Assembly: GCF_026802175.1 (NCBI RefSeq)
Contig: NZ_CP113797.1
Location: forward strand, 2,271,026 to 2,335,025
Direction: 5' to 3'
Source: Thermocoleostomius sinensis A174
GTDB lineage: Bacteria > Cyanobacteriota > Cyanobacteriia > Elainellales > Elainellaceae
Length of the DNA stretch: 64,000 bases
The position numbers and the translations under genes are program-made. A model generated the notes under the pieces. That model was not told where the DNA came from, did no database searches, and saw only the letters and a program-made list of their open reading frames with translations. This document shows, one piece after another, positions 1 through 64,000 of the stretch. The first letter of the stretch is position 1. Each line of letters starts with the position of its first letter.

Positions 1-167
1 TATTTCTCTTGTCTGGGTGAAATTTTAAGGATAGGCAATCGATCGCCTCGAAATATCTCTTCAGACGTCTGTCCCATTTCTTGAAGCCAATGGGCAATGG
101 TTCGACTGCTGATTAGTATCAACAACAGAGGAGCCGTGCTCAAACTTAACAAAATTCTAGTGGGCAT
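1..167 (-). CDS. Small conserved cyanobacterial protein, cut or just ending at the window edge
   Basis: Reading the minus strand from an ATG at 167 gives 55 uninterrupted codons to the window edge. The last two visible bases (TA) could begin a stop codon. The peptide starts MPTRILLSLSTAPLLLILIS, a hydrophobic N-terminus that looks like a signal peptide or single anchor. It continues with an EEIFRGDRLPILK segment that I recall from short cyanobacterial hypothetical proteins of about 55-65 residues. Function is unknown. No clear Shine-Dalgarno sequence precedes the ATG. The call rests on the open frame and the recognisable motif only. Confidence 0.5.
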   Translation of the reverse strand, partial: MPTRILLSLSTAPLLLILISSRTIAHWLQEMGQTSEEIFRGDRLPILKISPRQEK

Positions 168-621
168 CTGTACGGGTGACATGAGTTTAATGGCAGAATA
201 ATGCAAATAGGTGTATAAAATTGGGTTGTGTGCTGTTTGAACACTAGAGCTACTACTCAAGATTATAAAGACTCTGGATGGTTAAAGGCTTTGGACATCT
301 AAACGGAATTAACTGTTTGACGTGCCATTGTAGGTGATATTTGGGGTGCTATTTAGGATACAGAACAGGTCAACGAATTTTTGTATCGCTCAGTTTAGTG
401 TGTTCAATTTTGGTATCTTTACCGAATTTTCAGTGACCCTGTACGGATAGTGACGAGGCTAGACGAAAAGTATTGTTGTTGCGGTGATTGAAGAATCGTT
501 AAGCAAAAGGGCATATACATCGTTACAATGGCATGGGCCATTTCCTCAAAGTGCGAGTATGCTAGGTGCTCAGAAGTTGGGCGTGCCTGAAACCTTAGCG
601 AAACGAACGCCGGGGTACTGA
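168..621. other. Intergenic region upstream of the SGNH-type protein gene
   Basis: These 454 bases separate the leftward edge gene from the rightward gene at 622, so promoters for both should lie here. I see no convincing promoter pair, repeat or structured RNA. A 20-codon open frame at 559-621 stops exactly before the ATG at 622, but it has no ribosome-binding site and no recognisable sequence. Confidence 0.5.
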
Positions 622-3600
622 ATGACAAATCCTGTGGAAAAATATCCTCCTTCCAGTTCTGAATCTACCCTACGTCAATGGCTGCATCAAGCGGTTGGCT
701 TGGATGGCTTGCGGTTCAAACTTCAAGTACGTGGCAACAATCTGCATCTTTTGTGTGAAGCCGACCCCAGTCCCGATCGATCGACTGTTCTTCATCGATT
801 GCTGCCTGCACTTCAGCAAACCGATCTAAATTCGTTGCTTCCTGACAATGCCGCATCAATCTATCAAGTACAGGTGTATGGTGGGCAGGCGGGGAATCTT
901 CACCCGGACTGGGCCTTTACGATTTACTTGAATCAGTTAGATGAGCACATCACCCAGCTTCAGCAAGAGCAGCCTGCTATGGCGTCCTCTGTTCCGGCAA
1001 CGGCTCACTCTTCTGGCCCTGTAATACCTCCTGAAATCACGGGGCTGGCGGTGTCGAATCGCAGCTTGGCTAAACAAGGCAATGAAATGGCGATCGCATC
1101 CTACCTAAGCGAGACGCTGAGTGATTTGGGCATTGCGGTGCGAGTCAGTGTCAAGAGCATTGCTTGTCCAATTAATTCCAACGTCTATTCCACAGATATT
1201 ATCCGTACCGTCTCCACGTCTAAGCGGCTGTGGATTGCTTGCCAGGCTTCCTACAAGCCCGACCCGTCGCTAGTGTGCGACTCTGTGACTCAAAAACTGC
1301 GCGACCTTGAAATCGAAGGCTATCGTGATGCTGTCATTCTGTTTCAGGTGGCAGGTGAAACTCAACCCGATTGGCTTTTGCGCGTAGACCTGACGCCACC
1401 GAATGAAATGTTGCGCGACTGGGGACGTTGGGGGGATGTAGAAGCGATACAACGGCTGATTAACCAAGCGATCGCCCCCTTTGGCGCTTACGTTTCCACC
1501 GCATCGTTAAAGGAATCCAGTCTTCACCTGGTTTGTGCCGTTATTCCCCGTACTCCTGCCGACATCAATCCGGTTCCCGATCGCCAATCCATTCAGCAAC
1601 AAGTCTTGCCCTTACTAGACTTGCTAGCCCCCCAAGGCATTCATACCGCTACCCTCTATGGACAAGTTCCTTACCAAGCTGCTCCGGCTTGGGTTGATTG
1701 GATTGAACTGCCGGCCGCCTCACATCCCGCGTTGGCTGATTCTCCGTTAACGCTAGCTCTTCAGGAAGATTGGAGTGCTGTTGCGTTTTTACTGCACCGC
1801 TTGCTAAATCCAGATCTAGATCAGTACCTCCTGACTGGAGGCATTCGGCTGCAACTGCTGCCCAAGCAGGATCTGCTGCACATCATGAGCGAATCAGTAA
1901 GGTGCCCAGAGCAACGCTATGTCAGCCAAACGATCGTGCGGTTCTTGAAGCAATTGAAGCTGCCAGATTTGGCAGGGGTGCGCATCTACGGACGCCGCGC
2001 TGGGCAAAAGCAGCCGATGTGGAGTTATGGGGCTGATTTTGTTGCAAGAGAGAGAATTATACCGGAGCCTGCTCCCGAATTTGCCGCTAGTGACGCCTAT
2101 GTCAATGATCTAATTGCTCAGCCGACTGACGCCGTTGTTCGGCCGGAGTTAACACCCGAGATAGTACAGTCTGTCTGGAAATCGGCACGCGAACGTGCTT
2201 TGCACTGGCTTCAGCAGGCATTGATGCGAACACAACTCTTGGTTCCTATTAACGATCGCCCGAATTCTCCTGCTCTACCTGGCTCAAGTGCCCAAGGCTA
2301 TGGAGTGGCGATCGTATGGGGATTGGTAGGAGCGCTGGTCGTTGTGCAAGCAAACTGGCTGCTGGAAAGTCTTCTCCGCCAAAAACCTGCCACGGTTGCC
2401 ACTCAGCCTACCCAGATGGCTGATGCAGCAACGTCTACCGCTGTGGTGTCTTCTACAACGCCTGTGGAAACTGAAGAACTGTCTGAATTCCCCTTCGCCG
2501 ATGTCAAACTGCCGCGATCGAGTCCAACAGATAGAACCGCGTTTGATGCCGACAAATTTACCGAATCAACAGGCTCTTCCCAGGCAGCCGCTGAGCAGAC
2601 AGAAGCGCAGAAGACACCCCCGCCAACCAACTTGCCTTATACCCCTCAAAACCTGGCTGTCAATTTAGCGCTAGCTCAAAGTTTGGAGGCTGAATCGTTT
2701 GCGCCAGACTTCAACAGCCGCCAATTTAATGACAAGCTGCAACTTTACTACCGAGTGCTGGAAGAGTTGGGTCCGCCCAATGTGTTAATTGTTGGTAGTT
2801 CGCGGGCACTGCGTGGCGTTGATCCAACCGCGTTAGAACAGGCGTTGGCAGACCTAGGACATCGCGATGTGCAAGTCTTCAACTTTGGCATCAATGGGGC
2901 AACCGCTCAGGTGATTGATTTGCTATTGCGGCAGTTATTAACGCCAGAGCAATTGCCCGATCTGATCGTGTGGGCTGATGGGGCACGTGCGTTTAACAGC
3001 AACGCTATAGATGTGACCTATAACGGAATGACGGCATCGCTTTCCTACCAAGAGTTGGCCCAAGGACGACTGCAATTGCCTCAAGTTGGGATCGCCTCGT
3101 CTGGTGCTGAATCTGTGGCACCATCGGCAACGGGTATTAATGTGACGCTGACAGACAGTTACCAAGCCCTCGATCGCTGGCTCAGTCAACAGGTGGCTCA
3201 GGTGGTGCGCCCTCATCAAGAACGCGATCGGCTCAAACAATTGATTCAGTACCAGATGGCCCGGGTGCTTCCCGCCACAGAACCTGCCTCTATCCCAAGC
3301 GAATTGCTGGCTTCTGATGGCAATTTGGCCTTGTCTAAAACCACCACTGCTTTTCCTTCCCAGTATGAATTTGTCGATGCGGCTGGGTTTCTCTCGTTGG
3401 GGGTGCAGTTTAATCCAGCCACCTACTACCAAAAATATGCTCGGGTTTCAGGAGACTACGATCGGGATTATCTAGATTTTCAAATTACTGGCGTCCAAGA
3501 ACAAGCACTACAAGCTTTGCTGCAATATACCCAACAACAGCAAGTGCCAGTGGTATTCGTTAACTTGCCGATGACCGATGAATATCTAGATGCCACTCGC

Positions 3601-3828
3601 AGAGGATACGAGCAACAGTTTCAAGCGTACATGATCCGTCTAAGCTTACAGCAGCCAGGACTTTCCTTTCATGATCTCAGCGAAGCCTGGCTAACGAACT
3701 ATGAGTATTTCTCCGACCCAAGCCATCTAAATCGCTATGGCGCTTATGCCGTTTCCCAGCGGCTGGCCCAAGATCCACGTATTGCCTGGCCACAGTCGGT
3801 CAATACAAATAAAGAACCGCTAGACTAG
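622..3828 (+). CDS. Large membrane protein with four N-terminal repeats and a C-terminal SGNH/DUF1574-like domain
   Basis: The 1068-residue product has three parts. Residues about 15-480 contain four diverged copies of a roughly 90-residue alpha/beta unit, each ending in a pattern like V.vYG...g...PdW...i.L. A single membrane segment lies at about 558-578, followed by a Ser/Thr/Pro/Glu-rich linker. Residues about 695-1055 look like an SGNH-hydrolase fold: a GSSRALRG nucleophile block near 724-731 and a DPSHLN block near 1031-1036 supply the expected Ser and Asp-His. This resembles the DUF1574 family and is distantly like AlgJ/AlgX acetyltransferase-type enzymes that modify exported polymers. 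The substrate is unknown. The ATG directly follows a TGA and has no strong Shine-Dalgarno. The fold is inferred from motifs, not from a search. Confidence 0.7.
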   Translation: MTNPVEKYPPSSSESTLRQWLHQAVGLDGLRFKLQVRGNNLHLLCEADPSPDRSTVLHRLLPALQQTDLNSLLPDNAASIYQVQVYGGQAGNLHPDWAFTIYLNQLDEHITQLQQEQPAMASSVPATAHSSGPVIPPEITGLAVSNRSLAKQGNEMAIASYLSETLSDLGIAVRVSVKSIACPINSNVYSTDIIRTVSTSKRLWIACQASYKPDPSLVCDSVTQKLRDLEIEGYRDAVILFQVAGETQPDWLLRVDLTPPNEMLRDWGRWGDVEAIQRLINQAIAPFGAYVSTASLKESSLHLVCAVIPRTPADINPVPDRQSIQQQVLPLLDLLAPQGIHTATLYGQVPYQAAPAWVDWIELPAASHPALADSPLTLALQEDWSAVAFLLHRLLNPDLDQYLLTGGIRLQLLPKQDLLHIMSESVRCPEQRYVSQTIVRFLKQLKLPDLAGVRIYGRRAGQKQPMWSYGADFVARERIIPEPAPEFAASDAYVNDLIAQPTDAVVRPELTPEIVQSVWKSARERALHWLQQALMRTQLLVPINDRPNSPALPGSSAQGYGVAIVWGLVGALVVVQANWLLESLLRQKPATVATQPTQMADAATSTAVVSSTTPVETEELSEFPFADVKLPRSSPTDRTAFDADKFTESTGSSQAAAEQTEAQKTPPPTNLPYTPQNLAVNLALAQSLEAESFAPDFNSRQFNDKLQLYYRVLEELGPPNVLIVGSSRALRGVDPTALEQALADLGHRDVQVFNFGINGATAQVIDLLLRQLLTPEQLPDLIVWADGARAFNSNAIDVTYNGMTASLSYQELAQGRLQLPQVGIASSGAESVAPSATGINVTLTDSYQALDRWLSQQVAQVVRPHQERDRLKQLIQYQMARVLPATEPASIPSELLASDGNLALSKTTTAFPSQYEFVDAAGFLSLGVQFNPATYYQKYARVSGDYDRDYLDFQITGVQEQALQALLQYTQQQQVPVVFVNLPMTDEYLDATRRGYEQQFQAYMIRLSLQQPGLSFHDLSEAWLTNYEYFSDPSHLNRYGAYAVSQRLAQDPRIAWPQSVNTNKEPLD

Positions 3829-3836
3829 TGAGATTG

Positions 3837-3856
3837 GATCAAAACTTGGTTTGATC
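3837..3856 (+). terminator. Small hairpin between the SGNH protein gene and the histidine kinase gene
   Basis: GATCAAA (3837-3843) pairs with TTTGATC (3850-3856) around a 6-base loop in the 66-base gap between two same-strand genes. No T-run follows, so it is at best a weak terminator or attenuator. Confidence 0.25.
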
Positions 3857-3894
3857 ACCTGACTATACTTCTACGATTGCTCTAGCTTCACGAC

Positions 3895-5112
3895 ATGACA
3901 GATTTTGCTCAATTGTTAACAGAGCGCTCTGAGACGATTACCAATCAGTGGATTGAAGCCGTGAGTAGCGATCGGCAGATTCAATCGACTGAAAACCTTT
4001 CTCGAACTGCCATTCGCGATCACATTCCGCACGTACTCAAGGCCTTGGCCACTGTATTGTCTCACAAACAAGACAGCGACATCGCGACCATTGCTCAAGC
4101 GAGTCTACAGCACGGCACCTTGCGCGCCGAACAAGGATTTGATCCAGCCGAAATTACGCGAGAGTATCATCTTCTGCGCTCCACAATATTGAGTACCTTG
4201 CGAACGGACCTGCTACAGGGTACGCCAGAAGAACTGTTTCGAGCCATGTCGTTGATTAATGCAGTCGTTGATACGGCGATCGCCCAATGCTTCAAAAGCT
4301 ACATGCAAGAGCGCTTGCGAGAACTAGAACAGCTTCAAAATCAACTAACCCTAACTAATCAAGAATTAAATCGGTTGATTCGAGCCAGTCAAGAAAATCT
4401 GGCTATGTTGGCCCATGAACTGAAAACGCCGCTGAACTCAATTATTGGCTACTCTGACTTATTTTTGCGGCAACAGCGCCAGTCAGAAATGCGAGATACA
4501 GTTGCCAGTTTAGAGCACATCGAGCGAGTGTTGCGGAACGGTCGTAAACTGTTGCGTTTAATTAACGATGTGCTGGAACTGTCTCGCTGCGATGCAGGTA
4601 GGATGACGCTGCAACTTGCTGAGACAGATGTAGATGCAATCATTGCATCTGTCCTGGAAACTGTGCATCCCCTAGCTGATTCGCGTGGGTTAGAGCTTGT
4701 GATGGACTGCAACTTGGCACCCAAACAAGTGACTGTTGATTCGCTGCGACTACAACAAATTCTCACCAACCTAGTGAGCAACGCGATTCGCTACACTGTT
4801 ACAGGTAGCGTAACTATCTATGCTCGCTCGATTGGCTCTAGTGAGTGGGAAGTTTCGGTAACAGACACAGGTATTGGCATTCCTCCTGATGATCAAACTC
4901 GCATCTTTGATCCATTCGTACAACTGCGTTCTTCAGAATCTCTGGTTGCATCAGACGGCACAGGATTGGGCTTGGCGATCGTTGCTCGGTTGGTGAACCT
5001 AATGCAAGGTAGGATTAGCCTAACATCTCAAGTTGGCATTGGCACCACGGTCACTGTTGTCTTACCCATTGAAGTACGGCAACCAGAAGACGCAACTGCC
5101 TCAACGGTATAG
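3895..5112 (+). CDS. Soluble sensor histidine kinase with RsbRD-type N-terminal domain
   Basis: The 405-residue protein has no membrane segment. Residues about 1-150 form an all-helical region like the RsbRD/RsbU N-terminal sensor fold (LLTERSETITNQW start). A short coiled coil leads to a HisKA domain with phospho-acceptor His174 in LAHELKTPLN. The HATPase domain follows, with the N-box near residue 296 (NLVSNAIRY), DTGIGIPP near 324 and GTGLGLAI near 355. All catalytic boxes are intact, so it should autophosphorylate. No response regulator gene is adjacent, so its partner is elsewhere and the signal is unknown. It lies 66 bases after the preceding gene and may be co-transcribed with it. Confidence 0.88.
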   Translation: MTDFAQLLTERSETITNQWIEAVSSDRQIQSTENLSRTAIRDHIPHVLKALATVLSHKQDSDIATIAQASLQHGTLRAEQGFDPAEITREYHLLRSTILSTLRTDLLQGTPEELFRAMSLINAVVDTAIAQCFKSYMQERLRELEQLQNQLTLTNQELNRLIRASQENLAMLAHELKTPLNSIIGYSDLFLRQQRQSEMRDTVASLEHIERVLRNGRKLLRLINDVLELSRCDAGRMTLQLAETDVDAIIASVLETVHPLADSRGLELVMDCNLAPKQVTVDSLRLQQILTNLVSNAIRYTVTGSVTIYARSIGSSEWEVSVTDTGIGIPPDDQTRIFDPFVQLRSSESLVASDGTGLGLAIVARLVNLMQGRISLTSQVGIGTTVTVVLPIEVRQPEDATASTV

Positions 5113-5572
5113 TAATACCTGAAGTTAAGATTGTGACTACTTGCTCTATATCCGCGCTCTGTGTCCACAAATTGAGGAAAAATCCTCGCCCATGTTGATA
5201 GAGGGATTGAGGGTGAGGGTTGCTGATCTGGAATTAGACAGTCCCAGGTCAAGTCCTGTCATCAGCTTTCAGACACTAATGTTCGTATTAATGTGAAGGC
5301 TCTAGATTCCGTTTTTTGTTATCAAAATTTTTGTTGTCAAAGTATATACCCTCAGCTAGAGACTAGCTGAGGGCAGCTTTCGATATAGAGTTTGGGCTAT
5401 AGGGGGTTCAATGTATTACTACTTACTTTATCTGTATTTTGCTTCTATTCCATCAAGAAATCATGAAGCAAGCTAGAAAAAGAGTAAAATCTACCACAAG
5501 ATGGATGGACTACAATCGATTTTCTCCCTATAGCGTCTTAAAAAGATTGTAACCACAGCAATTGAATGCTCC
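5113..5572. other. Intergenic region between convergent genes
   Basis: This 460-base AT-rich gap holds a 20-base G-rich motif (5200-5219) that is an exact inverted copy of bases 9813-9832, and a long perfect inverted repeat at 5349-5373. Nothing in it looks coding. Confidence 0.5.
5349..5373. terminator. 11-bp perfect hairpin between convergent genes
   Basis: CCCTCAGCTAG (5349-5359) and CTAGCTGAGGG (5363-5373) form an 11-bp stem with a 3-base loop, between the histidine kinase gene (+) and avtA (-). The downstream tracts are only modestly T-rich. The position fits a shared terminator, but a pure palindromic repeat is possible. Confidence 0.5.
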
Positions 5573-6868
5573 CTACATCCCCGCTTTGACTGGGACGTTT
5601 GCCGTGCAATAGATTCGTTCAACCACTTGAGCCAAGCGCTGCATAGCCGTAGCAAGCTCCTCATCCGTGGCAGTGAGGCTAATGCGCAAGCACTGACGAG
5701 TGTGGTCCCAGTCCTCCTGCAATCCGGGGAAAAAAGCACTACCCGGAACCGGAATTACCCCGACTTGCTTCAAACTCTGATACAACTCCCAGTCAGTAAT
5801 GGGCAACTCGTCTAGCCACAGCCAAGCAAAAATTGCGCCTTCGCCCCGGTGGAGATACCAGGGTAAATCTGTGGGCATGGCAGCCTCCAGAGCGGTTTCC
5901 AGAACGGTGAACTTAGCTTGGTAATAAAGGCGAATCACTTGCGTGGAAATGTCCGCTAACGCACCCGATCGAATAGCTCGAGCGGCGATCGCTTGTCCAT
6001 AGCGGGACGAGTGAATGCACAGATTGGTCTGAAAAGCCTCCAGCACTTGAATGATTCGTTCATCGCCAATGGCAATTCCTAAGCGTTCACCGGGCAATCC
6101 CGCTTTCGATAAGCTCATGCAATGGACGATATTGCTGCCAAACACGGGCGTCATTGGGGTAAAATTGAGGGCTGGGAACGGCGGAGCGTAGGCTGAATCC
6201 ACTAGCACGGGTACGTTGTAGCGATTAGACAGCGCGGTGATTTGCTTCACCTCTTCATCTGATACCACATTTCCCGTGGGATTGCAGGGACGAGAAAACA
6301 GCACAAATCCAGTCGATTCATTCACCTCCAACTGGCTGAAGTCGGGACGATACTTAAAACGGTGTTGAGTTTCATTGCGATCGATCGTTGGTTTATAGGC
6401 TTTCAGTGCTTCAGCAATCAGGGTTACGCCGCCATAGCCTGTATAGTCGGGGCTGAGAGGCAAAACAATTTGCTTCAACCTGCCTTCTGCGGTGTAGCCT
6501 CCCAGCGCATTGGCTGCAAAAAAGTAAAGCGCTTGGCTGCCGGCTGTAATCAGCACATTGCGATCGGTTAGATTCAAACCATAGCGCTGATTAAAATCGG
6601 CTGCCACGGCTGCAATCAACGGCTGATAACCCTGACTCGACCCATAGCGACACACCACTTCGCCGTATTCAGGGCTGGCCAATAACTCTGCTGTACACTC
6701 TCGCCACAGTCGCTCTACTTCCGGCAAAATTACCGGATTGCCCGCACTCAAATTAATGAAATCCTGCCCGTGACCAGATCGGAGCGTTTCAATGATGTCC
6801 TTCATGATCGCCCGCACTCCAGTTAGGTGGGTCATGCGATCGCCAAATTGAGTTAGAGCCGGGTTCAT
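5573..6868 (-). CDS. avtA: Valine-pyruvate aminotransferase-like PLP enzyme
   Basis: The 431-residue fold-type I aminotransferase closely follows the layout of E. coli AvtA: an N-terminal FGDRMTHLTGVRAIMKD segment, LSAGNP, then SRPCNPTGNV, and the PLP-binding Lys255 in SLSKAGLPGER. The C-terminal part has EGAIFAWLW, PGSAFFPGL and a substrate-carboxylate Arg in CLRISL. AvtA interconverts valine plus pyruvate with 2-oxoisovalerate plus alanine in the cytoplasm. Related enzymes accept other amino acids, so the exact substrate is an inference. It is followed by about 100 bases and then dnaA on the same strand. Confidence 0.85.
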   Translation of the reverse strand: MNPALTQFGDRMTHLTGVRAIMKDIIETLRSGHGQDFINLSAGNPVILPEVERLWRECTAELLASPEYGEVVCRYGSSQGYQPLIAAVAADFNQRYGLNLTDRNVLITAGSQALYFFAANALGGYTAEGRLKQIVLPLSPDYTGYGGVTLIAEALKAYKPTIDRNETQHRFKYRPDFSQLEVNESTGFVLFSRPCNPTGNVVSDEEVKQITALSNRYNVPVLVDSAYAPPFPALNFTPMTPVFGSNIVHCMSLSKAGLPGERLGIAIGDERIIQVLEAFQTNLCIHSSRYGQAIAARAIRSGALADISTQVIRLYYQAKFTVLETALEAAMPTDLPWYLHRGEGAIFAWLWLDELPITDWELYQSLKQVGVIPVPGSAFFPGLQEDWDHTRQCLRISLTATDEELATAMQRLAQVVERIYCTANVPVKAGM

Positions 6869-6972
6869 AGGAGGGTTGAGGGTTGAGAATTAAGAGTTGA
6901 GGGATGGGCCATCATGCCATGAAAAAAGCATAGAGGATAAACGGGAAAATGTAGGGAACTATTATCTACGGG

Positions 6973-8364
6973 TTATTTACGGGGGTGTTTTTGGGCTTGG
7001 CTAGAAACGCTGATTCGATCGCTTAACTGGCGCAAATTTCTAGCTAGGTCAGGATCGGTCTCCTTCTGTTGCGAAATTTTCTCGCAGCTATACATTACCG
7101 TAGTGTGATCCTTACCGCCAAAAACTTCACCAATTTTGGGCAAACTTAAATCTGTATGTTGCCGCATGAGATACATCCCGATCTGCCGTGCCACGCTGAT
7201 TTCGCGCCGCCGAGAACTGCCCTTGAGGTCTTCGATTGACACACCATAGACTTCAGTGATCGCCTTGAGTACCGTATCAGGAGAAGCCTCTACCTGATCG
7301 CTAGGAGGATTCAAGACGGGGGCAATATTTTCTACCGTCATGGGTAGACCCGAAATTGAGGTATAGGCCACAGCGCGAATCAGGGCCCCTTCTAGCTCAC
7401 GGATATTCGAGGTGTAACCATTGGCAATATATTCAATCACCTCGCGCGGCAGGCGCATATTCTCGTATTCGGCTTTCTTTTGCAAAATGGCCATTCGGGT
7501 TTCCAAGTCCGGTGGCTGAATATCGGCAATCAACCCCATCGAGAAGCGAGAGCAAAGCCGTTCTTGTAAGCGAGGAATGTGATTTGGAGGACGATCGGAC
7601 GCCAGCACTACCTGTTTTCCTGCTTCATGTAACGTATTGAACGTGTGGAAAAATTCTTCCTGTGTATACTCCTTTCCTTCAATGAACTGAATATCGTCCA
7701 CTAGTAGTACATCCACCGCGCGGTAATGTTCCCGAAAGCTCTGCATACTGTCTTTGCGAATGGCTGAAATCAGATCATTGGTGAACTGCTCAGTCGAGAC
7801 GTAAAAGATCTTGGAATTGGCGTCAATTTCTAAGCGATAGTGCCCGATCGCCTGCATCAGATGAGTTTTGCCCAACCCCACTCCGCCACAGAGAAACAAA
7901 GGATTGAATTCACGTCCGGGTGATTCGGCTACGGCCAACGAAGCAGCATGGGCCATGCGGTTATTTGCCCCTACCACGAACCGTGAAAACACATATTTGG
8001 GATTCAGTTCCGTCTGTCTCAGCTTTTGCAGACTCGCTTGACCTACAGGTGGCACTTCCGCAGGCAATGGCCACAGCATCTCATTGCCCTCTGAGGAACC
8101 ACCTACTTCGGTTTCTGGTTTCACCGTAATTTGAATTTCTACAGCATGACCCAGAATCTCCTGCGTGACCTCGGCGATCGTTTTGACATAGTACTTTTGC
8201 AGCCAGTTACGGGCAAATGGATTGGGGGTGCAAATGACGAGACAATGGTCGTCTAAGCGCTCAGCAGCGGCCGGTTTAATCCAGGTTTCGAAGGTAGGAC
8301 GACTCAGTTGAAGCTCTAACCGCTCCAACACCTGATTCCAGAGATTTTCCAGGGTCATGTCCAC
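6973..8364 (-). CDS. dnaA: Chromosomal replication initiator DnaA
   Basis: The 463-residue protein has the full DnaA layout. Domain I is at about 1-82 and a short linker lies at about 83-118. The AAA+ ATPase carries Walker A GGVGLGKT at about 160-167 and a Walker B/DnaA signature LLVDDIQF near 219-226. Domain IV, from about 370, has the helix-turn-helix [16 protein letters not shown] and the [14 protein letters not shown]-binding signature. It opens replication origins by binding DnaA boxes. The interdomain linker is short compared with some cyanobacterial DnaAs. Its neighbours (avtA, rnhA) are not the classical dnaN/recF set, which is common in cyanobacteria. Confidence 0.97.
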
Positions 8365-8778
8365 TACTCACCTCGATCCCGAATTGTCACAGGGTAGACT
8401 CAACTTACAACTAGTAACCAGCCCAACAAGGAAACCGCTAGGGATAGCGGCGAGATCAAGCGGTGGTCAACGCAAGATGAATGTGCTGAACGTTGCTTTT
8501 TCTTAACACCGTCGATTTCTCAGCCATTTACTTCTAAGAACTGGCCAAGAAGTTTACTCTAGATGTTGCGTATAGAATGCCATATAAATTTCAATCTGGT
8601 TATTTTCTCCGAACAAAGTAATTGGAGAAATATTAAATGAAAGGTTAAGTACTGAAGGACAAAGGATAGAGGGGAAATCAAGAGACAAAACTTCGAGGCT
8701 AGACAGGCAGTTCCAGCCGTTGTTTCCGTTAGCCGTTAGCTCTGACTAGCCTTCATCCGTTAGCCCTTGCCCTCAGCC
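8365..8778. other. Intergenic region upstream of dnaA, no origin signature seen
   Basis: These 414 bases between rnhA and dnaA (both leftward) contain three copies of ccgttagc in the last 80 bases and an AT-rich tract near 8570-8640. I looked for DnaA boxes of the TTATCCACA/TTTTCCACA type on both strands and found none. It should hold the dnaA promoter, but I cannot point to it. Confidence 0.5.
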
Positions 8779-9708
8779 CTAATCTACTCGTTCAAGTTGC
8801 CACAGAATCTGGTTGCCTTCTCGACGCACCCGCGAGACAACCCAATTTCGCCAAACCCAGTTATCACCACGACTGGTAACAGCGCTGGCATTGACATCCA
8901 TTAAATCGGCCAGTTCGGAACTGGTAATGAGGTATCCTTGGCGAGCAATTTCGTCTGCCATGTGCAGGGTTTCCACCAAATTTCGGAGTTGCGTTACCCT
9001 GACTTCGCGTGGCAAATCTGATGCGTCAGCGATGGAAGAAGCGGTGGAGTCTATCATGGCTGAACTAGAGGCGATGAGTGCATGGCGATCGTGATTACCT
9101 TCGTCAGAGGATTGTATCGCCTTCGACTGAATTCCGTCAGTGGCGTGGGTATCTTTTTCTAGAACTGATTCTGAACCGGAAGTGTTTGGCATGGAAGCAG
9201 ACCCCGCTGTCACCCAATGGAGGTGCTGATGCAAGGCTGGAGTTTGCCCAAGTGCAAAAGCGCGGGCAATTGCATCACAGCGATCGTTACCTACGTCTCC
9301 GGAGTGCCCTCTGACATATTCCCAGGTTGGAACAATGCCACTAGCACGTAGTTGATTCATCAAACTATCCAGGGTTTGCCAAAGGTCTTGGTTAAGAACG
9401 GGTTTACCAGTCGAAGTCTTCCAAGCCTTGCTTTTCCAGTTTTTTATCCACTGGGTGACGCCATTTTTGACGTATTCGCTGTCGGTATAGAGGGTAACAG
9501 GTTCTGTCTGATTCGCCTGGCAGAGAAATTCAAGGGCGGCGATCGCCGCTTGCATCTCCATACGGTTATTAGTGGTTTGATGGGCGGCTCCTCCAAGTTC
9601 GTGAATCGAGCCATCCCTGAAATAAACAACCGTTCCCCAGCCGCCGGGTCCGGGATTGCCAGAACACGCGCCATCGGTATAGATTTTGTGGATTGAGCGA
9701 TTCGTCAT
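8779..9708 (-). CDS. rnhA: Ribonuclease HI with an extra C-terminal domain
   Basis: Residues 1-155 are a standard RNase HI: Asp12 in YTDGACSGNPGPGG, Glu in NNRMEMQAA, Asp in LYTDSEYV, the WEYVRGHSG loop, and the final Asp in GNDRCDAIARA. It degrades the RNA strand of RNA-DNA hybrids. The protein is 309 residues, about twice the usual length. After a Ser-rich linker, residues about 230-309 form a small predicted helical domain (LVETLHMADEIARQGYLI, DNWVWRNWVVSRVRREG) that looks winged-helix-like. Such tails occur in some cyanobacterial RNase HI proteins. They may help nucleic-acid binding, which is inference. Confidence 0.93.
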   Translation of the reverse strand: MTNRSIHKIYTDGACSGNPGPGGWGTVVYFRDGSIHELGGAAHQTTNNRMEMQAAIAALEFLCQANQTEPVTLYTDSEYVKNGVTQWIKNWKSKAWKTSTGKPVLNQDLWQTLDSLMNQLRASGIVPTWEYVRGHSGDVGNDRCDAIARAFALGQTPALHQHLHWVTAGSASMPNTSGSESVLEKDTHATDGIQSKAIQSSDEGNHDRHALIASSSAMIDSTASSIADASDLPREVRVTQLRNLVETLHMADEIARQGYLITSSELADLMDVNASAVTSRGDNWVWRNWVVSRVRREGNQILWQLERVD

Positions 9709-9788
9709 GCAATTATGTTCACTGAGTTACGTTCGTTTGAACCTCCTGAACTATTAACTATGGCTTAAAGTTGGCAAAGATCACTAGC

Positions 9789-9925
9789 TGATTGACTGAC
9801 CCAACTGGATTCCCCTCACCCTCAATCCCTCTTTCATAGCCGGAGAATGATATTGAAACCCCCTCCATCATTTCGATTCCCCTGTTCCCCGATGGGAGCA
9901 GGAGTTGGGGGATGAGGGGGGACAG
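9789..9925. repeat. Dispersed intergenic element, copy 1
   Basis: Starts with tgattgactgac (9789-9800), then a C-rich left arm (9812-9832) and a G-rich right arm (about 9891-9922) that can pair imperfectly. The same order of parts recurs at 60949-61078. It sits between rnhA and the radical SAM gene. There is no coding capacity, and it looks like a MITE-like or palindromic intergenic repeat. Confidence 0.55.
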
Positions 9926-9927
9926 AG

Positions 9928-11106
9928 TTAGGTCCAGTACAAAATTTGTGCTTGAGGGAAGCGCCGATCGATCTCGCGCTCAAAGAATTGACGTAGCGCT
10001 TTCATCGTGCTGGAATCGTACACATACTTAATACCGCCGAACTTGTTGCGCTTAACACTGCGCTGGGTTTCGTCCATATCCAGCTTACTGTTGGGATACC
10101 ACTGGTTTAGCACGTCCTTAGAACCGGGCGTAAAGCGATGAGAAATCAACTCCACGGTTAAGTCACAATCAAAGTCGATTGCCTGACTCACCTCATCTAG
10201 CAATTCCGTGTAGTGGGTTTGCCAATGTTCGATCGCCATAATGGGTGCGATTACAAGTCCGATCGGATAGCCACCTCCTCCTTGCTGACGGGGCAACCCC
10301 AGCTTTCGTAAGGCTTGTAGGCGCTGGGGAACAGAGGCAGTGCCGCCTTCTAGTTGCTTAGAGATAACCGCAGCATTGACGCTAACTCGGCAGCGCGTGT
10401 GTCCATTGTGCGGCAAGTCTAATAATTCATCTACCTGATCAAACTTGGAGACCCAACGCAAGTAACCCTCTTTGCGAGTTCCGAAATAGCGAACACACTC
10501 AGCCAAACTGCCGGTCAGATGCTCAATACCCAATGGATCAGTGTAGCAACTGACTTCAAATGAGGTGGGCTGTCCCGATCGCTCATAGTTTGCTAAGTTT
10601 GCCAACGTCTGTGGTAGATTGGCAAACACCCGAATGACAGGTGGGCCTTGCAAGCTACCTGCTAAATAACAGTATTGACAGTGGGCTGGGCAACCTTCCG
10701 CCACATGAAACTGCCAATCTGCCGAAGGGGGAATGGGGCTAAGTTTGAAACTGCTCGGAGGAGCCGTCACGACTGCCAACGTGCGCTTGGAAATCCTGTA
10801 AGTCTCACGTTCAGTTTCGCCACGTAGCCCCGTCAAACGATTGCGCGGCAACTCTTCAATCGGCAAATTCAATGATCGCACTCGCGACAAGATCTGTTGT
10901 CCCCACGGCTCATCGAGTGCGGCTGGCGTTACTACAACGCGCTCTGGCATCCACAACCGCGTTTTGCGAGTGTTAGCTTCTGTTACCCGATCACTTACGT
11001 GAGTATTCGGTTGTATTGGTAATGAAGAAGTCGTTTCAGATCTAGTTTGGGATTTAACTACTGAATCAGTTGTGGAGTCTGTTGAAAGGGTGGGTGGGGT
11101 AAACAC
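9928..11106 (-). CDS. Spore photoproduct lyase-family radical SAM protein
   Basis: The 392-residue protein carries a CPAHCQYCY cluster motif (CxxxCxxC) near residue 140, in the context FHVAEGCPAHCQYCYLAGS that is typical of the SPL family. Regions for Fe-S and SAM binding follow (SFEVSCYTDPLGIEHLTGSL, CRVSVNAAVISKQLEGGT). True SplB repairs spore photoproduct in DNA. Cyanobacteria do not form endospores, so the substrate of these homologues is open, and DNA repair or another radical reaction is possible. The N-terminal 45 residues are Ser/Thr-rich and probably disordered. Confidence 0.82.
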   Translation of the reverse strand: MFTPPTLSTDSTTDSVVKSQTRSETTSSLPIQPNTHVSDRVTEANTRKTRLWMPERVVVTPAALDEPWGQQILSRVRSLNLPIEELPRNRLTGLRGETERETYRISKRTLAVVTAPPSSFKLSPIPPSADWQFHVAEGCPAHCQYCYLAGSLQGPPVIRVFANLPQTLANLANYERSGQPTSFEVSCYTDPLGIEHLTGSLAECVRYFGTRKEGYLRWVSKFDQVDELLDLPHNGHTRCRVSVNAAVISKQLEGGTASVPQRLQALRKLGLPRQQGGGGYPIGLVIAPIMAIEHWQTHYTELLDEVSQAIDFDCDLTVELISHRFTPGSKDVLNQWYPNSKLDMDETQRSVKRNKFGGIKYVYDSSTMKALRQFFEREIDRRFPQAQILYWT

Positions 11107-11349
11107 AACATTCCGAACTCATGCTTCAGTTCTCATTGTGGCGTGAAGTTCGATCGCAAATAGTCCTTCTATAGAGCGGGTTCTACTCTATCATTAGTAG
11201 CGTTATTGCGATCGGGTAACCTCGGCTTTCGTGGGGCGGTTTTCATTATTTGTCTTATCTTGCCTGCTATGTACCTCATTTGTATGCTGCTCTATATTGC
11301 GACGTTCTTGATTGCAGCGTTCTTGTCATCCTTCTAATTTTGTGACGCT

Positions 11350-12081
11350 TTACGATACCGTTTCATGTTCAATCGCCGCCTCCACTTCTTTCCCCACAGA
11401 CTCTTTTACAGCTTCCTGAGCGTCGGGGGTCACTTGGCTGAGGATTTGAAGTAGAGCTTTAGACACTTCATCTGCATGATCGATTACCATCAAATGTCCT
11501 CCGCGATCGATACGATAATCAGGTTTAGCAGATCCCATCAACAGCAATCGATCGGAGGTACCGTGAATTCGCACCAAGTTTTGCAGCATATTGCGGTTTT
11601 GCCACGTGATAATTTTGTCGATCGCCCATTTCAAAAACTGCTCATCAGTGCGTTGCAAAATTTCAGCTAGCTGCTGTTTTTCTTCACGAGTTTTAACGCC
11701 AAAAAACCAATAAGTAATGAAATTGGCACGTTTCAGGAGCCATGCAGGGACCAGTTTATGTAGACATAACATGCCAGCCAGCCTAAAATACCAGGGAATT
11801 TCGTCGCGGTTCGTGATGCTGGAAATCAAGATTACTTTAGCAGTTGGAATACGGTTCGCAATTTCGATCGCCACGATGCCACCAAACGAGAGACCCACCA
11901 GTGTTGGTTCATCTGACTGGATCTGCTCAATTAGCCGCCCAGCATAATCCTGTAAGGATTCTCCAGCTAAGGGAGGCAACCACTTTACATGCACTTGTTG
12001 ATACCCTTGCAAGTTTAGAAACTGAAAAACACTGGAATCGGCTCCAAGTCCACTGATAAAGTAAATTTCCTTCTGAGTCAT
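11350..12081 (-). CDS. Alpha/beta-hydrolase fold protein
   Basis: I chose the ATG at 12081 because AAGGAGA lies about 3-9 bases upstream. An in-frame ATG at 12129 lacks such a site. The 243-residue product has an FISGLGADSSVF oxyanion region, a nucleophile elbow VGLSFGGIV with the catalytic Ser, and a late GGHLMV His. It is a cytoplasmic hydrolase or acyltransferase of unknown substrate. The gene begins 49 bases after the SRPBCC gene on the same strand, so the two are probably co-transcribed. Confidence 0.8.
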   Translation of the reverse strand: MTQKEIYFISGLGADSSVFQFLNLQGYQQVHVKWLPPLAGESLQDYAGRLIEQIQSDEPTLVGLSFGGIVAIEIANRIPTAKVILISSITNRDEIPWYFRLAGMLCLHKLVPAWLLKRANFITYWFFGVKTREEKQQLAEILQRTDEQFLKWAIDKIITWQNRNMLQNLVRIHGTSDRLLLMGSAKPDYRIDRGGHLMVIDHADEVSKALLQILSQVTPDAQEAVKESVGKEVEAAIEHETVS

Positions 12082-12130
12082 CGTCTCCTTGTTTAGAATG
12101 TCAAGCTCGTTTAGAATGTTGCCATTCACG

Positions 12131-12586
12131 TCACTCCATGCCTCGATAAACGTCCTCTGCTACTCGTTTTAGCCGTCGCAACTGAGCTTGCATATCTTGC
12201 TTAGTCCAGTTGAGTGCAAAGGTATTGAATCCGTAGCGCACCAGCGGGTTTGGAATCTCAAACTCAAACCGATTGAGCAATGTTGTGCCTTTATTGTTCG
12301 GTTGGCATTCCCAGCGATCGCGCCCTTTGAAAAACCCATCAAATTGCCAGACAATTAATCCTGGTTCTCGCTCCACTACTGTGCTTTTGAGAGATGGTTG
12401 TAGCACTGGAATCTGAATAATAAACCGGCTCTTACCACCTTTATCGGTATTCCATTCCCCAATCGGATCACAGCGTAAAGCTGGATTCAACCAACGATGC
12501 ATCAAAGCTCGATCGGTGATACATTGCTCAACCGCCGTAGCGCTAGCATTAATTTGAATGGTTTGCTCAAAAATTTGAGGGGTCAT
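12131..12586 (-). CDS. SRPBCC (START-like) domain protein
   Basis: The 151-residue protein begins IFEQTIQINASATAVEQCIT and continues with alternating beta strands and a long C-terminal helix, the usual plan of polyketide-cyclase/START-like ligand-binding proteins. FDGFFKGRDRWECQP and TTLLNRFEFEIPNPLV fit the beta-grip. No catalytic residues can be named. It lies upstream of the alpha/beta hydrolase gene and is divergent from the DUF2808 gene. It may bind a lipid or other hydrophobic ligand, which is inference from the fold. Confidence 0.75.
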   Translation of the reverse strand: MTPQIFEQTIQINASATAVEQCITDRALMHRWLNPALRCDPIGEWNTDKGGKSRFIIQIPVLQPSLKSTVVEREPGLIVWQFDGFFKGRDRWECQPNNKGTTLLNRFEFEIPNPLVRYGFNTFALNWTKQDMQAQLRRLKRVAEDVYRGME

Positions 12587-12730
12587 TCGATCTCGCTACA
12601 ATCAATCAACAATCAATAAGAAGTATGAAGATTCCAGTTCTAATTGCATTCTAAATGCAAATGACAGAACTTGCTGTCGCGCTAGGATGGAAACAGTCGA
12701 TCGCAACAGGCATCAAACTGGAGTTTTTGT

Positions 12731-13327
12731 ATGCGTCCCTTAACTTGGCTAGGAGTGGCGCTTGCCGCTTCATTTGGATTGAATTCAATTCTCTGGACAC
12801 CTGCGTGGACAAATGACCCGTCTGCCCATGCAGCCGAGGTGCGAGGACAAATTTATTTCACCCGTCCGCCTGCGTTGGTAGGAGCTATCACAACCCACAA
12901 CGCCGTATTTTTTCGCCATCCAAGTTATTACTTTACACTAGAGGTGCCGACCGATGCTGGAGAACCATTGGGACAAGTTGTAATCCAACAACAAGACGGA
13001 GGAACAGCCGCCCGCCGAGTGCGCTATCGTCTAGACGCCACTCAAGCCTTTCTGGGGACGCAAGGCAATCGCGGCGACGCCTTAGCCTTGAGTGAAACTC
13101 GCTTCGATCGCGATAACCAAACTGTTACGGTTCGTTTTGATCCGCCTGTGCCGCCTGGCAACACCGTCACCATCCGGCTGAGACCGGAGCGCAATCCCCG
13201 CTTGGGCGGGGTGTATTTATTTGGCGTGACAGCCTACCCTGCCGGTGAAACACCCTATGGGCAGTTTTTAGGCTATGGGCGTTTCAATATTTATGAGCGT
13301 GACTACTTGCCGTTTCCATTTTTCTAA
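12731..13327 (+). CDS. DUF2808-family exported protein
   Basis: The 198-residue protein starts with a membrane-spanning signal region (MRPLTWLGVALAASFGLNSI), with likely cleavage near residue 35 (AHA-AEV). The mature part matches DUF2808: SYYFTLEVPTDAGEPLGQV, VRFDPPVPPGNTVTI, GVYLFGVTAYPAGE and an ending YGRFNIYERDYLPFPFF. Family members are secreted or surface proteins of cyanobacteria without known activity. GGAG at 12720-12723 supports the start. Confidence 0.82.
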   Translation: MRPLTWLGVALAASFGLNSILWTPAWTNDPSAHAAEVRGQIYFTRPPALVGAITTHNAVFFRHPSYYFTLEVPTDAGEPLGQVVIQQQDGGTAARRVRYRLDATQAFLGTQGNRGDALALSETRFDRDNQTVTVRFDPPVPPGNTVTIRLRPERNPRLGGVYLFGVTAYPAGETPYGQFLGYGRFNIYERDYLPFPFF

Positions 13328-13370
13328 AAAGCTTGACAAAAACTGGGCAAAAATTAGTTGCGTCACTTTT

Positions 13371-13400
13371 GTTTCCTCATGTTTCCTCATGTTTCCTCAC
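13371..13400. repeat. Three tandem 10-bp repeats
   Basis: GTTTCCTCAT occurs at 13371-13380 and 13381-13390, then GTTTCCTCAC at 13391-13400, between two convergent genes. Confidence 0.9.
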
Positions 13401-13417
13401 ATGTAGTTCACTGCTGT

Positions 13418-13696
13418 TTAAAGCTCTGCCCGGATCGTGAAGCTGTAGTCTCCGCCCGGTTCAAGTTGATAGTCGCAACGCTCTAGAAATCGGGTCAGCG
13501 GTTCTTTGATGAGGGCACGACCAAGGGACGGTTCAACGGTTAGCTTTCCTTGTTTAAACCGCCATTGAAATTGCCACTCATAATCACCTGCCCGCACGTC
13601 TCCTTCAATCTTGCCCTGTTGCCAAGATTGGTATGTGATGCGGACATAGGCTACCGTTTCAGGCAGACGCTTAGAATTCACGATCGATCTTCCCAA
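13418..13696 (-). CDS. DUF3146-like small cyanobacterial protein
   Basis: The 92-residue protein (VRITYQSWQQGKIEGDVRAG, then LTRFLERCDYQLEPGGDYSF) has the look of the DUF3146 family, which I recall as restricted to cyanobacteria; function is unknown. It is predicted to be mainly beta sheet, soluble, without a signal peptide. Its ATG at 13696 lies inside the end of the preceding gene on the same strand (26-base overlap), which points to translational coupling unless an internal GTG near 13681 is used. Confidence 0.65.
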   Translation of the reverse strand: MGRSIVNSKRLPETVAYVRITYQSWQQGKIEGDVRAGDYEWQFQWRFKQGKLTVEPSLGRALIKEPLTRFLERCDYQLEPGGDYSFTIRAEL

Positions 13697-13994
13697 TTTT
13701 GCGCTTCACTGGGCAAGCCCCAGGCTCAAGCACCCACAACACCAAACCTTTGGGCACTCTCGTTAAAACTACCGTACTTCCGCGTTGATACATGAGCAAC
13801 GCTTTTCGGTGGGCCGCTTCCAGGGTTGAGAAAAATTTAACATAGACGTAAAACTGATCATCGTAGCAAATGGCACTCGTCGATCGAGATTCATCGGGTA
13901 GCATGACTCGGACGCGATCGACCGCTTTCTGAGCAAAGATAGGAATTGAGGTGGCTGCTAGTTGCTGCTGGCCCATACTAGAAACATGAATCAT
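13671..13994 (-). CDS. Small conserved hypothetical protein
   Basis: A 107-residue protein without signal peptide or membrane segment. The core VRVMLPDESRSTSAICYDDQ, YVYVKFFSTLEAAHRKALLM and LWVLEPGA reads like a compact alpha/beta domain. I do not recognise a named family. A second ATG at 13976 (MGQQQL) is an equally good start. It overlaps the DUF3146-like gene by 26 bases, so the two are likely translated as a pair. Confidence 0.65.
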   Translation of the reverse strand: MIHVSSMGQQQLAATSIPIFAQKAVDRVRVMLPDESRSTSAICYDDQFYVYVKFFSTLEAAHRKALLMYQRGSTVVLTRVPKGLVLWVLEPGACPVKRKIGKIDREF

Positions 13995-14077
13995 GCTAGT
14001 GGTTTGTACGCTGACTTTGTGCTGATATTAATAGGACAGTGGCTCTCGAATTTAACATTGGCGCTGGTGCTTCTTCC

Positions 14078-15685
14078 TCAGAACTGTTGCGGATTTTGAG
14101 CGTTGCGGGTGCTTGAATGACAAGTAATGTTGCCGTCATGCTTGGCGTTGGACGCGAAGAGAGCCACGGTAAACCCAATCCAATGGTTCAAGGAGGAACG
14201 GTTTGGTTCATGAATCAGCAATAAGGGGAGCAAGGCAGCGAATCGCAAAATTCCAGAGAGGACAAATACTCCCCAAAAACCCGCCTGATGCCAATACTGT
14301 ACCAAGTAGCCCCCTACCGTTGCTCCTAGTGCACTGGTTAATCCCACAACGGCCGCCACTATAGCGAAGTAAGTAGCCTGATTTTGGGTGGGTGTCACGC
14401 CAATTTGTAAGTTGTTTGTGCAGAGATCGATCGCTGCTAATGTGCCGCCCATCAGCACATGCAGTAACGGTAACCACAACCAATTTGACAGGCTATTGGC
14501 GCTGGGAATTAGCCACAGCAGCGGTGTTATCCCTACAAGCAGTCCAACGCTGAGTAAAATCACCCGATTGCCCACGCGATCAGACAACTTGCCCCACACC
14601 ATCAGCATGAATAAATTTGCACCCGCCGTCAGACTGTTATAGAGCGTTACTTGGCTCATATCCAATGCCAGCCGATCGAGCATGTAAAGATTGAAAAACG
14701 GTGCACTCAAGTTTAGCGCAAACATGGATAGGCTGAAGTAGAGCAAAAACAGAAGAAAGTTCGGGCTAATGCCCCCCTGCCATCTTGTTGGCGTGGTTTT
14801 GCTGACCTTTGTCGAGGAGGGCAATTGGTTTTGCGGAGGGACATCGGCAATGAACTGTTGAAAGCCTAAGCTAATTAGACCGAAGCCAATGCCCACACCC
14901 AGTACGACACCATACCCTTGAACGGTTCCCCCAAACCCGTTTGCAACTGCATAGCCTAACAAGGGCAGACTAAGCAAGTTTGCCAAATTGGCAGCACTGT
15001 TACGCAACCCAAAGTAGCGCCCTCGCAGTTGGCGCGGCACGAGCATCGCCATCCAACTCAGCCACGGAGCACTGCCCATCGCCCCCAACACACAGCTAGC
15101 CAGCGCAACCATTAGGGTGAGTGAAATCAACTGTTGGTTGAGATCCAGCGGCGCGATCGGTTGCCAAGTGAGCCAAAAAATCGCTGCGACCAGAACTAGC
15201 CACAGCAACCGCGAAATGCCGTAAATCCAAAAGCAAAACCACCGACGGCTAGAAACTTGCTCTGACCAGTAGGCTCCGATCGGTTGAATTAGATTGGCAA
15301 TCATGGGAATGGATGCCAGTAGCCCAATTTGCGACGGACTAGCCCCCAACTGCATAAGAAACCCCGTCAGCAGTACGCCGCCTGTCACATTTGAAAAGAC
15401 GGTGGCAAATACCCCATCGATGGTCGAAGCTTTCAGGCTAGCGCGAAGGGCATCTTTTGCTGGGTGGAGGGTCAGAGTAGACAGCCGTCGAGCATTGGTG
15501 GTGTTCCTATTCGGGAGCAGATGCGCCAACTCAGAACTAGGGACGCTAGAAATCGCCGCATTTAATTCGAGCCGATCGAGTTCTGCTAGTTCTGCCACAG
15601 AGTTTGTGATGTTAACAGGAATAGACACAGTCGCAACCTCTGCTGCTACGGTGGATGGAGACAATTCAAGGGAAACAGAATCCAC
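14078..15685 (-). CDS. MFS transporter
   Basis: The 535-residue protein has about 85 hydrophilic N-terminal residues, then roughly 11-12 membrane helices typical of the major facilitator superfamily. MFS signs include VPRQLRGRYFGLRNSAANL between helices and WGKLSDRVGNRVILL in the loop after the second-half helix. The substrate is unknown. The long N-terminus is unusual, so the real start may be further in (the first membrane helix begins near residue 105). It lies downstream of glgB on the same strand, separated by 207 bases. Confidence 0.85.
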   Translation of the reverse strand: MDSVSLELSPSTVAAEVATVSIPVNITNSVAELAELDRLELNAAISSVPSSELAHLLPNRNTTNARRLSTLTLHPAKDALRASLKASTIDGVFATVFSNVTGGVLLTGFLMQLGASPSQIGLLASIPMIANLIQPIGAYWSEQVSSRRWFCFWIYGISRLLWLVLVAAIFWLTWQPIAPLDLNQQLISLTLMVALASCVLGAMGSAPWLSWMAMLVPRQLRGRYFGLRNSAANLANLLSLPLLGYAVANGFGGTVQGYGVVLGVGIGFGLISLGFQQFIADVPPQNQLPSSTKVSKTTPTRWQGGISPNFLLFLLYFSLSMFALNLSAPFFNLYMLDRLALDMSQVTLYNSLTAGANLFMLMVWGKLSDRVGNRVILLSVGLLVGITPLLWLIPSANSLSNWLWLPLLHVLMGGTLAAIDLCTNNLQIGVTPTQNQATYFAIVAAVVGLTSALGATVGGYLVQYWHQAGFWGVFVLSGILRFAALLPLLLIHEPNRSSLNHWIGFTVALFASNAKHDGNITCHSSTRNAQNPQQF

Positions 15686-15892
15686 GTATCACCTCATCGA
15701 GCATAAGAAACATGGGTAGAGTTTCCAAGGAACACAGATCTGGATGAAATACGCCGTTTATCTAGCGTTGTTGCCATGAAAGGACGAAATTGAGCACTGC
15801 TCAACTCCGCTAGTATTGACAATCTCTCGATCCCTTCGTTTTTAAGGGTTTCGAGTGACGAACCCTACGGACTATTAATGTTCATGCAACCC

Positions 15893-17854
15893 TCAACGAT
15901 ACAGCCCTGCTGGTGAGTCCGTTTCTGCAACGGATTGTGGTTTAAAGAAGGCCACCGCCAGCGGCGGCAAGGATAGCTCGATCGAAAATTCGCGATCGTG
16001 ACAGGGAATGGATTCAGCATTCACGCCACCATAATTCCCCACTCCACTGCCGCCATACTCAGTCGCATCGCTGTTGAGTAGCTCTTGCCAAAATCCGCTG
16101 ATGGGCACACCCACACGATAGTGATGGCGTGGAATAGGGGTAAAGTTACAGACAACCAATACCACGGCTTCCGGGTGTCGGCCCAAGCGTAGAATGCTGA
16201 AAACGCTGTTCTCAACGTCGTTGCAATCAATCCATTCAAACCCAACTGGTTCACAATCTAGTTCATGAAGCGCAGGCTCATGGCGGTACAACGCATTTAG
16301 GTCAGACACCCAGCGGTGCAATCCGGCATGAAACGGTTCTTGTAATAGATGCCAGTCCAAGCTTTTGTCGTGGTTCCATTCCGCCCACTGACCAAACTCG
16401 CCGCCCATAAACAGTAGCTTTTTGCCTGCCTGAGCATACATATAGCCATAGAGCGATCGCAAATTGGCAAACTTCTGCCAATAGTCGCCTGGCATTTTGT
16501 TGATCAACGACCCTTTGCCATGTACCACTTCATCATGAGACAGCGGCAACACAAAGTTTTCGTGAAAGGCATAGAGCAGACGGAAGGTAATTTGGTTGTG
16601 ATGATGTTTGCGATAAATCGGATCATAGGCAAAGTAGTGCAGCGTATCGTGCATCCAACCCATGTCCCACTTCATACCAAAGCCTAGACCACCAACATAA
16701 AGTGGGCGCGACACTAAGGCAAATGAGGTCGATTCTTCCGCGATCGTCTGTACATCAGGGAAATTAGCATAGACCGCTTCATTGAACCGTCGCAGAAACG
16801 AAATAGCTTCTAAGTTTTCATTACCACCGTGCTGATTAGGAATCCATTCGCCATCACGACGGGAATAATCGAGATACAGCATTGACGCCACGGCATCTAC
16901 GCGCAGACCATCAATGTGACACTTATCTAACCAGAAGAAGGCACTGCTAATTAAAAAGCTGCGCACCTCATGGCGACCATAATTGAAGATAAAACTGCCC
17001 CAATCGGGATGAAACCCCTGACGTGGATCAGCATGTTCATACAGACTGGTGCCATCAAAATAGGCAAGCGCATATTGATCAACCGGGAAGTGCGACGGAA
17101 CCCAGTCTAGAATCACACCGATCTGATGTTGATGCAGGTAATCAACCAAATACTGAAAATCTTGTAGCGTTCCAAAGCGGCTAGTGGGAGCAAAATATCC
17201 TGTAGTTTGATAACCCCACGATCCATAAAATGGATGCTCGGTGATTGGTAATAGTTCGACGTGCGTAAAGCCAGTTTGCTGAACATATGCTGCTAATTTC
17301 GGAGCCAGTTCTCGATAGGAGAGCGATCGATCACCCGCTTCAGGAACATGCATCCACGATCCTAAGTGCACTTCGTAGATAGCGATTGGCGCATCAAGGG
17401 CGTTGTGCTGTTGCCGGGTCTGCATCCAGTTGGCATCATTCCAGTCATATGCTGCTTCCCAAACCACTGAAGCGGTTCTGGGAGGCACTTCATAGGCCAA
17501 TGCCATTGGATCAGCCTTCTCAACCTCATAGCCGTTGTGTTGCGAGACCACGTGATATTTGTAGATTGCACCATGGCTAACCCCCGCCACAAACCCTTCC
17601 CAAATGCCAGATCCCCCTCTTAGGGTTAGCGGGTGGCTATCTCGATTCCACTCATTGAAATCCCCTTTGACAGATACATAAGCCGCATTGGGGGCCCAAA
17701 CCGCAAAATACGTGCCCTTTACACCATTTTGATGCATCGGATGAGCACCCAACTTTTCATATAGGTGAAAATGCGAACCCTCATTGAATAGATAGAGATC
17801 GTCTTCAGTGAGTCGAGTGGTTTGAGCTTGCGGGTTAGGATAAATGACTGTCAT
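15893..17854 (-). CDS. glgB: 1,4-alpha-glucan branching enzyme, short form
   Basis: The 653-residue GH13 enzyme cuts alpha-1,4 chains and re-joins them as alpha-1,6 branches in glycogen. It contains a CBM48 domain (about 25-120; [21 protein letters not shown]) and the catalytic barrel with [25 protein letters not shown], nucleophile Asp320 in LRVDAV, acid/base Glu373 in IAEEST (53 residues apart, as in E. coli), and [12 protein letters not shown]. An all-beta C-terminal domain ends the protein. It lacks the extra N-terminal N1 module of the usual roughly 730-770-residue form, so this may be one of several branching-enzyme isoforms. Confidence 0.95.
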
Positions 17855-17935
17855 AGTTAGAGATTAGAGATTGGGGATTAGGGGTTGGTTCGCGATCGTC
17901 CATTTGTTAGAAAGACATTCGATCGCTTAGAAGGG

Positions 17936-18733
17936 TCACAGGCTGGCAACTGAACCGCCATCGACGCGCCAGTTGGCTCCAAGAACAAAGCTCGATCGCT
18001 CGGAGCACAAAAATCCAATCACATCAGCCACTTCTTCAGGGCGACCGCGCCGTTGCAACTCTAGAGTGGGGCGATTGTTCTGCAAGAACTGCTCGATCGC
18101 TTGATCAAACGGAATACCTTCTTGGTCAGCTTGTGTTTTCATCATGGCGTCGGTCATGGGAGTTGCGATGAAGGCCGGCGAGACGGAATTCACTAACACA
18201 CCATCTTTGGCATACGCTTTCGATAGCCCTTTGGCAAGGTTGAGAATGGCAGCTTTACAAGCGCAATAGGGCAATTCTTCCGGATAGGGTTGCAAAGCAT
18301 CTTCAGAACTAACCAAAACAATCCGCCCCCAACCGGCCGATCGCATCAGTGGCAAAAACGCCCGACAAGTGCGCACAGCTGCCATGAGATCGACCTCGAT
18401 CGTTTCTTGCCATTCCTGATCGCTGATTTCCAGAAAATCTCCGGTGGCTCCGGTAATACCAGCCGCATGAACCAAAATATGTACAGTTCCAAAGCGATCG
18501 AGGATCTGCTGTTTAGCCGCTTCTACCTGTTCTCGCTGAGTCAGATCTGCTTGAACCGCTATAACCTCACCGAGGGATTGAATTTTTTCAGTTGTGCGGG
18601 TCAAAGCATCTGATGTTTTATCAATTAGCGCCACCTTGGCACCTTCTCGTACCAAGCGTTCGGCTGTGGCTTTACCAATTCCAGAGTCACCGCCGGTAAT
18701 GACTGCTACTTTGTTGGTTAGACCGAGATCCAT
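17936..18733 (-). CDS. Short-chain dehydrogenase/reductase
   Basis: The 265-residue classical SDR has the cofactor motif TGGDSGIGKA near the N-terminus, a HAAG strand (the NNAG position), the active-site Ser in VLVSSED and YCACK (YxxxK), and a C-terminal GANWRVDGGS. It is an NAD(P)H-dependent oxidoreductase with unknown substrate. The catalytic set is complete. It sits 82 bases downstream of the glgB start region and 115 bases from cphA2, all on the same strand, but no functional link is evident. Confidence 0.85.
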   Translation of the reverse strand: MDLGLTNKVAVITGGDSGIGKATAERLVREGAKVALIDKTSDALTRTTEKIQSLGEVIAVQADLTQREQVEAAKQQILDRFGTVHILVHAAGITGATGDFLEISDQEWQETIEVDLMAAVRTCRAFLPLMRSAGWGRIVLVSSEDALQPYPEELPYCACKAAILNLAKGLSKAYAKDGVLVNSVSPAFIATPMTDAMMKTQADQEGIPFDQAIEQFLQNNRPTLELQRRGRPEEVADVIGFLCSERSSFVLGANWRVDGGSVASL

Positions 18734-18766
18734 AAATTAACTATTCTTCATACATCATTCATGTAA

Positions 18767-18798
18767 TGACAGATTTTGTGACCAGATTAAATCTGTCA
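18767..18798 (-). terminator. 10-bp hairpin downstream of cphA2
   Basis: TGACAGATTT (18767-18776) and AAATCTGTCA (18789-18798) form a perfect 10-bp stem with a 12-base loop, 50-80 bases past the cphA2 stop on the minus strand. No long T-run follows, so termination is plausible but not certain. Confidence 0.4.
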
Positions 18799-18848
18799 CG
18801 CGGCAGATGTTGCGCTCACTATCAGAAATGGTGATAAATGCCGTTGTC

Positions 18849-20771
18849 CTAGAGAATGGAGCTAACTTCTTTGAGAAAGACGCGAGTAAAGGGTTCCTCC
18901 TCTCCAAGCTGATATTGCTCAATCAAACCAGCACGACGAATTGATACGTCCTTGTGCTGACGAGTGACTACCACCGATTGTGGAAACACATCTCGCGCGA
19001 GCATTGTTTCGGTAGCCGTAGGATTATCTAGCACTACTAGATTGCTGCCATAGTAAAACATGCCTTGTTGTTCTAATATTGCTTCGGGATATTCCGCTAC
19101 TAACAGATCTAGTTTCGGGTTGCGCAACAAATTAGACACGTTGGTATTGTAATTACGATGCAATACCTTCTTCGAGCGATTAATGAAAACCCCCTCTTGG
19201 CAGACCGCCCCAATTACCCAATCTGGGTGCTGTTGCAGAATGTGATCAACAAGTTCCTGCAAATCAGAAACGCTGATGTGATTAAAGGTCAGAATTGGAA
19301 TGCGGGCGCTATCGTTGGTCTCAAAGAATGTGTCAAGGATAGCCGAGGTGACATCAACCGGATTGCCAATCGCCGGTCGCAGGTGCATGGAAATACCTGG
19401 AGCCGAGTTGATTTCAATGATGCCAAAATTCCCGTCCTTCCACGATCGTGAAACATCTTCTGCCACTAAATCGATGCCTAAGCAAGTCAACCGAAAATGT
19501 TGGGCAATGTCTTGTGCCAAGATGACGTTATCTGGATGCAACGTCTCGGTTGCATCAATACTAAACCCGCCCGATGACAGATTAGCAACCTTGCGTAAAT
19601 AGATAATTTGATCAGGATTGGGAACGGTATCAAGGGTAAAGCCTTGTTGTTCTAGGTACCGTTCCATCGCATCATCAATTTTGATTTTTCCCAAAGGTGA
19701 AGTTGGGGTATCGCTGCGTGAGGGCGATCGATTCTCACGAGCAATTAATTCAGCAATGGTCGCGTCACCATCCCCCGTAATAAAGGCAGGTCGGCGTTCG
19801 GTAGCTGCCACAAACCGCCCATTCACGCACAGTAAGCGAAAGTCTTTGCCGGTAATGCTGGTTTCTACAATGACATCGATCGGCTGATCGTCCGGAATCG
19901 CGCGCACTGCCCGTCGGTACGCTGCTTCTAATTCTGCAACATCCTGCACATTGGCTGTGACACCAATGCCTTTGTGCCCCACCACAGGCTTGACAGCAAC
20001 AGGATAACCAATTTGGGCGGCTGCGCTAAGGGCTTCCTCGAACGATCGAACCACACTACCAGTTGGTACTGGAAATCCGAGCGTATCTAAAAAGGCTTTA
20101 CAATCATCTTTGCGCGTGGTGAAGTCTGAATCAAGGTGACTATCGCAATCAAAGGTAGTGGCCGCTCCGCGCACCAGTCGCTTGCCATACCCATACTGCA
20201 TCAGACCTTCGTCCCATAGATAGAACGTAGGAATGTTCTTTTCGTAGGCCGTTCGTAGTAAAGCATAGGTCGTCGGACCACCATACACCGATCGCCGAAA
20301 CAATCCTTGCGCCACTTCTATATCATCATCAATTTGAAACGATTTACCTCGTGTGATTGCTTCAAACCAATCCCATACGCTGTACACCACCGATCGACAG
20401 GTGCGAGCATGAAGGCTTTCTATGGCAATGCTATCAAACTTCTTGTTGTCAAGCTGAACAACGGGTTGAACACTCCAATGATGAAAATGCAAATCCATAT
20501 CCAACCGATTGACTTCTGAAACAGTACGAGCAAATAGCTGGGCATGAGAATCGTACCGATCGTCAGCAAGGTGAGGATAACGTTCACTAATGACTGTAAG
20601 ATAATTCTCGATCGGCAATGGATCGCTATAACTAGTTAACGCAAAGTCAAAGGCAAAGGCTGCCGTTTCAAGATAAGGATTTGGACCTTCATAAAAACGA
20701 CTATTGAATATATCAAATACATCGGTTTTTCTAGCGTTGATTCGAGAGACTTCGATTTCACTAAATACCAT
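18849..20771 (-). CDS. cphA2: CphA2-type cyanophycin synthetase (ATP-grasp)
   Basis: The 640-residue protein resembles CphA2, the short cyanophycin synthetase that polymerises beta-Asp-Arg dipeptides, more than CphA1 (about 870 residues with a full Mur-ligase module). An N-terminal domain (RFYEGPNPYLETAAFAFDF) is followed by VYGGPTTYALLRTAYEK and LWDEGLMQYGYGKR. The ATP-grasp domain lies at about 215-500 (AVKPVVGHKGIGVTA, RLLCVNGRFVAATERRPA, IIEINSAPGISMHL). The last 130 residues are only a reduced remnant of the third domain, with no Mur-ligase ATP-binding loop visible. Cyanophycin is an Asp-Arg nitrogen store. The cyanophycinase gene lies divergently about 650 bases away. Confidence 0.85.
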   Translation of the reverse strand: MVFSEIEVSRINARKTDVFDIFNSRFYEGPNPYLETAAFAFDFALTSYSDPLPIENYLTVISERYPHLADDRYDSHAQLFARTVSEVNRLDMDLHFHHWSVQPVVQLDNKKFDSIAIESLHARTCRSVVYSVWDWFEAITRGKSFQIDDDIEVAQGLFRRSVYGGPTTYALLRTAYEKNIPTFYLWDEGLMQYGYGKRLVRGAATTFDCDSHLDSDFTTRKDDCKAFLDTLGFPVPTGSVVRSFEEALSAAAQIGYPVAVKPVVGHKGIGVTANVQDVAELEAAYRRAVRAIPDDQPIDVIVETSITGKDFRLLCVNGRFVAATERRPAFITGDGDATIAELIARENRSPSRSDTPTSPLGKIKIDDAMERYLEQQGFTLDTVPNPDQIIYLRKVANLSSGGFSIDATETLHPDNVILAQDIAQHFRLTCLGIDLVAEDVSRSWKDGNFGIIEINSAPGISMHLRPAIGNPVDVTSAILDTFFETNDSARIPILTFNHISVSDLQELVDHILQQHPDWVIGAVCQEGVFINRSKKVLHRNYNTNVSNLLRNPKLDLLVAEYPEAILEQQGMFYYGSNLVVLDNPTATETMLARDVFPQSVVVTRQHKDVSIRRAGLIEQYQLGEEEPFTRVFLKEVSSIL

Positions 20772-21026
20772 TGGAAGTTTTGAATGCTATAGAGTTCAGC
20801 TATAAACCTAGATGACTCTACAAAATATTGTGGGTGCATCCCTCTATCACGGGAGGGACTTGTTGATTAAATCATAAAAAGAATTATTAACATCAATTTA
20901 GATTCAGAACTTGATTAACTAAATCCTTCAATGATATGAATTCTATTTGCTAAGTTCGATCTTTTGAGGGGTGCAATACACTATCAAATTCTGTATAACC
21001 ATGAGCAGAATGAGGAGATACACCCT

Positions 21027-21260
21027 ATGTATCAATCAACAAGTAGTGCACTTAAACAAAAAATTGAAATACTTGCAGAAAAGGCGTTTCGGCAACATTT
21101 AATTTCTGGATACGGCGATAGTGAGTTTCCTAATCAATACCAGATTGTCTATCAAGGAAAACCAAGACATTTTTCGCTAGATCATGCCTTTGCGTTCCTC
21201 AAGACATTAGTGGACTTTAATTTGGCAACGGCTGAGTCACTCATGGTTCATAAAAAATAA
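21027..21260 (+). CDS. 77-residue hypothetical protein between cphA2 and cphB
   Basis: The start at 21027 is preceded by GAGGAGA (21012-21018), a good ribosome-binding site. The peptide (MYQSTSSALKQKIEILAEK, FRQHLISGYGDSEFPNQY, HAFAFLKTLVDFNLATAESL) is soluble and mixed alpha/beta, and I do not recognise it. It lies in the divergent region between cphA2 and cphB and points the same way as cphB, 164 bases ahead of it. A role in cyanophycin metabolism is only a positional guess. Confidence 0.6.
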   Translation: MYQSTSSALKQKIEILAEKAFRQHLISGYGDSEFPNQYQIVYQGKPRHFSLDHAFAFLKTLVDFNLATAESLMVHKK

Positions 21261-21424
21261 CCGATGCTTGGTTTACCTGACCCGGCATATCCTATTCCCC
21301 CCAAAGACTGAGAGGCACGATCGGCATTTTGTATCAAATTCTACCGTTCGGCAGGTATAACGGCTCCCGAAATCGTGATTGACTTAAGTTCAGTCATAAA
21401 TCATTCTATGAATTCGAGGTAGAT

Positions 21425-22324
21425 ATGGTAGCTGTTAACAATGCTGGGGTAGACCAGGAGCATCCTCAAGCCAGTTCCACTGAGCAAGCACAGAGTGATA
21501 CAAGTGCAGCGCAAATTGCCGAGCTAGAACGGAAGCAGGGTCAACTCGTGATTATTGGTGGGGCTGAGGACAAAGAAGGTGAGTGCAAAATCTTGCGAGA
21601 GTTTTTGCGGCGGTCTGGCGGCATGGAGGCACATATTGCTGTCATGACTGTGGCAACTGGCTTACCAGGGGAAGTGGGTGCTCAGTATATTGAAGTGTTT
21701 GAGCGGTTAGGGGTCGGTCGCGTTGAAGTCATTGATACGGCTCGCCCGGAAGACGGCAGTGACCCCCGTGCTCTGGAAATTCTCAGCGAAGTTACAGGCG
21801 TCTTCTTCACAGGTGGAAATCAGGCACGCATCACCGAATTGTTGAAGGGAACAGAGGTCGATAAAGCCTTGCACAAACGTTTTGCTGAAGGGGTGGTAAT
21901 TGCAGGAACCAGTGCGGGGGCGGCGATGATGCCAGATGTAATGATTGTAGAAGGTGAGCCAGAGACAAATCCTCGTGTGGAAGTAGCACGGATGGATGAA
22001 GGCATGGGGTTTTTACCTGGTGTTGTAATCGATCAGCATTTTGCTCAACGGGGTCGGTTGGGACGGCTCATTTCTGCCGTGGTGCAACAACCTGTTGTAC
22101 TGGGCTTTGGCATTGACGAGAACACGGCGATCGCCGTTAATGGGACAGAAGTCGAAGTAGTGGGCGAAGGGTCGGTGACGGTGTTGGATGTATCCAATAT
22201 TGAACACTGTAATTTAGACGAACTACTTAAAGACGAACCCTTAGCCCTGTGTGGAGCTAAGTTGCATATTCTGCCACATGGATATCGGTTTGATCTGAAG
22301 AAGCGAGCAGTGATTCTGGACTAA
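21425..22324 (+). CDS. cphB: Cyanophycinase
   Basis: The 299-residue serine peptidase of family S51 hydrolyses cyanophycin to beta-Asp-Arg dipeptides. The nucleophile is Ser163 in AGTSAGAAMMP; GFGIDENTAI and DQHFAQRGR are also family signatures. The first 38 residues are a low-complexity Ser/Gln-rich extension compared with the roughly 270-residue family standard. GAGGT at 21415-21419 supports the ATG. cphB is often followed by cphA1 in cyanobacteria; here no cphA1 follows and the next gene is convergent mnmH, with a 4-base overlap of the stop codons. Confidence 0.95.
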   Translation: MVAVNNAGVDQEHPQASSTEQAQSDTSAAQIAELERKQGQLVIIGGAEDKEGECKILREFLRRSGGMEAHIAVMTVATGLPGEVGAQYIEVFERLGVGRVEVIDTARPEDGSDPRALEILSEVTGVFFTGGNQARITELLKGTEVDKALHKRFAEGVVIAGTSAGAAMMPDVMIVEGEPETNPRVEVARMDEGMGFLPGVVIDQHFAQRGRLGRLISAVVQQPVVLGFGIDENTAIAVNGTEVEVVGEGSVTVLDVSNIEHCNLDELLKDEPLALCGAKLHILPHGYRFDLKKRAVILD

Positions 22325-23376
22325 AACTCGCAACTGTTCGGACTCGGAAAAGGTGGAGCGAGCTTGTATTGAACAAAATCCAACAACCGATCGGCGCTTT
22401 CCGCTGGCGTTAAGCCTGTCACATCCAGCACGTGAATCGGAACATTGCGACGGTGCAAATCGTAGGTATAGGTTTTGTCGTAGTAGTCGAGAATAATGTC
22501 ACAGGCAGCAGGTAATTGATTTTCCTGAATTAATTTCACAGCGGTTTGTGTGCGCAATCCACCTAACCGTTTACGAATGCGTTCAGTGGCGTTAATTAGT
22601 TCTTGGCGATCGGCTAGACCATACAAGTTCACAAGCGCTTGCAAGCGCTCACTGCGGGGGCGCGTTACTTCTATTACAGGCGAACGCTCCATTTGCTGAA
22701 ACAGAGCTTCCGGGATGCGGCAAATGCCGATCCGCTTACTTTCGGCTTCAATCCAAACTGGTTGCGACAAGTTAAACCTAGCCCATTGCATAGCAATTAA
22801 ATTCTCAAACTGCTCTGTGCTGGGCTGTTTGGGTAAACCCAAATTACCATAGCTGCTGCCGCGATGATTTGCCAGATTCTCTAGATCAAGCACTTGTGCT
22901 CCTCGATCGGTCAACGCGGATAGAATATCGGTTTTGCCCATGCCCGTCATACCACCCAATATCAGGATTGAGCGGGGAACTTGAAACTGCTCTAAAACCC
23001 AGTGGCGAAACGCCTTGTAGCCACCAACCAAGACTGAGACATCTAGCCCAGCCATTTCCAGAATCCAGCTAATTGCTCCACTGCGCATTCCCCCACGCCA
23101 ACAATGCACCCGCACTCGTCGATCGGGCGCAAGCGATTTAGCCTGTTTCACAAAATCGGCACATTTGGGGCCAGCAATTTCAAATCCTAGTTCTACGGCC
23201 TGATCGCGCCCCTGCTGCTTATAGTGCGTGCCTACCTTAGCTCGTTCTTCGTTGGTGAACAGCGGAAAACTCACTGCCTCGGGAATGTGTCCTTGCTCAT
23301 ACTCCCCTGGACTGCGTACATCCAGAATTACACCGGGAGCTTGCAAAAATTGCTCAACGGTCAGCGATCGAACCAT
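22321..23376 (-). CDS. mnmH: tRNA 2-selenouridine synthase
   Basis: The 351-residue protein joins an N-terminal rhodanese domain (residues about 1-130; catalytic Cys in VHCWRGGMRSG) to a P-loop domain with GGMTGMGKT near 140-148 and the family's NHRGSSYGN block. MnmH (SelU/YbbB) uses selenophosphate to replace sulfur with selenium at U34 of some tRNAs. Its selenophosphate supplier SelD is encoded immediately upstream on the same strand, 105 bases away. The stop codon overlaps that of cphB on the other strand. Confidence 0.93.
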   Translation of the reverse strand: MVRSLTVEQFLQAPGVILDVRSPGEYEQGHIPEAVSFPLFTNEERAKVGTHYKQQGRDQAVELGFEIAGPKCADFVKQAKSLAPDRRVRVHCWRGGMRSGAISWILEMAGLDVSVLVGGYKAFRHWVLEQFQVPRSILILGGMTGMGKTDILSALTDRGAQVLDLENLANHRGSSYGNLGLPKQPSTEQFENLIAMQWARFNLSQPVWIEAESKRIGICRIPEALFQQMERSPVIEVTRPRSERLQALVNLYGLADRQELINATERIRKRLGGLRTQTAVKLIQENQLPAACDIILDYYDKTYTYDLHRRNVPIHVLDVTGLTPAESADRLLDFVQYKLAPPFPSPNSCEF

Positions 23377-23481
23377 ACAAACTTATCACCTAGCGATCGT
23401 GGCATCCCACCTGACTATTAGAAAGTCTACTTGGTAGTCCTCCTCCCCTAACACGACCCGCGGCATCGAAACTCAGAGTTT

Positions 23482-25824
23482 TTACCGAATCTCAATGCAA
23501 GGTGTTTCCAAACTAGGCAGAACTACGCCAATCGCTCGACTTTGGTCATAGCCTAATGCTTTCAGTGCAAACAAGCATTCACTCGTACAACTGGCGGCAA
23601 CCGTTGCCAGCAATCCCCCAGAGGTTTGTGGATCAAACAACAATGGATAAAGCGGATGCCTAGTGGCGGCATCTAGGTTTTTGATTAAGTGGCTAGCTTG
23701 TTGATTTTGCAGATGCAGAGAACTGAGGATACCTTGTTGCGCCGTTTCCTTTGCGCCCTCCAAAATTGGCAAAGCATTTAGATCCAGTCCTACCGACATG
23801 CCCGACGATCGCACCATTTCGGCTAAATGACCCAATAGCCCAAACCCTGTCACGTCTGTACAAGCAGTTGCCTGATACTCGCGTAAACAATCGGCTGCCG
23901 CTTGGTTCGATTGCAGCATTGAGTCGATCGCCCCTTCAATCCAGCGTCCCTTTGCCTGCAAGCGCATGTCTGCCGCAAATAATGTGCCTGTGCCGATCGC
24001 TTTCGTCAAAATTAAACTATCACCGGGCTGCATTCCGCCTTTGCGCCACAGGCGATCGGGAGTGACCAACCCATTACAGGACAATCCGAACGATAGCTCT
24101 GCTCCTTCAGTGGTGTGCCCGCCAATCAGCACAGCATTAGACTGCTGCAATACCTGCACGGCTCCTGACAAAAGCTGATACAAGGTTTCTGCCTGCTTTG
24201 ACTCCAAGCCATAGGGAATTGTTGCCACGGCCAGTGCACTCTGCGGATTTGCTCCCATTGCGAATAAATCGCTCAAGCAATGGTTGGCAGCAATTTTTCC
24301 GAACACAAACGGATCGCTCAACAGCGCCCGAAACTGATCGATTGTTTGTACCATGACCTGATCGGCTGGCACAGATACCACTGCCGCATCATCCGGAGTA
24401 TCTAACCCCACTAAAATATCGTCGCGCGATCGATCGGGTTGCTCTTGACGAATCCGTGCTAGCACCCGCTCCAGTACCGAGCTACCTACTTTGGAGCCAC
24501 AGCCTGCGCAGTGCATCGCAGGAATAGATGGATAGGCTTCCGTCAGCATCGGCCGAACGGTGGCTATTTTCCCACTCCTGTCTCCCGCCTTCCGCCTCCC
24601 TAGCCTCCCATTTCCCATGTCCAACTTGGAGAATTTCTCCATGAACCGTCGATCGATCCGCTCTTTCCAGCGCCAAATCCAAGAGTAGGGGCCCAAGCCA
24701 AACCGACCGCGAGAAGCCAACGCCGACCGATCGCCCATTCCGATGAGAATCAAAAACTCTTTTTGCGGCACAAATGGCTGTGGCGCTTGGTTCAGCAATA
24801 AACGACGCAAATTTTGATATAACGGTTTGCCATGTCGCACGGCGAAGACACCAGCCTTGGGACGGGGATAATTGACCATCGTCGCGACATCTCCCGCTGC
24901 CAATACTTGAGGATGTGATAAAGATTGCAATGTATCACTGACTTGAACAAAACCGCGATCGTCTGTATCTAAACCGGAGTCACGCAACCAAGGAGCCGCC
25001 GCCGCTTGTGTCACCCAAAACACCACGTCGCAGGTTACTACCAAGCCTGACTCACAGTGCACCGTCACGGCTTCCCCAGTTTCCAATCCCCCATCTCCAC
25101 TCCCGGCTATCCCCTCCAGCCCACACACTGTCTCTTGCAAGTGCAACCGTACACCGCGCTGCTGCAACAAATGCTCTAATCGATCGCCCAACCAACGCCC
25201 GCGTTCTGGCAGTAAGCGCTGACCGCGATGAAATAAATGTAATTCCAGCAAGCTAGGGGGACTGTGAGACGCTTCATATAAACGCTGCAAACGGGCTTGC
25301 ACTGATAATGCAAGTTCTACCCCTCCTGCACCACCGCCCACAATGGCAATCCGCAAGAGACGCTTCGGGCGTTGCTCTACTTGGGCAACCAAAGTTTCCC
25401 AGCGTTGCAAAAACTTTGAGATTGGTTTGACAGGAATTGCATACTTAGCCGCACCAGGAACCGTTAGGGTGGATGGAGTACTGCCAATGTCAATCGAGAG
25501 TAAGTCAAAGCTAAGCGAGGGACGATCAATCAGTAAAACTCGTTGAGATTTTAGATCCAGCCCCACTGCTTGACTGGCAATCATCGTTGCCCCGGCGAAT
25601 TCAGCTAGGGGACGCAAATCAATGTGGCAGTCGTCAAAGTTATACAACCCGGCTACATACCCCGGCAGCATTCCCGAATAGGGCGTGTGGTACACGTCGG
25701 TAATCAGCGTCAATCGGACTCCCGGCAGGGGATTCATACCAAATTGCTTGAGGGCGATCGCATGACTGTGACCGCCCCCTATCAGCACTAAATCTTTGAC
25801 AATTGGCTGAGATGTAGACTGCAT
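23482..25824 (-). CDS. selD: Fusion: FAD/NAD(P)H oxidoreductase + selenophosphate synthase
   Basis: The 780-residue protein has two parts. Residues about 1-395 form an NDH-2-like pyridine-nucleotide-disulfide oxidoreductase (VLIGGGHSHA near 12; second nucleotide-binding motif IAIVGGGAGGVELAL; FAD-contacting LAAGDVATM). Residues about 432-780 are SelD, with the active-site Cys442 in HCAGCGSKVG (position of E. coli Cys17), GLDTPDDAAV, ANHCLSDLFAMGA, GGHTTEGAE and CTDVTGFGLLGH. SelD makes selenophosphate from selenide and ATP. This fusion is known in cyanobacteria and algae; the oxidoreductase may supply or protect reduced selenium. The linker at about 401-419 is encoded by odd C-rich low-complexity DNA. 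mnmH lies directly downstream. Confidence 0.95.
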   Translation of the reverse strand: MQSTSQPIVKDLVLIGGGHSHAIALKQFGMNPLPGVRLTLITDVYHTPYSGMLPGYVAGLYNFDDCHIDLRPLAEFAGATMIASQAVGLDLKSQRVLLIDRPSLSFDLLSIDIGSTPSTLTVPGAAKYAIPVKPISKFLQRWETLVAQVEQRPKRLLRIAIVGGGAGGVELALSVQARLQRLYEASHSPPSLLELHLFHRGQRLLPERGRWLGDRLEHLLQQRGVRLHLQETVCGLEGIAGSGDGGLETGEAVTVHCESGLVVTCDVVFWVTQAAAAPWLRDSGLDTDDRGFVQVSDTLQSLSHPQVLAAGDVATMVNYPRPKAGVFAVRHGKPLYQNLRRLLLNQAPQPFVPQKEFLILIGMGDRSALASRGRFGLGPYSWIWRWKERIDRRFMEKFSKLDMGNGRLGRRKAGDRSGKIATVRPMLTEAYPSIPAMHCAGCGSKVGSSVLERVLARIRQEQPDRSRDDILVGLDTPDDAAVVSVPADQVMVQTIDQFRALLSDPFVFGKIAANHCLSDLFAMGANPQSALAVATIPYGLESKQAETLYQLLSGAVQVLQQSNAVLIGGHTTEGAELSFGLSCNGLVTPDRLWRKGGMQPGDSLILTKAIGTGTLFAADMRLQAKGRWIEGAIDSMLQSNQAAADCLREYQATACTDVTGFGLLGHLAEMVRSSGMSVGLDLNALPILEGAKETAQQGILSSLHLQNQQASHLIKNLDAATRHPLYPLLFDPQTSGGLLATVAASCTSECLFALKALGYDQSRAIGVVLPSLETPCIEIR

Positions 25825-25871
25825 GATTGCCAGGAACGGACGAGCGGAAACATTATAGGCAAGTGAACTGC

Positions 25872-26300
25872 TTAAGCAATCTCCATCAATTGAATCTCAA
25901 ACGTTAAATCTTCACCAGCCAGCGGATGATTGGCGTCCAACGTCACCTGTGAGTCAGAGACATCTGTAATCATGACAGGAATGGACGCACCACCTTGCTG
26001 TTGAATCTGTAGCTGTAACCCAATTGAAACGGGAACTTCAGACGGGATCTGCTGCCGCTCTACTACCAACACCATCTCCGGATGGTAAGAGCCATAAGCT
26101 TCATCGGCTGGAATCTGAGCCGTTTTCGACTCGCCCGGAGCCATTCCAATCACCGCTTGTTCAAATCCTGGAATGAGTTGTCCGCTACCAATGGAGAACT
26201 GCAACGGATCACGCCCCTCCGAGGAATCAAATACAGTACCATCCTCCAGCTTGCCTGTGTAGTGCACGCTGACGGTATCACCCATTTTTGCTTGTGCCAT
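25872..26300 (-). CDS. SlyD-like FKBP-type peptidyl-prolyl isomerase
   Basis: The 142-residue protein starts MAQAKMGDTVSVHYTGKLED and continues with GTVFDSSEGRDPLQFSIGSG, LIPGFEQAVIGMAPGE and an inserted-in-flap domain that is typical of SlyD (AYGSYHPEMVLVV, then ANHPLAGEDLTFEIQL). It catalyses proline isomerisation and acts as a chaperone. The His-rich metal-binding tail of E. coli SlyD is absent. A strong AGGAGA-like site precedes the ATG. It lies 47 bases upstream of the selD fusion gene on the same strand. Confidence 0.93.
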   Translation of the reverse strand: MAQAKMGDTVSVHYTGKLEDGTVFDSSEGRDPLQFSIGSGQLIPGFEQAVIGMAPGESKTAQIPADEAYGSYHPEMVLVVERQQIPSEVPVSIGLQLQIQQQGGASIPVMITDVSDSQVTLDANHPLAGEDLTFEIQLMEIA

Positions 26301-26414
26301 TTGTTTCTCCTCGGCGTCTAGGATGCTTTTCGTCCAGTTTACCGAGGATCTGGAGTGGTTGACAGCGAGGAATTCTTAGGAAAGGCTAAAGGATGCCAGA
26401 GGATAATCGTCTCT

Positions 26415-27983
26415 TTAGCTGGCGATCGCTTCTACTTTTTTCGGCTGTTGTTGCTCAACTTGAAATTCTGCTAGCTGCGTTGCAATTTGCTCGCGGACAA
26501 TTTGGCGATACTCAATGAAGTGTTCTGCGTGGGCACAGACCGTTAAATAGTGATCCCAAACGCCGGGGTTGCGTCGCATCATGCTAAACAGGTGATGCCA
26601 AAATTTCCAACGAGTGCTGCGTTTGAAGCCCTGTCGCCAAATAATAATGGCCAAGGCTCTCAATTCGGCACGGCTAGGTATTTGTCCAGGTGGCTTGCAG
26701 CGTGGCGGTGTCATAGTCAGAAAATGGCGATAGACCCGATCAAGAAATCGCTCCGGCTCGTACAAGGTGCAAAAGGCATTGACATACTCCTGGGCAATAT
26801 CTTCTACCGGACGAGTGGGCTGAAAATTCATCAAAGCCATTTGATTCCCATCAACACTGGTATTGAGTAACCGCCCTTCTTTTTCCAAACGATACCAAAG
26901 GGCTGTGTGGGGTAGGGCTTGCAGAATGCCAAATACAGCGGTGGGAATGGCAGTCCGCTCAACAAACTCAATGATGCGATCGCCCGCCCCTTTCTTTTCG
27001 CCATCAAACCCAATAATAAAACCTGCCATCACCCGCAATCCTGCCCGACTAATGGCTTGCACCGATTCGGCTAGCGAAGCGCGAGTATTTTGAAACTTCT
27101 TGGTCAGTTCCAGACTGTCTTCATCAGGTGTTTCAATGCCCAAGAACACAGCGTTGAAGTTGCACGCTAGCATGAGTTCTATTAATTCTGGGTCTTGAGC
27201 CAGATCTACTGACGCTTCCGTATTAAACGAGAAGGGATAGTCATGCTCGGCCATCCAGCCTTTTAATTCCTTCAGCAGCAGTTTTACGTTGCGCTTGTTG
27301 CCGATGAAGTTATCGTCCACCATGAAAACTGCCCGTCGCCAGCCCAATTCGTAGAGACGATCGAGTTCTGCCAAAAGCTGTTGAGGCGTTTTGGTGCGGG
27401 GTTTGCGACCATACAGGACAATGATGTCACAGAATTCACACTGAAACGGGCAGCCTCGCGAAAACTGCACCGACATCGAATCGTAAGCGTTAAAGTCCAA
27501 CAAGTCATAGCGTGGAATCGGCGTCTGCGTCACATCGGGCTTTTCGCCATTAGCCCGGAAAATCCCCTGCGTGTCACCCTGTTCGATCGCCTCCACAAAC
27601 TGAGGCAATGTCATTTCGCCCTCATCCAGAATCAGGTAGTCGGCTCCTGCTTGCAACGATTCATCGGGAACAGACGTTGGATAGGGCCCACCCACCGCCA
27701 CCCGCTTACCCCGGCGCTTCGCTTCGCGAATTTGCTCTAGCAAGTCTTGTTTTTGCACAATCATCGCCGAGAGAATCACCATCTCCGCCCATTCCCATTC
27801 AGTGTCTGTCACTGCTCGAACATTGCGATCGACTAGTTTAAATTCCCATGTTTGAGGCAAAATGGCTGCTACTGTTATGAGACCTAATGGTGGCAGCAAC
27901 ACCTTGCGATCAATCAGTTCTAGAATCTTCTCAAATGACCAAAAGGTTTTGGGAAACTGTGGGTAAATCAAGAGCGTTCGCAT
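26415..27983 (-). CDS. B12-binding radical SAM protein
   Basis: The 522-residue protein begins with a cobalamin-binding Rossmann-type domain (about 1-140; MRTLLIYPQFPKTFWSFEKI). A radical SAM core follows, with CPFQCEFCD (CxxxCxxC) near 185 in the context VQFSRGCPFQCEFCDI. The C-terminal 150 residues match the DUF4070 region common to this cyanobacterial group. Such enzymes carry out methylations or other radical steps on lipids and natural products. The substrate here is unknown and no biosynthetic partner is adjacent. Confidence 0.88.
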   Translation of the reverse strand: MRTLLIYPQFPKTFWSFEKILELIDRKVLLPPLGLITVAAILPQTWEFKLVDRNVRAVTDTEWEWAEMVILSAMIVQKQDLLEQIREAKRRGKRVAVGGPYPTSVPDESLQAGADYLILDEGEMTLPQFVEAIEQGDTQGIFRANGEKPDVTQTPIPRYDLLDFNAYDSMSVQFSRGCPFQCEFCDIIVLYGRKPRTKTPQQLLAELDRLYELGWRRAVFMVDDNFIGNKRNVKLLLKELKGWMAEHDYPFSFNTEASVDLAQDPELIELMLACNFNAVFLGIETPDEDSLELTKKFQNTRASLAESVQAISRAGLRVMAGFIIGFDGEKKGAGDRIIEFVERTAIPTAVFGILQALPHTALWYRLEKEGRLLNTSVDGNQMALMNFQPTRPVEDIAQEYVNAFCTLYEPERFLDRVYRHFLTMTPPRCKPPGQIPSRAELRALAIIIWRQGFKRSTRWKFWHHLFSMMRRNPGVWDHYLTVCAHAEHFIEYRQIVREQIATQLAEFQVEQQQPKKVEAIAS

Positions 27984-28030
27984 AAATGACTTGCCTCATA
28001 TGTTATTTTTTATACTTATTTGCACCGCTA

Positions 28031-28060
28031 ACGTTAAGCACTAAAACGTTAAGCACTAAA
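28031..28060. repeat. Tandem 15-bp duplication
   Basis: ACGTTAAGCACTAAA is present twice without spacer (28031-28045 and 28046-28060). Confidence 0.9.
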
Positions 28061-28406
28061 AATAAATACACTCCAGTTTGCCTTTTATTGGCTGGACTGT
28101 CCTCTCCGAAGGGACACTTACTTTCTGCCTCATTCTACAAGGGATGTAATTTTAGCGCTGCTGATTGGATCGCTTGCGTAGAGGCGTTCCGCAAAATCCG
28201 CTTATGGCCAGGCTCAACGTTGGTCGATTCTATCCTGAATTCAGCAATGCCGTAATTTTTATACAACAAGCTTGCCACTCGCTGGCTAAGCTACACGGCA
28301 ATCATATTCACTATTCATGTTTGCTACTCACATTGAGTTGCTTCTGCAAGAAGCAGAAACGTCACTTCGGCTTACTAAGGCAGAAGGGTTAAGGCTAGGG
28401 GTGCTC

Positions 28407-28423
28407 TTGCTAAGATTTAGCAA
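28407..28423 (-). terminator. Hairpin downstream of ccmO
   Basis: TTGCTAA (28407-28413) and TTAGCAA (28417-28423) form a 7-bp stem with a 3-base loop, 29 bases past the ccmO stop on the minus strand. There is no clear T-tail, so it is a weak candidate for the end of the ccm operon. Confidence 0.35.
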
Positions 28424-28451
28424 TATTCAACGCCAACTATTGCAAACTACT

Positions 28452-29216
28452 CTATGTTTCGTCAATTCGCACTTCATCTGGCACCGGAAGCTGGCGAAGA
28501 TCGGGAAGTTCGATCGCTTCTTCTTGTCCTGCCAACTCCTTCTGCGTTTCTTTGAGATCCAAGGGAAAGGCGATCGGTTGTTTTTTCTCGATCCAACAGC
28601 TTGCCAAGGGCAAGGTTGCTTCCAAATCTTCTAACGGTCGAGGAATCACCATAACGGCATGAAGTTCGCCAATGCGATCGGCTTCGTGCATTCCCGCTTC
28701 TACGGCCACGACCACATCCGAAACCCGTCCTCGAATAATGGCGGTACACAACCCATCCCCCACCACTTCGTAAGCTGCTAACTGTACCTCTGCGGACTTC
28801 AGCATGGCATCGGCTGCTCCAACCATGGCTGGAAACCCTCGCGTTTCTAGCAGTCCTACAGCTTGATTACTTAGACGGCTATGGCTATTTTCGTCTAAAT
28901 ACCGAGCCAATCGACCACTGATTGGCAGCACCATTTCTAGATTGGGTAAGGGGCGGGGGATAATAGTTTTGGACACCAGTTGTCCAAATTGCTCAGCCAC
29001 ATTTGCCCCTTCTTCGACGGCAATTCGCACGTCTGAAATACGACCGCGTACAACAGCCGTACAGTAACCGCTGCCAATTTTTTCATATCCAACTAAACGC
29101 ACAGCGGCAGATTTTAACATCATATCGGCTGTTCCCACGATCGCAGGAAAACTCCGAGTGCAAACCAACCCCAACGCGCTTTCACTTGGGATAGGGGCAT
29201 AGCCTGATGAATTCAT
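28452..29216 (-). CDS. ccmO: Carboxysome shell protein CcmO (tandem BMC)
   Basis: The 254-residue protein has two bacterial microcompartment domains in tandem, at about residues 12-100 (ALGLVCTRSFPAIVGTADMM, YEKIGSGYCTAVVRG) and 118-205 (AVGLLETRGFPAMVGAADAM, YEVVGDGLCTAIIRG), and an acidic tail of about 45 residues. It forms a pseudohexamer in the beta-carboxysome shell and is needed for shell closure. It is the last gene of the ccmK2-K1-L-M-N-O operon, 164 bases after ccmN. In many cyanobacteria ccmO is unlinked; here it keeps the compact arrangement. Confidence 0.95.
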   Translation of the reverse strand: MNSSGYAPIPSESALGLVCTRSFPAIVGTADMMLKSAAVRLVGYEKIGSGYCTAVVRGRISDVRIAVEEGANVAEQFGQLVSKTIIPRPLPNLEMVLPISGRLARYLDENSHSRLSNQAVGLLETRGFPAMVGAADAMLKSAEVQLAAYEVVGDGLCTAIIRGRVSDVVVAVEAGMHEADRIGELHAVMVIPRPLEDLEATLPLASCWIEKKQPIAFPLDLKETQKELAGQEEAIELPDLRQLPVPDEVRIDET

Positions 29217-29380
29217 AATAATCTGACTAAGGCAGACCTCTGTGTTGTGTCTGCTTCCTGACTCCAGTATAAGCGCTGCTACTCATGCAAGCAGTTAGAC
29301 AGAAGGCAGAGAGCAAGTTCAATTTTTCAAGGTTAAAGGCTGTGAGCGAGGAAATGGCAGACGATGGGGCTATCCCTGCT

Positions 29381-30016
29381 TTAATCCTCCCCCTTCTTTT
29401 CGTCAGTTGGTGACGACTGGCGATGGGGAAACATCGTGACCATCATGCGCTCAATGTAGGCTTTTCCATACACAACGCGAGACTGATTCGATGTTGCTAT
29501 CGGCGAGGAGTTCGGGGAGGGTGGCTCATTAATTGACGTTGGTGATGACACGGTCGAGCTTGATTGGGCGGATGACACAGAGGGCGTTGGGGAAGGTGGG
29601 GAAGGAATCGATTCAGTCGCGATCGGCGGAGAAGACTCTACCTCAATGACTTGTCGGCTACCATCTCCAATTAATGAACCAGGCGGAACCATCTGGTGTG
29701 GCAAGACAGAACTATTGATGATGGTACTCATCGGACCAACACAAGCATTTACCCCAATCCTGCCATGACCAATGATCAAAACCCCGCTGCCCAGTGTCAC
29801 CCCCGCTTCTAACTCTAACGTGCCTTGATAAGCATGAAGCACACAACCCATGCCCACACAAACATTAGCTGCCACAATTAGCTTGCTGCCCGGATCAGCC
29901 TGAAGCAGAACGTTGGGTGCGATCGCTGCACTCGGATCAATTGTGACAGAACCACTGATACAAAAGTGTGCGTCACGAATGACAGCGGGTGAAGACGATC
30001 GAATTAAGCTAGACAT
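29381..30016 (-). CDS. ccmN: Carboxysome assembly protein CcmN
   Basis: The 211-residue protein has an N-terminal left-handed beta-helix of hexapeptide repeats (about 10-120; GSVTIDPSAAIAPNVLL), a long Ser/Pro-rich linker (about 125-188), and a C-terminal amphipathic encapsulation peptide at about 189-207 (VVYGKAYIERMMVTMF). In the known model the N-terminus binds CcmM and the peptide recruits CcmK shell proteins, so CcmN bridges core and shell. All elements are present. It lies 120 bases after ccmM. Confidence 0.95.
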   Translation of the reverse strand: MSSLIRSSSPAVIRDAHFCISGSVTIDPSAAIAPNVLLQADPGSKLIVAANVCVGMGCVLHAYQGTLELEAGVTLGSGVLIIGHGRIGVNACVGPMSTIINSSVLPHQMVPPGSLIGDGSRQVIEVESSPPIATESIPSPPSPTPSVSSAQSSSTVSSPTSINEPPSPNSSPIATSNQSRVVYGKAYIERMMVTMFPHRQSSPTDEKKGED

Positions 30017-30136
30017 TTTCAGTTCAGCGATGGGAATGTAGATCCTGGACGTTAGATGTGCGTCAGACTAACTGACTCCGCTTAGACTAGCAACAACGAA
30101 GCAAGTCAGCCCTTTACAATCTAAGCGCCAGTATCA

Positions 30137-31891
30137 CTAGGGGCGTTGCACAATCATCTCGGCTACGCGCCGCTTTGACTTAGTATCGATACCAATCACA
30201 CGAACATACTCACCGCTGTTTTCGGCCAAACAACTTTCAAGGGCCGCAATCACGTCAGATGAATTGCTCGATTGAATCGGAGCACAACTCTTCCAAGAAG
30301 AAGTTTGGAACCGTCGTACATCGGCGTGCTCAGCCGACACTCGATAACCTTGTGATAAAAGCTGGCGAATTTGCTCGACGGTTTCAGCGTTAAGATGTCC
30401 TGACCCGTTGCGATGGTGGCTATAGCCATTGCTGGTATTCGATCGCGGAGGAGTGTAAGCACTAGACGGATAGGGCGATCGGGGAGCCGATGGCGCAGTC
30501 CCATTTGTATCTCCCGGACGTTGAATAATCAATTCTGATACACGCCGCTTTGCCTTTGGATCAATGCCAAACAAGCGGACGTACTCACCTCGATGCTCCG
30601 CCAAACAGCTTTCAAGGGCTGCGATCGCATCAGATTCGCGGGTAGTTTCAATGGGTGAACAAACTGTCCAAGAACTGGTTTGAAATCGACGTTTGTCAGC
30701 GTGTTCGGTACCAATCTTATAGCCTTGCGACAAGAAATGGCGAACCTTTTCCATCACCTCCGAACCCAGCGATCCGCTTCCAGAAGAAGCATAACTCGAC
30801 GAATACCCAGAGGAATAACTACTGGTCTGTCTGGAAGAACTGTTGGAAGAACTATAGTTACTGCCACTGTAGCTGCTAGTTGTGACCCGAACCGAACTGC
30901 CTAGGGCGGATTCTCCCGGGCGTTGAATGATCAACTCCGACACACGCCGCTTTGCTTTTGAATCAATGCCAAACAGGCGAACATAATCGTTAGCATGTTC
31001 ATTCACGCACGCTTCAAGCGCATGAAGCACATCTGCTTCGCGATTGCTTGAAACAGGAGTACAGCTAGTCCAGGAACTAGTTTGAAACCGGCGTTTATCA
31101 GCATACTCAGTACCAATGTTCAAACCTTGAGAGAGGAGTTGACGAACGTGCTCTACAACTTCCGGGCTAAGACGAGTATTAACCATCTGACTATTGCTAT
31201 GACGTTGACTAGGGGAACTGGAATCGTTAGAGGAATCGGCAGAACTATTCTGCTGATAGACTCGCTCTAATTGCTTACGAATAGGGGTAACGCAGGTAAC
31301 TGTGTCAGCACTGGGATATCCAGAACGCAGCGCTTGATTAACACCCACAACATGGGCTGCAAAGGTTTGATCGACTTCTTGAACATCGGGCAGTCGATCG
31401 GCCTGTTCCTGCGAGGTGACAATGCTTCCGGACGGAACATATTTTCCTGGTGGAATGGCAACATCTTGAATCAAGGCGTGCATCATCACGATGCAGTCGT
31501 GTCCAATCCGGGCATTAAAGACTGTCGAGCGAAAGCCAATAAAGCAGTTATCACCGATATAGGCAGGGCCATGAATCAAAGCCATGTGGGTAATTGATGT
31601 ATTGTTCCCAACCCAAACCGAGTAAGGGACTTGATCATCTCCAACGACCCGTCCTTGCTCTAATCCATGAACAACAACCCCATCCTGAAGCTTGCTTCCA
31701 TGGCCGATGTGAAAGGGACCTCCCTCGTCAGCGCGAATGGAAGTCCCGGGGGCAATCAATACATTGGTACCGATCGACACATCCCCCATCACACTGGAAA
31801 AGGGATGAACCTTGGCAGTCTCATCAACTTTAGGTTGCGTCGAACTCTTCGACCAAGAAGTGGGCGGAGCAGCAGAGCCACGGACTACCAT
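30137..31891 (-). CDS. ccmM: Carboxysome scaffold CcmM: gamma-carbonic anhydrase + three Rubisco-small-subunit-like repeats
   Basis: The 584-residue protein starts with a gamma-carbonic anhydrase domain (1-210) with zinc ligands expected at His75, His102 and His107. Three Rubisco-small-subunit-like repeats follow at about 241-327, 375-461 and 498-584, each with RRFQTSSW, a Cys pair and an ending KRRVxExIxQRP. These repeats condense Rubisco in the carboxysome. The shorter M35-type form is known to arise by internal initiation; Met236, just before the first repeat, is a candidate start, but no Shine-Dalgarno is visible. Cys200 is present while residue 194 is Ser, so the activating disulfide known from thermophilic CcmM may not form. 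Confidence 0.97.
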
Positions 31892-31938
31892 AACGATTTC
31901 TCCTATGAGCAGTAGGAGCTAGAGTCTTTGCGATACTC

Positions 31939-32241
31939 CTATCGATCTTGCTCTCGCTTGTTATATAGGCGCTGGTTATCGACGCTAACGGTATCAATAA
32001 TTCCAATCACCAAGGCATCTAGAGGGCGAGATTCACTGCCGGGAGACTGGCGGGCAGCACTGCCATAGCTGACAAGTACCCATTCGCCCACTCCTGCCCC
32101 AACGCTATCAGCCGCAACCTCATAGCCTGGAACAGGCTGACCCTCTTCATCTATGAGTTGAATGACTAGAAATTTGACTCCTGTAAGACTAGACTCTTTC
32201 TGAGTGCTAACAACCGTACCGCAGACTCTAGCAATTTTCAT
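31939..32241 (-). CDS. ccmL: Carboxysome vertex protein CcmL
   Basis: The 100-residue CcmL/EutN-family protein (MKIARVCGTVVSTQKESSL, VAADSVGAGVGEWVLVSYGS, DALVIGIIDTV) forms pentamers that cap the vertices of the icosahedral shell. It starts 16 bases after ccmK1 and ends 47 bases before ccmM, so it is clearly in the same operon. Confidence 0.96.
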   Translation of the reverse strand: MKIARVCGTVVSTQKESSLTGVKFLVIQLIDEEGQPVPGYEVAADSVGAGVGEWVLVSYGSAARQSPGSESRPLDALVIGIIDTVSVDNQRLYNKREQDR

Positions 32242-32257
32242 CAGGCTTCAAGCGCAA

Positions 32258-32599
32258 CTAGGAGCGGCTAATCGGACGAATTCCACTCACGCTCTCCCGA
32301 AATGCCTCAACTGCCTCAGTGTAACGAATGGGCAGCACATACTCCAGGTTTTCGTGAGGACGAGCAATAATGTGAGTCGAAAGAACCTGTCCTCCATTGA
32401 CCCGCTTCACATTCTCAATTCCGGCTGAAACCGATGCCTGCACTTCAGAGACATCACCGCGAACAATCACCGTAACCCGACCACTACCAATTTTTTCGTA
32501 GCCAACCAGGGTCACACGAGCAGCCTTTACCATGGCATCTGCTGCCTCAACAACAGCAGGAAAGCCCAACGTTTCTACCATTCCAACTGCGATCGCCAT
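32258..32599 (-). CDS. ccmK1: Carboxysome shell hexamer CcmK1
   Basis: The 113-residue single BMC-domain protein carries the pore loop KIGSGR in [17 protein letters not shown]. It differs from the gene before it mainly in a longer C-terminus ([14 protein letters not shown]), the usual K1 versus K2 distinction. It builds the facets of the shell. A 138-base stretch (32430-32567) is identical, bar one base, to the same part of ccmK2, while flanking codons differ, which suggests recent gene conversion. Confidence 0.93.
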
Positions 32600-32691
32600 C
32601 GTAAAATCTCCCTTCCAGTTAAACGTGCTAACAAAACAAACTCACTGACTGTTCAGTCACTCAAATTGCCTAGTCAAATCCAAGAATTCAA

Positions 32692-33000
32692 CTAAGCTCG
32701 AAACTGCTCTACGGCCTCGGTGTACCGAATGGGTAGAACATACTCTAAATTCTCATGCGGTCGAGCGATGATATGAGTGGAGACCACCTCACCACCGTTC
32801 ACTCGCCTGGCCGCTTCTGTGCCTGCTTGCACCGATGCCTGCACTTCAGAGACATCACCGCGAACAATCACCGTGACCCGACCACTACCAATTTTTTCGT
32901 AGCCAACCAGGGTCACACGAGCAGCCTTTACCATGGCATCTGCTGCCTCAACAACAGCAGGAAAGCCCCTTGTTTCAATCATTCCTACAGCAATCGGCAT
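32692..33000 (-). CDS. ccmK2: Carboxysome shell hexamer CcmK2
   Basis: The 102-residue BMC-domain protein ([20 protein letters not shown], pore loop KIGSGR) is the main shell facet hexamer and the first gene of the ccm operon. It lies 92 bases ahead of ccmK1. The short C-terminus ending VEQFRA fits K2. The large divergent region upstream should contain the operon promoter and regulator sites. Confidence 0.93.
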
Positions 33001-33923
33001 TACCTATCTCCCGCAAGAGAAGTCGTTCAACAACTAGAAACCACCGTCTATGGAATTAGTCACGGAATTACCAATTCTATCTCTAGTAAAGGCATCTTTA
33101 GAATTCCCAAACTAAGAATACAGGGACGAGATTCACCTTGGCAATATAAAGCAGAATGATTATTTTTATACAACGTATAAATCGAGATTATCGATACCCG
33201 ATCCTACATGCCAGATTCTACAACGCACTCTGGATACACGCTAACCCAGGAAACTAAATCTAATAGCTAGAACTAGTTGGAGAGAAACGTTCAATCCTCA
33301 ATCAACCTCACGAACCCACATATTTCCTATGTGATCCTTTGGTGTACTTTTTTGGTGTATTTTGCAGCCAAAATTAGCGAGCGCTGACATTTCCTCCTCT
33401 TCGACAAGTACAATCTTCAAGCATTGAATAGCGATGATTTTTCAGATCTCCTATTCAATCAATTAAACCGAAACAGAGCGGTAGCGCCTCATACGGTTGT
33501 TGCGAGTGAAGTTGATCACAAAAGCTACGCTCGAAAATTTATTAACTCTAATTATATCATTCATAAGCAAGATTTTATATTTCAAACCAGGCAGGAGCGT
33601 TTGGATGAAGATTCTTCAACAGCATGACAAGGGATTCAGCAAAACGAAGAATGATGAAGCCTTCGTTGATAGATGCTAAAGTTTCCTTAAGCAAAATTAA
33701 CAGTTTAGATGTAGCCACTGATTGCTCTCGCTTTGTCTTGCTTTTGCCGGTCCTAAGAAGCTGTTCTTTGTGCAATGCAGCCTTTCGGCTTGGTTTCACG
33801 ATACTTTCTTTCGTCTGGCTGATTTAGTCATCCCAAATTGTCACAGCCTGGGTAGGTTTCGGTTTAATATCCAGGTAGGTTGCGCTGATCAACCTGTGTC
33901 TTTACTTAAAGGAAAGCCGCATT
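33001..33923. other. Divergent regulatory region between the ccm operon and ndhF4
   Basis: These 923 AT-rich bases contain no convincing gene. Short open frames on both strands lack recognisable sequence. It should hold promoters for both CO2-concentrating operons. I see a 15-bp palindrome at 33166-33180 and a near-tandem TTTGGTGTA[C/T] pair at 33338-33360. Confidence 0.6.
33166..33180. promoter_or_regulatory. 15-bp palindrome, possible LysR-type operator for the ccm operon
   Basis: TTATAC-AAC-GTATAA is a perfect inverted repeat containing a T-N11-A core, the general shape of LysR-family sites such as those of CmpR/CcmR regulators. It lies 166-180 bases upstream of ccmK2. On the minus strand TTGTAT (33168-33173) and an AT-rich TATATT (33143-33148) could be promoter elements with long spacing. 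The assignment is inference from shape and location. Confidence 0.35.
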
Positions 33924-35795
33924 GTGATGACTCAGCTTCTCGCTCAGACTAGCTGGTGGGTTCCTGTTTATGGACTGGTAGGTGCTCTTCTGACTCTGCC
34001 TTGGTCGGTGGGGTTGGTTCGCCGCACTGGCCCTAGGCCGGCTGCCTACTTCAATATCCTCATGACCGTGTTTGCGCTAATTCACAGCGTGGTATTGCTG
34101 TGGGCAATTTGGGAGTCTCCCCCCACCCGATCGCTGATTCCGTGGCTGAGTGTTCCAGGATTTGATATTTGGCTAACGCTTGTCACCTCTAAAACTAGTG
34201 TTGGAGCAGCGGTTTTTGTCTCTGGTCTGAGTTTGCTGGCTCAGGTATTTGCATTGGGCTATTTAGAAAAAGATTGGGCATTGGCCCGCTTCTATGCATT
34301 AATGGGCTTTTTTGAAGCCGCCATGAGCGGGATTGCCCTCAGCGATTCGCTATTTCTCAGCTATGCGCTGTTGGAGATGCTAACGCTTTCCACCTATCTG
34401 CTAGTCGGCTTTTGGTATGCACAGCCGTTAGTAGTGACGGCAGCACGGGATGCATTTTTAACAAAGCGGGTTGGGGATTTACTGTTACTGATGGGGGTTG
34501 TGGCGCTGTCGGCGATCGCCGGGAGTTTAGATTTTACCCACTTAGCTCGCTGGGCAGAGGTGGCACATCTCCCTCCGTTAATTGCGACGTTGTTAGGACT
34601 GGCGTTGCTAGCAGGACCAGTGGGCAAATGCGCCCAATTTCCGCTGAATTTGTGGCTAGATGAAGCCATGGAAGGCCCCAATCCTGCCTCAATTCTACGA
34701 AACTCGGTGGTGGTGGGTTGTGGAGCCTATGTCCTCATTAACCTTCAGCCAGTGCTGGCACTATCTCCTACGGTACTTACGGTACTAATGGTACTCGGAG
34801 GCTTAACAGCACTGGGGGCGTCGCTCGTTTCGATCGCTCAAATTGACATTAAGCGTACTCTGTCTCATTCGACGAGTGCCTATTTAGGGCTAGTGTTTCT
34901 GGCAGTGGGAATGCAGCAAGATGAGTTAGCGTTGCTGTTTCTACTGGTACATGGGTTGGCCAAGGCCCTATTGTTTATGAGCATTGGCTCGATCATTATG
35001 ACCACCAGTACGCAGGATTTAACAGAGATGGGCGGGTTGGCGTCACGAATGCCTGCCACTGCGACAGCGTTTGTCATTGGCGGACTGGCCTCAGTGGGAT
35101 TATTGCCCCTCGGAGGATTTTGGGTGATGTTGGCATGGGCGCAGCAGGCTTGGCAGACATCGCCGTGGCTACTGGTCATTTTACTGTTAGTCAATGGGCT
35201 GACAACCTTTAATTTGGTTAGGGTATTCGGCTTAGTATTTTGGGGAAAGCCTCAACCGAAAACGCGCCGCGCTCCCGAAGTGCCGTGGCTGATGGCTGTG
35301 CCCATGGTGACATTAACGATTTTCAATTTGATGTCTCCTGTGCTGCTACAACGGCTTGGATTGCTGTCAATTCCTGCCTTAACGGCTGCTAGCCGTAATC
35401 TGGCAGTGTTGCTTGTGCTCTCTAGTGCGATCGGAGCCGGACTTGCGGGACTGCTTTACCTCAGTGCTCGATCCTCACGGCCAGTCGATTTGGTTTGGAA
35501 ATCGGTGCGGGAAGTGTTAGCCTACGATTTCTGCATCGATCGACTTTATAAAATCAGCGTTGTATTCGGAGTCGTCCAAGGATCACGATTAACGGCATGG
35601 TTCGATCGCTATGTGGTAGATGGGCTGGTTAATTTTGTTGGAGTTGCTTCTATTTTTGGTGGCGAGAGCTTAAAATACACGGTTTCAGGGCAATCTCGCA
35701 ATTATCTACTTAGTCTGTTTGTGGGGCTAGTGCTAGTGCTAGTAGCAGTAAGCTGGGCATTCTTGAACTGGACACTGCGATTTTCTGCTCTTTAG
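33924..35795 (+). CDS. ndhF4: NDH-1 subunit NdhF4 (CO2-uptake type)
   Basis: The 623-residue polytopic protein has NuoL/NdhF features: ALLEMLTLSTYLLVGFWY, GPVGKCAQFPLNLWLDEAM, EGPNPASILRNSVVV and KRTLSHSTSAYLGLVF. The start QTSWWVPVYGLVGALLTLPW is typical of the NdhF3/F4 branch of specialised NDH-1MS complexes rather than respiratory NdhF1. I call F4 because the operon continues with an ndhD and a short cup gene of the CupB type. The first codon is GTG (33924), with an ATG next (33927); AAGGAA at 33909-33914 serves either. It is a thylakoid membrane proton-pumping subunit. Confidence 0.85.
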   Translation: MMTQLLAQTSWWVPVYGLVGALLTLPWSVGLVRRTGPRPAAYFNILMTVFALIHSVVLLWAIWESPPTRSLIPWLSVPGFDIWLTLVTSKTSVGAAVFVSGLSLLAQVFALGYLEKDWALARFYALMGFFEAAMSGIALSDSLFLSYALLEMLTLSTYLLVGFWYAQPLVVTAARDAFLTKRVGDLLLLMGVVALSAIAGSLDFTHLARWAEVAHLPPLIATLLGLALLAGPVGKCAQFPLNLWLDEAMEGPNPASILRNSVVVGCGAYVLINLQPVLALSPTVLTVLMVLGGLTALGASLVSIAQIDIKRTLSHSTSAYLGLVFLAVGMQQDELALLFLLVHGLAKALLFMSIGSIIMTTSTQDLTEMGGLASRMPATATAFVIGGLASVGLLPLGGFWVMLAWAQQAWQTSPWLLVILLLVNGLTTFNLVRVFGLVFWGKPQPKTRRAPEVPWLMAVPMVTLTIFNLMSPVLLQRLGLLSIPALTAASRNLAVLLVLSSAIGAGLAGLLYLSARSSRPVDLVWKSVREVLAYDFCIDRLYKISVVFGVVQGSRLTAWFDRYVVDGLVNFVGVASIFGGESLKYTVSGQSRNYLLSLFVGLVLVLVAVSWAFLNWTLRFSAL

Positions 35796-35888
35796 CTGCT
35801 TTATCTCTAAAAGTGCTCATCGTGTGTGATGCTCTAGCATCACTGTCCTACCTAACGTGCCTGCTTTTGTGATTCGGGATTTGTTGTC

Positions 35889-35905
35889 AAGGAGCGATCG
35901 CCATG
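35889..35905 (+). promoter_or_regulatory. Ribosome-binding site of ndhD4 overlapping a HIP1 octamer
   Basis: AAGGAG (35889-35894) is followed at once by GCGATCGC overlapping its last G, then CATG with the ATG at 35903. The HIP1 palindrome fills the spacer between Shine-Dalgarno and start. Confidence 0.75.
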
Positions 35906-37450
35906 CTAAGTGTTCTCGTCTGGCTACCCTTATTGGGTGTTCTTCTGATTACGCTGCTTCCTGCTGCACTGGTTGTTGGACGCATTCGTCAGATTGCCCT
36001 TGCGGTTGCTAGCTTAGTTGGACTGTGGACTATCTACTTGGCTACTCAATTTGTAGTGACCGATGCTGGCTTGCAATTTCAGGAATCAATACCGTGGGTT
36101 GAAAGCCTTGGCCTCAACTATCAACTCGGCGTGGATGGTCTATCTATGCCACTGATCTTGATCAACAGCTTGCTGGTTTGGATTGCCATTTTCAGCAGCA
36201 ATCCCGCGATCAACCGCCCTCGCCTCTACTACAGCCTTATTCTCATTCTTGGCGGAGCCGTTGCCGGCGCATTCTTGGCCCAAAATCTGCTGCTATTCTT
36301 TCTGTTTTATGAGGTAGAACTGATTCCGCTCTACTTGATTATTGCCATTTGGGGTGGAGCGCGACGCGGCTATGCAGCAACCAAATTTCTTATCTATACC
36401 GCTATTTCTGGGATCATCATTTTGGCGGCATTCTTTGGGTTAACCATTTTAGGTGGCTTTGACAGCTTTAATTATGAGGTTGTAAAAAACCAGACGCTAC
36501 CGATCGCTACTCAACTGCTGCTGCTCGTGACGTTACTGGTTGGCTTTGGCATTAAAATTCCGATCGTACCGCTGCACACGTGGTTACCGGATGCCCACGT
36601 GGAAGCCCCCACTCCTGCTTCTGTTCTCCTAGCCGGAGTATTGCTGAAACTGGGAACCTATGGGCTGCTTCGATTTGGACTACAACTGTTTCCAGAGGCA
36701 TGGCGAGTCCTAGCACCAGGATTAGCCTGGATTGCCGTTATTAGCGTGATCTATGGCTCCTTTGCTGCGATTGCCCAAACTGATATGAAAAAAATCGTTG
36801 CCTACAGCTCAGTCGGACACATGGGCTACATCATTCTAGCCAGTGCCGCAGCCACACCGTTAAGCTTAACGGGGACGATCGCCCAAATGGCAAGCCACGG
36901 CTTAATTTCAGCGCTACTGTTTCTGTTGGTTGGAGTGGTGTACGCCAAAACGGGAACTCGTGATGTCAATGTCTTATGCGGATTGCTGAACCCTGAACGG
37001 GGACTGCCGCTGATCGGCAGCTTGATGATTGTGGGAGCCATGGCTAGTGCTGGTATTCCCGGCATGGTGGGCTTCATTGCAGAATTTATCGTCTACCGCG
37101 GCAGTTTTCCAGTCTTTCCGGTGCAAACGTTGCTGTGTATGGTAGGAACTGCTTTGACAGCGGTGTATTTTCTCATTTTGATCAATCGCGTATTTTTTGG
37201 TCGCCTTCCCGACACGTTATCCAACCTACCGCGAGTGCGTTGGCAAGATCGCATTCCTTCGGTAATTGTTACAGTCTTGATTGTGCTGTTGGGGCTGCAA
37301 CCCAACTGGATAACCCGCTGGAGCGAGGGCGTTGTCTTGACATTAGCTATCGACAATACCACACAGATGACCGTGGTAGGGATTGAGCCTGCCCCTGCCA
37401 TCCCAACAGCGTTTCACATTGAGTCGGCGATTGGCTGGTCTCCGAATTAA
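35903..37450 (+). CDS. ndhD4: NDH-1 subunit NdhD4 (CO2-uptake type)
   Basis: The 515-residue NuoM/NdhD-type antiporter-like subunit has the conserved Glu in LFYEVELIPLYLIIAIWGG, Lys in GIKIPIVPLHTWLPDAHVEA, and the KKIVAYSSVGHMGYI helix. It forms part of the proton-pumping arm of the NDH-1MS' complex in thylakoids. It lies 107 bases downstream of ndhF4 and 86 bases upstream of cupB, in one operon. The D4 rather than D3 label follows from the neighbouring cupB. Confidence 0.87.
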   Translation: MLSVLVWLPLLGVLLITLLPAALVVGRIRQIALAVASLVGLWTIYLATQFVVTDAGLQFQESIPWVESLGLNYQLGVDGLSMPLILINSLLVWIAIFSSNPAINRPRLYYSLILILGGAVAGAFLAQNLLLFFLFYEVELIPLYLIIAIWGGARRGYAATKFLIYTAISGIIILAAFFGLTILGGFDSFNYEVVKNQTLPIATQLLLLVTLLVGFGIKIPIVPLHTWLPDAHVEAPTPASVLLAGVLLKLGTYGLLRFGLQLFPEAWRVLAPGLAWIAVISVIYGSFAAIAQTDMKKIVAYSSVGHMGYIILASAAATPLSLTGTIAQMASHGLISALLFLLVGVVYAKTGTRDVNVLCGLLNPERGLPLIGSLMIVGAMASAGIPGMVGFIAEFIVYRGSFPVFPVQTLLCMVGTALTAVYFLILINRVFFGRLPDTLSNLPRVRWQDRIPSVIVTVLIVLLGLQPNWITRWSEGVVLTLAIDNTTQMTVVGIEPAPAIPTAFHIESAIGWSPN

Positions 37451-37536
37451 GTCTCTAATCATCTCATTGTTCAATTTAGTGTTCTCTCGTATTCGATTTT
37501 TGTCTCACCTTTATTTCAATTCGCTCTTCTGCTGCT

Positions 37537-38661
37537 ATGGTCACGATCTCTTCTCCGTCTACCCATCCCCTGGCTAGTATCATTCACCGCATAGAGTCGG
37601 GTGAAGCACTACTCCCTGATTCTCCTAGCAATGTGGTAGAGGTAGTGGGGGTGCTCAAGAGCTATGGCGTGGTTCTGGATGCCTATCAGCGCAACCTTAC
37701 CTACATTGCTGAGCACCAGTTCTTGGTGCTATTTCCCTTTTTCAAATACTTCAACGGAGACGTGACGTTACCCAAGCTGCTGAAACATTGGTGGCACGAT
37801 CGCATTAATTATGAATACGCTGAGTACTGCATGAAGGCCATGTTTTGGCATGGAGCAGAACAAGTCGATCGCTATTTGGATAGCGAAGAGTTTAAGCAGC
37901 GGGCCATAGCTGCGATTCAAGCTAAGGTGCGAAACAATCTATTCCTACAAGGACTGGGGCGACTGTTTCCAGAGTTTGCCCTTGAACAGGTGCGGCTGCT
38001 GGTTTACTACAGCATCTTAGGACAGTTCTGGAATGTGATGAGCCGTATGTTCTTGGAGTTGTCCGATCGCTACGATCGGGGAGAAATTCAAACCATTCCT
38101 CAAGTCGTCGAGCATATCCTACAGGGATTGGTCGCCGCTGCCAAGCAACCCATCACTTACGCAGTGCCAATTCAGCAAGTGTCCTATGAAATTATTCCGG
38201 AATCTGTAGGGCTAACGTTTCTTATGGATGCAGCCGTTCCCTATGTCGAGGCGGTATTTTTCCGTTCTTTCCCCTTTTTTGGCACAGTGTCTTATAACGC
38301 TCAAGCGGGTCAGGTTCCCAAAGAGCAATCAGGGTTTGCCTACGGTGCTCTCTTTGCTGATGCCTTGCCCATTGGTGGGGCCGGAATCCCGCCAACCCTA
38401 CTGATGCAAGATATGATTCATTACCTACCTGATTATTTGCAAGATATCTATTTACAGGGCTTACGGGGTCAAGACGATTTGCGCGTCAAAATCTGTCTTA
38501 GCTTTCAAAAATCAATGTTTTGTGTGACAACGGCGGCTCTACTAGGATTGATGCCCTATCCGCGTACTACAACTGATTCAGAGCAACAAAAGGCTAATCG
38601 CGCCTACTTGGAAAGCTGGATGGATCGACTTCTGCACACGCAGCTATTGAATGTTCAGTAA
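37537..38661 (+). CDS. cupB: CO2 hydration protein CupB/ChpX
   Basis: The 374-residue protein belongs to the CupA/CupB (ChpY/ChpX) family that converts CO2 to bicarbonate on the cytoplasmic face of specialised NDH-1 complexes. The block KHWWHDRINYEYAEYC contains His84 and Arg89, the same five-residue spacing as the zinc-binding His130 and Arg135 described for CupA. Length near 375 fits CupB better than CupA (about 430-450). CupB marks the constitutive, lower-affinity CO2-uptake system (NDH-1MS'). No Shine-Dalgarno is obvious. Confidence 0.88.
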   Translation: MVTISSPSTHPLASIIHRIESGEALLPDSPSNVVEVVGVLKSYGVVLDAYQRNLTYIAEHQFLVLFPFFKYFNGDVTLPKLLKHWWHDRINYEYAEYCMKAMFWHGAEQVDRYLDSEEFKQRAIAAIQAKVRNNLFLQGLGRLFPEFALEQVRLLVYYSILGQFWNVMSRMFLELSDRYDRGEIQTIPQVVEHILQGLVAAAKQPITYAVPIQQVSYEIIPESVGLTFLMDAAVPYVEAVFFRSFPFFGTVSYNAQAGQVPKEQSGFAYGALFADALPIGGAGIPPTLLMQDMIHYLPDYLQDIYLQGLRGQDDLRVKICLSFQKSMFCVTTAALLGLMPYPRTTTDSEQQKANRAYLESWMDRLLHTQLLNVQ

Positions 38662-38698
38662 AGTAAATGCTGCCTAAGAAGGGACAACAAACACTCTA

Positions 38699-38730
38699 GA
38701 CAATGCTCATTAACGACAATGCTCATTAAC
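38699..38730. repeat. Tandem 16-bp duplication
   Basis: GACAATGCTCATTAAC is present twice in a row (38699-38714, 38715-38730). The second copy runs into the stop codon region of the small minus-strand gene at 38726. Confidence 0.9.
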
Positions 38731-38935
38731 TAATCTCGCGAATTAGTAACAGCCGAGAATAGATGTACCTTCTGGCTTCTGCTTCTTCTTCCCTGTTAAG
38801 GCGACAGCGTTCTCTGAGTCGTTGAACAAGCCAATGAACCAGACTGTGATCGTCTAGCTCATGGAGCAGTTCAGATGAGTTAGCTTCAATGAGTTGCCAA
38901 AGTTGACGAAGGTGATGAGCCGTCATAGCAGACAC
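38726..38935 (-). CDS. Small basic helical protein of unknown function
   Basis: The 69-residue protein (MTAHHLRQLWQLIEANSSEL, LVHWLVQRLRERCRLNREE, ARRYIYSRLLLIREI) is predicted to be three amphipathic helices, soluble and charged. It resembles short conserved hypothetical proteins of cyanobacteria, but I cannot name a family. It is convergent with cupB. Its C-terminus ends inside a 16-bp tandem duplication, which could have changed the last few residues. Confidence 0.6.
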   Translation of the reverse strand: MSAMTAHHLRQLWQLIEANSSELLHELDDHSLVHWLVQRLRERCRLNREEEAEARRYIYSRLLLIREIS

Positions 38936-39308
38936 CTGACATGAGAGGACATGATAGGGTGTTGTCTTGGCAGAATTTAAGACTTTTTTTATATTTCGCT
39001 ACTCTTCAGCTTAGGGATCAAATCTAACTGCGTCAAGCTTTTCAGCAATACTTGTCAATAAATATAAAATCAATACATATTAATAAGTTCTGTTATTGTT
39101 TTGATGCATTGAGCGGCGACTTTAGGCAAGGAGAGGGGGACTTGTTTCTCGATACTGCCGATCACCGATCGGGCTTACTGAGTTTTAATTAGGTTAATCC
39201 TCTAGATTAATCGCCACGAAAAAACCAGGAGAAACGCTCCCCTGGTCATGCCAACATCGAGTTCACTAGCTGCAACTCAAAAAGCTAAGTGAGCTTGCGA
39301 ATTCGCAA
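38936..39308. other. Intergenic region downstream of petH
   Basis: The 373-base AT-rich gap contains the petH terminator at 39219-39246 and otherwise no gene or repeat that I can see. It should include the promoter of the small gene at 38726-38935. Confidence 0.5.
39219..39246 (-). terminator. Intrinsic terminator of petH
   Basis: On the minus strand ACCAGG(GG)AG pairs with CTCCTGGT around a 5-base loop (39224-39246) and is followed directly by six T (39219-39224 as A on the plus strand). It lies about 60 bases past the petH stop, the classic layout. Confidence 0.85.
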
Positions 39309-41345
<2,037 letters not shown>

Positions 41346-42359
41346 ATGACCAGTAAGCCAGACCGCGTGGTATTAATCGGTGTTGCCGGAGACTCCGGAT
41401 GCGGCAAATCCACCTTCCTGCGTCGCTTAACCGATCTGTTTGGCGAAGAGACAATGACTGTGATCTGCCTAGACGATTACCACAGTCTGGATCGAAAGCA
41501 ACGTAAGGTCGCTGGAGTGACTGCGCTGAACCCAAAGGCCAACAACTTCGACTTGATGTATGAGCAGGTCAAAGCGTTGAAGAATGGCGAAGAAATCATG
41601 AAACCGATCTATAACCACGAGACGGGTATGATTGATCCGCCGGAACTGATTAAGCCCTCGCCCATTGTCGTTATTGAAGGGTTACATCCAATGTATGATG
41701 AGCGGGTGCGGGAACTCTTGGATTTCAGCGTTTATCTTGACATTGACGACGAAGTCAAGATTGCCTGGAAGATTCAGCGTGACATGGCAGAGCGCGGTCA
41801 TAGCTATGAAGACGTATTAGCTGCCATCAATTCTCGCCGCCCAGACTTCAATGCTTATATTGATCCGCAGAAACAATATGCCGATGCGGTCATTCAAGTG
41901 CTACCAACGAATCTTATTCCCAACGACACCGAACGTAAGGTACTGCGGGTGCGCTTAATTCAAAAAGATGGCGTAGAAGGGTTTGAACCGGCCTATCTGT
42001 TTGATGAAGGCTCAACAATCGACTGGATTCCCTGCGGACGCAAGCTGACCTGCTCCTACCCTGGAATCAAAATGCACTATGGACCTGACAACTACTACAA
42101 CAACAGCGTATCGGTGCTGGAAGTAGACGGGCAGTTCGATCGACTGGAAGAAGTGATCTATATTGAAAGCCACCTCAGCAACACCTCCACTAAGTTTTAT
42201 GGTGAGCTAACAGAACTGTTGCTGAAGCACAAAGAATATCCTGGCTCTGCTAATGGCACTGGCTTGTTCCAAGTGTTGGTTGGGCTGAAGATGCGAGCAA
42301 CCTACGAGCGCTTAGTGGGTTCTGAGGCAAAAATGGCAGCGAAAGCCGTTTCTAATTAA
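41346..42359 (+). CDS. prk: Phosphoribulokinase
   Basis: The 337-residue Calvin-cycle enzyme makes RuBP from ribulose-5-phosphate and ATP. The P-loop GVAGDSGCGKST contains Cys19, and Cys41 follows in VICLDDYHS; this pair is the thioredoxin-controlled disulfide of plant-type PRK. Cys230 and Cys236 (WIPCGRKLTC) form the second pair used when PRK is locked with GAPDH by CP12. Both pairs are intact, so light/dark redox control is expected. AGAGGAAA lies just upstream of the ATG, and a strong terminator follows. Confidence 0.97.
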   Translation: MTSKPDRVVLIGVAGDSGCGKSTFLRRLTDLFGEETMTVICLDDYHSLDRKQRKVAGVTALNPKANNFDLMYEQVKALKNGEEIMKPIYNHETGMIDPPELIKPSPIVVIEGLHPMYDERVRELLDFSVYLDIDDEVKIAWKIQRDMAERGHSYEDVLAAINSRRPDFNAYIDPQKQYADAVIQVLPTNLIPNDTERKVLRVRLIQKDGVEGFEPAYLFDEGSTIDWIPCGRKLTCSYPGIKMHYGPDNYYNNSVSVLEVDGQFDRLEEVIYIESHLSNTSTKFYGELTELLLKHKEYPGSANGTGLFQVLVGLKMRATYERLVGSEAKMAAKAVSN

Positions 42360-42386
42360 TTGTGGCTTCAGGTCGATTGAGTTTTG

Positions 42387-42410
42387 AAGGACAGGATCAC
42401 TCCTGTCCTT
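42387..42410 (+). terminator. Intrinsic terminator of prk
   Basis: AAGGACAGGA (42387-42396) and TCCTGTCCTT (42401-42410) form a perfect 10-bp stem with a 4-base loop, followed by TTGTTGTTTG, 28 bases after the prk stop. Confidence 0.9.
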
Positions 42411-42417
42411 TTGTTGT

Positions 42418-42442
42418 TTGACTTGGTTTTTTGACTTGGTTT
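42418..42442. repeat. Near-tandem TTGACTTGGTTT repeat
   Basis: TTGACTTGGTTT occurs at 42418-42429 and 42431-42442, one base apart, directly after the prk terminator. Confidence 0.8.
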
Positions 42443-42574
42443 AGGGACAGGACGACAAGAGTCCATCCATCATAAACAATCTCCCTCTCCCGATAGGAGA
42501 AGGAGATGACGGGTAAGCTGGCGCATCGAATAGTTAAGAGCGCATTGAGAAAATGAGCACCGAGACTCTAACGC

Positions 42575-43018
42575 CTAAACGGTTTTCTGACCAAAAATTT
42601 GGGCTTTCAGCGCATTGAAATCTCTAGATAGTTCTTGACGACTCTCTGCCTTCCACACATAGCGATAGATGAACCAAGCAGAATAACCCATTCCTACTAG
42701 CTCAAACAGGGAAGACATTAGAGGAATGTCGTTAATGGCATCCAGAATTGCTAGCAGCAGCTTGACTGCAATCAGCGCAGCAATAATTAAGCTGACGGTG
42801 ATAATCGGGCGTCTATACTCGCCGAAGAAATCGGTGAGATATTCTGGTAAATCAGCCAAAAATGCGGAAATTCGATCGCCTACCCGCTTCCATTGCTCAT
42901 TAGAAGGGGTAGAGACTTGAATCGTAGTTGGATCTTCGTTGTTCATGGTCACGCTCAGCTTCTCTGTTGTGTACTCTGGGGGGGTAAGGTCTTGCGTTGC
43001 TTCAGGCTCCATAGTCAC
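42575..43018 (-). CDS. CAAD-domain (CURT1-like) thylakoid membrane protein
   Basis: The 147-residue protein has a disordered acidic N-terminus (about 1-55), an amphipathic helix region (FLADLPEYLTDFFGEYRRP), two close membrane helices at about 72-92 and 100-118, and an amphipathic C-terminal helix. This is the plan of CAAD/CURT1 proteins, which oligomerise to bend thylakoid membranes at their edges; a related domain anchors some aminoacyl-tRNA synthetases in cyanobacteria. No synthetase domain is present here, so a membrane-curvature role is more likely. Confidence 0.85.
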   Translation of the reverse strand: MTMEPEATQDLTPPEYTTEKLSVTMNNEDPTTIQVSTPSNEQWKRVGDRISAFLADLPEYLTDFFGEYRRPIITVSLIIAALIAVKLLLAILDAINDIPLMSSLFELVGMGYSAWFIYRYVWKAESRQELSRDFNALKAQIFGQKTV

Positions 43019-43253
43019 ACCTTGGAACTAAACGACGGCTTTAATAAAAATATCCCAGTCTAGGATAGACCTAAATCGGAATTCTAAAATCTACTTTCAG
43101 GATTAAGACTATAACTCCAGGATTTTAAGAATCCACGAACATACTTGACACTAAATCAGACTGTCCATAATTGCAATAGGAAATTAGGAAGTGAGTGTAG
43201 AAAAATAGCTAGATCTAGAGCGATCGTAGCCGCAACAGACCACCAGTTCTGAT

Positions 43254-44435
43254 TTATGCTGTTGTCTGCACTGAACGATCTAGAAGTTGAAAAATTTCTT
43301 TAGCCGCTCGATCGCACACGCCTACTTCACCAAGTTTTGTGCGCATCCGCTCATAGTCTCGTAACATTTGGTCGCGTCGAATGCAATTCAGGAGGAGATC
43401 AAGCGCTTCTTGGGTAATTCGTTCAGGAGTAGCGTGTCGTTGCAGCAATTCTGGCACGATCGGCTCCATCATCACTAAATTGACCGGGGAGATGAACGGT
43501 GCAGAAAACTGAAGCAGATGTTCAGCAATCCAAGCGGTAATCGGATTGAGCCGGTATAGCACCACCTGTGGTACATTCAGCAACGCCGTTTCCAAATTGA
43601 CCGTTCCCGACTTTGCAATAACCAAATCGGCCGCAGCGATCACGGTTTGCGATGGGTCTGTCACCAGGTTAATGTCTAGGTGATAAGGCCTGATTGTTTG
43701 CTCTATTGCCGATCGATACGTGTCCAGAGACAGGGGTAGCCAAAATTTCACATCGGGTAGTTGAGCTTGAATCTGCCGCGCGGCTTCACAAATCACAGGC
43801 AGAATGTATTGAATTTCTTGATGGCGCGAAGCAGGGACGAGGGCAATGACTTGCTGCTTCGGTGCAATCCCCAACCTTTGCCGAGCTTGGTCTCGGACAG
43901 GAGCCTGCTGCATGTGATCAACCAAGGGATGCCCCACCCAAGTGACATTGCCGCCGCGCTCTTGGTAATAAGTTGCTTCAGCCGGAAAGATAGCTAGTAG
44001 CCGATCGCTGATGCGCAGAATTTCGCGAGTATTGCGACTGCTAAGCGACCAGACCCACTCTTGAGGCGCGATGTAATAAACGGTTGGCACTCGGGGAAAG
44101 TGGGATCGTAAAAACCCACCCAACGCTAGATTGGGGCTGCCGTAGTCAATCATCACCACCAAATCGGGAGAATGTTGCCGCAGATATTGCCGCACCTGGC
44201 GCTGAATTTTCAGGGTTGAGCGAATGTAGGGCACCGACTCTAGCAATCCGATCGAGCCGATCGAACTCGTGTCAGACAGTAATAATGCTCCCGCTGCGGC
44301 CATGCGCGGCCCGCCCAAGGCCACAATTTCCAGCGTTATGCCCAACTCATCCGATCGACGTTTCAACGCCTCAATCAATAATGCCCCTTGCAGATCGCCA
44401 GACACTTCGCCAGTGCTGATAAAAATGCGTTTCAT
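43254..44435 (-). CDS. lpxB: Lipid-A-disaccharide synthase
   Basis: The 393-residue GT19 glycosyltransferase starts MKRIFISTGEVSGDLQGALL, with the family STGEXSGD motif, and continues with YYIAPQEWVW, VGHPLVD, LVPASRHQEIQ and AKSGTVNLETALL. It joins UDP-diacylglucosamine and lipid X to make the lipid A disaccharide at the inner membrane. It begins 3 bases after lpxA, so the two are translationally linked. LPASRxxE, usual in the family, reads VPASRHQE here. Confidence 0.95.
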   Translation of the reverse strand: MKRIFISTGEVSGDLQGALLIEALKRRSDELGITLEIVALGGPRMAAAGALLLSDTSSIGSIGLLESVPYIRSTLKIQRQVRQYLRQHSPDLVVMIDYGSPNLALGGFLRSHFPRVPTVYYIAPQEWVWSLSSRNTREILRISDRLLAIFPAEATYYQERGGNVTWVGHPLVDHMQQAPVRDQARQRLGIAPKQQVIALVPASRHQEIQYILPVICEAARQIQAQLPDVKFWLPLSLDTYRSAIEQTIRPYHLDINLVTDPSQTVIAAADLVIAKSGTVNLETALLNVPQVVLYRLNPITAWIAEHLLQFSAPFISPVNLVMMEPIVPELLQRHATPERITQEALDLLLNCIRRDQMLRDYERMRTKLGEVGVCDRAAKEIFQLLDRSVQTTA

Positions 44436-44438
44436 CCT

Positions 44439-45272
44439 TCATTCACCAGAGGCTTCACTCTTGGCTTTCCGCTTGCCTGGAGTCAGTCCTCGCCGTTCGG
44501 GTGATTGACTCATGCGCAAAAACTGTCGTAGGTGCTGCAAATGCTCGCTATCAGGCAGCAGATCGAGTTGCTCTAGGGCTTGTTGAAAAGAGAGATTAGA
44601 GCGGTAAAGCAGACGAAAGGCTTTCTTTAACGTTCGGAGCGTTCCACCATTGTCTTCATCGGCAAGTCCAGCCCGCTGTAGCCCGACTTGATTGAGTGTG
44701 CGAACACAGGCGGGATTTCCATCCACGCGCATAAAGGGTGGTACATCCCGAACTATTTTGCTCATCGCGCCAATCATGGCGTACCGGCCGACATGAACAA
44801 ATTGGTGAATTCCTACCATGCCGCCTAAGCGAGCGTTCGACTCAATGCGAACATGGCCCGCGATCGAAACCGCGTTTGTAATAATCACCTGGTCTTCAAT
44901 GACGCAGTTATGCGCCACATGGGCATAAGCCATCAACAAATTACCATTACCAATGATCGTGGCTTCACCAGCGGCTGTGGCTCGGTTGATTGTGACATAT
45001 TCCCGAATTGTATTATCGTCACCAATTTTAACCAGCGTCAGCGATCCATCATATTTTAGGTCTTGTGGTTCCAGCCCGATCGCGGCTCCGGGAAAAATTT
45101 GATTTCGCGCCCCAATTTCAGTATTACCGTCTAGGACAACGTGATGACCAATCACCGTATCTGGCCCTACCCGTACTTGCTCTCCAATGACGGCATAGGC
45201 TCCAACCTGCACCGAAGGATGGAGTTCTGCACGGGGATGAATAACAGCCGTTGGGTGAATCAGGGTAGTCAA
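44439..45272 (-). CDS. lpxA: UDP-N-acetylglucosamine acyltransferase
   Basis: The 277-residue left-handed beta-helix protein (IHPTAVIHPRAELHPSVQVG) catalyses the first lipid A step, acylating UDP-GlcNAc. The catalytic His lies in AYAHVAHNC, and the GGMVGIHQFVHVG region matches the family. A helical C-terminal domain follows, with a Lys/Arg-rich extra tail of about 20 residues. The order lpxC-fabZ-lpxA-lpxB is the standard cyanobacterial arrangement. Confidence 0.95.
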   Translation of the reverse strand: MTTLIHPTAVIHPRAELHPSVQVGAYAVIGEQVRVGPDTVIGHHVVLDGNTEIGARNQIFPGAAIGLEPQDLKYDGSLTLVKIGDDNTIREYVTINRATAAGEATIIGNGNLLMAYAHVAHNCVIEDQVIITNAVSIAGHVRIESNARLGGMVGIHQFVHVGRYAMIGAMSKIVRDVPPFMRVDGNPACVRTLNQVGLQRAGLADEDNGGTLRTLKKAFRLLYRSNLSFQQALEQLDLLPDSEHLQHLRQFLRMSQSPERRGLTPGKRKAKSEASGE

Positions 45273-45305
45273 AGGGTAAACCGTGGAGAAAGGACAAAGG
45301 GGAAA

Positions 45306-45353
45306 GGATAAAGGTCAATCGCAATGAAATAAACTGGGGCTTCACCTTTATCC
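45306..45353. repeat. 10-bp inverted repeat between fabZ and lpxA
   Basis: GGATAAAGGT (45306-45315) and ACCTTTATCC (45344-45353) are perfect inverted copies with a 28-base loop in the 99-base gap inside the lpx operon. The surrounding sequence (aaaggacaaaggggaaaggataaagg) is a purine-rich low-complexity repeat like that near 8650. Confidence 0.7.
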
Positions 45354-45371
45354 TGGGGTATTGAGCCTTGT

Positions 45372-45902
45372 TTACGGATCGACAAGCGAGAACATGAATT
45401 CGCCGCCTGTAACAAGTTGACCATCCACTTCGGCGCGGCCCTGCATCTTGCCAAACCGACGCTGCTTAACGGAGAGCAGTTCCACGGTCATAATTAACTG
45501 ATCGCCCGGCACAACAGGACGCCGAAAACGAACTTTGTCGATCCCAGCGAACATAAAGAGTCCATCTTTGGGAAACTCTGGCATTTGGGTCAGTACAACG
45601 CCACCCACCTGGGCAATGGCTTCTACAATCAGAACCCCTGGCATAATCGGTTGTCCCGGAAAGTGGCCCTGGAAGTGAGGTTCATTAAACGTTACGTTCT
45701 TGAGTCCCACGGCCAGCTTTCCAGGCACATACTGAATGATGCGATCGACCAATGCAAAAGGATAGCGATGGGGCAGCAGCCGATGAATGTCTTCGACCGC
45801 CAGAACGGTGGAATTGGGACTGGGCTTGCCGTCTTCATCGGAGTGATGCAATTGCGCTTCTGGATGGGTCGTTGTGGTATGGTCGTCAGTCAATGTAGCC
45901 AT
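45372..45902 (-). CDS. fabZ: (3R)-hydroxyacyl-ACP dehydratase
   Basis: The 176-residue hot-dog fold protein has the active-site His in [17 protein letters not shown] and the Glu in [25 protein letters not shown] is the entry motif. It dehydrates hydroxyacyl-ACP in fatty acid synthesis and sits between lpxC and lpxA, where hydroxyacyl-ACP is also the LpxA donor. The first 35 residues are a His/Thr-rich extension longer than usual, so the true start could lie further inside. Confidence 0.95.
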
Positions 45903-45944
45903 GAGTAATCGGTAATAGGACTCAAGAGTTAAACAAATTTTGCT

Positions 45945-46880
45945 TTAAGTGAAAAGGACTGGAGCTAGCCGCTGAGCTAATTGAGTGTGTAACCGATGAC
46001 TCGCTTTATAGGCCAGCACATGCACACATGGAAAAGCGCCTAATAAACTCAAGTCCCCTATTAAGTCTAAAAGTTTATGGCGCACTGGTTCATCTGAAAA
46101 CCGAAGCGGTGGATTAATCCATCCCTGGTGATCACACACCAGCGCATTATTTAAACTACCGCCTTTGATCAACCCATTGTGCTGAAGTTGTTCAATTTGA
46201 TGAGCCAATCCAAAGGTGCGAGCCGGGGCAATGGCTGTCGTGAAGGGTTCTGTATGGGGCGACCAGCTATACCATTGATTGCCGATCGCTGGTATATCAA
46301 AATCAATGCCATAGGAAAAGCGTAAGGTATCCGCCGGCAAGGCTGCCACAAACGCATCGCCCTGATGTATCCAGATCGGGGCATTGAGCCGAGGTTGAAG
46401 CCGAGGAGCGTCCTGTGCCACAATTCCAGCTTGAGCAATAGCTTCGACCCACAGCCAAGCCGAGCCATCCAACAAAGGAACTTCAGCTTGATTAATTTCA
46501 ATGCGTGCATTATCGATGCCCATGCCGCTAAGGGCTGCTAGCAAATGTTCGACGGTACGAATACTGGCTTGCTGATGAGATAGTTCGGTAGAGAGCACCG
46601 TTTGGCTGATGAATGCGATCGATGCTGGAATGACGGGTTGATGCGGCAGATCGATGCGTACAAAATAGCGACCTGTGCCCGGTTCAGCCGGACTAACCCG
46701 CACAGTTGACTCTAGTCCTGAATGCAGACCTATCCCCGATCGCTCAAAATGAGTCGCCAGGGTGTGCTGCTGAGAGTTCAGCAGCGTTGAAGATGATAGA
46801 TCAAGCTCTGCAAGCCAAGGGCGTTGTGTCAAGTGCGCTTGAAAATCGAGCGTGTTTACGTTTGTGAATACTTCTGTCAA
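45945..46880 (-). CDS. lpxC: UDP-3-O-acyl-N-acetylglucosamine deacetylase
   Basis: The 311-residue zinc enzyme performs the committed step of lipid A synthesis. Zinc and catalytic residues are visible: Glu-His in TVEHLLAAL, His and Asp in [11 protein letters not shown], and the late His in [10 protein letters not shown]. The family usually begins just before [18 protein letters not shown]; here about 37 residues precede it, and the only upstream start is a TTG at 46880. The N-terminus is therefore uncertain. Confidence 0.93.
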
Positions 46881-47049
46881 CTTTCACCCCCACCAGACAG
46901 ACTCCTCTATTTGCTCACCCTACCGAATTTAGTAGGATCAATTCACCAGAATTGTGCCAATTTAGCGATCGACAGAATTGTGCCCTTCGTGCTGCTCTTG
47001 GTCTTGGCTGATTTTTGGCTGAGAAGTTTTTGGTTGAGATCGCCTTGGA

Positions 47050-49449
47050 CTAGAACCGCTCACCAATTCCAAAGTGAATTTGGCTACCTCCTTCATCATT
47101 GATGGCATAATCAACGCGAATTTGCCCCAAGGGTGACTGTACCCGCACACCCACGCCGTAGCCAAAACCGCTGCCGGGTTTATTCAGAATTTCAGACGGG
47201 TTTCCAGGAATATCATCCCCGGTTCCTAAATCGGTTCCTACATCAGCAAACAGGGCGCCGCTAACAATCGAGAATACAGGGAAGCGATATTCCACCGTTG
47301 CTTGCAGAAAACTGCGTCCACTGGCCAGTTCACCCGCACCATATCCTCGCACCGAATCCGTACCGCCCAGAGAAAATGCTTCATACGGTGGTAAATCGCC
47401 CAGAATGGTTCCCCCTTGCACATTAAACGCCAAGGTTTGCGGACAATCGACGGGCGACGGATCATCTAGCCGACATCCTTCCGTAAAGTTGGTGAATCGT
47501 ACTGGTAAGAAGTAGCTGTAGCTAGCACGTAATCGATTGAGGAAGATATTGCCGTTGCCAATTGGAATGGATTGCTCGGTGCTAAATCGCAAGAAGGACC
47601 CGCTGGTCGGCTGTAGGGGATTATTGCGCTGATCCTGCGAGGCGGTAAACTGCACCGTGAACAGATCATCTTGTCCAGAGTCACTGAAGCTCAGAGGAGT
47701 ACCAAACTCACTGCGTGGTTCCAGATTGCCGTCGAGATCGCGAATCGAGACGCGCTGGTATTGTGCCCCCAAAGACACGCGCCAGCCGTCATCCAGCGGG
47801 CGCCCAAACGTGACACCGCCCCCGAAGCGTCGTACCCGTGGACGATCGCCGTTGGGCAAGCGAATGTCTTCATCATCTCCTTCAAAGACCAGCGATCGAG
47901 ACTGCCGACCGAAGGCATTGACCGTGTAGGAAGTGCGGTTGGGATCGCCACCAATCCAAGGATCAGTGAAACTGATATCAAACAACAGATCCCGTGAACC
48001 AATTTGCAGTTCTGCATTCAAGCGCTGATTGTTACCACCTAAGTTTTGCTCTTGGAAACTCGCCGTCCCAAAAAAGCCACTGGCAGAGCTAATTCCAATC
48101 CCTGCGGCAAATGAGCCAGTATTACGCTCAGTGACATTGACAATCACATCTACCTGACGCGGATCTTGCCCCGGATTGAGGGAAATATTGAGATCTTCAA
48201 AAATTCCCAAAGCAAAAGCTCGCTGCAAATCTGCTTGGATTTGCTGACGATTGAAGACATCACCCGGCTGCGATTCAAACTCACGGGTAATGATGAAATC
48301 GCGAGTGCGGCCGCGAATCGGTTCTCCTTCATCATCCTCGGCTTCCCCATCGCGATTGAGAAAGCGAATTTGAATGTCTTCAATTACCCCTTCTGCGACT
48401 TCTAGCGTCACAACGCCATCCGGAGAAATTTGCGGTGCACCAACCACCTGTGCCAAGACATATCCATTGTCTTGATAGAGTTGATTGAGTTGCTCGACCC
48501 CAAGCTGTAAATTGCGTAGATTTAAAATTTGCCCGTACTGAGGGCTAAAAATATCATCTACCGCGGTTTGCAAGGGCACTTCTTCCTCGTTGTAGACGAT
48601 CGTCTCTAGCACACTACCCGATAGTTGAACCGATTCTAAAACTGGGTTGGGGGCAACATCAAACGTGACCCGTACACCCAAGGGAGTATCCTCTGGTACC
48701 GCTCGCACACTGGAGAAAAAGCCCGTGGCAAAAATGGCATTAATATCTTCTTGCAGTTGCGATCGCGTCGTGGTTCGCCCTGGCTGAGTTTGAATGACCC
48801 GATACACTTCATTTTGCAGATCCCCCTCTGCACCCACAACTAGCACTTCCGAAACCAACACCCGTGGTTCTGCGCCCGGTTGTTCAGTGGCAGGAGATGT
48901 GGCAGGAGGCGTAGCCGGGGGTGGAGCAACAGGCTCCGCATCGGGGCTAGCGTCTGGCTCATCCAGTTCAGCATCAGGAGTCACTGGTTCGGGCGACTCA
49001 ACTTCGGGAATATCGCTTTCAGGAGCGGCGGGAGGAACATCGAGATCAGGAGGTTGATCTAGCTGAAATTGCAGTTGATTGGGAGTTTCTTCAGTTGGGG
49101 TTTCACTCCCAGCTGGCACTTGCGGTGCAGGCGCATCGAAGGGGGTGTCGCTGGGAGGATTACTGGGAGGGGTTTGCGCCAAGTCATCTAGCGCCACATT
49201 TGTAAACTCGATCGCGGTTGAATCTGCCCGCGGCTCTACCGACAAGGAACCGTACAACTCATCGAGCGAGAGTTGCGTTTCCAACTCACCTTCAGCCACA
49301 TCAGCGACGGTTACTTTCGAACCAGTCACTTCCAAACTATCTGACTCAACAGTTTGGTCTGGATTTGTTGCCTCTGCATTGGCAGGATGAGCTAAACCAA
49401 GGGTGGTCGAAGCAGCGACAACTGCTAATAAAACTGGAGAAAAACGCAT
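47050..49449 (-). CDS. bamA: Outer-membrane assembly factor BamA/Omp85
   Basis: I place the start at 49449 because MRFSPVLLAVVAASTTLGLA followed by HPANA-EA is a good signal peptide; the extra upstream in-frame residues are not. The 799-residue protein has an acidic, Pro-rich segment (about 85-190), three POTRA domains (about 195-450) and a C-terminal 16-stranded barrel (about 460-799) with the VRGY motif in DSVRGYGAGE and a terminal Phe. It inserts beta-barrel proteins into the outer membrane. Three POTRAs rather than five is normal for cyanobacteria. It heads the lipid A cluster. Confidence 0.95.
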   Translation of the reverse strand: MRFSPVLLAVVAASTTLGLAHPANAEATNPDQTVESDSLEVTGSKVTVADVAEGELETQLSLDELYGSLSVEPRADSTAIEFTNVALDDLAQTPPSNPPSDTPFDAPAPQVPAGSETPTEETPNQLQFQLDQPPDLDVPPAAPESDIPEVESPEPVTPDAELDEPDASPDAEPVAPPPATPPATSPATEQPGAEPRVLVSEVLVVGAEGDLQNEVYRVIQTQPGRTTTRSQLQEDINAIFATGFFSSVRAVPEDTPLGVRVTFDVAPNPVLESVQLSGSVLETIVYNEEEVPLQTAVDDIFSPQYGQILNLRNLQLGVEQLNQLYQDNGYVLAQVVGAPQISPDGVVTLEVAEGVIEDIQIRFLNRDGEAEDDEGEPIRGRTRDFIITREFESQPGDVFNRQQIQADLQRAFALGIFEDLNISLNPGQDPRQVDVIVNVTERNTGSFAAGIGISSASGFFGTASFQEQNLGGNNQRLNAELQIGSRDLLFDISFTDPWIGGDPNRTSYTVNAFGRQSRSLVFEGDDEDIRLPNGDRPRVRRFGGGVTFGRPLDDGWRVSLGAQYQRVSIRDLDGNLEPRSEFGTPLSFSDSGQDDLFTVQFTASQDQRNNPLQPTSGSFLRFSTEQSIPIGNGNIFLNRLRASYSYFLPVRFTNFTEGCRLDDPSPVDCPQTLAFNVQGGTILGDLPPYEAFSLGGTDSVRGYGAGELASGRSFLQATVEYRFPVFSIVSGALFADVGTDLGTGDDIPGNPSEILNKPGSGFGYGVGVRVQSPLGQIRVDYAINDEGGSQIHFGIGERF

Positions 49450-49626
49450 ACTGTCTAAACCGTTTGGCACTTCCACACACCACGACACAAAACTATCTGC
49501 AAGGGTTTCAACGTTAAGTAGGCAATCCAACTGCTCCAATGGATAACAACGGATCAATGCGCATTAAAAAATGATCCCACATTGATCCCAAAAAGTTTTA
49601 AAAAGTTTAAATTTGACGGTGCAATT

Positions 49627-50379
49627 CTACAGCATGGCTTTGCCTGATCCATCGATCGATTGTGCCAGTACTCTTTCTAGCACTTGACGATAGCCCTCTT
49701 CTACTTGACCTAAATTTTGACGAAACCGATCTTTATCCATCACTCGTTCAGCCGGATCGGTGGTGGCTTGGTTCCAAAGCCGACAGGTATCGGGACTAAT
49801 TTCATCTGCTAGAAGCAAGGTTCCGTCGGGTTCCATTCCAAATTCCAATTTAAAATCTACCAGGGTAATGCCACAGGATTGGAAGAACGCTGTAAGATGC
49901 TGATTGATTTGCTCAGCCATACGCTGTAGTTGGCTTACTTGCTCGGGCGTAGCCAAGTTAAGCACCCGTAGCCGATCGAGAGTCAGCAGCGGATCGCCCA
50001 ACGCATCGTTTTTATAATAAAACTCGACCAGTGGTGGACTGAGTTCAGTTCCCAGCGGTATCCCCGTTTGTTGACAAAGGCTGCCAGCAGCCAAGTTACG
50101 CACAACGACCTCCAGCGGCACAATTTTGACCGATCGAACTCGCATCTCGTTGGGGGACGACTGTTCAATCCAATGGGTGCGAATGCCATGCGACTCTAGC
50201 AACTGAAATAAATGGCTGGAAATGGTGCAGTTAATTTCGCCTTTGCCCACAATACGCCCTCGCTTTTGAGCATTAAAGGCGGTTGCATCATCCTTGAAAT
50301 GAGTCAGCAGGATGTTTGGGTCTTCGGTAGTATAGAGGATTTTGGCTTTCCCTTCGTAAAGTTTTTGACCAGCAACCAT
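49627..50379 (-). CDS. purC: SAICAR synthetase
   Basis: The 250-residue enzyme of purine synthesis joins aspartate to CAIR. Family blocks are clear: KLYEGKAKILYTT, LLTHFKDDATAFN, VPLEVVVRNLAAGSL, LVDFKLEFG and LADEISPDTCRLW. It lies upstream of bamA on the same strand with a 177-base gap, so co-transcription is possible. Length matches the bacterial standard. Confidence 0.97.
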   Translation of the reverse strand: MVAGQKLYEGKAKILYTTEDPNILLTHFKDDATAFNAQKRGRIVGKGEINCTISSHLFQLLESHGIRTHWIEQSSPNEMRVRSVKIVPLEVVVRNLAAGSLCQQTGIPLGTELSPPLVEFYYKNDALGDPLLTLDRLRVLNLATPEQVSQLQRMAEQINQHLTAFFQSCGITLVDFKLEFGMEPDGTLLLADEISPDTCRLWNQATTDPAERVMDKDRFRQNLGQVEEGYRQVLERVLAQSIDGSGKAML

Positions 50380-51051
50380 GAGTGTCTGTTGACCAATTGA
50401 AACGAGGTCTCATTATTGTACCGGGCTGACGTTCCCGATTGACCAATCTGATATACAGGGAAGACTTTTTGGCAACCCAATAAAATAGTTTGCTTAATTG
50501 CTTTCCAATGATTTCAAAATTTGATCTTATGGACACTTTTTAATATCTGAAGGAAAGAAAGTATTTCTATTCTTGATAGGTTTTTGTATTCCGAAGCCAT
50601 TGTTTCTACTGTGTTGGTCTCCAAAGCGTGCTATAAAATACAGTTTTCACTTCCAGTAGATCTTTTCAGCAAAACCAGGTAAAGTGGGGGGAGTTTCGGT
50701 AGTCAGCACGATTTCTATTTATTCTGTTTATTGCTGATCTTATTGCTGACAATCTGTTTTACCGTTAGCCACACGGTTGGATGTTTGGTTTAGTGCATGA
50801 GGACTCAGCCCGCTCATCTCAAGTTAGCCAACTAGTCTTTACTGATTCAGCAAGTCGTTCACCAAGCTAGTCGATTTTTCAGTTTCTTTAAGCTGATGTA
50901 TCGATTGGAGTAAACAAATGTTGCGGTAATGGGGCTAGAATGTCACGTAATCGAGCGATTCATCGTCTTTTTTGTTCACGCTGAATTGAACCGCGATCGA
51001 TTTTTCTCAAAGCTACTGATTGGCTGTAGTTTTTACCGTCATATATGTCCA
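50380..51051. other. Divergent intergenic region upstream of purC
   Basis: About 670 AT-rich bases contain a repeated TTATTGCTGA (50728-50737 and 50740-50749) and promoters that I cannot place with confidence. In-frame upward extension of the gene at 51052 to 50929 lacks family-like sequence. Nothing else is seen. Confidence 0.45.
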
Positions 51052-51393
51052 ATGGCTCGTTACACCAACCTTTTTACAGTTTCAGCTTCCACTCAAGACC
51101 TCCGACGGTCTGTTGTTCGAGTGTTTCAAGCATGTAATTTGAATTTGGTTTATGAAGCAGCAGATTACCTGGTGGCGAAGGAAAAGCCCGGACACGTAAC
51201 CTACTCACAGCTTGCTACGGTCGAAGTACTCATCAATTCTCTGCCTAATGAGGAAAGCAGTGCCCATGTGAACCTGGTAGTGAAGAATGAGGAATTACCC
51301 CTGAAGACCAATAACCATTGTCATCGGGTTTTTACATTGGTGAATCAAACCATCGTAGACACGCAAAACTGGCAGTCTGTACAACTGACCTAG
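51052..51393 (+). CDS. Conserved small cyanobacterial protein
   Basis: I choose the ATG at 51052, where MARYTNLFTVSASTQDLRRS begins; an upstream ATG at 50929 adds residues that look like translated intergenic DNA. The 113-residue protein is soluble and alpha/beta (VFQACNLNLVYEAADYLVAK, LATVEVLINS, VNLVVKNEELPLKTNNHC). I recall close relatives annotated only as conserved hypothetical in cyanobacteria. Function is unknown. Confidence 0.7.
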   Translation: MARYTNLFTVSASTQDLRRSVVRVFQACNLNLVYEAADYLVAKEKPGHVTYSQLATVEVLINSLPNEESSAHVNLVVKNEELPLKTNNHCHRVFTLVNQTIVDTQNWQSVQLT

Positions 51394-51586
51394 TCGTTGA
51401 ATCTAACGCCGAGATGGATCGACCTAAAAGCAATGGCGGCTGTGCTTAAACTACACATGATGTTGAAGTATAGTCGCTTCTGACGTTCTCATCTGTTTGT
51501 TCATCTATATTTCGTTAAGCCATTTTGCTAAGCCAGCGGAGTTATCTATGATGGTTTAAGCAACTTGGCTTTTTTAGATCCTGCTC

Positions 51587-53059
51587 ATGAGTTTTGATGA
51601 CATCCTTGATGCTGTAGAACAATTACTGCCTGCCGATCGCTTAGGGGCAATCGATCGCTTCATTTTTCGCCAATCGTGGTTAGGGCGAACCTACACAGAA
51701 ATGGCCCATATGTCAGGATATGGCAATGACTATATTAAGGAAGTCGGATCGCGCTTATGGCATGACTTGTCCGAGGTAACGGGTCAGCGCGTGACCAAAA
51801 AAAACTTGCAATTAGTGTTTAGTGATCACCTTGAGCCAACCTTGGCTAGCATCGCGTCGGTGGAACTAGCCGCTGAACCAGTCTTGTCTGAATCAGCGTC
51901 CTCCGCTCAGCATTGGCAAGATCTAGTGGTCTTGCAGCCACCTCGTACCATTGATCGGGTAATGCTACCGCTAGCCACTCGAATGGGGTTTCCTGGTGGG
52001 CCAATTCCGCTAAACTCACCGTTCTATATCGAGCGCCCCCCGATCGAATGGCTATCCTATGCAGAATTGGAACAACCAGGAAGCTTAATTCGCATTCGTG
52101 CCCCCAGACAAATGGGCAAAAGTTCTCTGATGCATCGGTTGCTTGCTCATGCCGACATGCTAGAGTATCGAACCGTCCATTTAGATTTTCAAGAAGCCGA
52201 TCAAGGAGTATTTTCTTCGCTCGATCAATTTTTGCGCTGGTTTTGCGCCAATATTAGCCGTCGCTTGCAGGTTGCACCCCGTCTAGATGACTATTGGGAC
52301 GAAGATATGGGCAGCAAGGTGAGTTGTAAAGTTTATTTTGCTGGCTATTTGCTTAAACAGATTGAGCGTCCGATTGTCATTGCGCTGAACGAAGTCAATC
52401 GAGTTTTCGAGCACCCCCAGATTGCCCAAGACTTTCTGCCAATGCTGCGCGTTTGGCATGAGCAAGCAAAACATGATCCGGCTTGGCAAAAGTTACGGTT
52501 GGTGCTAGCCCATTCTACTGAAATCTATGTACCTCTTAATCTCAATCAATCGCCGTTCAATGTGGGGTTATCAATTCGTCTACATCCCTTCAATGTTGAG
52601 CAGGTGCAAGAACTGGCACAACGCTATCACTTGGACTGGAACACCCCGATCGGCTGTGAACATGCAGCAGCGCTGCAAATGTTAGTAGGCGGCCATCCCT
52701 ATCTAGTTAGTTTGGCGCTGTATCATCTGCGTCAAGGCGACATCGCGATTGAACAGTTGTTAGAAACGGCCGCTATGCCTTCTGGTATCTACGCCCACCA
52801 TCTACGAGGGCTATTAACTACCCTTCTGCAAAACCCAGAGCTGATTGGGCCATTTCAACGAGTTGTAGCAGCAGATGCAGGTGTGTCCCTCGAAGCGATT
52901 GCTGCCTATAAGTTAGAGAGCATGGGTCTAGTTCATCTAGATGGTAACGTTGCCAAACTCAGTTGCGAGTTGTACCGATCGTTCTTTCAAGCACAGTTTG
53001 CTATGCATTCGGTGCTCCAGCCTGTGATGAATAGTATGAGAGACAAGGAGCAATGGTGA
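51587..53059 (+). CDS. AAA-like (AAA_35) ATPase with N-terminal vWA-MoxR-associated domain
   Basis: The 490-residue protein begins with a roughly 90-residue helical domain (MSFDDILDAVEQLLPADRLG, then RTYTEMAHMSGYGNDYIKEV) like the HTH domain of vWA-MoxR-associated conflict systems. An AAA-like ATPase of the AAA_35 type follows: FYIERPPIEWLSYAEL, Walker A RAPRQMGKSSL near 171-181, and GGHPYLVSLALYHL. At the Walker B position it reads VIALNEVNRVFE: Asn268 and Asn271 stand where Asp is usual (ALDEVDR). ATP hydrolysis may therefore be weak. Partners are unknown and no effector gene is adjacent. Confidence 0.8.
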   Translation: MSFDDILDAVEQLLPADRLGAIDRFIFRQSWLGRTYTEMAHMSGYGNDYIKEVGSRLWHDLSEVTGQRVTKKNLQLVFSDHLEPTLASIASVELAAEPVLSESASSAQHWQDLVVLQPPRTIDRVMLPLATRMGFPGGPIPLNSPFYIERPPIEWLSYAELEQPGSLIRIRAPRQMGKSSLMHRLLAHADMLEYRTVHLDFQEADQGVFSSLDQFLRWFCANISRRLQVAPRLDDYWDEDMGSKVSCKVYFAGYLLKQIERPIVIALNEVNRVFEHPQIAQDFLPMLRVWHEQAKHDPAWQKLRLVLAHSTEIYVPLNLNQSPFNVGLSIRLHPFNVEQVQELAQRYHLDWNTPIGCEHAAALQMLVGGHPYLVSLALYHLRQGDIAIEQLLETAAMPSGIYAHHLRGLLTTLLQNPELIGPFQRVVAADAGVSLEAIAAYKLESMGLVHLDGNVAKLSCELYRSFFQAQFAMHSVLQPVMNSMRDKEQW

Positions 53060-53128
53060 GTCAATGACAACACAAGATGAATGATTTTTCTTGCGGTCAA
53101 CCGGAACTACAAACAATGAGATTTCCCG

Positions 53129-53848
53129 TCAAGTGTACTTTCGCGATCGCTTTTTGCGGGGGCTTGTGCGTGGGTGAGGACGTTCTGGTGTGCTCATACG
53201 AGCCGTAGGTTCGCTTAATCGTCGGCTCACCTCCACAAAGCTGTCGCGCCGCAAGTACGGATAATCAGACACCCACAAATCGTAGTCAGATAAATAAATA
53301 TCAGATACCTGGGAAATTCGGCTTAGATCGGAGCGATTCGATACTACTACCATTTGAGCCACATCCCCTGGACGAATAGCTCGATGCTCCCGCTTGAGTG
53401 GAACTTGCAAGTTAGTATAAAACCCAGTTTCATCGCCCACTTCTAAGTTCAGACAGCGTTCGCGATTTTCAACCAGCACCAATTCGCCTCGCTGATTCAC
53501 GGTTTCTTCTGTACCAATCAATTCTTCGGTAACAAAAACGTCTTGCACTTCCCCCTGCCAAAATCCGCTATATGGATAGCGTCGCAACAATCGATTGCGT
53601 TGACTGGCCAAATAAACCGGCCCCCACAACCAGTAAAACCCAGCCGAAAACCCCAGTAAGAAAATCACAATATTAAAGGCTTGTCCCAGAAACGAGCGCA
53701 AAATTACCACTGCCACAACTCCAGCAATAGAAATTAACAAGCGCCGCAACAGATCAGAAAACTTGCCCCAGTAATACTTATATTGATCGCCTGTGGCAAC
53801 CAAAGGAACCAATTCTTCAAACGTTTTACGAGTTAAAGGAACGAGCAT
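53129..53848 (-). CDS. Conserved cyanobacterial membrane protein
   Basis: I choose the ATG at 53848 (MLVPLTRKTFEELVPLVATG), which matches how relatives begin; a start at 53881 is possible. The 239-residue protein has two membrane helices at about 38-58 and 60-82, then a soluble beta-rich domain (GFWQGEVQDVFVTEELIGTE, GELVLVENRERCLNLEVGDE) and a basic tail ending KKRSRKYT. Relatives are sometimes labelled phosphate ABC transporter permease, but nothing here supports a permease. Function is unknown. Confidence 0.8.
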   Translation of the reverse strand: MLVPLTRKTFEELVPLVATGDQYKYYWGKFSDLLRRLLISIAGVVAVVILRSFLGQAFNIVIFLLGFSAGFYWLWGPVYLASQRNRLLRRYPYSGFWQGEVQDVFVTEELIGTEETVNQRGELVLVENRERCLNLEVGDETGFYTNLQVPLKREHRAIRPGDVAQMVVVSNRSDLSRISQVSDIYLSDYDLWVSDYPYLRRDSFVEVSRRLSEPTARMSTPERPHPRTSPRKKRSRKYT

Positions 53849-54051
53849 AGAGGTTGAATAAAAGCACTCCGCTAGCAGCAATTTGCATCGATCGTATGAA
53901 CTGCTTTGAGCCTAACACTTGTGGCTCATTTGTTACAAAGCCATCTTCATGTCTGTTTGAGTTCTCTATTGAACAGGGTGTTGGGGTTAGACAAAAGGTG
54001 AATCTACGGATTTTTTTGCTTTTTCCAAAAGTGCCTCAGTCTAAAAGTTCA

Positions 54052-54234
54052 GTACATCTCTCGACGCTCATCCTGCCATGCAAACGGCACAATCAGAGTT
54101 AACTTCTGGAGAACGCCTTCGGAAGAACTAAACAACTAGGGGGCAATTGGGTTGTTTTGGTTCTTCTAGTTAGGAAAGCGTCCTTACAGGTGACTTGCCT
54201 GACCTTGGGGGCTTTAAAGGTCAGGCAATTTTTT
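54052..54234 (+). ncRNA. Candidate small RNA ending in an orphan intrinsic terminator
   Basis: A strong plus-strand terminator at 54195-54234 has no plus-strand gene before it: both neighbours are on the minus strand. The preceding 150 bases can fold, for example AACTAG near 54132 with CTAGTT near 54166. A weak promoter pair TTGCTT (54016-54021) and TCTAAA (54040-54045) with an 18-base spacer could give a transcript of about 180 bases. The 5' end is a guess and I do not recognise the RNA family. Confidence 0.35.
54195..54234 (+). terminator. Strong intrinsic terminator without an upstream gene
   Basis: TTGCCTGACCTT (54195-54206) and AAGGTCAGGCAA (54217-54228) form a perfect 12-bp stem with a 10-base loop and are followed by six T (54229-54234). 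On the other strand there is no T-tail, so it works only for plus-strand transcription. Confidence 0.88.
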
Positions 54235-54274
54235 ATACAGGTTCTATTGCGTTTAGCAGCTAACCCATCCTTTC

Positions 54275-57262
54275 TCAATCTAACAGTTCTACAATGCCGC
54301 GTTGTCCATCTAAGCGAATGCGTTGCCCATCTTGAAACCGTTGAGTAGCTTGTTCGACATCCATCACAGCAGGAATTTTGTACTCTCGGGCCACGATCGC
54401 TCCGTGTGACAATTGCCCACCCACTTCAGCCACCAGCCCTCCAGCTTGGGCCAACAGGGGTGCCCAGCCCGAGTCAGTATAGGGCACCACGAGGATGGTT
54501 GTCTTAGTAATCTCAGAGCTTTGTTGTAGCGATCGTAGGACTTTCACTTGTCCTTCGATTTGTCCTGGGCTTGCACCAATTCCTTGCAGTTGCTTGCCGC
54601 TCGAAACACGGTCATGCGCGTTGGGCTGAGAAGGTGGGGTGTTGCCATACACCAACATCGCAGGAGATCGTTGTCGATCGGACTCTAGTTGTGCTCGACG
54701 TTGACGAATCAAATCGGGAATTTGCCGCCTCAACTCTGAACGAGTTCCTGTGACTAAGTGTTCAATTTCATCAAAGGTTAGGAAAAATAGATCGCCTGTC
54801 TCTGCAAGTAATCCAGTCGATCGCCAATGCTCTTCCAAGGACACCACACTCCAGCGCAATTCAGCCAACAATCGACTATAAACCGCCGTAACCCGTCCTT
54901 TTAGATCTAACCGACGTTGTACCTGCCGGGTTTTCCAGGATGGAGCGTTGGAGGCGTCTGTCCCAGAAGGATGGAGCGATTTAGGTGGATTGAACACAAA
55001 CTGGGTGAATAGGTCTCGAGCAGGTTGGGGATTTTCCTTCCAAGTGGGTACGGCAATATCGGTCGCCACTTCACTCAAGTAGCCATACTGCTCTAGAAAC
55101 TGATTGAACTGTCGCACAATTGCTTGTCCGCTTGGATGAGCAGACAGGGTCGAGAATACAACATCGCTAGTTTGCGGCGTCACCTGCTGCAATGACGGTA
55201 ATACTATTCGCGCCTGGGCTGCCAACTGCTGTAGCGCTTGTAGAGAAGCAACTTCAGGCATCAAGTTGTAAGTTAGCTGTGATTCGGGCACGTTGAACAC
55301 GGCTTGCCGCAAGGCCGCACTTAAGGGAGCCAAGATACTGTAATAGGTTGCTTGCTTCAACAGTTTCAAAATCCGGTAAATGCGTCGCAGTAATGCGTCT
55401 GCGGTAAGTTGATCGATCGACTGTCGGGTCAACTCATCTAAAGACGGCTCGAATCCGTGCGCCAGATCTTGCTCAAATTCTTTTTCTAATTTAAGTTCCT
55501 GTTGCAAAAGCCGCAGCAGTCCAGGGAGGTTACGCAAGGTAGAACGGAGAGGGGGTTTTGTAAATTTAGCTCCACGGGTGAGAAACTCTAAACTTTCAGG
55601 TGGCAGTCCCATGCGTCGAAAGATTTGCCCCAACAGTGACGCATTAAAGTAGGCGGCGGAATGATGTAAGGTAGCTGTGTCATTAAAGTTTAGATCAGAG
55701 GCGCGATCGCCTAGGACAAGGCTGAATATCTCTCCCCACACGCCGCAGGTCAGCGGGCGATTGATTGACCATGTCAGGGGATGAATATAACCTGGAATGA
55801 CTTCAGCGGCAATTTTACGAGTCCAAATCGGCAGTAGTGTTGTAATGGGTCGCGCTTGCAGTATCCACACTTGTTGGCCATCGTAAGTCCATTCAATATC
55901 CTGTGGAACACCGTGAAATCGGGCTTCCAACTGACGAACAAGAAAAGCGACTTGCTGAATTAACCAATGGGGTGTTTGCCCTTCTCCCTCAACTCGACAG
56001 GTTATGCTCTCTGGCAGCGAATCAGGGTTCCAGCTAGCAAAGGTTTGAGGATTGCAACCCTGCTGATTAGCTGGTTGCCCTTGGCGAATTACAGAAAGAA
56101 TCGATTCTGTTCCTTCTAACCACACTCGATAATATTGTGGAGTAAATTGTCCAGACACAACCCGCACTGCCATACCGGGTAGGGCTTCAATTACGATCGC
56201 CTCTGTGTCTCGCATCACGGGATCTCGACTGAAGGCGACACCCGAAACCACTCCTTGTATTTGTCTCTGCACCAGCACAGCCATTTCGGTATCTGCTAAC
56301 CCTCGATCATGCCGATAGCGTGCAGCAGAGGGCAAATTGTAGGAGGCTTGGCAATGAAAAATGGCCTGCTCTAACGCGGCCGAACTAGTGATGTTGAGAA
56401 TAGACTGATACTGCCCGGCCGCCGAAGCGGTTTCTGAATCTTCACCAATAGCAGAGGAACGCACAATTAAGGGACGTTCTGGCAACGGTTGTGCCACTTC
56501 AACAAGAGTGGACGGATCATCCCCCGCTCGCAGCACCCAGCCATCTGGCACCGCATAACCCCAGCGTTTAAGTTGAGATAAGGTTGCAGCTTTTTGCCCG
56601 ACTTGGCTAACTTGCAGCGGTTGATTAAGAGTGAGGAGCGATCGATCGCCTTGGAAAAAGCGAAAGAGCTTACGAGAGCTAGTTTGCACGTTGGAATCTG
56701 ATAATTCTAAATCGTCTGGAATTGTTTGATAAATCCACGCAATTAATCCACACAGGACAATCGTCGCAACAATGAGTGGTCCATTTTGAGGATGGCGCAA
56801 TACTGTCATCAACGAGAGCAGCAGTAATACGCCTAATTTACCCGATCGACGTTCTCGTAAGATCGTAAAGCTAATGCCGCCCACAAGGAAAACCAAAGCA
56901 GCGGTCACCCAATCGTGGACTAGGTATCCCCAGACTACATTCGTTGTTCCCGCACCACGTCCAAGCCAATAGCGTCCTAACACTAGCGCGATCAGCGCAA
57001 TAATTTCCCACTGTGGCTGTGTAGGGAAAAACTGTCGAGCGAGTAGAACGGCTGCAATCCCTTTCAGGGCTTCTGATAAAACGGCTAAGACACCAACTAG
57101 AGTACCGCCGTGATAAAAGGCGGCCGAAACGCTAATATTCCCCGTTCCCAATTGCGCCAAATTGCGTCTAGTTAGACCATAAGTAATCCACTGAATTAGT
57201 GGCAACCCACCCAGCAGTGGACAAATGATAAAAATCAACAGGGCTCCCCAAACTTGTGTCAT
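54275..57262 (-). CDS. Fusion: divergent PlsY-like membrane domain + PEP-dikinase/rifampin-phosphotransferase-like enzyme
   Basis: Residues 1-180 form about five membrane helices laid out like the acyl-phosphate glycerol-3-phosphate acyltransferase PlsY, but the key motifs are altered: GTGNISVSAAF (39-49) where SGNIGATN is usual, and LGRYWLGRGAGTTN (95-108) where GH...KGGKG is usual. Residues about 205-510 are a PPDK-type ATP-grasp domain (VGQKAATLSQLKRWGYAVP, RSSAIGEDSETASAAGQYQS, DIEWTYDGQQVWILQARP). A long helical middle follows, and a swivelling phosphohistidine domain ends the protein, with His953 in GGQLSHGAIVARE. The plan resembles rifampin phosphotransferase and PEP synthase. It may phosphorylate a membrane-linked substrate, which is inference. 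Similar fusions occur in other cyanobacteria. Confidence 0.85.
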   Translation of the reverse strand: MTQVWGALLIFIICPLLGGLPLIQWITYGLTRRNLAQLGTGNISVSAAFYHGGTLVGVLAVLSEALKGIAAVLLARQFFPTQPQWEIIALIALVLGRYWLGRGAGTTNVVWGYLVHDWVTAALVFLVGGISFTILRERRSGKLGVLLLLSLMTVLRHPQNGPLIVATIVLCGLIAWIYQTIPDDLELSDSNVQTSSRKLFRFFQGDRSLLTLNQPLQVSQVGQKAATLSQLKRWGYAVPDGWVLRAGDDPSTLVEVAQPLPERPLIVRSSAIGEDSETASAAGQYQSILNITSSAALEQAIFHCQASYNLPSAARYRHDRGLADTEMAVLVQRQIQGVVSGVAFSRDPVMRDTEAIVIEALPGMAVRVVSGQFTPQYYRVWLEGTESILSVIRQGQPANQQGCNPQTFASWNPDSLPESITCRVEGEGQTPHWLIQQVAFLVRQLEARFHGVPQDIEWTYDGQQVWILQARPITTLLPIWTRKIAAEVIPGYIHPLTWSINRPLTCGVWGEIFSLVLGDRASDLNFNDTATLHHSAAYFNASLLGQIFRRMGLPPESLEFLTRGAKFTKPPLRSTLRNLPGLLRLLQQELKLEKEFEQDLAHGFEPSLDELTRQSIDQLTADALLRRIYRILKLLKQATYYSILAPLSAALRQAVFNVPESQLTYNLMPEVASLQALQQLAAQARIVLPSLQQVTPQTSDVVFSTLSAHPSGQAIVRQFNQFLEQYGYLSEVATDIAVPTWKENPQPARDLFTQFVFNPPKSLHPSGTDASNAPSWKTRQVQRRLDLKGRVTAVYSRLLAELRWSVVSLEEHWRSTGLLAETGDLFFLTFDEIEHLVTGTRSELRRQIPDLIRQRRAQLESDRQRSPAMLVYGNTPPSQPNAHDRVSSGKQLQGIGASPGQIEGQVKVLRSLQQSSEITKTTILVVPYTDSGWAPLLAQAGGLVAEVGGQLSHGAIVAREYKIPAVMDVEQATQRFQDGQRIRLDGQRGIVELLD

Positions 57263-57617
57263 GGTTCTGGGCGAACAAAAACAGTAACGTGGTTATGATA
57301 GTGCCTTCACATAAGTAAGTAGTAACTCTACAAATGTTGTAGAACAAAAGGTTTAACCTGTTACTCATAATAATTCTCTAAATCCGGACTGAACTGCTCC
57401 TTTGGTTGCGGTTAGTATGCTCAATCTTGTATCAAAATTATTCTGTTCTGCCATATTACTAGGATGACCAGAACCAGAACACTTGTTACAGATCTCAGCT
57501 AAAACATTTGCTATCTCTCTTGATGTTTCTTATCAATCAAATCCTAGAGGATGTTGCTTAATTGAGTTAAATCGTGTTCGATTGCAAACTGTCTTACACA
57601 ACACTGAGAGGCTATTC
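57263..57617. other. Divergent region upstream of the dikinase fusion gene
   Basis: About 355 AT-rich bases between two divergent genes. An in-frame extension of the rightward gene up to 57483 has no signal-peptide character and is not used. I see no repeats or RNA structure. Confidence 0.45.
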
Positions 57618-57944
57618 ATGGTGAAATATAGCGTTGCCGTCGTTACCATTTTGTCTATGGGTGCTGCCACTAGCCTGAACCTACCAGTTGCCGCCGAACC
57701 TGCTCAGGGCAGTGCCTCTGATTTAAGACTCGCTGAAGAAGCAACGATCGAACCATTTGAATTTAATGCTGAAGAACTAGATCAGCTATCCACCCAAATT
57801 AATCACAGCGTTAATACTGACATGAGTCAAACTCAGCAGGTTCAAATACTGCGCCGCTCGCAGGAACTTGAACCTCCCAGCAATCGAATTGTGATTGATT
57901 CCAGTAATAATCCAGCCACAAGTAGAGAAGCTCCGTTGCCTTAA
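57618..57944 (+). CDS. Small exported protein of unknown function
   Basis: The 108-residue protein starts at 57618 with a clear signal peptide (MVKYSVAVVTILSMGAATS), with likely cleavage after VAA-EP near residue 28. The mature part is acidic and polar (EEATIEPFEFNAEELDQLST, VQILRRSQELEPPSNRIV) with no membrane segment, and is probably periplasmic. I do not recognise a family. It is convergent with psbA and shares a hairpin with it. Confidence 0.6.
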   Translation: MVKYSVAVVTILSMGAATSLNLPVAAEPAQGSASDLRLAEEATIEPFEFNAEELDQLSTQINHSVNTDMSQTQQVQILRRSQELEPPSNRIVIDSSNNPATSREAPLP

Positions 57945-57976
57945 TCGGAAAGAGTTAGATCGAGATTCAAGCCAAA

Positions 57977-58001
57977 AGCGTTCCCCATCAAGAGGAACGC
58001 T
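57977..58001 (-). terminator. Terminator of psbA
   Basis: AGCGTTCC (57977-57984) and GGAACGCT (57994-58001) form an 8-bp stem with a 9-base loop. On the minus strand it is followed by TTTGGCTT, about 36 bases past the psbA stop; it may also stop the convergent gene. Confidence 0.7.
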
Positions 58002-58036
58002 GTTTGCTAAGCTACATTTAACCTAGTGCAACTAAA

Positions 58037-59119
58037 CTAACCGTTGATTTGAGGAGCCGACAGCGCTACCGGAGCCGCCTCACCCGCCGCCAAGTCCAGC
58101 GGGAAGTTGTGCGCATTACGCTCGTGCATCACTTCCATCCCCAAGTTCGCACGGTTGAGAATGTCCGCCCACGTGCTCACCACACGCCCCTGCGAATCGA
58201 TGATGCTCTGGTTGAAGTTGAACCCGTTCAGGTTGAACGCCATCGTGCTGATGCCCAACGCCGTGAACCAAATGCCAACTACCGGCCACGCACCCAAGAA
58301 GAAGTGCAAGCTCCGCGAGTTGTTGAAGCTGGCATACTGGAAAATCAGCCGACCAAAGTACCCGTGCGCTGCCACGATGTTGTAGGTCTCTTCTTCCTGC
58401 CCAAACTTGTAGCCATAGTTCTGGCTCTCGTTCTCGGTCGTCTCACGCACCAGCGAGGAGGTCACCAACGACCCGTGCATGGCGCTGAACAAGCTGCCGC
58501 CGAACACCCCAGCAACCCCCAGCATGTGGAACGGGTGCATCAGAATGTTGTGCTCAGCCTGGAACACGAACATGAAGTTGAACGTGCCGCTGATGCCCAA
58601 GGGCATGCCGTCTGAAAATGACCCTTGCCCAATCGGGTAGATCAAGAACACGGCTGTCGCCGCTGCTACTGGAGCCGAGTATGCCACGCAAATCCACGGA
58701 CGCATGCCCAGGCGGTAGCTCAACTCCCACTCCCGTCCCATGTAGCAGAACACGCCAATCAAGAAGTGGAACACCACCAACTGGTACGGTCCGCCGTTGT
58801 AGAGCCACTCGTCGAGAGAGGCTGCTTCCCAGATCGGGTAGAAGTGCAAGCCGATGGCGTTCGATGACGGCACCACTGCACCAGAGATGATATTGTTGCC
58901 GTACATCAACGACCCTGCCACGGGTTCGCGGATGCCGTCGATGTCTACCGGAGGAGCCGCGATGAAGGCGATGATGAAGCAGGTGGTAGCAGCTAGCAGG
59001 GTGGGGATCATCAGTACGCCGAACCAGCCTACGTACAGGCGGTTGTCGGTGCTGGTCACCCAGTTGCAGAACCGCTCCCACACACTGGCGCGTTCGCGCG
59101 TCTGTAATGCTGTTGTCAT
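58037..59119 (-). CDS. psbA: Photosystem II D1 protein, Glu130 form
   Basis: The 360-residue D1 reaction-centre protein carries the usual ligands of the oxygen-evolving cluster: Asp170 and Glu189 regions and, by count from the C-terminus, His332, Glu333, His337, Asp342 and Ala344. The 16 residues after Ala344 ([16 protein letters not shown]) are the extension removed by CtpA. Residue 130 is Glu ([13 protein letters not shown]), the high-light D1:2/PsbA3-type variant rather than the Gln130 form. Codons are strongly biased to C in third position, as in highly expressed genes. It stands alone; other psbA copies are expected elsewhere. Confidence 0.98.
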
Positions 59120-59163
59120 GGTTCCTATGAGTGCTATGTGAACAACAAATGATGTATGTATCT

Positions 59164-59183
59164 ACTTGCTTGTATGTGCAAGT
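59164..59183 (-). promoter_or_regulatory. Hairpin in the psbA leader
   Basis: ACTTGC and GCAAGT form a 6-bp perfect stem with an 8-base loop, located between the predicted psbA promoter and its start codon, about 45-65 bases before the ATG. It may affect mRNA stability or translation, which is inference. Confidence 0.4.
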
Positions 59184-59191
59184 TACTAAAT

Positions 59192-59220
59192 ACAGTAGAG
59201 GAAAAATTAAGGATTGTAAA
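59192..59220 (-). promoter_or_regulatory. psbA promoter
   Basis: On the minus strand TTTACA (59215-59220), a 17-base spacer and TACTGT (59192-59197) form a sigma70-type promoter about 73-100 bases upstream of the psbA start. This is the position and -35 type usual for cyanobacterial psbA genes. Confidence 0.6.
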
Positions 59221-59376
59221 GAAATATAATAAAAAGTTTGCTGATATAATGTATAAACAAAACTTATATCATTGGTATTTTTGTTGTGCCTAATTACCGT
59301 TGGCGTCAGTGTCTGGATCGCTTCTGCCGATATACTGGCCGTGTTCGACGATCTAGCCCGCTTGGATTAAGAATCT

Positions 59377-59841
59377 ATGGATAAGCCACTCGATGAGTCA
59401 CGTTCAAAAGATATAGCTAAGCAAGTGAGCAGCAAAGCCCAAAGTCCCTTTGTTAATGCGTACAAAGCCGCATTAGTTCTTGAGAAGGCGATGTATGTTC
59501 AGGGGTTTCTGGTGATTGCGGGTCGGTCTTACCAACCGATCGAACACAGTTGGCTGGAGACGGAAGAGTATCTTATTGATCCAACATTGCCCCATCTTCA
59601 CAGTGCTGTCGAAAATCTGTACTATTTTCCGGCTCAACGTTTGACTGTCAAGCAACTGAAGGCAGCGATTGAAGAAGCGGAGGAAGATTATCCTGATGAT
59701 GATCCGCTACCAATTTATGGTTCTGCTCCTTACGACTATTACGGAGATGTAATGTTAGGAGGAAAAGAGTATTCACAAGCCCTTCAAGCTGCTGCTGCAA
59801 AATGTAAAGACTTGAATCAGCATCTAGCAGAGCGAAACTAA
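59377..59841 (+). CDS. Hypothetical protein resembling a transglutaminase-like fold without the Cys
   Basis: The 154-residue soluble protein contains NAYKAALVLEKAMYVQGFLV, IEHSWLE and EYLIDPTLP. This order (N-A... , G-[FY]-x-V, E-H-[AS]-W, IDPT) resembles small cysteine-protease/transglutaminase-like proteins, in which a Cys precedes the first block as CYxNA. Here that spot reads SPFVNA, so the nucleophile is missing. If related, it would be inactive or use another residue. An acidic stretch EEAEEDYPDDDP follows. Low certainty. Confidence 0.6.
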   Translation: MDKPLDESRSKDIAKQVSSKAQSPFVNAYKAALVLEKAMYVQGFLVIAGRSYQPIEHSWLETEEYLIDPTLPHLHSAVENLYYFPAQRLTVKQLKAAIEEAEEDYPDDDPLPIYGSAPYDYYGDVMLGGKEYSQALQAAAAKCKDLNQHLAERN

Positions 59842-59907
59842 CCCTTTTGTTTGTTTAATGCTCTGTAAGCGATCGTCGGAAAAGTTAGTGAGTGCTTTGT
59901 AACTCCT

Positions 59908-60903
59908 ATGAGAAAACTCTATTTTCTGGTTCCTGGAACTGGAGGGCAGTTTGCCTGTGGTGGACTGTGGGCAGAGCTTAAAACCTTGAAATTGGCTCAG
60001 CAAATTTGTTCGGCCGAGGTTGTTACGTACCGGCAGCGCGAGTCTAGTGTACTGTTTTTGGAAAACGTACTGCGTGGCCCAGCATTAGAGGCGAGCATTT
60101 TTGTTGTCAGTTGGGGGTTTGATGTACCCAAGCTTGTAACTAAATTGCAACGCCACAATCCAAAGCATCACATTATCTATCATGCCCATAGTGCCGGCTA
60201 TGGGTTTAAGCTGCCTGCTAGCATTCCGATTATTACTGTGAGCCGTAATACCCTAGGATATTGGGGTCAACGATCGCCCCATGCTTTGATTTATTATTTA
60301 CCGAATCAAATTTCCGATGAGTTTTGCAATTTAAACGTAGAACGAGATATTGATGTTTTGGTGCAAGCTCGTAAATCATCGGAATATTTAATGCGGTGTT
60401 TAATTCCAGCGTTGAAACAACAGTACCATGTGCATGTTGTAGATTCCTACGTTCAAGATTTGGCAGAATTGTTTAATCGATCAAAAGTTTATTTATATGA
60501 TTCGGCAGAATATTGGGCACAACAAGGTGTGAGTGAGGGCTTTGGGCTTCAACCCATGGAAGCAATGGCTTGCGGTTGTCAAGTTTTTTCTAGCGTCAAT
60601 GGTGGTCTATCTGATTATTTAGATCCTGGGTTTAATTGCTATAAAATTGCTGGCTATTCTCAACACTACGATGTACAGCGAATTCAAACAGTGCTTGCAA
60701 ATTTCAAGCCGCTGAATCTTCCTGACTATTTTCTTAAGGAGTATCGATCGACTGCAATTCAACAGCGTTTTCAAGTCATTCTAAGTGAGTTAAATGATTT
60801 TTTTGATCACAAATCGAATCATTTAGACACTATTCCAGATCTCACTAGATTTCGGTTACTAAAACTAAAGGCACAGCGACTTGTCAACAAGTTGAAAAGT
60901 TAA
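59908..60903 (+). CDS. Glycosyltransferase (GT-B fold, GT4-like)
   Basis: The 331-residue protein has an N-terminal Rossmann half (YFLVPGTGGQFACGGLWAEL) and a C-terminal sugar-nucleotide half with EGFGLQPMEAMACGCQVFSS, the classic GT4 E-x7-E block, followed by GGLSDYL. It transfers a sugar from an activated donor to an unknown acceptor. The gene is AT-richer than its neighbours and 66 bases downstream of the preceding gene. No other polysaccharide genes are close. Confidence 0.82.
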   Translation: MRKLYFLVPGTGGQFACGGLWAELKTLKLAQQICSAEVVTYRQRESSVLFLENVLRGPALEASIFVVSWGFDVPKLVTKLQRHNPKHHIIYHAHSAGYGFKLPASIPIITVSRNTLGYWGQRSPHALIYYLPNQISDEFCNLNVERDIDVLVQARKSSEYLMRCLIPALKQQYHVHVVDSYVQDLAELFNRSKVYLYDSAEYWAQQGVSEGFGLQPMEAMACGCQVFSSVNGGLSDYLDPGFNCYKIAGYSQHYDVQRIQTVLANFKPLNLPDYFLKEYRSTAIQQRFQVILSELNDFFDHKSNHLDTIPDLTRFRLLKLKAQRLVNKLKS

Positions 60904-60948
60904 TCTTAGGGGTTAACTATCTCCATCAACTTGCGTATTGCTGTATCG

Positions 60949-61078
60949 TGATTGACTGACAACACTCGAATTGCCCTTACCCCAACCCTTCTCCCCGATC
61001 TGGAGAGGGGCTTTCGTTCGGGGGGTCGCTTTGCTGTCCCTTCGCTCCTCGTGGGAGCAGGGATTGAGGGATGAGGGA
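60949..61078. repeat. Dispersed intergenic element, copy 2
   Basis: Begins with tgattgactgac (60949-60960), then C-rich cccttaccccaacccttctcccc and the G-rich gggagcagggattgagggat. The same order of parts occurs at 9789-9925. The arms can pair imperfectly. It is non-coding. Confidence 0.55.
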
Positions 61079-61124
61079 AAAAGATTGGTCAGCCAATCAG
61101 GCTATACCTCTCAACAAAAACGAA

Positions 61125-61170
61125 TTGCTTGGTCATAAATGCCCATCTGGTGTAGACCATGACCAAGCAA
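61125..61170 (-). terminator. 12-bp hairpin between convergent genes
   Basis: TTGCTTGGTCAT (61125-61136) and ATGACCAAGCAA (61159-61170) form a perfect 12-bp stem with a 22-base loop. On the minus strand TTCGTTTTTG follows, so it probably ends the 61212-61973 transcript. Confidence 0.65.
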
Positions 61171-61211
61171 ATACAGCAATATTCTTAGAAAGATGGAATA
61201 GCTGTTAAAAA

Positions 61212-61973
61212 TTAAAACCCTCGATCGGCTTCCATGAGGTGAACCGCAGCCCTAGCTAAATGATCAGCCGCACGACTCCGAGCCAGTTCACTAAAATTGT
61301 AAGCACTGATCGGTTGAGCTTGTGCTTGGGTTGTAGAACTTGCTAAATCGATGGCGCGTTGAATTAAGTTAGAGACCATCGGGCTATTAGATCGGTAATA
61401 CTCCATTTCAGCTTGAGCTCGTGCGATGCGTTCTTGAGCGCGATAAGGTGCTTCGTAATAGCTACGACTGGGACCACTCGGACCCCGCCGTCCCATCACA
61501 TAGCCAAGTTCCGCTTCATAGAGAGATGAGGCTGCTTCATAGGTATCTTTTGCTGCTTTGGCTTCTCTTTCTGCTCTAAAGAATTGACCTGACCTATAGC
61601 TCGCTTCGGCTTGCTGTAGGATGTCTGCGGCAATCATGGCAACGTCAGCACCATCCGGTGATGATATTTGATCCGCTAAGAACTGCACCGAGAATGCTTT
61701 CTCTTGTGCCTTGCGAATTTCTCGATTGGCCTTTTCTGCTTGTCGTGCATCGAAAAACTGGGCTGGACTGGGGCGTCCAGGCTGCACTTCTAAGCTAGGA
61801 GGAGTAACTGAAGGCTGTCGGCGTGGCGTTTGGGCCAGTAGGTGATTTCCTGAATGAGGTGATCGTTGCGAAGATGGCTCTGAATTTAAGGCAATGGCCA
61901 CTGCTGGGGTCGCTAGCAATACTAGAGTTGTGATGGTCCAAGTTTTCAGGTTGGAATGCTTAAACATGTTCAT
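61212..61973 (-). CDS. Exported helical protein of unknown function
   Basis: The 253-residue protein starts with a signal peptide (TWTITTLVLLATPAVAIA). A Pro/Ser/Gln-rich stretch (about 30-75) leads to long amphipathic helices rich in Ala, Glu and Arg (QAEKANREIRKAQEKAFSVQ, REAKAAKDTYEAASSLYEAE, then LARSRAADHLARAAVHLMEA). This fits a periplasmic or cell-surface coiled-coil protein. Similar proteins occur in cyanobacteria as hypothetical. A BOF-like exported protein gene lies just upstream on the same strand. Confidence 0.7.
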   Translation of the reverse strand: MNMFKHSNLKTWTITTLVLLATPAVAIALNSEPSSQRSPHSGNHLLAQTPRRQPSVTPPSLEVQPGRPSPAQFFDARQAEKANREIRKAQEKAFSVQFLADQISSPDGADVAMIAADILQQAEASYRSGQFFRAEREAKAAKDTYEAASSLYEAELGYVMGRRGPSGPSRSYYEAPYRAQERIARAQAEMEYYRSNSPMVSNLIQRAIDLASSTTQAQAQPISAYNFSELARSRAADHLARAAVHLMEADRGF

Positions 61974-62102
61974 TGGCTTATCCTAATTTGTGGTTTTCAA
62001 GGTAAACAATGCGAGTGCAAATGGGTGTAACACTGGATAGATGAGATAAATCAGTCATTCCCGATCGCGCTCTCTCTCCTACAATCTCTTCTACCAAATC
62101 GG

Positions 62103-62486
62103 TTAGTTTCGACGATTTGGGCCGCCTGCCCAAGGCGGCGGACCTTGCGATGGACGGATATTCATAACACTGCCGTCACTGCGAACGATCGAAAAGGCAT
62201 CTAACTCGCCGCTTCGCCCTACTTCACCTGTCACAGTCAACTCTTCGCCTTCAGAAATTTCAATCTCTTGCCACCAGCGTGGCCCGGCATCGACAATGAT
62301 TTGCCCCGTTCCATCATCGAGAATAAAATCATTGCCAACGACACTGACCACTCGACCGGAGAGAGTAATGCCGGGACTGCTTTGCCGAAGCTCGTTAATG
62401 GAAGTTTGACGTTGAGCCAAACTGGGCATAGCAACGACTGGAAGCGTAGCTGCGATCGCTAATCCCAGGAAGATGCCAAATTTCAT
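62103..62486 (-). CDS. Exported OB-fold (BOF/YgiW-like) protein
   Basis: The 127-residue protein has a signal peptide (MKFGIFLGLAIAATLPVVAM, cleavage near SLA-QR) and an OB-type beta barrel: GITLSGRVVSVVGNDFILDD, GTGQIIVDAG, and EGEELTVTGEVGRSGELDAF. Such small periplasmic OB-fold proteins may bind cations or small ligands; the function here is unknown. It is followed at 129 bases by the helical exported protein gene on the same strand. Confidence 0.75.
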   Translation of the reverse strand: MKFGIFLGLAIAATLPVVAMPSLAQRQTSINELRQSSPGITLSGRVVSVVGNDFILDDGTGQIIVDAGPRWWQEIEISEGEELTVTGEVGRSGELDAFSIVRSDGSVMNIRPSQGPPPWAGGPNRRN

Positions 62487-62959
62487 GGGTCGTTTTCTCC
62501 TGACTCGTGCTTCATCTTTACTATGACAAGAAAAAATGACATGAAAGTGTCAAAGTTAAGAGTGATGGATTGGGGTTAGTGACTGGTCTTTTGGTTGGAC
62601 AGAATAGGCGAGTGATCAATAATGACGCCTTCCAGAATAATGACGCCTTCCAGTTTTCAGGCAGTTTTCAAAGAAAACATCCCATCGATCGAGCTTTTGC
62701 TCCTTATCATTCATAAAAGCGTTATCGCAATTCGCTCTTTTATACGTATATACACTTAAGTTTAGTAGCTTATACTACTTAATATGCAAGATTCACTCTT
62801 AAAGTGAGACGCCTTCACGTGTTTTTTCGAGTATGTCAAACCGTCTTTCGATCAAATATAAGCTTTTAAAAATTCAGTTAGATGCCGGATGCAAAAGCTT
62901 AGCTTTAGAGGTAGTTTTTTATACAGAGTTATTTTTTGATTTAGTGAGTTCCAAATAGC
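62487..62959. other. Divergent AT-rich region upstream of the PEP-CTERM gene
   Basis: The 473-base gap contains a tandem 18-bp duplication (62618-62653) and a very AT-rich tract near 62700-62800 that may carry promoters. No gene is seen. Confidence 0.5.
62618..62653. repeat. Tandem 18-bp duplication
   Basis: AATAATGACGCCTTCCAG is present twice without spacer (62618-62635 and 62636-62653). Confidence 0.9.
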
Positions 62960-63853
62960 ATGAGCACTTCTTTCCTGACCAGAGTTTTTTCATCTACTGC
63001 GGCAACTGCTAGTCTGCTTTTGCTTTCGTCTTTTTCATCTGCTGAAGCCGCATCGTTTACCTTCAACACAAGTAACTTCACAGGGGCAAATGCAAAAGTA
63101 TCAATTACCCTAGATGATAAAGCTGCTGGAGAGGGCAACATTCAGTTCACTGTCAAAATGGCAGCCGATGCTACGACGATCGGTGACATTCGCGGACTGT
63201 TCTTTAATATTTCGGATGATTCGTTATTAAGCGGTTTGCGGGCGACAGGTTCCCATGTCACGACGACGGCTTATGGGGCAGGTAAAATTAGTTCCGTCGG
63301 CAAGGCCAACCTCAACGGAGATGGTGGAAATCATCTCTTCGACTTTGGAATTGAAATTGGTGAAAACGGGTTAAAGGGGGGCAAAGACGATATTCAAACG
63401 ACAACCTTTGTCCTTTCCCATACATCGCGTGCCCTTGATTTAAGCCTATTTGCCCAGCAAGATTTTGGAGTGCGGTTGACCAGTGTTGGAACAGTTGGAG
63501 GCAGTCGCGAATTAAGCAGCAAATTGGTTGGAACTAGTCCTTTACCGCCCATCCAGGTAAATCCGCCATCACCTTCTCCTAGCCCATCACCTGCCTCTCC
63601 CAGTCATAGCTCTAGTCCTAGTCCGAACCCCAGCCCTTCTCCTGTATCCTCCAGTCCGGCTCCTGCCCCGGCTCCAGTTGTAATTACACCTCTACCCTCC
63701 GCATCCCCGATGCCTGCGCCTGTGCCTAGCAGTTCTACTGAAATCCCTGAACCAAGTATTACAGCAGGGCTGGTATTGGCAACAGCCGGAGCAATCAAAT
63801 GGTTGAGGAAGAAAGGTGCAACAGTTCAAACAGAAACCGATTCGCTAGCCTAG
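62960..63853 (+). CDS. PEP-CTERM-type exported surface protein
   Basis: The 297-residue protein has a signal peptide (AATASLLLLSSFSSAEAASF), a beta-rich domain (about 30-190; VSITLDDKAAGEGNIQFTVK, RGLFFNISDD), a Pro/Ser low-complexity spacer (about 195-260) and a C-terminal sorting signal: IPEPSITAGLVLA, a hydrophobic helix and WLRKKG. In the PEP-CTERM system, exosortase and partners cut at the motif to deliver the protein to the envelope or matrix. About 15 residues follow the basic cluster, which is slightly long. No exosortase gene is in the window. Confidence 0.82.
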   Translation: MSTSFLTRVFSSTAATASLLLLSSFSSAEAASFTFNTSNFTGANAKVSITLDDKAAGEGNIQFTVKMAADATTIGDIRGLFFNISDDSLLSGLRATGSHVTTTAYGAGKISSVGKANLNGDGGNHLFDFGIEIGENGLKGGKDDIQTTTFVLSHTSRALDLSLFAQQDFGVRLTSVGTVGGSRELSSKLVGTSPLPPIQVNPPSPSPSPSPASPSHSSSPSPNPSPSPVSSSPAPAPAPVVITPLPSASPMPAPVPSSSTEIPEPSITAGLVLATAGAIKWLRKKGATVQTETDSLA

Positions 63854-63869
63854 CAGCCTATCGACTCAA

Positions 63870-63901
63870 GGTGGTAGGTTTGAGCGAGACCAAACCCCAC
63901 C
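63870..63901 (+). terminator. Hairpin downstream of the PEP-CTERM gene
   Basis: GGTGG-TA-GGTTTG (63870-63882) pairs with CAAACC-CCACC (63891-63901) as an 11-bp stem with a 2-base bulge and 8-base loop, 17 bases after the stop. No T-run follows. Confidence 0.45.
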
Positions 63902-63954
63902 CTGAGGACAGCCTAACCACCGCCAAAAATTTCTACCTCTGTAAACACACAAAC

Positions 63955-63997
63955 AGGAGAACCGTGACCGACGCGAATGGCTTGGTTGGGTTCTCCT
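63955..63997. terminator. 9-bp hairpin at the window edge
   Basis: AGGAGAACC (63955-63963) and GGTTCTCCT (63989-63997) form a perfect stem around a 25-base loop, and T bases begin just before the window ends. It could be a terminator or part of a repeat; the next bases are not visible. Confidence 0.4.
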
Positions 63998-64000
63998 TTG

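Follow-up and report, generated by a model that had tools for sequence, protein, structure and literature searches.

One gene of the cyanobacterium Thermocoleostomius sinensis A174 joins, in a single reading frame, a membrane domain resembling the glycerol-3-phosphate (G3P) acyltransferase PlsY to an enzyme resembling dikinases. PlsY is a committed-step enzyme of phospholipid synthesis.

One gene, two known folds

The window analyzed is the whole 64,000-nucleotide stretch containing the gene. The frame of 995 codons on its minus strand (54275–57262) begins with ATG and contains no internal stop, so the single frame described in the first-pass annotation, which gave no strand, is open throughout. 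Its neighbors in the window are psbA and unrelated frames. The features referred to below are as follows.

54275..57262, (-): whole fusion gene, 995 aa, including the stop codon; kept as a single frame in relatives
56720..57262, (-): PlsY-like membrane domain, residues 1–181 (PF02660, 60 bits; AF2 model compared with 5xj5-8)
57104..57148, (-): rebuilt PlsY motif 1, residues 39–53 (GTGNISVSAAFYHGG), replacing SGN..T...R of PlsY
56927..56977, (-): rebuilt PlsY motif 2, residues 96–112 (GRYWLGRGAGTTNVVWG), with invariant residues
56633..56719, (-): linker, residues 182–210, with invariant D183 D184 L185
55829..56632, (-): ATP-grasp domain, residues 211–478 (PF01326; K224, R268, S287, D455, E457, Q469, R471)
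54593..55828, (-): middle acceptor (RIF-binding-like) domain, residues 479–890, from the Foldseek alignment to 5hv1
54899..54913, (-): R784-x-x-x-K788, likely counterpart of Arg666/Lys670 of rifampin phosphotransferase (RPH), matched by spacing
54278..54592, (-): swivelling phosphohistidine domain, residues 891–995 (PF00391; PDB profile match)
54404..54406, (-): His953, predicted phosphate carrier (GGQLSHGAIVARE), present in 57/57 sequences, counterpart of RPH His825

More than 100 further cyanobacterial loci carry the fusion as a single frame, and it is therefore neither a chance product nor a joining error; the possibility that sequencing had joined two genes, raised in the first-pass annotation itself, is thereby ruled out. 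Among the relatives, stop-free open frames of 940–1050 aa are the rule. In one genome (G243; L182, 953–3945) the two halves lie in different frames at the linker, reflecting either a recent mutation or a sequencing error.

The N-terminal part matches the Pfam family G3P_acyltransf (PlsY, PF02660) at residues 13–177 with 60.2 bits, against a curated cut-off of 24.1. An AF2 model of residues 1–197 built with 33 relatives (pLDDT 91.7) resembles the Aquifex PlsY structures by Foldseek (E 3e-5, TM 0.74) and by VIA (Z 18.9, rmsd 2.8, 180 aligned residues; the next unrelated entry has Z 5.7), and these structures are its only strong matches in the PDB. The PlsY-like fold initially proposed is thus upheld, and a fold outside the PlsY family did not emerge when looked for. 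The earlier count of about five helices was too low, the model having nine.

Residues 211–995 read as an RPH-type dikinase, comprising an ATP-grasp domain, a helical acceptor domain and a swivelling domain with His953, and apparently lacking the PEP/pyruvate barrel. Pfam places PPDK_N at residues 262–476 and PEP-utilizers at 919–989; a C-terminal barrel was not found by Pfam, and the protein stops after the His domain. By Foldseek, the full model (pLDDT 84, pTM 0.65) matches RPH-Lm best (5hv1; E 2.7e-31, 936 columns), in an alignment that spans the whole model, and RPH-Lm also ranks first among the PDB profile matches. The global TM is low (0.38) because the relative placing of domains is unreliable at pTM 0.65 and because such domains move. 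The ATP residues map to K22, R117, T136 and E297 of RPH-Lm: K224 and R268 are invariant and position 287 is Ser or Thr, corresponding to Lys22, Arg117 and Thr136, with K224 paired to Lys22 by motif. D455, E457, Q469 and R471 likewise have counterparts among the functional residues of RPH. The dikinase machinery is intact, as first claimed, and the His953 motif is present. The RIF-binding fold to which the middle domain is related accommodates a large lipophilic acceptor (PMC4844700). The most conserved segment of the whole protein lies in this domain (residues 479–565, mean conservation 0.88), a pattern that suggests one specific acceptor across cyanobacteria.

Family models place the dikinase part apart from the enzymes that have names. 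Scores stay below the NCBIfam cut-offs for the RPH equivalog NF041857 (241 bits against 999), for PEP synthase TIGR01418 (171 against 739.75), and for PigC and RedH (244 against 1300 and 223 against 1350). At position 785, the place of RPH Glu667 if R784 and K788 are paired by spacing, the 57 sequences have Leu (36), Val (15), Phe (5) or Ile (1). Accordingly, the label of a PEP-dikinase/RPH-like enzyme holds insofar as the protein is closer to RPH than to PEP synthase, and fails insofar as the Glu essential in RPH is absent. The host genome encodes a separate true PpsA (1212 bits) and, given that gene and the absent barrel, the fusion was rejected as the PEP synthase of the cell.

A rebuilt pocket in the PlsY-like domain

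In Aquifex PlsY, which uses acyl-phosphate as substrate, the G3P site consists of S35, R45, K104 and N180 together with S142 and H177, the acyl-phosphate site consists of the K104–A107 loop, H92 and T41, and R45, H177 and N180 are each required (PMC5700162). The corresponding pocket residues were assigned by aligning the fused domain with 32 ordinary cyanobacterial PlsYs. In this alignment the G3P site is replaced (S35 by T40, R45 by Y50, N180 by I181, S142 by R139 and H177 by Y178), with Y50 present in 57/57 sequences. In the acyl-phosphate site His92 has become R97 (57/57), and Thr41 has become S46, the hydroxyl being retained in 56/57. Lys104 of the glycine-rich loop corresponds by motif to a Lys or Arg at position 102 in 52/57, while one alignment pairs it with G105. 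The motifs quoted in the first-pass annotation, GTGNISVSAAF and LGRYWLGRGAGTT, are both present, and its claim that the catalytic spots had changed is borne out by the replacement of S35, R45, H177, N180 and S142 alike.

The replacements are themselves conserved. G39, T40, N42, F49, Y50, H51, G52 and G53 of motif 1 and G96, R97, G105, T107, N108, W111 and G112 of motif 2 are invariant in 57 sequences. Invariant columns of the PlsY-like part account for 15/36 positions inside the two pocket motifs versus 12/154 outside (p 3e-6). Since the new residues are invariant and clustered in the pocket motifs, the pocket appears to have been rebuilt and then held constant; judged from the alignment, a dead domain retained for anchoring would show the reverse pattern.

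Pocket and kinase residues are lost together

The pocket residues are usually kept: 119 of the 139 sequences retain at least 16 of 17, and all 119 of these retain the kinase residues. Divergent members (f10) keep 76–88% of the 17 pocket residues with the rest of their membrane domain only 31–38% identical to the consensus; at equal background divergence, then, the pocket and kinase sets are both largely kept in f10. In four lineages (f13, f14, the f23 g70 paralogue and locus L121) pocket and kinase residues are lost together.

The f13 members, found in three genomes (L123, L209, L210), are open frames of 900–914 aa in which His953 is replaced by Gln and motif 1 is deleted or degraded, and they are apparent pseudoenzymes. 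The f14 members, found in two genomes (L204, 4499–5671; L205, 4314–5519), are remnants of 390–401 aa that consist of the membrane scaffold and a degenerate ATP-grasp without catalytic residues, the acceptor and His domains being absent. The f23 g70 paralogue (591–593 aa) is found in three genomes (L206, 5922–7703; L207, 6329–8104; L208, 6404–8182). Here the PlsY-like part and the ATP-grasp are joined directly to the His domain, the acceptor domain is gone and motif 1 is eroded; in L206 the His is replaced by Asn. The exception is L103 (5932–8460), a kinase part on its own, 47% identical, with no PlsY domain upstream; its kinase residues are kept, with R784 replaced by Phe.

Because the sequences are related, this evidence was counted as four lineages, and a Spearman correlation was not used as evidence. 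Joint loss supports a coupling of pocket and kinase short of proof, a general relaxation of constraint being the alternative. The suggestion in the first-pass annotation that the PlsY part is reused as more than an anchor gains from both the invariant new pocket and the joint loss.

Distribution and gene neighborhood

Matches to the fusion occur in 34/36 genomes of the order, including 27/27 good ones; within the class, about 85 of the genomes sampled have one, and members of the phylum outside the class give only weak matches. It is absent from all f19 genomes listed. About 70 named records match, nearly all of them cyanobacterial. Two metagenome-assembled genomes recorded as Tatlockia and Gracilibacteria (L064 and L092) carry a typical cyanobacterial fusion gene and are probably mis-binned contigs. 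Among 236 matching plasmid records, none reaches 80% query coverage. At locus L078, a gene for a different sort of dikinase-like protein (885 aa, 689–3346) is located on the opposite strand, about 2.6 kb upstream of the fusion.

No universal neighbor or conserved operon was found across the fusion loci compared. Downstream of the fusion, a DAGK_cat/YegS lipid-kinase gene follows after 61–91 bp in four loci of the Chroococcidiopsis type and after 0.4–1.7 kb in five Nostocales loci, and a CNNM/CBS gene is present in nine. Upstream, 15 loci have a divergently oriented GDSL lipase/acylhydrolase gene. In a Calditrichia genome, a distant dikinase (29%) with no PlsY part sits inside a gene run (L108, 4022–11890) consisting of a YegS lipid kinase, a 319-aa frame that matches no Pfam family, the dikinase-like enzyme, a 379-aa frame, phosphatidylserine decarboxylase and DUF3419. 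These pointers to lipids are weak, though consistent with one another, and the lipid-kinase neighbors may reflect no more than shared lineage.

Proposed function and alternative readings

We tentatively favor, at a little under an even chance, a membrane-bound RPH-type dikinase that phosphorylates a hydrophobic membrane acceptor, with the PlsY-like pocket handling the acceptor lipid or the product. The basis is what sequences and models offer: domains, folds, catalytic residues, pocket conservation and joint loss. ATP bound in the ATP-grasp domain would phosphorylate His953, and the swivelling domain would then bring this phosphate into the middle domain for transfer to the acceptor, with AMP and Pi released. 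The acceptor or its phosphorylated product would be a hydrophobic membrane molecule, held by a PlsY-like pocket that has lost its G3P site and gained new invariant residues. The conjectural steps are the phosphorylation itself, the lipid nature of the acceptor and the binding of acceptor or product in the pocket; the only pointers to a lipid come from the gene neighborhood, the PlsY-like pocket and the acceptor domain of the RPH type.

The PlsY-like part could instead be a membrane anchor only, with the kinase acting on a soluble small molecule. RPH and the hydroxyphenylethanone kinase HpeHI, the characterized RPH-type enzymes considered here, are soluble proteins with drugs or phenols as substrates, and in L103 the kinase is intact and the PlsY domain missing; however, the most conserved residues of the PlsY-like part are those of the pocket motifs, which fade jointly with the kinase residues, and this reading seems rather unlikely. 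The dikinase might also make an acyl-phosphate from a fatty acid, which the PlsY-like domain would use to acylate an acceptor other than G3P. PlsY, the relative of the fused domain, uses acyl-phosphate (PMC5700162). The hydroxyl that contacts the carbonyl of the acyl-phosphate persists (T41 to S46, 56/57), as does the form of the glycine-rich loop, mostly with K/R102, and the G3P residues are gone; with the G3P site erased and S46 and the glycine loop retained, an acyl-phosphate role is possible. Against it, the phosphate-hole His92 is Arg97 and no candidate acceptor site was identified. The known RPH-type dikinases target the oxygen of a hydroxyl or enol group, and we know of none that makes acyl-phosphates. 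We regard acyl transfer as unlikely, and quite unlikely the larger claim that one protein, by making its own acyl-phosphate and acylating a non-G3P acceptor, represents a new branch of cyanobacterial membrane-lipid metabolism.

PigC and RedH both join lipophilic substrates, and their models score the fusion about as well as that of RPH does, which would suit a ligase that uses His-phosphate chemistry to prepare a lipophilic substrate for condensation and leaves no stable phosphorylated product. Yet all three scores fall far below their cut-offs and no neighboring biosynthetic cluster was found, making such a ligase very improbable. Least credible, to the point of being nearly dismissed, is a second working PlsY with an accessory kinase. 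The fold and the Pfam match would allow it, but the residues needed in aaPlsY (R45, H177, N180; PMC5700162) are Y50, Y178 and I181, and a strong ordinary PlsY is present in 144 of the 146 genomes of the class. The host itself has one (172 bits), and on the same two grounds, the replaced G3P residues and the ordinary enzyme across the class, the fusion was rejected as the PlsY of the cell.

The two genomes with no strong ordinary PlsY are G080 and G352. G080, a single contig, keeps the fusion, which speaks for a second PlsY, and lacks the ordinary gene with about 3.7 kb around it, a region present in its sister G261. The flanks of the missing region are found at IS-like repeats separated by 1 Mb (C1:2515760 and C1:1490362-1496000; L165, L171, L172), and the absence may be a real loss or an assembly fault. 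With the gap at such repeats and its flanks so far apart, G080 is no proof that the fusion has replaced PlsY.

Comparison with known systems

Both halves are known folds of a known mechanistic type. No paper describing the fusion, the rebuilt pocket or its cyanobacterial spread was found in the literature searched, outside of which most subscription papers fell. If the favored reading of a lipid-directed membrane dikinase is correct, such an enzyme is common to many photosynthetic bacteria and would be, to our knowledge, the first member of the swivelling-His class to be linked with an integral membrane domain. It would also be a case of PlsY rebuilt for another job, and would suggest that cyanobacterial membranes contain an undescribed phosphorylated lipid or use an undescribed step of lipid salvage. 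Naming such proteins "PlsY" or "PEP synthase" from domain matches would be wrong, judging by the residues tested.

The N-terminal part shares with PlsY (YgiH; 5xj5-5xj9) the membrane fold over 180 residues, the positions of the pocket motifs, N37 and a T41-type hydroxyl. It differs in the replaced G3P clamp (S35, R45, N180), H177 and S142, in the change of H92 to Arg, and in the joined dikinase. The dikinase part shares with RPH-Lm (5hv1, 5fbs) the ATP-grasp with its ATP residues, the acceptor domain and the C-terminal swivelling His, and R784/K788 resemble Arg666/Lys670, whereas Leu, Val or Phe stands at the essential Glu667, a membrane domain is added at the N terminus and the score falls far short of the cut-off for the RPH family. 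HpeHI is likewise a swivelling kinase of the RPH type, acting on a small molecule. Unlike the fusion, it has two subunits with a separate ATP-grasp, a phenolic substrate and no membrane domain. The H581Q mutant of HpeH is inactive (PMC12167813), and this His-to-Gln change is the one seen naturally in f13. The ATP-grasp and phosphohistidine domains are common to the fusion and PpsA, with the barrel absent from the fusion. The prodigiosin ligases PigC and RedH belong, by model score, to the same superfamily with the same domain order, but the fusion scores less than one fifth of their cut-offs, and the PlsY-like part is absent from them.
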